From the IMG/VR virus record IMGVR_UViG_3300023174_009219, positions 1-30,684 of that record: 30,684 bases of DNA, one strand, 5' to 3'. Source of the stretch: a virus. Below, in pieces: positions 1 to 30,684 of this stretch. Position numbers and translations under genes: made by a program. Below the pieces are notes generated by a model. The model was not told the origin of the DNA. It ran no database searches and saw nothing but the letters and a program-made list of their open reading frames with translations. Position 1 is the first letter of the stretch. Each line of letters opens with the position of its first letter.

Positions 1-21
1 CTATGTGGAACTGATGACTGC

Positions 22-1122
22 ATGGCTTACCTCGTAAAAAAACAGCGGTCTCCGTTCTTCTATATCCGGTTCCGCAATCTCATGACCGAACAATGGGAGG
101 AGAAGAATCTGAAGCTCCGTCATGATGACCCGAAGGACTCCGCAAAGGCTCTCAAGGAAGCGGCTCGACGCACGAGCGAGGAGGCCATCGTGCGCCCTCA
201 TGGCGGTGGTAATTTCTCCGAGTGGGTTCCCGACTACATCAAGAGCCACTACAAGAACCCCCGCACGATGCGACGCTCCCAGTTCTTCTGGGGTACCATC
301 CATGTCTTCCTCCACGAGCAGGGGATCCGTCACCCTCGCGAGGTTTCCTACAAGCACGCCCAAGACTACCTCGACTGGAGGAAGGGTGACTCCGGTGACC
401 ATGCCGGTCATAACACCGCCCGCATGGAGGTGAAGTTCCTCTCCTTCCTCATGAGTGAGGCGATCCGTCGCGGCCATGCTGAGACAAATGGCATCGCCCT
501 GGCACGCATCCCCCTCGGCATCGCCAAGGAAAAGCGGGAAATCACCGAGACGGAGATCAGTGCCGCTCGACTTGAACTTGCCAAGGAGCGCGACTGGATG
601 GCCACGGCCTTCGAGCTTCAGCTCCATCTCGGCTGCCGATTCTCCGAGACCCGCATTCCCCAGGAACGCATCGATCTGAAAAAGCAAAACATTCAGGTCT
701 GTGACTCCAAGCGTCAGGACGGAGATCCTCGCAAATGGTTCACCACCCCCATGAATACCCAGCTTGCCTCCTTCCTGAAGACGATCACCTGGCATGATGG
801 ATTCACGATCCCTCCCATCGAGCGAACGATGAACCGAGACTACAATCGGGCCATCGGTCGTGCTGCTGTGGGAGTTACGAGTCATTGTCTGCGGGTCTCC
901 TTTATTTCACGATGCCACCGAGCTGGGCTCTCCGAACACGAAGCGATGCGCCTCGTGAATCACTCGACACGGATGGTCCACCGGACTTACTCGAAGCTAA
1001 ACGTCGAGGACGCACGCTCCGCGATGCTGCGGGTTCCTTTGCCCCCGCCTCGGAAGCGAGGAAAGCGCGCACCCAGCGCAGCGTCGTCTTCTTCCCGAAA
1101 AAAGGGCAACCCCTCCGCTTGA
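22..1122 (+). CDS. int: Tyrosine recombinase (phage integrase)
   Basis: This is a site-specific integrase of the tyrosine recombinase family, expected to join phage attP and host attB. It has 366 residues. An N-terminal arm/core-binding part (about 1-170) precedes the catalytic domain. The catalytic set is visible: R206 in LGCRFSETR, the H288-x-x-R291 pair in SHCLRVSF, H314 in LVNHST, and the nucleophile Y323 in HRTYSKL. The C-terminal tail is basic and low in complexity (PPPRKRGKRAPSAASSSSRKK). The ATG at 22 gives the usual short N-terminus ending in a YIRFR-type strand. The frame is open to the window edge, so a longer start cannot be excluded. It is one of only two + strand genes, and its 3' end overlaps a convergent HTH gene. 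The attachment site is not visible and probably lies just left of the window. Confidence 0.93.
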   Translation: MAYLVKKQRSPFFYIRFRNLMTEQWEEKNLKLRHDDPKDSAKALKEAARRTSEEAIVRPHGGGNFSEWVPDYIKSHYKNPRTMRRSQFFWGTIHVFLHEQGIRHPREVSYKHAQDYLDWRKGDSGDHAGHNTARMEVKFLSFLMSEAIRRGHAETNGIALARIPLGIAKEKREITETEISAARLELAKERDWMATAFELQLHLGCRFSETRIPQERIDLKKQNIQVCDSKRQDGDPRKWFTTPMNTQLASFLKTITWHDGFTIPPIERTMNRDYNRAIGRAAVGVTSHCLRVSFISRCHRAGLSEHEAMRLVNHSTRMVHRTYSKLNVEDARSAMLRVPLPPPRKRGKRAPSAASSSSRKKGNPSA

Positions 1123-1228
1123 GGGCCGAGAGCTCCGTCGGATTCATCCCGACGAGTTCGGCCAGATGACAGGGAAATTCCAGCCTATCGAGGTCGGGTT
1201 TGTTGTCCATTGAGAATCGTTGATTCAT
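902..1228 (-). CDS. Small HTH protein, excisionase/Nu1-like, overlapping int
   Basis: A 108-residue frame converges on the integrase gene. Residues about 15-60 (LAELVGMNPTELSALKRRGCPF, then KKTTLRWVRAFLAS) look like the small winged HTH fold of phage excisionases and Nu1-type proteins, with a helix, a turn, a recognition helix and a beta-wing. This part lies mostly outside the integrase gene and looks like real protein. The last 50 residues are encoded antisense to int and are Arg/Ser-rich, so they may be a little-constrained tail. The start is the ATG at 1228, with a second ATG at 1210; neither has a clear SD. Its position next to int suits a recombination directionality factor, but that is inference. 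The 221-bp overlap is unusually long, which lowers confidence. Confidence 0.5.
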   Translation of the reverse strand: MNQRFSMDNKPDLDRLEFPCHLAELVGMNPTELSALKRRGCPFFGKKTTLRWVRAFLASEAGAKEPAASRSVRPRRLASSKSGGPSVSSDSRGASLRVRRAQLGGIVK

Positions 1229-1246
1229 ACAAAAGTTGCCTGGGAA

Positions 1247-1399
1247 TTACTTCTTGGGAACTCCGTAGGTTTTTTTCAGAGCCTTCCGCACGAGATCCGA
1301 AACCTTCAGATCCTCACTACTTGCCAGCTTGCGGAGGTGCATGATTACTGGCTTGGCAAGCCGTACGTTGATCTTCGAGTCAAAAGTCGTTCCGTTCAT
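1247..1399 (-). CDS. Ribbon-helix-helix (CopG/Arc-like) DNA-binding protein
   Basis: This 50-residue protein has the RHH layout. A short beta strand (DSKINVRLA) is followed by helix A (PVIMHLRKLASSED) and helix B (KVSDLVRKALKKTYG). RHH proteins bind operators as dimers through the paired strand. I prefer the ATG at 1399; a TTG at 1429 would add ten residues that do not look like protein. It is transcribed away from a second RHH gene that starts at 1501. The gap between them holds repeated TTGGGA elements and a TTGGAC/GTCCAA inverted repeat that overlaps this start codon. A role in the lysogeny decision or in int control is inferred from position. Confidence 0.75.
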   Translation of the reverse strand: MNGTTFDSKINVRLAKPVIMHLRKLASSEDLKVSDLVRKALKKTYGVPKK

Positions 1400-1500
1400 T
1401 GGACGACTTTGTAGTCCAACTATTCCCAATGTTCAACAACAATCACTTTGCTTAGTAGTTTTTTTTTGGGAATTTGAAAATTTGTGTCACATTGGGATCT
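1400..1500. promoter_or_regulatory. Divergent control region between two RHH genes
   Basis: This 101-bp gap separates the divergent RHH genes. TTGGGAAT occurs at 1466-1473 and, as its exact complement ATTCCCAA, at 1422-1429. ACATTGGGA at 1489-1497 is an exact inverted copy of TCCCAATGT at 1424-1432. TTGGAC (1399-1404) and GTCCAA (1414-1419) form a further 6-bp inverted repeat at the leftward start codon. Repeated half-sites of this kind are what RHH dimers usually bind. No convincing -35/-10 pair could be read. Confidence 0.5.
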
Positions 1501-1716
1501 ATGAAGAAACAAACCATGGATGAAAAAATCGGAGTCAGAATCCCCACATCGTGGAAACTCCACCTCGAAGAACTCACCAAACAACGACCCCCAGGAACCA
1601 AGATCAGCGACCTCGCACGCGAAGCTATCTATCAGGTGTTCTTTTCAACTCCCACCAAAAAGAAAAATGGGGGGGGGCTAAGTCCTCCTAATAGAACAAC
1701 TTACAAAGAATCCTGA
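1501..1716 (+). CDS. Ribbon-helix-helix DNA-binding protein, divergent partner
   Basis: This 71-residue protein is a second RHH candidate, on the + strand. The strand is DEKIGVRIP, helix A is SWKLHLEELTKQRP, and helix B is KISDLAREAIYQVF. A Lys/Gly/Pro-rich tail follows (TPTKKKNGGGLSPP). The ATG at 1501 sits a few bases after GGGA. A TTG at 1474 and an ATG at 1516 are alternatives. A run of G at 1670-1676 near the 3' end could be prone to slippage. It shares a control region with the leftward RHH gene and may be its antagonist, in the manner of a repressor/Cro pair. That is inference from layout. Confidence 0.7.
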   Translation: MKKQTMDEKIGVRIPTSWKLHLEELTKQRPPGTKISDLAREAIYQVFFSTPTKKKNGGGLSPPNRTTYKES

Positions 1717-1886
1717 AGGGTTTTGTCTGCTAAAAGAACAGGTCTGATTCTGAGATATTACAACAGATGATGTTACTTGACCAGAATCGGTTCGCCATTT
1801 AGTTGTCAGACATGGAAAGAGAGGGAGACTTACTTGATCTCAATATCCTCGGCGAAAACGATTAGACTTTCTTCCATTCAGGGATT

Positions 1887-2135
1887 CTAAAACTCAACCC
1901 TTCGCCACCGATCCCGCCACAGGAGGTCGCTGAGTCTGTTGGCTAGTCCGATTATGCGGACTTCGGGTTCGGAGGGGAGTAGGAGATGAAGGGCCTCGTG
2001 GACTACCGTATCTAGTCTCTCACGGGTATTCTGTGAGGGGTCTACTTCGATCAGGTCGGGGGCGTGGGCTAGGCCGTGGGCTTTTTCCTTGCCGAGCTTG
2101 CGGTCTCGGATCTTGAGGGTTCTGGGGAGTTTCAT
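1887..2135 (-). CDS. Small HExxH metallopeptidase-like protein
   Basis: This 82-residue protein carries VVHEALHLLLPSEPEV, a zinc-type HExxH with a following Glu that could be the third ligand, as in ImmA/IrrE-like and SprT-like proteins. The preceding IEVDPSQNTRERLDT stretch is common in phage proteins of this type. The start overlaps the upstream stop as ATGA (2132-2135), so translation is coupled. The protein is shorter than full ImmA peptidases (about 120 or more residues), so the substrate is unknown. It could be a repressor-cleaving factor given the HTH and RHH genes nearby, but nothing shows this directly. Confidence 0.7.
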   Translation of the reverse strand: MKLPRTLKIRDRKLGKEKAHGLAHAPDLIEVDPSQNTRERLDTVVHEALHLLLPSEPEVRIIGLANRLSDLLWRDRWRRVEF

Positions 2136-2326
2136 TCCAGCTTCTCCCCGATGACTTCTTCGAGCATGGAGTGGAAATCTGCCAATGCCTCCAGCATCTG
2201 GTCTTGGTCATCCGTGGTGCAGCGCAGTCGGAAGGGTAGCTCGATGCCGTCGATCTTCACATCTAAGGAAAGACTCCATCGGACTTTCCCTTCCTGTGTG
2301 CTTTCTGACTCGGAGATCACGCTCAT
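2132..2326 (-). CDS. Small hypothetical phage protein
   Basis: This is a 64-residue acidic protein of unknown function, beginning MSVISESEST and ending EEVIGEKLE. A beta-rich first half (WSLSLDVKIDGIELPFRLRC) precedes an amphipathic helix (DDQDQMLEALADFHSMLEEV). The ATG at 2326 overlaps the upstream stop as ATGA, and its own stop overlaps the next start the same way. It is therefore the middle gene of a coupled trio. I do not recognise a family. Confidence 0.7.
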   Translation of the reverse strand: MSVISESESTQEGKVRWSLSLDVKIDGIELPFRLRCTTDDQDQMLEALADFHSMLEEVIGEKLE

Positions 2327-2607
2327 GCTTTTTCCTCGGCCTTGTAGTAGTGCCAGACTTCCGCAGTGGCGCGACCTGAATAGATGCGGAACTTCTTGCG
2401 CTGAAGTTTGCCAGCTTTGACCATGCGAATCATTTTGTGGCTGATCGTCGTGACTGCCGTGTTGGTAATCTCTGCCATCTGGTTTATTGTGAGCCAACCT
2501 TCCGGGACTTGATCCACTCGCCCGGTGGGGTAGGTAGCTTGCATGATTTCTGCCAGCCACTCGTTCGCGGACTTCTCAGGATGTGAGGCTATACTCTTTT
2601 TTTTCAT
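2323..2607 (-). CDS. Winged helix-turn-helix DNA-binding protein
   Basis: This 94-residue protein has a helix-turn-helix in EGWLTINQMAEITNTAVTTISHKMIRMVKAG, followed by a strand pair (LQRKKFRIYSGRATAEVWHYY) that could form the wing. The fold suggests a transcription regulator or a small DNA-binding accessory protein. The ATG at 2607 gives a lysine-rich N-terminus; longer reading would run back into the metallophosphoesterase gene. It begins 20 nt after that gene and is ATGA-coupled to the next. It lies near the RHH pair, so a regulatory role is plausible. Its target is unknown. Confidence 0.72.
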   Translation of the reverse strand: MKKKSIASHPEKSANEWLAEIMQATYPTGRVDQVPEGWLTINQMAEITNTAVTTISHKMIRMVKAGKLQRKKFRIYSGRATAEVWHYYKAEEKA

Positions 2608-2627
2608 GGGGATAATTAGCTTTTGAT

Positions 2628-3392
2628 CTAAAAGGGAAGCCGCCAGCCGTGATCCTCTCCCTCGCTGGGGCCGGTGAAGAGCCAGACTTGGCTGGCGGGA
2701 TTCTTCCCCTCTCGAAATTCTCCAGCACAGATGCCAGATCCCCATGCAAGGGTTTGTTTTCTCGTATTTGCATAGGCCATCTCTCTCCTGCGAGCCAATG
2801 TCCCTACGCTGAAGCCTTCGGAGTTCTTTCGCGTGCGTCCTGTGGCGTAGGATGCCCTGTGCGTGTGGGCGTGGATCACCTTGCCGGGGCCGAATGCCTC
2901 ACAGTGATCCCTAGTCGCGTTCTCGGAATACATGACCCCATGCATGAAGGTGATGTCGGCGCGTTTGTATTCCTGCCAGACCGCATCGTAGGGGATGACC
3001 CGTGTTCCGATCTTAGCGCAGCCGTCCTCGATGTGCTGAATGGCACGGTTCGCGGCGTAGGCGATCACCGCATTCGGAGAGGACTGAAGATGCCAGAGCC
3101 GAGCCTCATGATTCCCACAGAGCAGGATGTCGGGGCGATATTCTCGGAGGAACATCAGGCCCCCGTCGATGTCTGGAGCGACCGGCTCCGCTGAGTCAGC
3201 ATCTATCCCACGAGCACCCGAGCGGAAGGCAGCAGTATCAATGGCATCGCCAAGATGCAGAGTCAGATCATCTCGGCGAATCCACTTCTTCTTGAAGTCG
3301 AGGACTGCCTTCTTTGCCTCGGGACAGATGTGCTTTCCGTGGGAGCATCCCACAGCCATAAACCTCGTCCATTTAGAAATGATGCCGGCCAT
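2628..3392 (-). CDS. Calcineurin-like metallophosphoesterase
   Basis: This 254-residue protein has the metal-binding motifs of the calcineurin-like phosphoesterase superfamily in order: GCSHGKH near residue 15, LHLGDAID, LLCGNHEARLW, FMHG, and VIHAHTHRASY. These proteins hydrolyse phosphomono- or diesters using two metal ions. The first motif reads C-S-H where D-x-H is usual, so one metal ligand appears replaced. I think this occurs in some phage members, but it makes activity less certain. The substrate is unknown. The ATG at 3392 is preceded 15 nt upstream by TTGACA. The gene lies between the endolysin and the wHTH gene. Confidence 0.85.
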   Translation of the reverse strand: MAGIISKWTRFMAVGCSHGKHICPEAKKAVLDFKKKWIRRDDLTLHLGDAIDTAAFRSGARGIDADSAEPVAPDIDGGLMFLREYRPDILLCGNHEARLWHLQSSPNAVIAYAANRAIQHIEDGCAKIGTRVIPYDAVWQEYKRADITFMHGVMYSENATRDHCEAFGPGKVIHAHTHRASYATGRTRKNSEGFSVGTLARRREMAYANTRKQTLAWGSGICAGEFREGKNPASQVWLFTGPSEGEDHGWRLPF

Positions 3393-3407
3393 TCGCTACT
3401 GCCGCTG

Positions 3408-3413
3408 TGTCAA
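3408..3413 (-). promoter_or_regulatory. TTGACA start-proximal motif (N15)
   Basis: On the - strand TTGACA ends 15 nt before the ATG of the metallophosphoesterase gene. It is one of ten such sites in the window. It is too close to the start codon to be that gene's own -35 box. Confidence 0.55.
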
Positions 3414-3421
3414 TTCGTCAG

Positions 3422-3934
3422 CTAGAGGAGCGGGTGAATCCGAAGTAGGTTCCGGGCTAGGCTTCTCTGCCTTACCTTGCGCCAGACGCCATCGCCTGTT
3501 GAGCTGTCGCGGTCTCCAGATCCGTTGGTATTGCCTTCTATGGTCAAGAAGGTGTCCCCGCTGTCGCGTTCGATGATGCCGACATGCGAGAAATCAAAGA
3601 CCACGATATCTCCAGGCATTGCCTTGGCGTGCTCTGTCAGAATGGAGACTCGACCGCTTTTTTGCCTCGCCCAGTTCACCAGATCCCAAGCTCCTGCCGT
3701 TTTAGGCCGAAAGAGGGAGGCTTTTTCTTTGGAGAGATTGAGGTAATCTCTCACCAAGTATCCGTCGAGCCACCGAAGGATGACCCAATCGACAAAGGCG
3801 GCACACCACGGCCACGGAGCGGGGTCTAGCCATGTCGCGGACTGATACTCGCGGATGCGAGGGCCTTTGTTATTGCCACCGAGTTCACGCACTCCTATCT
3901 CACGGGCGGCGATTTCAGCAATGAGGTGGTTCAT
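3422..3934 (-). CDS. Endolysin, CHAP domain amidase/peptidase
   Basis: This 170-residue protein is predicted to cut peptidoglycan at the end of infection. The CHAP-type residues are visible: nucleophile C44 in WPWCAAFVDW, H117 in FDFSHVGIIE, and E133/N135 in TIEGNTNGSG. The motif PGDIVVF before the His is typical of the family. There is no signal peptide, so release should depend on a holin, and a holin-like gene lies directly upstream. The ATG at 3934 overlaps the holin stop as ATGA. The usual cell-wall-binding domain is absent, which is common in phages of Gram-negative hosts. Confidence 0.88.
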   Translation of the reverse strand: MNHLIAEIAAREIGVRELGGNNKGPRIREYQSATWLDPAPWPWCAAFVDWVILRWLDGYLVRDYLNLSKEKASLFRPKTAGAWDLVNWARQKSGRVSILTEHAKAMPGDIVVFDFSHVGIIERDSGDTFLTIEGNTNGSGDRDSSTGDGVWRKVRQRSLARNLLRIHPLL

Positions 3935-4194
3935 GGCTGTGATGAGTCGAGGGGCGAGGGACGAGAGTCGAGGGGCGAAGAGTCTCTCTCAGCGAACTTC
4001 TGCACGACCTTGGCACTTGCGGCTGTGGCTAGAGTGATCTCTAGGAGAGAGCCGATTCCGTGAGGTACATCCTGTCCGGTGACTAGCCATCGTCCGATGA
4101 CCAGCACGACAAGGGAGAGGACTACGGCGAGAGAGAATCTGGTGATCGAGGGAGATCCCGGAGCGTCACTTAAAAGTCCTCTGAGGAAATTCAC
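3931..4194 (-). CDS. Holin-like membrane protein
   Basis: This 87-residue protein has one strong transmembrane segment (FSLAVVLSLVVLVIGRWLV, about 21-39) and a second, weaker hydrophobic stretch (IGSLLEITLATAASAKVV). The charged tail is short. Size, topology and position just before the endolysin fit a holin, which makes the inner-membrane hole. The start is GTG at 4194. The last 15 residues are a repeat (SPLDSRPSPLDSS) encoded by two 14-bp copies of a CTCGAC-type element at 3944-3957 and 3965-3978. The original C-terminus therefore seems to have been overwritten by a dispersed repeat. Confidence 0.7.
   Translation of the reverse strand: MNFLRGLLSDAPGSPSITRFSLAVVLSLVVLVIGRWLVTGQDVPHGIGSLLEITLATAASAKVVQKFAERDSSPLDSRPSPLDSSQP
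3944..3978 (-). repeat. 21-bp-period direct repeat within holin 3' end
   Basis: Two exact copies of a 14-bp unit (+ strand GAGTCGAGGGGCGA) start 21 bp apart and encode a seven-residue repeat. The sequence resembles the CTCGACC repeat in the gap at 17032-17064. Confidence 0.7.
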
Positions 4195-4277
4195 AGGGAT
4201 GAAGGGGATGAAGGGGATTGGCTGAAGACTGTTACGTCAGAAACCTCTGCGCCTCTGCGCCTCTGCGGGAGATAGAA
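4195..4277. repeat. Gap with GATGAAGGG and CCTCTGCG tandem repeats
   Basis: The gap between the spanin and holin genes contains GGGATGAA-type repeats (about 4197-4219) and three exact copies of CCTCTGCG at 4244-4267. The latter are inverted with respect to the CGCAGAGG copies on the other side of the spanin gene. No gene is seen. Confidence 0.75.
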
Positions 4278-4823
4278 TCATAGAGCGAACTTGAATCCCA
4301 TGCGAAGGGAGAGGTAACCAGCTAGGGAGGCTAGAGTGATGGCGGCGAGGCCGCGCCAGATCCAGAGTTCGCGGAGGCTCTTCTGATGCTTGGCCTTCCA
4401 GTAGGTTGCAGACTCTTCGGCCTTGATGAGGGCCAATGATAATTCATCCACCTTGGCTGAGTAGTTCGATACCTCGAGGAGCGAGGAGTCCAGGGATGCG
4501 TTCAGATCGTCTAGGGTTCGCAGTCCTGCGGGGGTGGTGACTTCGGAGCGTAGGGCGGTCGCGTGTGCCTTGGCCGAGGTCACGGCGCGCAGGACACCGG
4601 CGGATGATGGAGCGTAGGAGGCGACCGGCTTCGGAGCGGAAGCGCAGCCGGTCACTAGCAACGCAAGGATTGCCAGAACTGCAACTCCAGAGAATCTAAC
4701 GAGTCGGAGCTGAAGGCGCAGGAGCTTAACGATGAAGACCGAGACAAGTCGGATGCGGACTTCTACCCATGCCAAGGCGAGTCGGAGCAGGAAATGGCGA
4801 GCGAGTAAGGCTATGATCTTCAC
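4278..4823 (-). CDS. Unimolecular spanin (u-spanin) candidate
   Basis: This 181-residue protein has the two-anchor design of a u-spanin, which links outer and inner membranes and disrupts the outer one in the last step of lysis. A hydrophobic signal segment ends in a lipobox, LLVTGC, with C60 as the lipidated residue. A soluble helical stretch (about 70-145, rich in Ala, Leu, Ser and Glu) follows. A C-terminal membrane segment (WRGLAAITLASLAGYLSL) completes it. The basic region before the signal is unusually long (about 45 residues). The GTG start at 4823 is supported by TTGACA exactly 13 nt upstream, but a later start is possible. Flanking CGCAGAGG repeats are inverted around the gene. Confidence 0.7.
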   Translation of the reverse strand: MKIIALLARHFLLRLALAWVEVRIRLVSVFIVKLLRLQLRLVRFSGVAVLAILALLVTGCASAPKPVASYAPSSAGVLRAVTSAKAHATALRSEVTTPAGLRTLDDLNASLDSSLLEVSNYSAKVDELSLALIKAEESATYWKAKHQKSLRELWIWRGLAAITLASLAGYLSLRMGFKFAL

Positions 4824-4836
4824 TCCTTTTGCTTTG

Positions 4837-4842
4837 TGTCAA
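4837..4842 (-). promoter_or_regulatory. TTGACA start-proximal motif (N13)
   Basis: TTGACA on the - strand lies exactly 13 nt before the GTG start of the spanin gene. It supports the choice of that unusual start. Confidence 0.6.
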
Positions 4843-4882
4843 AAGGGTTCTCCCTCAGAGGCGGCGGGAGGGGAAGTTATCG

Positions 4883-4905
4883 CGCAGAGGCGCAGAGGCG
4901 CAGAG
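4883..4905 (+). repeat. CGCAGAGG tandem repeat
   Basis: There are three head-to-tail copies of the 8-bp unit, the last one lacking a base. They lie in the 207-bp gap between the spanin gene and the next gene upstream. The same unit is inverted at 4244-4267 and recurs at 8312-8343. The rest of the gap (4906-5030) is AT-rich with TAATAGTCTAACAGTC-like short repeats and no gene. Confidence 0.75.
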
Positions 4906-5030
4906 TTTTGTGTTTAATGAAGAGGGTTTTACTAACAATAAGCCGCTTTCATCTAAGCAGACTTTAGACAACCCCGTCCTGAGTTCCCCTTCCCACCTAA
5001 TAGTCTAACAGTCTACAGCCTAATAGCCTT

Positions 5031-5288
5031 TTACTGCTTCTCCACGACTCTCAGCCTCGCCTCATGGTCGGCGATCATGGCATCGTGACGGCGGTCGGTC
5101 TCCTGGGACGACTCCATGCGGATGAGCAGCTTCTCCACGGCCTCGATGCGGCCTGAGAACTTCTCGCTGGTAGCGATGAACTCGGAGCGAGAGACGAACT
5201 GGGTGGAGAGAAGGATAAAGACGATGGAGGCCGCTGCCGGGAGAGCCTTCAGGATGATGTCTCCGTATTTGAGCATTGCGGCAGTCAT
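5031..5288 (-). CDS. Small membrane protein with coiled-coil tail
   Basis: This 85-residue protein has one transmembrane segment (ALPAAASIVFILLSTQFV, about 15-32) and a heptad-like charged helix after it (EKFSGRIEAVEKLLIRMESSQE...IADHEARLRVVEK). Proteins of this shape occur in lysis cassettes as holin-associated or spanin-like factors. The ATG at 5288 overlaps the upstream stop as ATGA, which decides the start; a start nine codons earlier would overlap more. The role is inferred from its neighbours only. Confidence 0.65.
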   Translation of the reverse strand: MTAAMLKYGDIILKALPAAASIVFILLSTQFVSRSEFIATSEKFSGRIEAVEKLLIRMESSQETDRRHDAMIADHEARLRVVEKQ

Positions 5289-5635
5289 GGCGTAAGAGAG
5301 TTCATCGTTGCCCACGTTGAGAGGAGGCTGTCCATCAGATCGGCGGGGAGGGATTCTGAGGAGATGGAGAATGTGCGCTCTCCCTCAGTAGCGGTGACGC
5401 TGACTGCGGCGTTGAGCGTGTTGCGAGTTGTCTCATCCTCCATCGTTACTGATCCGCCTGATTCCAGCACGATTTGCGAGACGGTCTCGCCCTCAACTAG
5501 CTGAGAGGAGAGCCAAGTGAGAAGTGTGGTAGAGACGCTAGCAAGATCGCCCGTTAGAGGGATGTCTTGGGAGTAGCTATAGGCTCCGGTCTTGCCGAAC
5601 TTCGTAAGCGATGATGGGGTGAAAATAAGCGTCAT
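5285..5635 (-). CDS. Hypothetical protein after tail fibre
   Basis: This 116-residue protein is rich in Ser and Thr, with no membrane segment or motif that I recognise. It is ATGA-coupled at both ends, to the tail fibre gene upstream and the small membrane protein downstream. Its position suggests a minor virion or tail-fibre-associated protein. The C-terminal part (ESLPADLMDSLLSTWATMNSL) is helical. Confidence 0.6.
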   Translation of the reverse strand: MTLIFTPSSLTKFGKTGAYSYSQDIPLTGDLASVSTTLLTWLSSQLVEGETVSQIVLESGGSVTMEDETTRNTLNAAVSVTATEGERTFSISSESLPADLMDSLLSTWATMNSLTP

Positions 5636-7893
5636 GACTGAATGAGCATAAGGTTGGATATCGCAGTCTGTGCAAATGCCGTTGCATCCGTGACACTTTG
5701 TTGTGAAAGGTTTAATGCAAGACTCTGATTGGCAATCTGCGTGCCGGAATACACGGACATTCCTGTGAGCGTGATAGCTGGCGTGTTGGTGATTGAACCA
5801 AGGTGAAGCTCCAGCGTTCCGTTGCCACGGCTATACAAAAACATTCTCCTTACCCTTCCAGCAGTTATTTGTATTGGAACTGAGATTTTATTTGCTACGC
5901 CTCCCGATGTGTAAGCCCCATTACCCACACTTCCAGACAACTCAAAAGTATTTGCCGTTCGATTTGCAACAGTTCTGATGCCGTTTGCCGCAGTATTCCC
6001 TACAACGCCAGTAATCTCTACTAGGTCGCCGTTCTGCAAATTGTGACCATTATTAGTAATCACAATCGGGGTGGCGTTGGTCGCTCCTGAGATATTGACG
6101 TTAGTGGTAGAAATCGTGCGAGCGTAGATGGCCACATCGTATGTTGTTGATGTCGCCTTTGAAATCCTCACGCCAAATCCTGCGTTGTTAATGCCTCCAG
6201 CAACGCCCGATGTGACTGATGCTCCTCCTAAAAACACACGAGAAATGACATCTAGGGCGTTTGTAGGGCCACCACGAATCTCAATGAAGAATCCTAGTGC
6301 GAATGGTTGGGTAAAGTTAATGACCCCTCCTCCTCCAGCGGTCGCATTTGCGGCTCCTATTCCGTTGTCTGGCGAGATAAACTGATAGCCCGTATTAGGC
6401 GTGCTCAGAACTGCCGCAGTCACTCCAGCGGTAGGGGTTGCCCCGTTGCCTACTGCAAAGAAATTCCCGTTGTTTGTGGTACTGCCGCCAGTGCCTAATG
6501 TTTGGTTCCAGTTTACAGTTGCGATATTTGATACATAAGGCCCACCGAAGATCATGCGTTGATCTACCAAGTCCCTCGTCATAATGGACGAGCCAGAAGC
6601 CGCAGTTTGGTTAGGAGCTGTGTTGGCAGAGCCAGAAAGAACTTGATTCTGGGTGAAGGTATTTGCTGTGTTTTTTAAGGGAACGTTCGCTGATAAAAGC
6701 AGATCACTTAGAGTTCCCTCACTTAAACCCGTTGCGGAGGCATTTCCAGCCACCATGATTCTTGAAAAACTATCTCCCGTCGCACTTCCAAAGTATAGTG
6801 CCTGTCCTTGTCGGAGTATGGCATTTGTTCTCAGCACCGACGCTAAAGCCCCTGCGTTAACTGAGGGGAGTTGTAATGTTTTCCCAAGGGTTCCTCCAGT
6901 CTCTATTCCCTCTGTATTAAAATAAACATTGGAGCCAGCGTAAATATCTGTAAAGAATGGCGACGAGCCGGAGTTAACGTTCTGATCGGGAAGGTTTGGC
7001 GGAAGTGGATGTGTATGGTCTGCTCTTGATGCCCAAACACTTGTTCCTTCTGTCCCATTTTCTGTTGCTGGTTGCCCTGTAAGTCTCAACGCAGGAGCTT
7101 TTTCAACAACAGTTCCAGACGGCCATGTAGCTTGCCATGGATATGTCGCATTAGAAAGGGACGTTACTAAGATAGTCTCTACTGGCTCTTCTCCAGAATT
7201 ATCAACAAAGATAATCAACCATGCTGACCCTCTTTTTTCTATTAAGTACCCGTTAACTCCAACAATGTATCGGAAAAGGGAACTCGTGATCTTTGCAAAT
7301 CTTTGCGTTCCCAAACTTGGGATATTGTATAAAGCGTCACTGACGCTATCAGCTAGATATTCTGGATTCGGCTGAAACGCTGGAATCGTCGGTTTGTTGA
7401 GAATCTGAGCTACGCCTGATGCGGCGTTCCAATCGGAGTTGACTTGAGAGGCGGGGATTGTGGGCTTGCTTGAGAGGTCTGCGTAACTGCCCGAAGTCGC
7501 CACAGTTGCCAGAGTTGGGAAATCTGTAATCTGCGACTTTGTATGAGTGTGAGCAGTCGGAGTCCTAGCAGCTGTCGGGTTGTCTGGCGTAAAGCCGAGA
7601 GCGGTCGTGATATTGCCAGAGGTAACGGAAGCATCGGACCCATTCTGACCGGGCACTCCTTGGGGGCCGGGTACTGTGGAAGCTGCACCCGGTGGCCCTT
7701 GGATTCCTTGGGGGCCGGGTATTGTGGAGGCAGCACCCGGTGGCCCTTGGGGGCCGGTTGCCCCAGTTAAGCCAATCCCTGTATCTCCCTTAATTCCTTG
7801 AATCCCCTGCGCTCCGGGCAATCCCGTGGCTCCGACCTTCAGCACGACGGCGGTCTGGACCCGAGGCGTAATAGTGACCTTGATCTCGCTCAT
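5632..7893 (-). CDS. Tail fibre / receptor-binding protein with collagen-like repeats
   Basis: This 753-residue protein is a likely tail fibre. An N-terminal strand segment precedes about 65 residues of Gly-X-Y collagen-like repeats (about 25-85, units such as GPPGAASTIPGPQG). Next come fibre-type spacers (THTKSQITDFPTLATVATSGSY). A long beta-rich body includes, around residues 600-655, a module matching the FCCH-type repeat of phage fibres (NNGHNLQNGDLVEITGVVGN, then ANTFELSG). The C-terminal domain presumably trimerises and binds the receptor. The ATG at 7893 lies 5 nt after the previous stop. The body is more AT-rich and uses different codons from the collagen part, which suggests a transferred receptor-binding module. 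Confidence 0.87.
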   Translation of the reverse strand: MSEIKVTITPRVQTAVVLKVGATGLPGAQGIQGIKGDTGIGLTGATGPQGPPGAASTIPGPQGIQGPPGAASTVPGPQGVPGQNGSDASVTSGNITTALGFTPDNPTAARTPTAHTHTKSQITDFPTLATVATSGSYADLSSKPTIPASQVNSDWNAASGVAQILNKPTIPAFQPNPEYLADSVSDALYNIPSLGTQRFAKITSSLFRYIVGVNGYLIEKRGSAWLIIFVDNSGEEPVETILVTSLSNATYPWQATWPSGTVVEKAPALRLTGQPATENGTEGTSVWASRADHTHPLPPNLPDQNVNSGSSPFFTDIYAGSNVYFNTEGIETGGTLGKTLQLPSVNAGALASVLRTNAILRQGQALYFGSATGDSFSRIMVAGNASATGLSEGTLSDLLLSANVPLKNTANTFTQNQVLSGSANTAPNQTAASGSSIMTRDLVDQRMIFGGPYVSNIATVNWNQTLGTGGSTTNNGNFFAVGNGATPTAGVTAAVLSTPNTGYQFISPDNGIGAANATAGGGGVINFTQPFALGFFIEIRGGPTNALDVISRVFLGGASVTSGVAGGINNAGFGVRISKATSTTYDVAIYARTISTTNVNISGATNATPIVITNNGHNLQNGDLVEITGVVGNTAANGIRTVANRTANTFELSGSVGNGAYTSGGVANKISVPIQITAGRVRRMFLYSRGNGTLELHLGSITNTPAITLTGMSVYSGTQIANQSLALNLSQQSVTDATAFAQTAISNLMLIQS
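7658..7757 (-). repeat. 48-bp direct repeat encoding collagen-like units
   Basis: Near-identical copies begin at 7658 and 7706, and a partial third follows at about 7743. They encode a 16-residue GPPGAAST(I/V)PGPQG unit. Such repeats expand and contract easily. Confidence 0.8.
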
Positions 7894-7898
7894 AGCAC

Positions 7899-8279
7899 TT
7901 AGCGGGAATTCCCGGCGACAACCGAGAGATAGGTGAGAGGCACGAGGTTCAGAGTCCTTCCATTTGCCAGCGTGACGAAGACATCATGCGACCATCCTGA
8001 GTCACAAGCTGTGGCTGGGATCGAGGCCGTCACCGAATCGTCCAGGGAGAATGAGACTTTCCCCTGAGTCGGGGCCGTGAGGGACGGAGTGAAGGTCGCC
8101 AGCACATCGCTCGATGCTGGTGTCCTACGGAGCTGTGCGCGGAAGCTGGCTCCGGTGAGATTAACCGGTGTAGCAGTCGTGGCCGGTGCGACGATCTCCG
8201 AGACCTCAAGGTCATAAGCATAATCCGCGCCCTGAATAATCGGCTGAAAATCGGTGGAAGGGGTCGTGTCGCAGCTCAC
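7899..8279 (-). CDS. Phage tail-associated protein, beta-rich
   Basis: This 126-residue protein lies directly upstream of the tail fibre gene. The pattern FQPIIQGADYAYDLEVSE...PVNLTGASFRAQLRRTP...GKVSFSLDDS resembles a common family of small phage proteins with an immunoglobulin-like or BppU-like N-terminal fold that sit next to fibre genes. The exact role is unknown; an adaptor between tail and fibre is possible. The start is GTG at 8279, supported by TTGACA exactly 13 nt upstream. An overlapping ATG just before it is in another frame. Confidence 0.68.
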   Translation of the reverse strand: MSCDTTPSTDFQPIIQGADYAYDLEVSEIVAPATTATPVNLTGASFRAQLRRTPASSDVLATFTPSLTAPTQGKVSFSLDDSVTASIPATACDSGWSHDVFVTLANGRTLNLVPLTYLSVVAGNSR

Positions 8280-8292
8280 ACATACCCGTTAG

Positions 8293-8298
8293 TGTCAA
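8293..8298 (-). promoter_or_regulatory. TTGACA start-proximal motif (N13)
   Basis: TTGACA on the - strand lies exactly 13 nt before a GTG start. Its spacing and context match the sites at 4837, 17022, 20734, 21085 and 23483. Confidence 0.6.
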
Positions 8299-8311
8299 AA
8301 GAGAGAACTCC

Positions 8312-8343
8312 CGCAGAGGCGCAGAGGCTCAGAGGCGCAGAGG
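8312..8343 (+). repeat. CGCAGAGG tandem repeat, four copies
   Basis: There are four 8-bp units, the third reading CTCAGAGG. The rest of this gap (8344-8450) holds further simple repeats of CTATCTCCAAT type at about 8392-8438. An open frame across here on the + strand consists of repeat sequence and is not called. Confidence 0.78.
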
Positions 8344-8450
8344 AGGGGAAGAATGGAAGATGGGATATGAAAGATGGAAGATCGGTTCAACCCTATCTCC
8401 AATCTCCAATCTCCTATCTCCAATCTCCTATCTCCCTCGACTTTAGCCCC

Positions 8451-8789
8451 TCACCATTTCCCCTCCGGGCATTTGCTAGTCGCCATTCTCAACTTTGCCT
8501 GAGTGCTACAGCCGCATTTCTGGCATGAGCCTGTCCCTGCAAATCCTGACTCATTCCAGAATTCGCAGCCCTTGCAGATTGCCATGCGGGTTTCTAGTTG
8601 CTCGGGTGTGGCGATGGCAAATCCCCCAACTGCCCAATCCCCCAGCGACCCCGCAAGATTTGCCCCCATCTGAAAGATGTCTGGGTAGGGAGTGGGAGGG
8701 ATCATCGCCTGAGTCGGCACAGGGGCCGCAGAGAACCCTTCCGAGAAGGTGGGGGTGATGGCTGGGGAGAGATTGCTAGGCTTGTTCAT
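8451..8789 (-). CDS. Phage zinc-binding protein with Cys cluster
   Basis: This 112-residue protein has a Pro/Ala-rich N-terminal half and a compact C-terminal cysteine module: ICKGCEFW, then GSCQKCGCS, then TSKCPEGKW. This C-x2-C ... C-x2-C-x-C ... CPxxxW layout is a known small phage zinc-knuckle type, often encoded near tail fibre genes. The function is not known. The middle segment (FQMGANLAGSLGDWAVGGFAIAT) is mildly hydrophobic. The start is the ATG at 8789, 13 nt after the stop of the large 653-residue gene. Confidence 0.75.
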   Translation of the reverse strand: MNKPSNLSPAITPTFSEGFSAAPVPTQAMIPPTPYPDIFQMGANLAGSLGDWAVGGFAIATPEQLETRMAICKGCEFWNESGFAGTGSCQKCGCSTQAKLRMATSKCPEGKW

Positions 8790-8802
8790 GGCTTTCGTAG
8801 AG

Positions 8803-10764
8803 TTAAAGTTGCACCTCGGTCGAGGCCGCCATGTTCGTGATGCATCGGGTTACGTGTAGATCATTGGGCAGAGTTGCTGATTCTGTGAGGCTAAAGGGGC
8901 CTCTCACATAGTTGAACTTCGTTCTATTCTCTGCCATCACGGAACGAGTTGGGCAGTTGGGATTAGACGAGTCATTCGTCACAACAAACCAATGAATAAA
9001 TGTTTTGTAGTTAGTAGGTGAGGTTGGCTCTGATACAGTGGGGACAGTTACAGAGACATTGAAATTCGCAGTCAGGGATTGTGATTCTGCATCGTTACCA
9101 TCTGCGCTCTCTGTCTTATATGCGCAGAGGCCACCATTAGATTCCCAAGTAGTTGTGGTGGAGTTTTCTGGCGTTAGGGTGTCAGCCATATCTCCACTCC
9201 ATGTCATGTTAAATGAGTAATTAGTGCTATAACTGAACGCCCCTGTTTCCGTATCATCATATTGGATTCTATTCCATGAGACGGAGGTTTCTATTCCCAC
9301 TGTAGAGCTAATGCTAGAGCCTGAGATGCTTCGTTGCTCAGTGGTCGTTGTTGTTGTGGTAACAGGAGGCCCGCCCTCGTAAGTGGGAGCAGTGCTAGTA
9401 GTAGTAGTAGTCCTGTCGCAAAGGGCAGTGCTTGTTGGGACATTATAAGGCTCTTCAGTAGTGAAAGGCCCATAAGTGGTTGTTTCCCCTTGGAAGGTAT
9501 CTACAGTTGTGGTGATGGTGGTTAATGTTCCATCTGCCGCAAGTGCCTTAGTTGTAGTCCCAACTGAGTTTGATATGTGATTTTGATCAGTACGAAACAT
9601 GACGTTCGTAACAGATGATCCAGACCCCCCATAAACAGCGGTCTGCCCGTCAATAGATTCGGTTATAGTTGAAGTAAAATTCTCGTTTGCGTTTAAATCG
9701 TAAGTGATCCCCTCCCAGTCATTGTAATAAGGGTAAACGTGTCTAAACTCACTAGATCCCGATGCACTATAACTATAGCTACTAACAGTAGTCAGAACGG
9801 CGTAACGCTTGCAGTCTGGGGCTATGAATCCAGCGAAGGGAGCGTCTGCATTTCGCACCTTGCTCACTCTCTGGCCTGTTGTCACTGGCGTAACAATTGA
9901 TGGGAAGTTGGAAGAACTTGGCGAACCAGCAAAAGTCAACTCAAGAGTTCTCACGCCAATCGAACTCGGAGCAGAGATAGTCACGCTTTCGCCAGCATCA
10001 TACTCAGTCTCACTCTCTAGTGTCTTTGGCCCTCCCTCTTGCGGCGTGAAATAGACCTTAACTGTGGTCGTTCCAAGAAACTCTAATAACAACTCACTCT
10101 TCGTCACCGAGTAGTCGCTTTTATAAAAAAGAGTGCTTAAGATGCTACAAGGGGATACAGCATCCCAGCTAACAGCGGTATTTCCGCCGGTTCCAGCAAT
10201 GATCTGAGCATCACTATCCCATGCTGGAAATTTCATAACATCATCCAGAGGATTCCCTGCCATTATAGAGTCTACATTGGACTCAACATTATTGATTGTG
10301 TATGGCTGACTTAGCGAGATGGAAACTGTTTTATCACCTCCTGCTGATATGTCCGTACATCCCTCATACTCAGGCGGAGGATCTAAAGGCCCACAATTTG
10401 TGGTCTGTGAGGTGGGACTACACGTGAAGCTCTCATTCGACCCATTGACGCAACCACAGCCGACCGACACATCCCCAGAAACGCACTGCAATCCCGTGAA
10501 GGGATCAATGGTATAGGTAGTCGTTGTAGATTTCTGTATAGGAGTGACACAGCCCACCTGGGCAGAACTGCAATTCACCCGATACTGAAGATAGCGGGTG
10601 ATCGGAGTATTCGGAGCGGGAGCCGGGGTGTTAGGACAGGTGAAAGGCGAGAAGCCGACAAGATTGAGCGTTGCGCTTTTCCGCTTCACCTTTACCAAAA
10701 AAGCGGAACACAAAAGCGTGGGGCAGCATTCCCCCCCGCAGGAGTTTTTTATATACGTTCCCAT
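8803..10764 (-). CDS. Large Thr/Ser-rich virion protein, unknown
   Basis: This 653-residue protein lies where a tail tip or central fibre component is expected, between the tape measure and the fibre. The N-terminus is Cys-rich (KNSCGGECCPTLLC, then pairs such as VGCGCVNG). The rest is strongly Thr/Ser-rich, with runs such as TTTTTSTAPTY and VTTTTTTTE and many predicted beta strands. I do not recognise a hub or baseplate domain. The ATG at 10764 has one of the few good SD sequences in the window (AGGAGAG, 6 nt before the start), which suggests high expression. The paired cysteines could form disulphides in the mature particle. Confidence 0.7.
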   Translation of the reverse strand: MGTYIKNSCGGECCPTLLCSAFLVKVKRKSATLNLVGFSPFTCPNTPAPAPNTPITRYLQYRVNCSSAQVGCVTPIQKSTTTTYTIDPFTGLQCVSGDVSVGCGCVNGSNESFTCSPTSQTTNCGPLDPPPEYEGCTDISAGGDKTVSISLSQPYTINNVESNVDSIMAGNPLDDVMKFPAWDSDAQIIAGTGGNTAVSWDAVSPCSILSTLFYKSDYSVTKSELLLEFLGTTTVKVYFTPQEGGPKTLESETEYDAGESVTISAPSSIGVRTLELTFAGSPSSSNFPSIVTPVTTGQRVSKVRNADAPFAGFIAPDCKRYAVLTTVSSYSYSASGSSEFRHVYPYYNDWEGITYDLNANENFTSTITESIDGQTAVYGGSGSSVTNVMFRTDQNHISNSVGTTTKALAADGTLTTITTTVDTFQGETTTYGPFTTEEPYNVPTSTALCDRTTTTTSTAPTYEGGPPVTTTTTTTEQRSISGSSISSTVGIETSVSWNRIQYDDTETGAFSYSTNYSFNMTWSGDMADTLTPENSTTTTWESNGGLCAYKTESADGNDAESQSLTANFNVSVTVPTVSEPTSPTNYKTFIHWFVVTNDSSNPNCPTRSVMAENRTKFNYVRGPFSLTESATLPNDLHVTRCITNMAASTEVQL

Positions 10765-10781
10765 GATCTCTCTCCTGGCGG

Positions 10782-11051
10782 CTAATAAGGTTCTGTCCCT
10801 AGTACCATCATCTGCTTAGCCACTCCATCCACACAGATGCCGATCTCGATCCATCGGACAGGGCGGTTGGATGCCGTGAAATCTAGCATGCTTCCCTTAT
10901 CGGTCTTATCCACTTTGTAGATGCCGAGCTTGTCGGGCAAAAGCTCAAGCATTCCGAAATTATCATCAAGGTCTTTTGCCTTAATGACGGATGGAGGCGA
11001 CTTTCCATCACCTTTCTTTCCTAAATAATCGCGAAACTTAATGAGGTTCAC
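10782..11051 (-). CDS. Small hypothetical tail-region protein
   Basis: This 89-residue protein, read from GTG at 11051, has no recognised domain. It has a basic N-terminus (MNLIKFRDYLGKKGDGKSPP) and a strand-rich C-terminus (NRPVRWIEIGICVDGVAKQMMVLG). It lies 6 nt after the stop of the 200-residue gene and 17 nt before the large Thr-rich gene, so it is probably in the same transcript. A virion or assembly role is inferred from position. Confidence 0.6.
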   Translation of the reverse strand: MNLIKFRDYLGKKGDGKSPPSVIKAKDLDDNFGMLELLPDKLGIYKVDKTDKGSMLDFTASNRPVRWIEIGICVDGVAKQMMVLGTEPY

Positions 11052-11057
11052 GATATT

Positions 11058-11660
11058 TTATCCAGTGATCGTTTTGGTTCCGGTTGCCTCGATCACATAA
11101 TATATTCCGACTCTTGTGCTCGTAAGACCTGTCAGTAGCCATGATTCTGACACTGATGGGGCCGCTCCTGGAGTACCATCTACATAGGACTCAAGAATTC
11201 TGACAGAATAGCCGCTCGATGGCGTAGTAGGGACAACGCCTCCTTGACTAGAAATAAAATAACTCGTGACAGTGGGCGCAGCGTATCTACCGGTATATTG
11301 TGTTGTCGTGATGTTCGGTGCTGTCCCGTTTTTTACGCTCTTGGAATAAGAGAGGATAGAGGTTCCATAAAGCGTCTTATATACTTGTTTACTCACTCCA
11401 ATATAGTTGACGGAATAGGTGGTGATGCCATTTGCCCTGGACTTGGTAGAGGAATTGCAAATCAGGTTGCTAACTCCGGTTGGAAGGGTGTAGCCAAAAA
11501 CCGCTGAGTCAATAGTTAGAGCCGCATCTGCCGTGCTTTCGTAGCTGGTAGCGCAAGCATACTCTCTCGAGAGGGTCGCAATACCCTCATCATTCATCAA
11601 GAGAGTACCAGATTTGGTCAGGATAAGTTCGGATGTTGATCCTTGGAGAGTGACAGCCAT
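11058..11660 (-). CDS. Hypothetical virion protein after tape measure
   Basis: This 200-residue protein is rich in Thr, Ser, Tyr and Gly, with little charge and a beta-strand pattern throughout. That is usual for distal tail or tail-tip proteins. It follows the tape measure gene, where distal tail genes are normally found. No specific family was recognised. The ATG at 11660 follows a short repeat-bearing gap and has no SD. Confidence 0.62.
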   Translation of the reverse strand: MAVTLQGSTSELILTKSGTLLMNDEGIATLSREYACATSYESTADAALTIDSAVFGYTLPTGVSNLICNSSTKSRANGITTYSVNYIGVSKQVYKTLYGTSILSYSKSVKNGTAPNITTTQYTGRYAAPTVTSYFISSQGGVVPTTPSSGYSVRILESYVDGTPGAAPSVSESWLLTGLTSTRVGIYYVIEATGTKTITG

Positions 11661-11677
11661 AAGAAGTGAGGCGCGAG

Positions 11678-11703
11678 GTGTTAGGCTAGGAGCTAGGCTA
11701 GGA
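11678..11703 (+). repeat. GCTAGG-type short repeat at tape measure stop
   Basis: GTTAGGCTAGGAGCTAGGC-like repeats fill the gap and run into the stop codon of the tape measure gene. They belong to the same class of simple junction repeats seen at 13717-13756. Confidence 0.6.
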
Positions 11704-13705
11704 CTTGGATCGGAAGGGATCTGTAAAGTAGGTCATAGATGTCTTTGGCAGCTTTGGCTAAAGCCCCCATGTCATTTTGAGGGTCTTTCTTATGATCCTG
11801 ACCCTTGTTGTCATAGCCGGGGACAGTCTTCGGATCTCCCCCCCCTTTCTTCTTCTGCACGAGTGCTTCAAAATCCGCTGCGGCTTTATCCCTCAAATCC
11901 GCAGGATTCCCACCAATGTCCTGCTGGTACTTGCGGAAAAGGTCATCAATGGCTTGCGCTTTGGATGCGTTTTCCATCCCTCCCGTGTAGTGGGAAAGGT
12001 CTTTCTGCACCGATTCATTTGCCCTCGTATCCATGCGGATTGCAATTTGGTCATCCGTCATGCGTCCGCCAGTAGTCGAATAATTGTAATCGTTCTGATG
12101 CAAGAGGCTCTGCATTGCCGACTTCAAGGGGTCGGCGCTCCGTCCTGATCCCATAGACTCACGCGAAGATCGGCTCGCCCTCGATGCGGCCTTGCGATCT
12201 GAGGCACTGGCAACCGGGCCAATGTCACCAGCTCCGATCTTCAGCCCGGAGAGGGCCGCAAGGCCCGAGGACTCGGTGTTCCCTGCGGCAAATTCCTTAA
12301 AACTACCCGTCGCGCCAGCAAATTTATCTGCCATGCTGCTGGTCGCCTTGTCCCATGCGTTCGCCTCGGCGGTGATGGCCCTGGCATGGTCAAGACTCTC
12401 CTGCATCTTGGATCGAATGACAGCCCCGGACTCGGCAGCAATATCTAAATACTCATTCACTTTCTGGCTGCTCCCCTCGGCATCCATGAAGTCATACTTC
12501 GATAGCTCTGTCTTCTCGCGAGCTTCAGAGAATGCCCGCGCCACTCCCTCAGCATTCACCGCAAGGTTGTTCTCAAATATCTGTCCCGCTGCCTCGGCAT
12601 CAGATCGAAGGGAGGCGGCGGCCTCTCTCATGGGTGCTGCCCACTTCTCCGGGAGCAGTCCTGAGATGTTCTCTAGCCCCGAGGCGATCAGATTGAGCAT
12701 TCCTTGCACCGCCAGCGCAAAGGCCCCCTCAAGTCCCCTGCCGATGTATCCGATGATGCCGTCCTTGGCTAGTGACTGAAAGAAGTTCACACCGAACTCA
12801 AAGGCGTACACAAGTCCTGAGTCCAAGGCATTGACCGCTCTCTTAAATGCCAGGATCAATGACTCACCAAAGGCCAAGAAGAGATTGCCGGGATTCGTAA
12901 AGACGGAGAGGGCAATATCGACTCCGCGAGAAAGTGCCTCAGAGAAAGATTTCCCAAATCCGGTAGCGTCCACGCTCTTGAAATAATCGACCAGCGTCGT
13001 CATCGCCGGAATGGACTCATCGAGAAGGCCAGCCGTGAACTCCACCAGCTTGCCACCGATGGCCCCAATGCCATCGCCAATAGCATCAAAGGATCTTGCG
13101 TTCTTCTCCATCTCCTCTGCAAAGCTCCCGACCTCAGAAGATGCCTGAGAGACCTGACCATCGAAGTCTGCAAAGAGGGCAAGCGTCTTGCCTCCCGACT
13201 TCCCGAAAATCTCCATCGCAGCCCCGGCTCGCTCGGTAGGGTCTTGGATCTTGGCGATGGCCTTCGCTATTGTCTCGAACTGCTGGTCAGGAGTCATGGC
13301 CTCGAGGTCAGAGACCTTCAGTCCAAGGCGACCGATCTTGTCGGCGGCGGCAGACCCCTCATCACCGGCGGCTACTAGGGTCTTCTGCATCTTGTTGATA
13401 ACAGTCCCAAGATCCTCGGCGTGCATTCCGTTATTCTCAAAAGCCCTCCCAAGGATGACGAGCTTCCCAGTGGCGATGCCGGTCTGATCGGAGAAATCGG
13501 CAAGTTGGCCTCCCTTATCCATCACTCCATTAAAGGCTCCGACCGCAGCCGAGATGGAAACATACCCGGCGGCTAGCCCAGCGAGCTTGCCAGCGATACT
13601 CCCGAAGGTCTCACCCATCGCGTGACCCGCCTTCCCGACTTCGGAAAATGCGCCCAAAACGACATCCTTGCCGGTTACGCCTAAACTGACTGATACATCG
13701 CTCAT
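11693..13705 (-). CDS. Tail tape measure protein
   Basis: This 670-residue protein is among the longest in the window. It sets tail length and fills the tail tube. The N-terminal region is Ala/Gly-rich and helical (GKDVVLGAFSEVGKAGHAM, AAGYVSISAAVGAFNGVMDKG). A TMP-type core follows (SDQTGIATGKLVILGRAFENN and PDQQFETIAKAIAKIQDP, then AGAAMEIFGKSGGKTLALF), as in many phage tape measure proteins. Hydrophobic helices lie about 270-350 (FLAFGESLILAFKRAVNALD), and a charged helical C-terminus follows. It follows the tail chaperone pair, as in lambda-like tails. The ATG at 13705 follows an 8-bp tandem repeat array. Confidence 0.9.
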   Translation of the reverse strand: MSDVSVSLGVTGKDVVLGAFSEVGKAGHAMGETFGSIAGKLAGLAAGYVSISAAVGAFNGVMDKGGQLADFSDQTGIATGKLVILGRAFENNGMHAEDLGTVINKMQKTLVAAGDEGSAAADKIGRLGLKVSDLEAMTPDQQFETIAKAIAKIQDPTERAGAAMEIFGKSGGKTLALFADFDGQVSQASSEVGSFAEEMEKNARSFDAIGDGIGAIGGKLVEFTAGLLDESIPAMTTLVDYFKSVDATGFGKSFSEALSRGVDIALSVFTNPGNLFLAFGESLILAFKRAVNALDSGLVYAFEFGVNFFQSLAKDGIIGYIGRGLEGAFALAVQGMLNLIASGLENISGLLPEKWAAPMREAAASLRSDAEAAGQIFENNLAVNAEGVARAFSEAREKTELSKYDFMDAEGSSQKVNEYLDIAAESGAVIRSKMQESLDHARAITAEANAWDKATSSMADKFAGATGSFKEFAAGNTESSGLAALSGLKIGAGDIGPVASASDRKAASRASRSSRESMGSGRSADPLKSAMQSLLHQNDYNYSTTGGRMTDDQIAIRMDTRANESVQKDLSHYTGGMENASKAQAIDDLFRKYQQDIGGNPADLRDKAAADFEALVQKKKGGGDPKTVPGYDNKGQDHKKDPQNDMGALAKAAKDIYDLLYRSLPIQVLA

Positions 13706-13716
13706 GGGGAAGGAAG

Positions 13717-13756
13717 GCTGTTGGGCTGTTGGGCTGTTAGGCTGTTAGGCTGTTAG
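13717..13756 (+). repeat. Five tandem 8-bp GCTGTTRG units
   Basis: GCTGTTGG occurs twice and GCTGTTAG three times without a break. The array lies just upstream of the tape measure start and makes up much of the 107-bp gap 13706-13812. Confidence 0.85.
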
Positions 13757-13812
13757 GTTGAAGACTGAAGGGAAACGGGCTATGCATATCAGAAGGCGCG
13801 GAGTCAAAAGCG

Positions 13813-14652
13813 TTATGCCGTTTGCTCTGCGGCCTTCTTAAGAGCGAACCGGATTTCCCTATCCATCGAGGTGACGAACTTCTCGCGGCTGATACGGATG
13901 GCCTCCTTGTGTTCTGTCGGGCGGAGTGCCTTGTCCTGCCAAGGCAACTTTGCAGTAAGCGTAATATGCGGAGCCATTGAATCTGATTTGTCCATGACTG
14001 CTGATGGAACATTAGATACGTGCCGCTTGACCCATGCAGGAAGACCGGAGAGTGCATCCTTGACGTCGGCATTCACCTTCTCCGCAGCAGAAGCCCATGC
14101 CGCTTTTGTCAGGCCAACAAGATCTTGCTTGGCTGCGATGAAATCCTTTAATTCTGAAGAGGGCATGACGATATTGCGACCCTGCCATCCCTTGCGAACC
14201 CGTCCGTAATTATTCCGAGTGGATTTGTAGAGAGAAGTATCAACCCTACCAACCACTAGCTTTGAGAATCCACCGGCAGCCGACAAGATGGCCGAGAGCT
14301 TGGACTGATTCGATGCCTTGATTGCTGAAAGAATTGCTTCTTTGAGCTTGGGATTTCTGGTGACGTATTTTCCCACTTGATCGCTAAAGCTGACAACCGA
14401 GGAAGGGTGCTTCAGCTTGATTGGCGTTACTGGGGTAAATACTCGAAGGATGTCGTTCTGAACCGCCTTCTCTCCGAGCTTCCTTGCTGCAATGTCTTTC
14501 CCATAGGGAGGCGCGGAATAGGCAAGATTCACAGCAAGCAAGCGAGCACCTCTCCGCATCGTTCCTGTGATCTCCTTGCCGGTCACCTCCTCTAGCCGCT
14601 TCATTTTCTTGAGAAGCTGCACGTTATCAATCTGAACTTTAGGAGTTGCCAT
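13813..14652 (-). CDS. Hypothetical tail protein between chaperone and tape measure
   Basis: This 279-residue basic protein lies between the chaperone frameshift frame and the tape measure. It has an N-terminal helix pair (VQLLKKMKRLEEVTGKEITG, RRGARLLAVNLAYSAPPYG) of the sort seen in HK97 gp10-like proteins. The Lys/Arg-rich body ends in a helix (EIRFALKKAAEQTA). I cannot assign a family with confidence. The ATG at 14652 is 1 nt after the chaperone stop. TTGACA ends 15 nt upstream, inside the chaperone frame. Seven codons further upstream in frame are possible but would overlap that gene. Confidence 0.65.
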   Translation of the reverse strand: MATPKVQIDNVQLLKKMKRLEEVTGKEITGTMRRGARLLAVNLAYSAPPYGKDIAARKLGEKAVQNDILRVFTPVTPIKLKHPSSVVSFSDQVGKYVTRNPKLKEAILSAIKASNQSKLSAILSAAGGFSKLVVGRVDTSLYKSTRNNYGRVRKGWQGRNIVMPSSELKDFIAAKQDLVGLTKAAWASAAEKVNADVKDALSGLPAWVKRHVSNVPSAVMDKSDSMAPHITLTAKLPWQDKALRPTEHKEAIRISREKFVTSMDREIRFALKKAAEQTA

Positions 14653-14653
14653 C

Positions 14654-14821
14654 TTAGAAGTCCTCAATGTCAATCACGTCATCAGCCCACCGGAGCGTCT
14701 TGCCCCCGAGCCAGATGTGATAGTCCAAGATCCTCATCCCCTCGGTGAAGGGGAGTTCCCAAAGGATATAATCGAAAGTCCACGAGGTCTTCTCGGCCAG
14801 CCTAGCGACGTAACTCGTCAA
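14654..14821 (-). CDS. Tail assembly chaperone second frame (T-like), by -1 frameshift
   Basis: This short frame encodes about 55 residues (TSYVARLAEKTSWTFDYILW, then a WELPFTEGMR segment, ending DVIDIEDF). It is in the -1 frame relative to the upstream gene. The open frame extends upstream through the CCCAAAA heptamer to a stop 11 codons or so beyond it. It is therefore best read as the extension of a GT-type fusion, in the way lambda makes gpG and gpGT. A TTG at 14821, overlapping the upstream stop as TTGA, could instead start it independently. It lies just before the gene upstream of the tape measure, the standard place for T. The Trp-rich LAE..W.FDYI..LP pattern resembles small tail assembly proteins. 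Confidence 0.75.
   Translation of the reverse strand: MTSYVARLAEKTSWTFDYILWELPFTEGMRILDYHIWLGGKTLRWADDVIDIEDF
14668..14673 (-). promoter_or_regulatory. TTGACA start-proximal motif (N15)
   Basis: TTGACA ends 15 nt before the ATG at 14652. Here it is also coding sequence (Ile-Asp-Ile of the chaperone extension). Confidence 0.5.
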
Positions 14822-14845
14822 CCAGCCCGGCCTCCAGCTTTTGGG
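14795..14845 (-). promoter_or_regulatory. Programmed -1 ribosomal frameshift signal
   Basis: The heptamer CCCAAAA (14845 to 14839 on the - strand) is in register X-XXY-YYZ, with 0-frame codons GAC CCA AAA. A 6-nt spacer GCTGGA follows. Then comes a stem-loop in which GGCCGG (14832-14827) pairs with CTGGCC (14800-14795), with one G-U pair. It extends by two more pairs past a G-G mismatch and contains an inner GACG/CGTC stem. Slippage by -1 gives AGC TGG AGG as the next codons, the frame that runs to 14654. Confidence 0.85.
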
Positions 14846-15321
14846 TCGGCTGATTCTCCACCGCCGCTACCACTAGCTGTCCCTGAAACTGCCGTCTTGC
14901 TCTTGTTCATCCGCTCCACTAGCTCGAGGATGCGAGGTGTCGCCTCGGTGAAGACATCCGCCTCATACGTATCAAGGAAGTCATAAACCGCTGCCCTAAA
15001 CTCCTGTGGTCTCGCAGAGAGTTTCCTCACTTCATCCTTCTCCGAGGATTGGCAGAACAGGATAGCTCCGACGTCGAATGCCACGGAGTTCATCCTTCCC
15101 ATGACTAAGCCAACTCCACACTCGATCAGCATCGCCAAGTCTCCAGCCGAGATCCTGCGAAGCGAGAGACCGGCGATCTCCTCGCCGCTACGGAGGATTT
15201 CCTGATCGAGTTCTCGGTTGCGCTCAGACGTGTTGATCTGACTTCCTTCGTTGAGGTCATCCGAGAAGTCGGAGAATTCTTTGATGGGTTCCTTCTTTGA
15301 TGGGGTTTTCTTGTTTTGCAT
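14818..15321 (-). CDS. Tail assembly chaperone (G-like)
   Basis: This 167-residue protein lies upstream of the tape measure. Its N-terminus is charged (KKTPSKKEPIKEFSDFSDD). The helical core includes GEEIAGLSLRRISAGDLAML and GRMNSVAFDVGAILFCQSSE, then an ARPQEFRAAVYDFLD segment. The flexible tail is Gly/Ser-rich (SGTASGSGGGESADP), and the slippery site lies near its end. Such a core followed by a disordered linker is typical of tail chaperones expressed in two forms. The ATG at 15321 is supported by a strong SD (AAAGGAGAT). It should coat the tape measure protein during tail assembly. Confidence 0.78.
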   Translation of the reverse strand: MQNKKTPSKKEPIKEFSDFSDDLNEGSQINTSERNRELDQEILRSGEEIAGLSLRRISAGDLAMLIECGVGLVMGRMNSVAFDVGAILFCQSSEKDEVRKLSARPQEFRAAVYDFLDTYEADVFTEATPRILELVERMNKSKTAVSGTASGSGGGESADPKAGGRAG

Positions 15322-15334
15322 AAATGGATCTCCT

Positions 15335-15748
15335 TTAGCTGGCGAGCTGTGCGAGGTGTTGACGCTCGGCAGTTCCGAGGCGGGGGGTGAAGGCCAGCCT
15401 CTTGTCCCCCCGGTTGCGTAGCATCTGATTTGGCACTCTGTGGCTCTCCGTGATGATATGTGTCCGTGATAGCAGGGCCTCTCGCGCCAAGAGGAAACAG
15501 ACCATGTTCGAGGGGCGTGGAACTCCTTCACCGAGCGGATTCTCCCATGCGCGGAGGAAGTCACTCAGATCCTCGCCATCCGTATTTGTGGTGTTGAAGT
15601 GCCAGGTGAAAGACTCGCGGCCTTCGGTCGTAAGTCGGGTGCACTCGGCATTGGCCTTGAATGCGAAACCGGCAGCGTGTAGCGATATCGCCAACTTCAT
15701 GTCGGAGGTGGAAAACCACCCTCCTTGTAGGGAATCTTCTTCAGTCAT
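15335..15748 (-). CDS. Hypothetical tail-region protein
   Basis: This 137-residue protein of unknown family lies between the tail tube candidate and the chaperone. The N-terminal part (DMKLAISLHAAGFAFKANAE) suggests a helix followed by strands. The middle holds SFTWHFNTTNTDGEDLSDFLRAW, and the C-terminal half is basic (RVPNQMLRNRGDKRLAF). The ATG at 15748 follows an AT-rich gap of 70 bp. It ends 13 nt before the chaperone start. A structural or chaperone role is inferred from location only. Confidence 0.62.
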   Translation of the reverse strand: MTEEDSLQGGWFSTSDMKLAISLHAAGFAFKANAECTRLTTEGRESFTWHFNTTNTDGEDLSDFLRAWENPLGEGVPRPSNMVCFLLAREALLSRTHIITESHRVPNQMLRNRGDKRLAFTPRLGTAERQHLAQLAS

Positions 15749-15818
15749 ATTCAGTTATTTAGTTATTCAAAATGGAAGCCCCCTATTCGCCGGGGGCCAA
15801 GGCGTGGGAGGAGAAAGA

Positions 15819-16205
15819 TTAGACTCCAGGGATGACTCCAGTGATGAGCGGGTATCGGGTCGCAGAAACCGAGATATCCTTGAATCCGTCGGGACGCTTG
15901 CTGACCTGAACTGAGTCAACGATCACATTCCCGACACTCACGCCACCTACGGACTCAAGGTTAGCCAGGATGATGGCAACACCAACCGACGCGGCGACTA
16001 CTCCGGTCGCACCGGCCACTGTGCCAGCAACAGAGATTGCGGACTTGGGGTTGTAGTAGGCGACGAGCTTGACCTCGCCAATTTCGTTCTTGACTTCCTG
16101 CTTATCGCTCGAAGTGGAGATGGAGAATGAGTTGATAAGGATTCCAGTCTCGACTGTGCATCCGAAGGTAGTGCCAGTTGCTGATCCGAGGAGGGTTGCG
16201 GCCAT
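15819..16205 (-). CDS. Major tail (tube) protein candidate
   Basis: This 128-residue protein is a likely tail tube subunit. It is beta-rich, with SFSISTSSDKQEVKNEIGE followed by VKLVAYYNPKSAISVAGTVAG, a loop, and then NVIVDSVQVSKRPDGFKDIS with SVTATRYP-like ending (ISVSATRYPLI). The motif of strands ending in V-x-K-x-x-x-x-F-x-x-I-x-V-x-A-x-x-Y-P is usual in short tube proteins. Position after the tail terminator candidate and before the chaperone fits. The start is the ATG at 16205. A TTGACA lies 53 nt upstream, too far to match the spacing of the other sites. Confidence 0.68.
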   Translation of the reverse strand: MAATLLGSATGTTFGCTVETGILINSFSISTSSDKQEVKNEIGEVKLVAYYNPKSAISVAGTVAGATGVVAASVGVAIILANLESVGGVSVGNVIVDSVQVSKRPDGFKDISVSATRYPLITGVIPGV

Positions 16206-16265
16206 ATGATGAGGTGGTTAGCGGTGGTAGCGGGGTGGAGGATTTGGAGATGCGGGGGTGTCAAA

Positions 16266-16679
16266 TCAGTCCATGACTCCCAAGGTCATCTGGAGATCCG
16301 CCGTCCATGAGTTGCTGTCCTGGGCGGTGGAAATCGTGGTCGGGCATGGAGTGCTACCGCAGAAGTTCGGCGCGTCGGCCACAGGCCAATTCGCAAGGAG
16401 GTAGCTGCTAGTCAGCGCGACCTTCAGACTCTCCAGCGCGGCGGTGAACTGCGTGTAGGCTGTAGCTCCCAGCAGTGCCGGGGCCGTGAGCTTGATCGTG
16501 GCAGTGGCCGTGTAGAGGCCCTTGCCCACGGAGGAGAAGGAATCCACCGAGACGATCAAATGCAGGGCCTCGGGAGTCATCTCCTCGAAGTTCGTCCCGG
16601 TATAGATCGTGGTCGGTGAGAGGAAAGCCGAGGCGGCGAGCGCGGCCTTCAATGCGGTTTCTACGGCGAGGGGGTTCAT
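16266..16679 (-). CDS. Tail terminator/completion protein candidate
   Basis: This 137-residue protein starts with a helix (NPLAVETALKAALAASAFL) and continues with alternating strands and a helix (ATAYTQFTAALESLKVAL). The order is that of lambda gpU-like tail terminators, which cap the tail tube and join it to the head. The ATG at 16679 overlaps the upstream stop as ATGA. Its position between the head-tail joining protein and the tube protein supports the call; the sequence alone does not prove it. Confidence 0.6.
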   Translation of the reverse strand: MNPLAVETALKAALAASAFLSPTTIYTGTNFEEMTPEALHLIVSVDSFSSVGKGLYTATATIKLTAPALLGATAYTQFTAALESLKVALTSSYLLANWPVADAPNFCGSTPCPTTISTAQDSNSWTADLQMTLGVMD

Positions 16680-17008
16680 TTTGAAGAGCTAATTGCTGTG
16701 ACGTGAATTTCATCACCTAGCGGTGAACCCTTGAGGGAGTTCGGGGGTGCGCTAACAAGGAACGTCCTGTTCTCAGCTACCAATAGAACTGCCGTCTTTA
16801 GTGCTGGCTTGGGGGCGCGGCCAACCGGCCAGCGCAGCGAGATCGTTGTTTCCGTGGAAAAACCGCCAGACTCTAGCGATGTTTGATGACGGGGAGGCGA
16901 GACGTGGGCAAAGAAGGTCTTTCCAGAGATTGTGACCTGAGTGCCGAGAGCATCGGCGATGCTGGCGAGACCTTTGCGATGAAAGGCTGCGATGGAGTTC
17001 CGGTTCAC
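16676..17008 (-). CDS. Head-tail joining protein candidate
   Basis: This 110-residue protein has a strand-rich layout (TQVTISGKTFFAHVSPPR, then ETTISLRWPVGRAPKPALKT, then NRTFLVSAPP) like small head-tail connectors of the gpFII type. It is the first gene after the capsid gene. The start is GTG at 17008, chosen because TTGACA lies exactly 13 nt upstream and the frame has no ATG near the N-terminus. It is ATGA-coupled to the tail terminator candidate. Confidence 0.62.
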   Translation of the reverse strand: MNRNSIAAFHRKGLASIADALGTQVTISGKTFFAHVSPPRHQTSLESGGFSTETTISLRWPVGRAPKPALKTAVLLVAENRTFLVSAPPNSLKGSPLGDEIHVTAISSSK

Positions 17009-17021
17009 TCTCTCAACCGGC

Positions 17022-17027
17022 TGTCAA
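17022..17027 (-). promoter_or_regulatory. TTGACA start-proximal motif (N13)
   Basis: TTGACA on the - strand lies exactly 13 nt before the GTG start at 17008. Confidence 0.6.
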
Positions 17028-17031
17028 AAGT

Positions 17032-17064
17032 CCTCGACCCTCGACCTCTCGACCCTCGACTCTC
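17032..17064 (+). repeat. CTCGACC-type short direct repeats
   Basis: CTCGACC occurs in near-tandem copies with CTCTCGACC variants between the capsid and connector genes. It is similar to the repeat at 3944-3978 in the holin gene. Confidence 0.7.
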
Positions 17065-17087
17065 TGCATCATCCCAAGACGCAAGAA

Positions 17088-17113
17088 GGGGTGGAGCCTT
17101 GCGACCCCACCCC
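17088..17113 (-). terminator. Hairpin after the capsid gene
   Basis: GGGGTGG (17088-17094) and CCACCCC (17107-17113) form a perfect 7-bp GC-rich stem about 18 nt past the capsid stop. No U-tract follows on the - strand. It may be a pause site, partial terminator or mRNA 3' stabiliser that keeps capsid expression high relative to tail genes. Confidence 0.45.
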
Positions 17114-17130
17114 ATCAAGCAATGAACCGA

Positions 17131-17994
17131 CTAGAAATAGGCGGCGGCGACGATCAGTCCCATTGTTCCGCTGGTGACAGCCTTGGCTGCGCCAAACATC
17201 ACCTCGCAGCTCGCGATAATCGCACGGCTGCTGGAATCGGACCAGACATTGTAGTAGATGCTGAGTCCGAGGCTCTCAAGAACCACGACATCCGAGATCA
17301 GCATGTTGCTGCGGACGTGATCGAGGCTAGGAGCTGCGGAGGCAATCGCAAGAGCCTCGGGGCTGCAAGCGAAACCGGCGAGACGGGCCTGACCGCTGAA
17401 CTGGTTGGCATAGAAGATGCCACCGTCGAACCCGTAAGCACCCTTGTCGAGCGTCAGCCCGGTGGTTGCCGTTGGGATGATGCCGCTGTAGAGGGTCGGC
17501 GAGAGAACAAGGCCCTTGGAACCACTCTTGGAAACGGACGACCAGAGCTTGGCAAGATCGCCAGCGGCGAAATTAGCGGCTGGGGTTGCAGGAGCCACGA
17601 TTGCGCTGCCGAAGTTGGCAACGGTGATCGGGGCTGTGACGAGTGACCAGATCTTGTCGGCGAGAGCGTTCAAGTTGATCTTCACCAGCTTCTCGAGCTT
17701 CACGGCATTCTGAATGTCAGAATACTCAAGGCCGAAAGGCTGATAGATGTGATCGAGGCTGACGGTTACCTTGTCCAGAGTCGTACCACCCACGCTATTG
17801 AAAGCGGTAGGGTTGGTCTGGGTGCTGGCAGTTGCTGTGGCGACAGGAACCTGGAGGGTGTCCTTGGGCTTCTTGACCTCTGAGGAGAAGTCAGATGAAA
17901 AAAGGCTCAGGGCGGCCAGGCGGTTGCCAAGTACGGTCTGAGCCTGCTCGCTGATGGTGGAGCCAATCAAGGCTGCATCAATGGTATTAGGCAT
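17131..17994 (-). CDS. Major capsid protein
   Basis: This 287-residue protein is called from its size, composition and place. It follows a protease/scaffold gene and precedes connector genes. It is Ala/Ser/Val-rich with few charges. The N-terminal region SEQAQTVLGNRLAALSLFSS, KPKDTLQVPVATATASTQTN and VSLDHIYQPFGLEYSDIQN resembles the N-arm, E-loop and spine of HK97-fold coat proteins. The segment GKGLVLSP-like (GSKGLVLSPTLYSGII) with the later FACSPEALAIASAAP resembles the A-domain strands. The ATG at 17994 has no strong SD, which is odd for the most abundant protein. Confidence 0.85.
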   Translation of the reverse strand: MPNTIDAALIGSTISEQAQTVLGNRLAALSLFSSDFSSEVKKPKDTLQVPVATATASTQTNPTAFNSVGGTTLDKVTVSLDHIYQPFGLEYSDIQNAVKLEKLVKINLNALADKIWSLVTAPITVANFGSAIVAPATPAANFAAGDLAKLWSSVSKSGSKGLVLSPTLYSGIIPTATTGLTLDKGAYGFDGGIFYANQFSGQARLAGFACSPEALAIASAAPSLDHVRSNMLISDVVVLESLGLSIYYNVWSDSSSRAIIASCEVMFGAAKAVTSGTMGLIVAAAYF

Positions 17995-18052
17995 GGTGGG
18001 TGGGGTTGGGTTTGTTGTTGCTGGCTTTCCTGAGAGTTAATCCCTCACGAAA

Positions 18053-19183
18053 TTATTTGCCGGTTCGTGCGGCGAAGATTGCTTTCTTGTGAGTCTTGAA
18101 AATCTCGGCAGCGAGCTTCTTGTCACCGGCCTCGACGGCGGCGGCGTAGGCTTCTGCGGGATTGAAGGACGTGGAGTCAGAAGCGATCTCCAGCTCCACA
18201 TCGGAGGGAAGAAGACCGACTGCCTTCAGCGCAAGACGCTTGGTCTCCTCGAGGGAGGCGATGCGAAGATCCTTGGTGGCATTCTCAGCCTTGAGATTTG
18301 TGATCTCGATGGTTGCCGCTTGAAGGTTAGCCCGCAGGGAGATGATCTCTCCCTTCTGCAAGTCAAAGGACTCTACGACTGCGGAGAGCTTGGAGTTAAT
18401 GACCTCCTCGACTTTCTCCTCGGAAATCTGCGGCTCAACGGCAACTTCGGCGACCGGCTCTGGAGTAACTTCCTGAACCTCTTCGGGGAGGTTCTGAGTT
18501 CCCTCTGGCCCCTTCACCTCGAACTGCTCCTTGGAAACAAGCGACTCGTCTTCAGGAACTGGGTCAATAACTGGGTCGGAAATCTCGGAGGCAATAACCT
18601 CGGCGATGTGTTTGATTTCGCCAGCAATAGTCTCAGGCGTGATCTCCTCAACCTTCACCTCTTCAACAAGGGGAGCGGCGGGAGCTTCTGGTGTTGGGTT
18701 TTCGCTCATAACTTGAAAGAGGCCGGTAGGGTTGGCGGCTGGCTGATCGACCAGATCAGCGGAATAAATCTCCATGCACCGAGCCGAGGGGACTTGTCCC
18801 TCCTCCATGACTTCACTCTCCCCAGAGAAGGAGATGGAGAGGCCGAAAGATCCTGGCATATTCTCAGCCATCTCGAGGATCTTCTCGTAATCATCGTGAC
18901 TCTTGAGAAGGTGCAGATCGGCACGGAGTTGAACTCCATCAATCACGAAATCACGAAGGACTCCGACCATGGCATCAATGCCGGTGTAGTGATCCATCTT
19001 GACCCGAAGGCCGTCGGTGTAGGTCTCGGCGGATGCCTTCACTTGATCCAGCGTAACAGAATCAACGATCATCCCATGACCCTTGGCATCTCCCTCGGTA
19101 ATGACAGAGACACCGCGCAGGATGCCAGCATCGCGGTCAACTTGTGACCCAGTAGCGGCTGCGAAGAGAGTAAGGCGTGCCAT
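18053..19183 (-). CDS. Prohead protease fused to scaffold-like domain
   Basis: This 376-residue protein combines two functions. Residues 1-155 resemble the HK97-type (S78/U35) prohead protease: H65 in VKMDHYTG, S116 in FGLSISF, and E138 in CMEIYSADLVDQPAANPTG, which matches the family E-x-S-x-V-x-x-P-A-N pattern. Residues about 160-280 are acidic and Pro/Val/Glu-rich, and 280-376 form a coiled coil (KGEIISLRANLQAATIEITN), as in a scaffold. It should shape the procapsid and then cleave itself and its partners. The ATG at 19183 begins MARLTLF, with TTGACA 18 nt upstream. An internal ATG at 18709 falls exactly at the domain border. Confidence 0.8.
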   Translation of the reverse strand: MARLTLFAAATGSQVDRDAGILRGVSVITEGDAKGHGMIVDSVTLDQVKASAETYTDGLRVKMDHYTGIDAMVGVLRDFVIDGVQLRADLHLLKSHDDYEKILEMAENMPGSFGLSISFSGESEVMEEGQVPSARCMEIYSADLVDQPAANPTGLFQVMSENPTPEAPAAPLVEEVKVEEITPETIAGEIKHIAEVIASEISDPVIDPVPEDESLVSKEQFEVKGPEGTQNLPEEVQEVTPEPVAEVAVEPQISEEKVEEVINSKLSAVVESFDLQKGEIISLRANLQAATIEITNLKAENATKDLRIASLEETKRLALKAVGLLPSDVELEIASDSTSFNPAEAYAAAVEAGDKKLAAEIFKTHKKAIFAARTGK

Positions 19184-19201
19184 GATTGAGAAATGTGGGG
19201 T

Positions 19202-19207
19202 TGTCAA
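19202..19207 (-). promoter_or_regulatory. TTGACA start-proximal motif (N18)
   Basis: TTGACA follows the portal stop directly (TGATTTGACA) and ends 18 nt before the protease/scaffold start. Confidence 0.5.
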
Positions 19208-19208
19208 A

Positions 19209-20720
19209 TCAGGCCGTTGGATCTGCTGGCGCACTTGGATCTACCGGCTGAGTTGGCTGGCTGACCGCAATCGGTGATCCCGGAGCTGGCGGGAATACTT
19301 CCTGCACGCTGATCTCGATCCCTTCCTCTGCGGCGATTTCTTGAACCCTCTTCTTCCTACGGACGGCTGCGCGGATGATGTCCTCGATCACCTTGTCGTG
19401 ATCCTTGCCCTGCATATTGTAGAATTCCGGCGGAGAGATTTGCCCAAGAGTGAGCATGGAGCTGTAGAGGCGACCATCTCTGGTAATATCCACACTCACT
19501 TTCTGAGGAGCCGACCAGTGCGCCCTCCACCAATCCGAACCATCATTGGGCATCGGTAAGCGACCGGCTTGGATCTCCTGCCAGACCCAGAAACGCCAGA
19601 ACGGAGCGCAGAAGGAGGTGATGATGATGTCTTGAATCCGTGAAATGGTCTTCGCCGCATCCTCCATTGCAAATCGCATGGTCGCTCCCCCGGCCTCCTC
19701 GGGATCAAAGAGCACTGCCGCTGGCATATTGAATCCGTGTGCAATGTCGCGGCGTAGGTACTTGAGAAAGATGTCGAGATTCGCCGATGGGTGCGCGTTG
19801 TTAAAACTCTCAATCTTCTCGCCGGGCTTGAGCTGCGGGATCACCGATCCCTCCATCATCAGATCCTTGGTGATTGGTGAGCCGCTTCCGGTCTGTTGCT
19901 TCTGAAGAGATGATCCAAGGCCAATAGATCCAGCCTCGGGTGAGGTGATGATAAAGCTAAGAGAGGCCCCTAGCTTTGCGCTCATCTTCTCGTAACTCAC
20001 AATCTCGCTTGCATCCTGAAGGTTGTCGGCTGCGCGGTGCAACCACGGGCGAGAGCGAACCTGACCGACCCGATCAATGCGACCCACGCGAGTCAGATCA
20101 TCCGCACTGATCTCGTTGTAGTCGCTAAAGCTACCGGGCGACTTCAGCACTCGGTAGCGAGTAGCGGCTCCGAGCTTGGAAATCTTCACGCCATCATGCC
20201 ACCCTTCCTTCACGTCTGCATGGGATGACCCGACATTCTCTCCTGGCACGATGCGGAAAAGAGCGCGGCCTGAGTTCGATGTCTGCTTCTGCCAGAAGCA
20301 ATCACCGGCCAAGGCCATCTGCTTTACTAGCAATTCTTGAGCATCGTAGAAGTTCACTTGCTTCGCCACATCGACTCCGAGAGGTGAATTCCCACAGGCA
20401 TCCTCAAACGCTTGCTCGGCCATGCGGTTCCACTTCTCATCGGCAGTACGGGCTTGCGGTACAAGAGGCCCGACGAACTTGGCGATGCCATCCACCGCAC
20501 GGGCGGCTAGACCGATATTCTCGTAGAGGAAGAACGATTTCTTGGTCTGCTCTAACCGTGCCGATGTCGTGAGGGACTTCGAGGCGTCGAGAGTCGGAGT
20601 GTAAATCCACATCCGCTGCGGTGAGGAGAGACCATCAGCAGACCGAAAGTTGGTCTGATCCTTCTTAGGCCGTCCTGCCCCTTCACGCTTGCCACCACGA
20701 TTTGATTTCGGTTCGCTCAT
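19209..20720 (-). CDS. Portal protein (lambda gpB-like)
   Basis: This 503-residue protein forms the dodecameric DNA gate at the capsid vertex. It matches the lambda-type portal family: LYENIGLAARAVDGIAKFVG near the N-terminus, DVAKQVNFYDAQELLVKQMA, then LKYLRRDIAHGFNMPAAVLF with the family R-D-I-A-x-G-x-x-M/L-P pattern, and a C-terminal helix. The C-terminus is Pro-rich and disordered. The N-terminus holds GGKREGAGRPKK, a basic GAGRP-type motif more usual in small terminase subunits. The ATG at 20720 has TTGACA exactly 13 nt upstream, which rejects the GTG-type start four codons earlier. Confidence 0.88.
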   Translation of the reverse strand: MSEPKSNRGGKREGAGRPKKDQTNFRSADGLSSPQRMWIYTPTLDASKSLTTSARLEQTKKSFFLYENIGLAARAVDGIAKFVGPLVPQARTADEKWNRMAEQAFEDACGNSPLGVDVAKQVNFYDAQELLVKQMALAGDCFWQKQTSNSGRALFRIVPGENVGSSHADVKEGWHDGVKISKLGAATRYRVLKSPGSFSDYNEISADDLTRVGRIDRVGQVRSRPWLHRAADNLQDASEIVSYEKMSAKLGASLSFIITSPEAGSIGLGSSLQKQQTGSGSPITKDLMMEGSVIPQLKPGEKIESFNNAHPSANLDIFLKYLRRDIAHGFNMPAAVLFDPEEAGGATMRFAMEDAAKTISRIQDIIITSFCAPFWRFWVWQEIQAGRLPMPNDGSDWWRAHWSAPQKVSVDITRDGRLYSSMLTLGQISPPEFYNMQGKDHDKVIEDIIRAAVRRKKRVQEIAAEEGIEISVQEVFPPAPGSPIAVSQPTQPVDPSAPADPTA

Positions 20721-20733
20721 GACAGAGCGCATC

Positions 20734-20739
20734 TGTCAA
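20734..20739 (-). promoter_or_regulatory. TTGACA start-proximal motif (N13)
   Basis: TTGACA on the - strand lies exactly 13 nt before the portal ATG at 20720. Confidence 0.6.
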
Positions 20740-20762
20740 AATTCAAACGGAAATCAAAGGGA

Positions 20763-21071
20763 TCAGATAGAAAACCGAGCAGTGCTGAAGTCGGGACGAG
20801 TTCCAATCTGGCGACCCGTCACCGTGCCATCTCCATTCAAAGGGACATCGCCTTTCTCCTTGCGAACATCCATGACACACTCGAGATAGACCCACTTAGG
20901 AAAGGACACCTCGCCATTTGCTGATCCACCTTCTGCGCTAGTCCCAGTAATCAAGACCTCCTCGCAAGCCGAAGCAAAGATTGTGTCAGCAAGTGCCTGT
21001 AACTCAGCGAGGCTCTTATACCGGAGGTACGATTTGATTCCACTAACCTTGTGATGATCGGGCGAGGCCAT
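20763..21071 (-). CDS. gpW-position head-tail joining protein candidate
   Basis: This 102-residue protein lies between the large terminase and portal genes, where lambda has W. The first half is helical (GIKSYLRYKSLAELQALADT, then FASACEEVLITG), followed by strands (EVSFPKWVYLECVMDVRKE). The fold could be gpW-like, but the protein is longer than gpW (68 residues) and I see no diagnostic motif. The C-terminus (GRQIGTRPDFSTARF) is flexible. The ATG at 21071 has TTGACA exactly 13 nt upstream. Confidence 0.55.
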   Translation of the reverse strand: MASPDHHKVSGIKSYLRYKSLAELQALADTIFASACEEVLITGTSAEGGSANGEVSFPKWVYLECVMDVRKEKGDVPLNGDGTVTGRQIGTRPDFSTARFSI

Positions 21072-21084
21072 GCCTCATCCCGCT

Positions 21085-21090
21085 TGTCAA
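21085..21090 (-). promoter_or_regulatory. TTGACA start-proximal motif (N13)
   Basis: TTGACA on the - strand lies exactly 13 nt before the ATG at 21071. Confidence 0.6.
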
Positions 21091-21101
21091 AGGATCTCCA
21101 A

Positions 21102-22889
21102 TTACGCTAACTCCGCTGACTCCGCAGGAAGATCAACCGGAGCCGAGGGCTGGCGACCAAAATTATTCCTCATAATTGCCCAGGCTACACAATGCAGCTT
21201 CGTACAATCTCCGAAGTGATCGTTCGCCACTTTCTTCCAATAGAAGGGACTAACCCGGCTGTTCTTATTCTCGAGCATCTGCTGGCCGGTATGCCCCTCG
21301 ATGTAGTCGCGCCCGATATCCGAGGGAAGGTGAAGATTTGGTGGCAACTTCTTTTTGATCCTCTCCAGGTACAGATGCGTCTTCCAAGCGAAGTCGCCGT
21401 AGGTGTAGAGAAAGAGATTCAGTCCCTTGATCGTCGTGACTGCGTAGTTCCCAAAGGTGCTATCCGATCCCTTTGAGGGATAATAGAGGCCGTTTGATTT
21501 CGCACACACGGAATACACTCGCTCAGTCAGGAATCCAGAATCGATTAGCCCGGCCACCGGCGCGACGATCTCATCACTCCCCGGGAGCTGATACCGACGC
21601 GCCGCAAGGAACTCAGGAGAGATCAGATCCTCGATAGATAAGACGGTCCCATAATCCACGACCCAGCTCTCTCCATCTTGATTCCGAGCCTCGACGCTCC
21701 AGTGGGTCTGCTTCTCTCCGGGATCGGCGCAAAGTGTCAGGATCGCGGAAGATCCTCCATCCGTAACGGCTGCCGGGATATCTCTGAGCTTGTAGTCACT
21801 ACGGAGTTCGAGGATGGAATCCTCGCGGACGGATGAAGCGCGGTTCTCAAAGGGGAGTCCCTCATAGGTATTGCGGAAATCATGAAGCCCTCCTGGGGAT
21901 GAGGACTTCTGAAGGAAGAGCTTGGCAAGTTCTCCCCAAGTCATCTGAGGAGAATAGAGTGCGGAGATATGGCAGGAGATATGATCCCTAGGAGCGGAGA
22001 GATTTCCCGCGATCCAACGCCCGGAATCCACGAGCTCGCGCTGGATCTCCTGCGGCCATAAGTCGCCGCAATCAATACACTGATAACAGGCCGACTCAGC
22101 TACTCCATCCAGATCCCACGCCCCGCTCGGACAACGAAGCTCATCCGACCACTTGACCTGATCGAACTCAAGATGCTGCTCTGTGCCACACGACCGGCAC
22201 GCGACATGATACCGGTGCTGGCTCCCGGCTAAGAACTGAGACCAGATCGCTCCGGTCTCGACCGTCGGGGTAGATGCCAGGACTCGCTTGCAGATGGTCC
22301 GGTAGAAGTTCGTGCGAGCCATGGCGAGCTCTAGGGAAGGGGCTTCCGTAGCGGAAGCATCAGGCCACTTGTCCACCTCATCACAGAAAAGATATCGGGT
22401 AGGGCGGGAGGCTAGGTTTGCCTCGGAGTTCGACCCGACCAATTTCACCGTGCAGCTCTTGAACTGCATCTCGGTCTTCTTGAAGAGATCAGGGTCATCA
22501 GGCATGAGTGGCCTGATGGCAGCACACGATCTCATCCGAGGGATCAGCTCTCTTTCGCTCCAGCTCTTCGCATTCTCAGCAGTCGAGGTGACATAGAGGA
22601 TCGGGCCCGGGTCTTCGGCAATGGCGTACTGAATGAGGTTCGCCAAGAGTGTCGTCCCGCCGATCTGGGCACTTTTTACAAAAGTGATCTGCCTGATCTT
22701 CCGATCTCCGAACCAGAGATGAAGCTGGCGAAGATATGGGGTGAAATTGCAGTTAAACCGTCCAGGGCGGGGGGAAAAGCGTGGATCCAGTGTGATCTCG
22801 CTCTCAGCCCATGTCAGTGGGTCATGCCGTACGCGAGGCTCCCACATCGAGGAGAGCTCCTCTTCAAGCTCCAGGAGTGCCGGTGACAT
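21102..22889 (-). CDS. terL: Terminase large subunit (GpA family)
   Basis: This 595-residue protein is the packaging motor and nuclease. The N-terminus (DPLTWAESEITLDPRFSPRPG) and the ATPase domain follow the GpA pattern. A deviant Walker A at 72-80 reads KSAQIGGTT, with Gly in place of the usual Lys, as happens in this family. An ILYVTSTAENAKSW segment follows. Walker B is RYLFCDEVDKW (D170, E171). A zinc-binding pair, CRSCGTEQHL and CYQCIDCGDLW, is typical of GpA. The nuclease half follows, with ILTLCADPGEKQTHW and LIDSGFLTE. GpA-type motors usually cut at cos sites. The ATG at 22889 overlaps the small subunit gene by 26 nt. Confidence 0.92.
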   Translation of the reverse strand: MSPALLELEEELSSMWEPRVRHDPLTWAESEITLDPRFSPRPGRFNCNFTPYLRQLHLWFGDRKIRQITFVKSAQIGGTTLLANLIQYAIAEDPGPILYVTSTAENAKSWSERELIPRMRSCAAIRPLMPDDPDLFKKTEMQFKSCTVKLVGSNSEANLASRPTRYLFCDEVDKWPDASATEAPSLELAMARTNFYRTICKRVLASTPTVETGAIWSQFLAGSQHRYHVACRSCGTEQHLEFDQVKWSDELRCPSGAWDLDGVAESACYQCIDCGDLWPQEIQRELVDSGRWIAGNLSAPRDHISCHISALYSPQMTWGELAKLFLQKSSSPGGLHDFRNTYEGLPFENRASSVREDSILELRSDYKLRDIPAAVTDGGSSAILTLCADPGEKQTHWSVEARNQDGESWVVDYGTVLSIEDLISPEFLAARRYQLPGSDEIVAPVAGLIDSGFLTERVYSVCAKSNGLYYPSKGSDSTFGNYAVTTIKGLNLFLYTYGDFAWKTHLYLERIKKKLPPNLHLPSDIGRDYIEGHTGQQMLENKNSRVSPFYWKKVANDHFGDCTKLHCVAWAIMRNNFGRQPSAPVDLPAESAELA

Positions 22890-23469
22890 CGGAAGATGAG
22901 GAAGAATATGACCAAGGGGTGGCGCGGGCCGAGACAGCCAACTCTCTTAGGATCGCATGGACCTCAGAGCGCGTGATCTCGGCGACGTCGACGGAAGAAT
23001 CGATCCGTGAAGCTAGAACATCAGGAAGATTTTCCATGAGGCCCTTGGCCATGGCCATGTTACCCAGGATGAACTCGCTGACTTTGGAAACCTCGACCAG
23101 CTTCCCTGATGCGGTAGCGAGTTTCAGGTTATTCTCGGCTGCGATAATCCAAAGCTTGTGAGCATCGGTCGTATTCTTGATGAGGGTTCCAAGGGAGTTG
23201 ATATTTCCATTGGCTTCAGCCTGATCGCACAGAGAGGAGAGTCTGGAAACTCTGATGGCAGCGGCGGTCTCTGCTTCATCCGGGGTCATTGGTTTAGCAG
23301 AGGCCTCGGGACGGGCAAATGAGAAGGTGGCATCTTGCGCCCTGGAACGAATGAACTCCCTCCAACGTGGATCTTCCTTGGTACGCCAGTTCCTCACAGC
23401 GCGGACGGAAACGGAATGTGCCTGGGCGCACTCTTCGATCAGCGCGGCATCGTGTCGGGAATTCCTCAT
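22864..23469 (-). CDS. terS: Terminase small subunit (HTH)
   Basis: This 201-residue protein has an N-terminal HTH (LIEECAQAHSVSVRAVRNW, then RTKEDPRWREFIRSRA) for recognising packaging DNA. A long helical oligomerisation part follows (TPDEAETAAAIRVSRLSSLC, then NTTDAHKLWIIAAENNLKLA and VSEFILGNMAMAKGLMENLP). The C-terminus (ILRELAVSARATPWSYSSSS) is likely to contact the large subunit. It directly precedes terL. The ATG at 23469 has TTGACA exactly 13 nt upstream. The gene-free region upstream of it contains nine GGCAGGT heptamers that it may bind. Confidence 0.82.
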   Translation of the reverse strand: MRNSRHDAALIEECAQAHSVSVRAVRNWRTKEDPRWREFIRSRAQDATFSFARPEASAKPMTPDEAETAAAIRVSRLSSLCDQAEANGNINSLGTLIKNTTDAHKLWIIAAENNLKLATASGKLVEVSKVSEFILGNMAMAKGLMENLPDVLASRIDSSVDVAEITRSEVHAILRELAVSARATPWSYSSSSSDVTGTPGA

Positions 23470-23482
23470 GGCTTCCGTGGAA

Positions 23483-23488
23483 TGTCAA
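23483..23488 (-). promoter_or_regulatory. TTGACA start-proximal motif (N13)
   Basis: TTGACA on the - strand lies exactly 13 nt before the terS ATG at 23469. Confidence 0.6.
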
Positions 23489-23591
23489 AGGAACGGAACG
23501 GAAGAGATCGGGAACGGAAGGAAGTGGAGGGCTTCCCTAATGTCCTAAGCTGATTCACGCATAAACAAAGCCAGTGCGCCCAACCGCTTGG

Positions 23592-23597
23592 ATTATA
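23592..23597 (-). promoter_or_regulatory. Possible late promoter -10 (TATAAT)
   Basis: A perfect TATAAT lies about 120 nt upstream of terS, at the head of the packaging/structural block. No matching -35 is present at 16-18 nt, so this is weak evidence on its own. Confidence 0.25.
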
Positions 23598-23632
23598 TGA
23601 CGGGAAAAGATTCCTTACTCCCAGGGGTGTTT

Positions 23633-23895
23633 GGCAGGTTAGGCAGGTCGAGATCACCTTTCCCCTAGTCTCACTCGGATGAGGCTATCGAAAAAACTAG
23701 CCTGATTTACCAATTACCTGCCTTACCTACCTTAGAGAAGTAGTAAAGTAATAGTAATTAAGGACTTTGATGGTCGGCAGGTCAGAAAAAAGCACCTGCC
23801 TCATCAGGCAGGTGACCTGCCCGAAATGAACCTTGTACCTCGGATCCGCACCCTTCTTTGTTGGTAATCCGTCTTTCTTAGGCAGGTGACCTGCC
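23633..23895. repeat. Nine GGCAGGT heptamers with two 15-bp palindromes
   Basis: GGCAGGT occurs at 23633, 23642, 23776, 23807 and 23881. Its complement ACCTGCC occurs at 23716, 23794, 23815 and 23889. The pairs 23807-23821 and 23881-23895 are identical palindromes GGCAGGTGACCTGCC. A near-copy ACCTACC follows at 23725. Clustered repeats of this type are binding sites for an oligomeric DNA-binding protein. Confidence 0.85.
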
Positions 23896-24000
23896 TCTCA
23901 GGTGAACTCCAAAGGGCGTGGGACGGAACCGAGAAGGCGCACCTCTAGGCGCCGAGTCAACGATATGAGTTCGATGAATAGTAGCTCCGATTCTGTTATC

Positions 24001-24040
24001 AAAAGGAAAAGCCCGTGAGAGGCTTTTCCTCATCACGGGC
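24001..24040 (-). terminator. Intrinsic terminator of the replication operon
   Basis: On the - strand GCCCGTGA (24040-24033) pairs with TCACGGGC (24018-24011). The stem is extended inside by GAGG/CCTC with a one-base bulge and an AAAAG loop, giving 12 pairs. TTTTCCTTTT follows. The stem begins 25 nt after the ATPase stop. GGAAAAGCC/GGCTTTTCC (24005-24029) can form a competing 9-bp stem that would open the terminator. Confidence 0.82.
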
Positions 24041-24064
24041 GATCCGTTGAGACTGTCCGATACG

Positions 24065-25168
24065 TCAACTCACTCGGTACTTGCGGTCATTCTTGCCACC
24101 CACTCGGTCGAACTTCACGGTTCCGATATCATCACCGAACCGAAAGACTCTCCCGGTGTAGCGACCAAAGAGCTTACCCATCCTAGACTTCGACTTCGGC
24201 CAGATCGAGAATTCCTTGGTCTCACGGTCCACGGATCCCGCGATACCTTCGCTGAAGAGACCCTCGGCGCGGCAGAGCTGCACCAGCCGGTCAAAGGAAA
24301 TCCCCTCGCGAGTGGGTAGGAGCATTCCGTCCTGGTACAACTCACCGGCCATGATCTTGACCAGATCGCGCATATCGGCGGCTTCAGGATCGCCGAACTC
24401 CTCGCTATTGGGACGCAGCAGGGGATCTCCGAACCCAGAGAACTCCACGATGCCTCCGATGATCCGCGCCCAATCCTCGAATCCCGCCAGCCTAGAGGAG
24501 CAGGGGGGGCGTCCTGATTTATCCCAGGCAACGATCAGCGACCAGAGAGCCGAGAGAATGGCATAGCGCACCTCGGGCCGCGCGAGATACTCAGCCCCCA
24601 TGGGCCGCTCGATCTTGCGAGCCTGTGGGTCGGCTTCCTTGACGAAGAGATCGATGAAGATTGAGCGACCGGCGATATCGGCTGAGACCTCTGCTTGATT
24701 CGAGGTGAACATCAGCATCGTCTGCTTGGAGATCTCGTACTTTGTCGAGGAACCAAGACGGCGAACCGACACCACATTCGAGGTGGCGAACTGCTCCAGA
24801 TAAGCCGAGTCGATCTTCTCCTTCACGTTGTCGAAGATAATCGAGGCCGAAGCCGCGAGGACTTCCGAGTCCAGCACCTTTTGGAGCTCTTCCTTTTCTC
24901 CTGGAAGGGCACGCATCGAGGCGAATCCACGCACGGGGATTTCAACGACCATTGCCAGCAGAGACTTACCCGCCCGGGGGCCGTTTGCATTCCAGATCAC
25001 AAGCGGGACTTGAGCCTGTTCGGGTAGGAGAGAGACAGCGAAGCGCGTCATCATGGCCGCGATCTGGCAGGAGAGAGAACGACCTCCATCCTCGGCAAAT
25101 GGGAACTCATGGAGGAGATCCTTCAGGAAATCGACAGCGGCCTCTTTAGGCATTAGATCATAGCTCAT
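24065..25168 (-). CDS. Replicative helicase-type AAA+ ATPase, C-terminal part
   Basis: This 367-residue protein resembles the C-terminal ATPase half of phage/plasmid primase-helicases. FLKDLLHEFPFAEDGGRSLS is the usual lead-in. Walker A reads N62-G-P-R-A-G-K68-S69, with Asn in the first Gly position. Walker B is ASIIFDNVKE (D113). A sensor-like LMFTSNQAEVSADIAGR with IFIDLFV follows and holds the likely arginine finger. The C-terminal 100 residues look like a winged-helix domain. In typical relatives this part is joined to an N-terminal domain like the one at 26524-27018; here five small genes lie between. The ATG at 25168 overlaps the upstream stop as ATGA. Confidence 0.8.
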   Translation of the reverse strand: MSYDLMPKEAAVDFLKDLLHEFPFAEDGGRSLSCQIAAMMTRFAVSLLPEQAQVPLVIWNANGPRAGKSLLAMVVEIPVRGFASMRALPGEKEELQKVLDSEVLAASASIIFDNVKEKIDSAYLEQFATSNVVSVRRLGSSTKYEISKQTMLMFTSNQAEVSADIAGRSIFIDLFVKEADPQARKIERPMGAEYLARPEVRYAILSALWSLIVAWDKSGRPPCSSRLAGFEDWARIIGGIVEFSGFGDPLLRPNSEEFGDPEAADMRDLVKIMAGELYQDGMLLPTREGISFDRLVQLCRAEGLFSEGIAGSVDRETKEFSIWPKSKSRMGKLFGRYTGRVFRFGDDIGTVKFDRVGGKNDRKYRVS

Positions 25169-25473
25169 AGAGATTCGATGGCGTTGGTGTAGTTTTTGAG
25201 ACGCTTGCGAACCAATTCCAACTCTTCCAAGAGCCGCAGTATCGTCTCCTCACTCCGTAGCTGATTTCTTAGAGACTCGGTGAGTTGCATATCGAGCGAA
25301 GCAATCCTCTCTCTCAGCCTAGAAATCTCAGGCCATACCTCACCAGAGGGGGCGGGGGGGGTGGTATTGTTGAGTTCTCGTTCCAGCCCCCTTGCGTATT
25401 CGAGAATGTTGGCGGCGATGCAGCCTCCCTGCATGAGCTTGTCCGTTCGCGGGGTGTCGGTTTCCTGAGTCAT
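25165..25473 (-). CDS. Small phage protein with DTPRTD motif
   Basis: This 102-residue protein begins MTQETDTPRTDKLMQGGC and continues with an amphipathic helix (ANILEYARGLERELN) and a long coiled coil (ISRLRERIASLDMQLTESLR). The T-P-R-T-D N-terminus with a following A-R-x-L-E-R-E-L helix is common in small phage early proteins of unknown function. The ATG at 25473 matches that family N-terminus. An ATG at 25533 would add 20 residues that derive from a duplicated sequence. It is ATGA-coupled to the ATPase gene. Confidence 0.68.
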   Translation of the reverse strand: MTQETDTPRTDKLMQGGCIAANILEYARGLERELNNTTPPAPSGEVWPEISRLRERIASLDMQLTESLRNQLRSEETILRLLEELELVRKRLKNYTNAIESL

Positions 25474-25515
25474 ATTTGTTGGTTCTGTAGTGGGATGGTT
25501 ACAAAAAAGTACTTC

Positions 25516-25573
25516 TGTTGAGTTATTTGTCATGTTTTTGGCGTTTTACTCAGTTTGTTGAGTTATTTGGCAT
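25516..25573 (-). repeat. Duplicated 18-bp element at a gene junction
   Basis: TGTTGAGTTATTTGKCAT occurs at 25516-25533 and 25556-25573, 40 bp apart, with one mismatch. One copy forms the end of the upstream zinc protein (PNNSTN). The other forms a possible start (MTNNSTE) of the next gene. Confidence 0.7.
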
Positions 25574-25765
25574 ATCCCTCCGCATAGTTCCACAGCCAGC
25601 CTTGCAACATCCATTGTCGCCGCCCTCGATGTACGAGCTGCCGTGATGTTCTTTGGAGAGATCCCACCAGCCCTGATCGTGTTGACAACAGAGATCACAA
25701 ACGGTGCTGTGGTTATGGTCGTACTTGTACCAACCTGTGCCCTGGCATTTTTTGCAGTCCTTCAT
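25550..25765 (-). CDS. Small Cys-rich zinc-finger-like protein
   Basis: This 71-residue protein starts KDCKKCQGTGWYKYDHN, where C-x2-C-x-G-x-G resembles one half of a DnaJ-type zinc finger. A CDLCCQHD segment follows and could complete a four-ligand site. A second cluster, GCCKAGCG, lies near the end. It is probably a small zinc-binding protein of unknown target. The ATG at 25765 overlaps the upstream stop as ATGA. The C-terminus lies in the duplicated 18-bp element. Confidence 0.68.
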   Translation of the reverse strand: MKDCKKCQGTGWYKYDHNHSTVCDLCCQHDQGWWDLSKEHHGSSYIEGGDNGCCKAGCGTMRRDMPNNSTN

Positions 25766-25962
25766 TTGGTAAAGAAAGGGTTACTGGGGTTCCTCTCTAG
25801 GCAAGCTGCTTGCCATTCTAGCAGTCGTTCTAGGTCAGCGCAGTTCGCTTTGCACCTTGGGCAGATAGGATCTTGCAGCCTTTGCTCTGGCTTATTGGCT
25901 CTCCGGGCCTTGAAGCCACAACCAACACAAATGTATCGTCGTGATGGAAGTGGATCGCTCAT
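25762..25962 (-). CDS. Small zinc-ribbon protein
   Basis: This 66-residue protein has a zinc ribbon: ICVGCGFKARRAN (C-x2-C) and ICPRCKANC (C-x2-C with an extra Cys). A helix follows (DLERLLEWQAACLERN). Zinc ribbons of this size occur in many phage early operons, usually as nucleic-acid or protein-binding modules; the partner is unknown. It is ATGA-coupled at both ends. Confidence 0.7.
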   Translation of the reverse strand: MSDPLPSRRYICVGCGFKARRANKPEQRLQDPICPRCKANCADLERLLEWQAACLERNPSNPFFTK

Positions 25963-26177
25963 TCCAGTACGAGATCGTTGTCGTGAATGAGATCGTTCAG
26001 ATGCTTCCGAACAGCTACAAGCGCATCGTCGGCATCTTCAAACGGATTCCCGTACTTGAGCCAGTTTCGGAGTTCCCCATCTAGCTCCTGAAGGCAATAC
26101 TTAAAACGGGTTCCGTCAAGTGCGTTACGATGCTCTTGTTCCTCTTCGGGTAGGTTGAATTCGAGTGTGGCTTTCAT
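25959..26177 (-). CDS. Conserved small phage protein (KATLEFNLPEE type)
   Basis: This 72-residue protein begins MKATLEFNLPEEEQEHRNAL and continues with ELDGELRNWLKYG. I recognise this as a widespread family of small early phage proteins with a strand followed by helices, commonly left without a function. It is acidic with an Asp-rich C-terminus. Both ends are ATGA-coupled to neighbours, so it belongs to the same transcript as the replication genes. Confidence 0.7.
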   Translation of the reverse strand: MKATLEFNLPEEEQEHRNALDGTRFKYCLQELDGELRNWLKYGNPFEDADDALVAVRKHLNDLIHDNDLVLE

Positions 26178-26527
26178 TCGATTTCCCCCTTGAGTGCGGC
26201 GAGTTCATCTGCCAATTCTTCGTGATAAACAGTAACCGCTTGCTTTTGGTTGTCCCAAAACTCTTCCGCAATCTCGACGGCTCGGTTGCGCTGTGACCGA
26301 AGCCTCTCGACCTCGGCCTTTAGTTCAGAATTTTCGATTGTGTCATCGTCGATGATCTCAATGCAGTTTCTTTTCTGTTGCTGTAGTTCCTTGATCTGCT
26401 TGCGTTGAGCGTTCAGCTCCTCGGCGATGACGCGGTTAATGGATTCCTGCAACCTCATCCAGTGGGATAGGTCAAGGGCATCTGTTCGAGGTGTATCGTT
26501 TGGGTTGTTCATATTTATTGTTTTCAT
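26174..26527 (-). CDS. Coiled-coil small phage protein with DTPRTD motif
   Basis: This 117-residue protein shares the NDTPRTDALDL N-terminus with the gene at 25165-25473. It is then almost wholly helical, with heptad patterns (EELNAQRKQIKELQQQKRN and NSELKAEVERLRSQRNRAVE). The function is unknown. The ATG at 26527 overlaps the upstream stop as ATGA. A second ATG at 26512 (MNNPND) fits the family N-terminus and is an alternative. Two members of one family in the same operon suggest duplication. Confidence 0.66.
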   Translation of the reverse strand: MKTINMNNPNDTPRTDALDLSHWMRLQESINRVIAEELNAQRKQIKELQQQKRNCIEIIDDDTIENSELKAEVERLRSQRNRAVEIAEEFWDNQKQAVTVYHEELADELAALKGEIE

Positions 26528-27018
26528 TCTTTCACTAGGATCTTCGTGGTGGCGTCATAGCCGGGGCCTTGGAGAGTCAGCTCCCCATCGCGGAATATCG
26601 GGATCGAGATGGGCGAGATGCGGCGCAGCGGACGCTGGAGGATCAGGAACTGATGGGACGTGAGACAGGCTTCAGCTTGCATCTTATTCATCGAGTCGGG
26701 ACGCGACTCATAGGCATCGCCACCATGGGGATTCTTCCACGGCATCTTCACCATCTTGACCGTCCGCAGATTCTTCTCCGCATAGGTGCGGAAGCACGCC
26801 GGGGTCAGGGGCGACATCCGATCCGTGCGAGGCTCCAGGACGACTGGTAGACCATCTTGGAGGAATACCCCATTCTGGCACATCACCATGCCGATCTCGC
26901 GAGCGAAGGCCGAGAGGATGCGACCCACCTTCGGCAGCTCCACCTCCGGCAGTTGCGAGGGATGGAAGGTCGGGGTGATTGGTGGCTCCACGGCCACCTC
27001 GGAGATTTGTTCATTCAT
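26524..27018 (-). CDS. Primase-helicase-like N-terminal domain, free-standing
   Basis: This 164-residue protein resembles the domain that precedes the ATPase in phage/plasmid primase-helicases. The indicator is the C-terminal pattern LRRISPISIPIFRDGELTL followed by GPGYDATTKI, that is, I-P-x-x-x-x-D-G-x-L then G-Y-D. The expected ATPase continuation is missing: the protein stops nine residues after GYD, and the ATPase is encoded about 1.35 kb downstream. The start is ATG at 27018 (MNEQISEVAV), with TTGACA 17 nt upstream. It may bind the ATPase in trans. Confidence 0.62.
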   Translation of the reverse strand: MNEQISEVAVEPPITPTFHPSQLPEVELPKVGRILSAFAREIGMVMCQNGVFLQDGLPVVLEPRTDRMSPLTPACFRTYAEKNLRTVKMVKMPWKNPHGGDAYESRPDSMNKMQAEACLTSHQFLILQRPLRRISPISIPIFRDGELTLQGPGYDATTKILVKE

Positions 27019-27035
27019 CGGGTATACTTTTTGAC

Positions 27036-27041
27036 TGTCAA
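27036..27041 (-). promoter_or_regulatory. TTGACA start-proximal motif (N17)
   Basis: TTGACA on the - strand ends 17 nt before the ATG at 27018. It is the only member of the set in the early operon. Confidence 0.5.
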
Positions 27042-27080
27042 TTTTTGGATTCTAACCGGATCAGCAATGGCTCAATCGGC

Positions 27081-28286
27081 TCAGAGCACGCCACTACCGG
27101 CAGACATTTCCGAGAGCGTGGCCGCATCCCGTCGTAGTTCGGCTACCATGGCTGGGAACTTCGGATTGCAGACCTCGTAAAATTTCAGCCGGTCAGCACT
27201 TGCCTCCATTGCAGGGATCGACTCATTCATTGAAGACTCCTGGGCAGCCTTGATGGCATCGCGCAGGGGATCTCGCAGAGGAGCCCGATCCATGATCCTC
27301 TCCCCATAGGGAGGGTGGGGATTCACATAGAGGAGCTTCTGGAGTTTCTCTCCACGATACTGCTGGGGCAGACGGGTCAGACGGACGGCTGTCAGAGCCT
27401 TCGTATCCGCCCCGAATCTCGCCAGCGTCGCCTTCTGAGCATTGGCCCACTGATCCCACTCAGCCTTCGAGCCAGCACCTTTGAGCGAAGCCAGACCCGT
27501 GCCGGGGCCACGGACGCGCAGGAGAGCATGGACTGAACGACCACCGGACGAGTAGATGGCCGAGATCGGGAGGTTCGCCTTGGCGAGAGCACCGAGCCAG
27601 ATCGAGGGATCCGCTTCATCACTCTCGAGGAGAGCGAACTTCCAGCGAGTGACCGACTCCTCCGAGCGGCGCGAGGGTTTTCCAGTTCGGGGATTCTCAT
27701 GAGTGAGACCGGAGACCGGATTTGCCAGATACCACATCCCGCGATCACTTGCCGAGGTCGGGATCGGCTCATCAGGCCAGAGAGCCTGACCTTGAGACTT
27801 ATCATCGGAGAAGATCAACACCTTCTCCCCCGAGTAGAGGAGATCGAGGAAATCTGAGGAGGTCAGTAAGGAAGGATCCGCATAGGATCGAGCGGCGAAC
27901 CAATCGAGCCGAGGACGGAAATCCCCAGCAGCCGAGAGGAGAGCCGCAGGATCGAACTGAATCTTTTCTACCGGCTTGGGAGCTTGGAACTGGAATGGAT
28001 AATGTTCTGGGCGATGTGAGTCACCCAGCAGATACCCAGAGCCCCGGGCGGAATGACTTCCCGCCGCCGAGCGCAGCTTATAGGCCAGATCCCGCTCAGA
28101 CCATGGGGGGGCGCATCTCTGGTTATATTCCGAGAGAATCGACATCGCATCGCCTTCATTCAAGGCGAACCCATGGACTAGCGTACAGGCTACCGCGAAG
28201 AGCGCATCATGGCCACCCGAACCCGAGACCGAAGGCTCCATCCGCGAGACATAACGCGAGGCCCGTTCTGAGATTGAGACACTCAT
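27081..28286 (-). CDS. Primase-like replication protein (PriCT-type plus AEP-like)
   Basis: This 401-residue protein is a probable primase. The N-terminal 70 residues (RASRYVSRMEPSVSGSGGHD, then LVHGFALNEGDAMSILSEYN and WSERDLAYKLRSA) form a helical module common in phage primases. The middle and C-terminal part carries RWKFALLESDEADPSIWLGA, LPISAIYSSGGRSVHALLRV and LTAVRLTRLPQQYRG, then QKLLYVNP. The S-G-G-x-S-x-H and R-x-P motifs resemble archaeo-eukaryotic-type primases. It should make primers for the helicase encoded downstream. The ATG at 28286 overlaps the upstream stop by one base (TGATG). Low similarity in the first catalytic motif leaves activity unproven. Confidence 0.72.
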   Translation of the reverse strand: MSVSISERASRYVSRMEPSVSGSGGHDALFAVACTLVHGFALNEGDAMSILSEYNQRCAPPWSERDLAYKLRSAAGSHSARGSGYLLGDSHRPEHYPFQFQAPKPVEKIQFDPAALLSAAGDFRPRLDWFAARSYADPSLLTSSDFLDLLYSGEKVLIFSDDKSQGQALWPDEPIPTSASDRGMWYLANPVSGLTHENPRTGKPSRRSEESVTRWKFALLESDEADPSIWLGALAKANLPISAIYSSGGRSVHALLRVRGPGTGLASLKGAGSKAEWDQWANAQKATLARFGADTKALTAVRLTRLPQQYRGEKLQKLLYVNPHPPYGERIMDRAPLRDPLRDAIKAAQESSMNESIPAMEASADRLKFYEVCNPKFPAMVAELRRDAATLSEMSAGSGVL

Positions 28287-28474
28287 CAGATGAGATGGGA
28301 AGATGCCGACCGCAGCCCCGGGATCTCGATGTCGGAGAGCTTGACCCAGAGACCGGGATTGGCCTTTGCGGAGTCTGCCGGGATCACACAGACCTCGGAT
28401 GTCTTTGCATGAACTTGGAGCACCTTCATCAGACGGCCAGATGACTTGAGCGTGACAAGATCGCCCGCCTTCAT
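28286..28474 (-). CDS. Small SH3-like (YodC/DUF2158-type) protein
   Basis: This 62-residue protein begins MKAGDLVTLKSSGRLMKVLQ, close to the G-D-x-V-x-L-K-S-G-G-x-x-M-x-V signature of small YodC-like beta-barrel proteins. A second strand pair (GLWVKLSDIEI) closes the fold. The function of the family is unknown. The ATG at 28474 overlaps the upstream stop as ATGA, and its own stop overlaps the primase start. Confidence 0.65.
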   Translation of the reverse strand: MKAGDLVTLKSSGRLMKVLQVHAKTSEVCVIPADSAKANPGLWVKLSDIEIPGLRSASSHLI

Positions 28475-28872
28475 GGAGTGACCCTCCCGATGAGATGCTT
28501 CTTTTTCTCCTGCGCGGATCTGGCATAGAACTCCAGAGCCGCCGAAGTCAGCAGAGGGCCGACTCCAGGGATGAGACCGATCCGCGTCCTGATCCGGCAC
28601 GCCTTGTGACCGATGGCATCACAGAAGAGATCCAACCAGGATGACTTCAGGAACCAGATCAGATCCTTCACATCCTTCGAGGAGCCATAATTCAGAGGCT
28701 GGCGACGGGCTCCGAATTTAGAGCCAGCATAATAATCCCATCGATCCTCCTCGACCTGATCGCCGTCATGGATCACCCCCTTCTCCTTCAGCCCGATATA
28801 ATAGGTGATCGCTTGGAGGAGGATAGATTTTTCTAGCTCGAGGAATGCTTGTTCTTGGCCGATCTGTTTCAT
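28471..28872 (-). CDS. Hypothetical early phage protein
   Basis: This 133-residue protein is helical at both ends (EQAFLELEKSILLQAITYYIG and GPLLTSAALEFYARSAQEKK). The central part includes EEDRWDYYAGSKFGARRQPL and is rich in aromatic and basic residues. No known family was recognised. The ATG at 28872 overlaps the upstream stop as ATGA and is preferred over an ATG 17 codons earlier. It probably serves replication or host takeover, by position only. Confidence 0.62.
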   Translation of the reverse strand: MKQIGQEQAFLELEKSILLQAITYYIGLKEKGVIHDGDQVEEDRWDYYAGSKFGARRQPLNYGSSKDVKDLIWFLKSSWLDLFCDAIGHKACRIRTRIGLIPGVGPLLTSAALEFYARSAQEKKKHLIGRVTP

Positions 28873-29114
28873 TTGCGGCTCCCTGCTTTCTTGGCCTTGC
28901 CTGTCATCGATCTGCTCGCCCATGGTTCTTGGGAAGGGGAGAATCGGTCGAGTTCCATCTGGAGCTTACGGAAAGCCTTTTCTAATTCCGCAAGCTCCTC
29001 CTGATTGCAGAAAGAAGACTTATCGAGCACATGAGAGGCCGCAGCGCGGAGACGCTTATTCTCTGCTGTGAGGGCCGCCACCCGATCCGAGAGTTCCATG
29101 ACTAGCTCGTCCAT
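28869..29114 (-). CDS. Small coiled-coil protein
   Basis: This 81-residue protein has two heptad-type helices (MELSDRVAALTAENKRLRAA and QEELAELEKAFRKLQMELD) and a basic tail (SMTGKAKKAGSRK). A coiled-coil adaptor or DNA-associated protein is possible. The start overlaps the upstream stop as TAATG, and its stop overlaps the next start as ATGA. No function is assigned. Confidence 0.62.
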   Translation of the reverse strand: MDELVMELSDRVAALTAENKRLRAAASHVLDKSSFCNQEELAELEKAFRKLQMELDRFSPSQEPWASRSMTGKAKKAGSRK

Positions 29115-29386
29115 TAGAAGCCCTCCTTTTCAGGTTTGAACTCACCGCACCATTCGCCACCAAAGACAACAGGCCACTCTATCACTACGGGGGCCTCAGT
29201 GGCGTCACCTTGTGATAAATAGGGCTTAGGAGCCCACCGGCGACATTCGCCTCTAGGGAATTGAGTGTCTTGATCACCTTCTGGGCTATAAAAAAAGCAG
29301 CGTGAACAAGACACTTCTTCATAATGGAAGCAGGCCTCACCTGAAGGCAAAGGGGGCATTTCTACCAATCTAAGTTTCTCACTCAT
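29114..29386 (-). CDS. Small Cys-rich metal-binding protein
   Basis: This 90-residue protein has cysteines in an ordered pattern: ACFHYEEVSCSRCFFYSP, then GECRRWAPKP, then WPVVFGGEWCGEFKP. The C-x2-C ... G-x-C-R-R-x-x-P ... W-C-G-x-F layout matches a widespread phage/bacterial small protein type thought to bind zinc or an iron-sulphur cluster. The role is unknown. It is ATGA-coupled to the upstream gene and TAATG-coupled to the next. Confidence 0.7.
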   Translation of the reverse strand: MSEKLRLVEMPPLPSGEACFHYEEVSCSRCFFYSPEGDQDTQFPRGECRRWAPKPYLSQGDATEAPVVIEWPVVFGGEWCGEFKPEKEGF

Positions 29387-29835
29387 TTCCGTGCCTCCGT
29401 AGCCAGCAGCTCATCATAGAACTCCACCATCGGGCGTAGGAGCTCACAGGCCTTCTTCCGATCCTCCGAATTCCACTTCGGGATGGAAGAATCCATCTTC
29501 CGCCTCCAGATCGAGAACCCCTGATAGAGCCCCTCGATGGTGATGATGGCCGTCCCCTTACCGAGACCATCATTGAGCATCGGCTTCTTAGCCTCGGGAG
29601 GGAGCCCCAGCTCGAGATCGAGCTGCTTATCAATCTGAGCCTCCGTATCCTCGAGGAATTCCTCCCCATGATTACTAGCCACATACTCGCGCCAATCCCT
29701 GAGCCAGAGGGAGGAAGCCTTGCGGGCCATCTTGATCTTATACCCGACCTCAAAGACCTCCTGACCGCTCATGACTTCGGGCAGCACAAGGCCATCCGGT
29801 CTGAAATATCCTGCGGGTGTTAGCTCGTTACTCAT
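29383..29835 (-). CDS. Hypothetical early protein
   Basis: This 150-residue protein is acidic and helical, without a motif that I recognise. Features include GYKIKMARKASSLWLRDWRE and EAQIDKQLDLELGLPPEAK, then KGTAIITIEGLYQGFSIWRR and a C-terminal helix (CELLRPMVEFYDELLATEA). Its start overlaps the preceding HTH gene by 8 nt, and its stop overlaps the next start as ATGA. It may work with the neighbouring HTH protein, as judged from coupling alone. Confidence 0.6.
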   Translation of the reverse strand: MSNELTPAGYFRPDGLVLPEVMSGQEVFEVGYKIKMARKASSLWLRDWREYVASNHGEEFLEDTEAQIDKQLDLELGLPPEAKKPMLNDGLGKGTAIITIEGLYQGFSIWRRKMDSSIPKWNSEDRKKACELLRPMVEFYDELLATEARK

Positions 29836-30409
29836 TATTTTCTCCTCGTTTTAATGTTTTTAGAATCCGACCAGGTTCTCTGGATCGGTTCAGTTGGACC
29901 GACTTGTATGTTTCCCGACTTGCTTCCGACTTCCTGAACTTCGTGATCGAGAGATCGAGCACATCCGCCCAGCCGACGACGTAGTGAGAGATCAGGGCGC
30001 GGGTGCATCCCAGCTCCCTAGCCATCTCAGCCTGTGACTTCTTGCCATTGAGCTGATCGAGCCCCGCCGCGAAGGCGAGGGCATGAACCTGAGCGTTCAG
30101 ATTCTTGGCCGAGAGCAGCAGACCGATGACCCGACCGAGCATCTCCCAAGCCTGACCGGCCATATTGGCCTTTTCCTTCTCCTGGACCGTGATGGCCCAG
30201 ATCCCCGCGGCCTCGATGACCAGCTTCATCTCATTCCAAGGGATCGACATCTTCGACGCCGGGATATGATTCTTAGCAAACCAGAAGAAATCCTCTGCCA
30301 ACTCCTCTGCTGCCTCATCGATCTCATCCCCCATATCGGGCGTATAAGCCGACTCAGCAATATCATTGGCATAGGCGCGGGTCGCCTCGCGGGAGTGGGA
30401 AGAGATCAT
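29828..30409 (-). CDS. HTH DNA-binding early protein
   Basis: This 193-residue protein is mostly helical. A helix-turn-helix lies near residues 125-150 (KSQAEMARELGCTRALISHY), followed by a basic C-terminus (RSREPGRILKTLKRGENNE). The preceding helix (NAQVHALAFAAGLDQLNG) looks like part of the same domain. It may regulate the early operon or bind the origin. The ATG at 30409 overlaps the upstream stop as ATGA and is preferred over a start 22 codons upstream inside the previous gene. Confidence 0.65.
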   Translation of the reverse strand: MISSHSREATRAYANDIAESAYTPDMGDEIDEAAEELAEDFFWFAKNHIPASKMSIPWNEMKLVIEAAGIWAITVQEKEKANMAGQAWEMLGRVIGLLLSAKNLNAQVHALAFAAGLDQLNGKKSQAEMARELGCTRALISHYVVGWADVLDLSITKFRKSEASRETYKSVQLNRSREPGRILKTLKRGENNE

Positions 30410-30684
30410 GGCTTTTTCAGACCCTCCACTTTCAGACCCCGCTGACTCCGGGCGCGGGTTGCTTCCCAGCACCAAGTCACCTCATCAGGCTCCGCAAGAC
30501 CCGAGTCCTTCAGGAATTGATCGGCCCCCATGACGGATTCATGACAGCAGTTGCAGAGCTCCCAGGGGAAAACATCTCCCTTCTCCTCAACACTCAAGGG
30601 AGCCCCATGCACCCAGAAAGCCTGAGAAAGACATCCCGGCATCGTGCACATTCCGAGCCGACTGAGATCATTCATGGCACTCAT
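30406..30684 (-). CDS. Small zinc-binding protein at window edge
   Basis: This 92-residue protein begins at the last base of the window with ATG, so it may be complete, but an upstream extension cannot be excluded. It has a possible zinc site: GMCTMPGCLSQ (C-x4-C) and ELCNCCHES (C-x-C-C-H). The rest is acidic, with a basic tail (ARSQRGLKVEGLKKP). The function is unknown. It is ATGA-coupled to the HTH gene. Confidence 0.6.
   Translation of the reverse strand: MSAMNDLSRLGMCTMPGCLSQAFWVHGAPLSVEEKGDVFPWELCNCCHESVMGADQFLKDSGLAEPDEVTWCWEATRARSQRGLKVEGLKKP

Follow-up and report, generated by a model that had tools for sequence, protein, structure and literature searches.

A conserved slippery heptamer and a selected second frame point to lambda G/GT-type −1 frameshifting near the tape measure gene of an uncultured virus

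Introduction

In long-tailed phages, −1 frameshifting of the lambda G/GT type is established and widespread (PMC5009743). In the window analysed here, the whole stretch of 30,684 nucleotides from virus record IMGVR_UViG_3300023174_009219, a small gene (G) is overlapped near its end by a second open frame (T) on the same strand (Table 1). The question raised by this locus is how T comes to be translated. A sequence-only reading had proposed that ribosomes shift into T at a CCCAAAA heptamer, as in the tail chaperone genes of lambda-like phages. We consider it highly likely, from the arrangement and conservation of these elements, that the locus is a frameshift of this type, in which G is the putative tail assembly chaperone and T its C-terminal extension.

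Table 1. Coordinates of the features discussed, numbered along the window
Feature	Positions	Strand	Remarks
G, 167 aa	15321-14818	minus	ATG start, Gly/Ser-rich tail, TGA stop; tail assembly chaperone candidate
GGAG of SD-like stretch (GGTGGAG)	14859-14856	minus	10 nt upstream of heptamer; duplex -9.3 kcal/mol
Slippery heptamer C_CCA_AAA	14845-14839	minus	exact register with G for tandem -1 slip
-1 frame (T extension), 63 aa from slip codons	14845-14654	minus	TAA stop at 14654
Hairpin, 15 pairs (6+5+4)	14832-14795	minus	begins 6 nt 3' of heptamer
TTG overlapping G stop (TTGA), rival T start	14821-14819	minus	GGAGG nine nt upstream
277-aa syntenic gene between T and tape measure	13813-14646	minus	in window and relatives
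Tape measure protein	11693-13705	minus	PHROG 9483, E 2e-18

The slippery heptamer and its turnover

The last codons of G read ...GCC GAC CCA AAA GCT GGA GGC CGG GCT GGT TGA, and the CCCAAAA within GAC CCA AAA GCT lies in exact slippery register, as the sequence-only reading had stated. Heptamers of the form X_XXY_YYZ are found in register at 26 of the 8,079 codon positions in the 31 window genes, which corresponds to approximately 0.05 expected sites among the roughly 16 codons able to support a −1 shift. The site at the end of G is the only CCCAAAA among the 26; the CCA and AAA codons that compose it each make up only about one quarter of their own synonyms in the window. Because such sites are rare in the window genes and every distinct relative retains a slippery site (see below), the heptamer at the end of G reflects more than chance. 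An E. coli test of all X_XXZ_ZZN heptamers names CCCAAAG as the best (the window carries CCCAAAA) and singles out Y_YYA_AAR motifs as highly shifty (PMC4066793).

To collect relatives, viral_contigs was scanned at the protein level with G or with T as query; the G scans required neither T nor the heptamer. Besides the window, 16 contigs span the site, and 15 of them are distinct, L071 and L072 being identical over 2 kb; a seventeenth matching contig ends before the site. No relative was found in genome_contigs or, by tblastn, in annotated phages. Two contigs matched by DNA pattern (L042 and L043) were dropped as unrelated chance matches midway in another gene. G, T and a slippery heptamer in register are present in 15 of 15 distinct related viral contigs, the conservation for which the sequence-only reading had suggested an alignment. 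CCCAAAA occurs alone in 11 of the 15, while three (L012, L067 and L069) carry CCCAAAAAAA, with C_CCA_AAA and A_AAA_AAA both in register, and one (L071/L072) carries GCCAAAAAAA, with A_AAA_AAA only; counting the CCCAAAAAAA carriers, C_CCA_AAA is in register in 14 of the 15. Where CCCAAAA is lost, its place is taken by the in-register A_AAA_AAA with no change in spacing. In the relatives, the run of A always ends directly 5ʹ of GYTGG, at the same distance from the hairpin, and 25–28 nt always separate the slippery site from the G stop. The codon before CCA is variable (GAC, TCC, AGC, CGC or CTC), and it ends in C wherever CCCAAAA is kept.

Hairpin and upstream SD-like element

The 6-nt spacer between the heptamer and a downstream stem-loop is borne out, and the stem-loop itself, earlier put at about eight pairs, is nearly twice that size. 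The hairpin region of the window (86 nt) folds at -30.1 kcal/mol (z -2.0). The hairpin is among the strongest local 45-nt windows, and a fraction of 0.010 of synonymous shuffles is at least as stable. For 11 of the first 13 sequences, the segment just after the heptamer ranks second or third in stability among 276–650 local windows. When the T amino acids are preserved, the fraction of shuffles at least as stable is below 0.07 except in L020, L021 and L072 (0.073), and L020 and L021 have no unusual hairpin by comparison with coding-preserving shuffles. A different hairpin, with another 3ʹ arm, occupies the same place in L067, L069 and L071. Covariation is modest (two pairs with changes on both sides), and the case for the hairpin therefore relies on its stability against synonymous shuffles. 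In most relatives, an SD-like stretch lies approximately 7–10 nt upstream of the heptamer, weak in L025, and is perhaps a stimulator of the shift. In bacteria, a stimulatory RNA structure and an upstream SD-like element are both optional for −1 frameshifting.

L020 also carries an insert of about 1.1 kb between T and the next tail gene, with an antisense gene for an ATP-dependent DNA ligase (6350-7339, minus strand; Pfam DNA_ligase_A_M 1.4e-12, DNA_ligase_OB_2 4.9e-12). An insertion of equal size occupies the corresponding place in L021.

Coding and selection in the T frame

Read as CCC AAA AGC TGG..., the −1 frame encodes PKSWRPGWLTSYVARLAEKTSW...IEDF and ends at 14654, as had been claimed; the length of 55 residues given for it counts from TTG 14821, and 63 residues follow the shift. 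The open −1 frame extends back to 14866. The T frame is under purifying selection: past the G stop, pN/pS is 0.20 in T, whereas the two remaining forward frames have 0.96 and 1.82, and it is 0.21 in T codons 11–36, which lie upstream of an internal ATG. These counts are from the 13 sequences then in hand and are descriptive rather than a formal test, since those sequences are related to each other. The dual-coded overlap of G and T is nearly invariant. In L012, a short cysteine-rich coding stretch (4203-4380) that is missing from the window lies between T and the next gene.

Genomic context and family searches

The gene order g16266-g15819-g15335-G-T-g13813-TMP is kept across the relatives, although some genes went undetected in some contigs, and some contigs are cut. 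The proposed G/GT layout upstream of the tape measure gene stands, but not its placement directly before that gene: G/T lies two genes upstream, with the 277-aa gene between. The major tail protein gene was not among the genes identified. Downstream of the tape measure gene is a 653-aa protein (8803-10764, minus strand) without a Pfam or PHROG match. The window also encodes a 753-aa tail-fibre-like protein (5632-7893, minus strand) with a collagen-like stretch near its start and a match to the E1_FCCH model (1.5e-7) near its end.

Neither G nor T matches known chaperone families in Pfam or PHROGs at E≤0.001, and a Pfam search with T is empty even at E≤1. The best weak hints are Phage_TAC_7 in one G member (E 0.069) and PHROG 103, 'tail protein' (E 0.034); T also aligns with PHROG 11996, of unknown function, at E 0.0012 (10 of 11 members). 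A model of G of moderate confidence (mean pLDDT 67) finds no PDB fold at E≤0.001, its top fold matches being uncharacterised viral proteins only, and a profile search of solved structures gives only weak matches (best FliG, E 0.045). The best reading of these searches is that the pair represents a sequence family not recognised by Pfam and PHROGs. We infer the tail-chaperone assignment from position, architecture and synteny with the tape measure gene, not from significant sequence similarity; these features support the chaperone frameshift that the sequence-only reading had suggested.

Alternative explanations

T could instead be a separate gene, started at TTG 14821 and translationally coupled to G through GGAGG. 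The window and L017 have both elements, with good SD pairing (-9.3 kcal/mol), and a 55-aa ORF runs from this TTG to the T stop; the TTG and its GGAGG are callable as a start, and the earlier claim that a frame without an ATG start would escape gene calling thus holds only in part. However, CTG or TTA replaces the TTG in 14 of the 15 distinct relatives, leaving it only in the window and L017, and GGAGG is lost in most relatives (GGCGG, GGAGA or GGTCG). L018 has no ATG, GTG or TTG from the upstream stop at -111 to +168 and yet conserves T throughout. L022 has none before +147 and L019 none before +108, and in these three contigs purifying selection nevertheless acts on the stretch of T that precedes the internal ATG (pN/pS 0.19). 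With the TTG and GGAGG lost and T conserved in the start-less L018, initiation cannot be the general route to T. A TTG start would also leave the slippery heptamer and its turnover unexplained. A strong start kept after loss of the heptamer had been named as the pattern against frameshifting; the relatives show the opposite, losing the start and keeping the slippery site. A separate T gene is thus quite unlikely, although the window and L017 may make a small amount of TTG-started T in addition.

Even less probable is that T is reached by stuttering of RNA polymerase on the A run. Five contigs (L012, L067, L069, L071 and L072) do have A7 runs, but in the window and in 11 relatives the run is only four A long, too short for transcriptional slippage sites, and such slippage would need neither the hairpin nor the in-register XXXYYYZ signature. 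Two overlapping frames of one protein are also the expected look of a pseudogene, or of a sequencing frameshift in a once-fused gene, in a single genome. This explanation, the least probable of all, is refuted by the relatives: the same layout, including the 0-frame stop 25–28 nt past the site, occurs in 15 distinct contigs from different samples, and dual coding is conserved in them. Somewhat less remote, though still improbable, is a genuine frameshift in a gene pair that serves another structural role. Neither family nor fold searches match the pair significantly to chaperones, and one gene separates T from the tape measure gene; set against this are its position and size within the tail module, the −1 direction, the short C-terminal extension and a G/T-like pair ahead of the tape measure gene in Akkermansia phage Moulinsart.

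Proposed mechanism and significance

Under the preferred reading, ribosomal −1 frameshifting, a fraction of ribosomes very probably slips back one base near the end of G, yielding a longer protein. Most ribosomes would stop at TGA 14818 and release G. On a minority of ribosomes, held up by the hairpin and perhaps also by the upstream SD-like element, tRNA-Pro on CCA and tRNA-Lys on AAA would slip to CCC AAA, and translation would continue in the −1 frame to TAA 14654, producing G-T. The ratio of G to G-T would be set by slippage. By analogy with lambda gpG/gpGT, G may coat the tape measure protein and T may recruit tail tube subunits.

A broader proposal, which we place at about an even chance, is that the pair belongs to a tail-chaperone family outside Pfam and PHROGs that spans uncultured and Akkermansia phages and has repeatedly exchanged its heptamer (C_CCA_AAA, both in tandem, A_AAA_AAA, A_AAA_AAC) and its hairpin while keeping the shift. 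If true, the family is a natural series for the turnover of recoding signals. The relatives form a natural slippery-site exchange series that can help to establish which elements of a −1 signal are under constraint. The analysis also annotates a putative hidden fusion protein in an uncultured phage group where family searches see nothing, and likewise in the cultured phage Moulinsart.

Comparison with known systems

In phage lambda gpG/gpGT, as predicted for the window, a small gene located ahead of the tape measure gene has a −1 shift close to its end, which adds a short C-terminal extension from an overlapping frame. The heptamers differ (G_GGA_AAG in lambda, C_CCA_AAA in the window), and the window further departs from lambda in its strong hairpin 3ʹ of the slip site, in the additional gene that separates T from the tape measure gene, and in showing no detectable similarity to chaperone families at E≤0.001. 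The P2 tail chaperones gpE/gpE' (Pfam Phage_TAC_7) are likewise linked by a −1 shift; the match of one G relative to this family, mentioned above, is not significant. In tests by others, two chaperone genes gave 6% and 7% (PMC3711429).

The closest terminase to that of the window is found in Akkermansia phage Moulinsart (L050, ON453896.1; 32%), whose corresponding region (10632-11332) contains genes at 10632-11090 and 11120-11332. As in the window, a small gene (152 aa) ends in an in-register heptamer, here A_AAA_AAC directly before TAG. A strong hairpin follows the slip site (-36 kcal/mol for 100 nt), and the −1 frame continues into an annotated hypothetical gene as a T-like frame, with a predicted junction around ...APSKKLAEPDGW. 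The related contigs L051, L056, L057 and L058 keep the site. Moulinsart differs from the window in its heptamer, in the larger number of genes that separate T from the tape measure gene, and in a T that also has ATG/GTG starts. When the T profiles of the two are aligned, matching positions lie equally far from the slip site (hhalign E 0.004, with a probability of only 8%), and none of 200 column shuffles scores as high. The T of the window is probably homologous to that of Moulinsart, which itself probably uses a −1 frameshift that its record does not annotate. The mechanism is a textbook one, known from lambda and many tailed phages, and the window is a well-supported further example of it.
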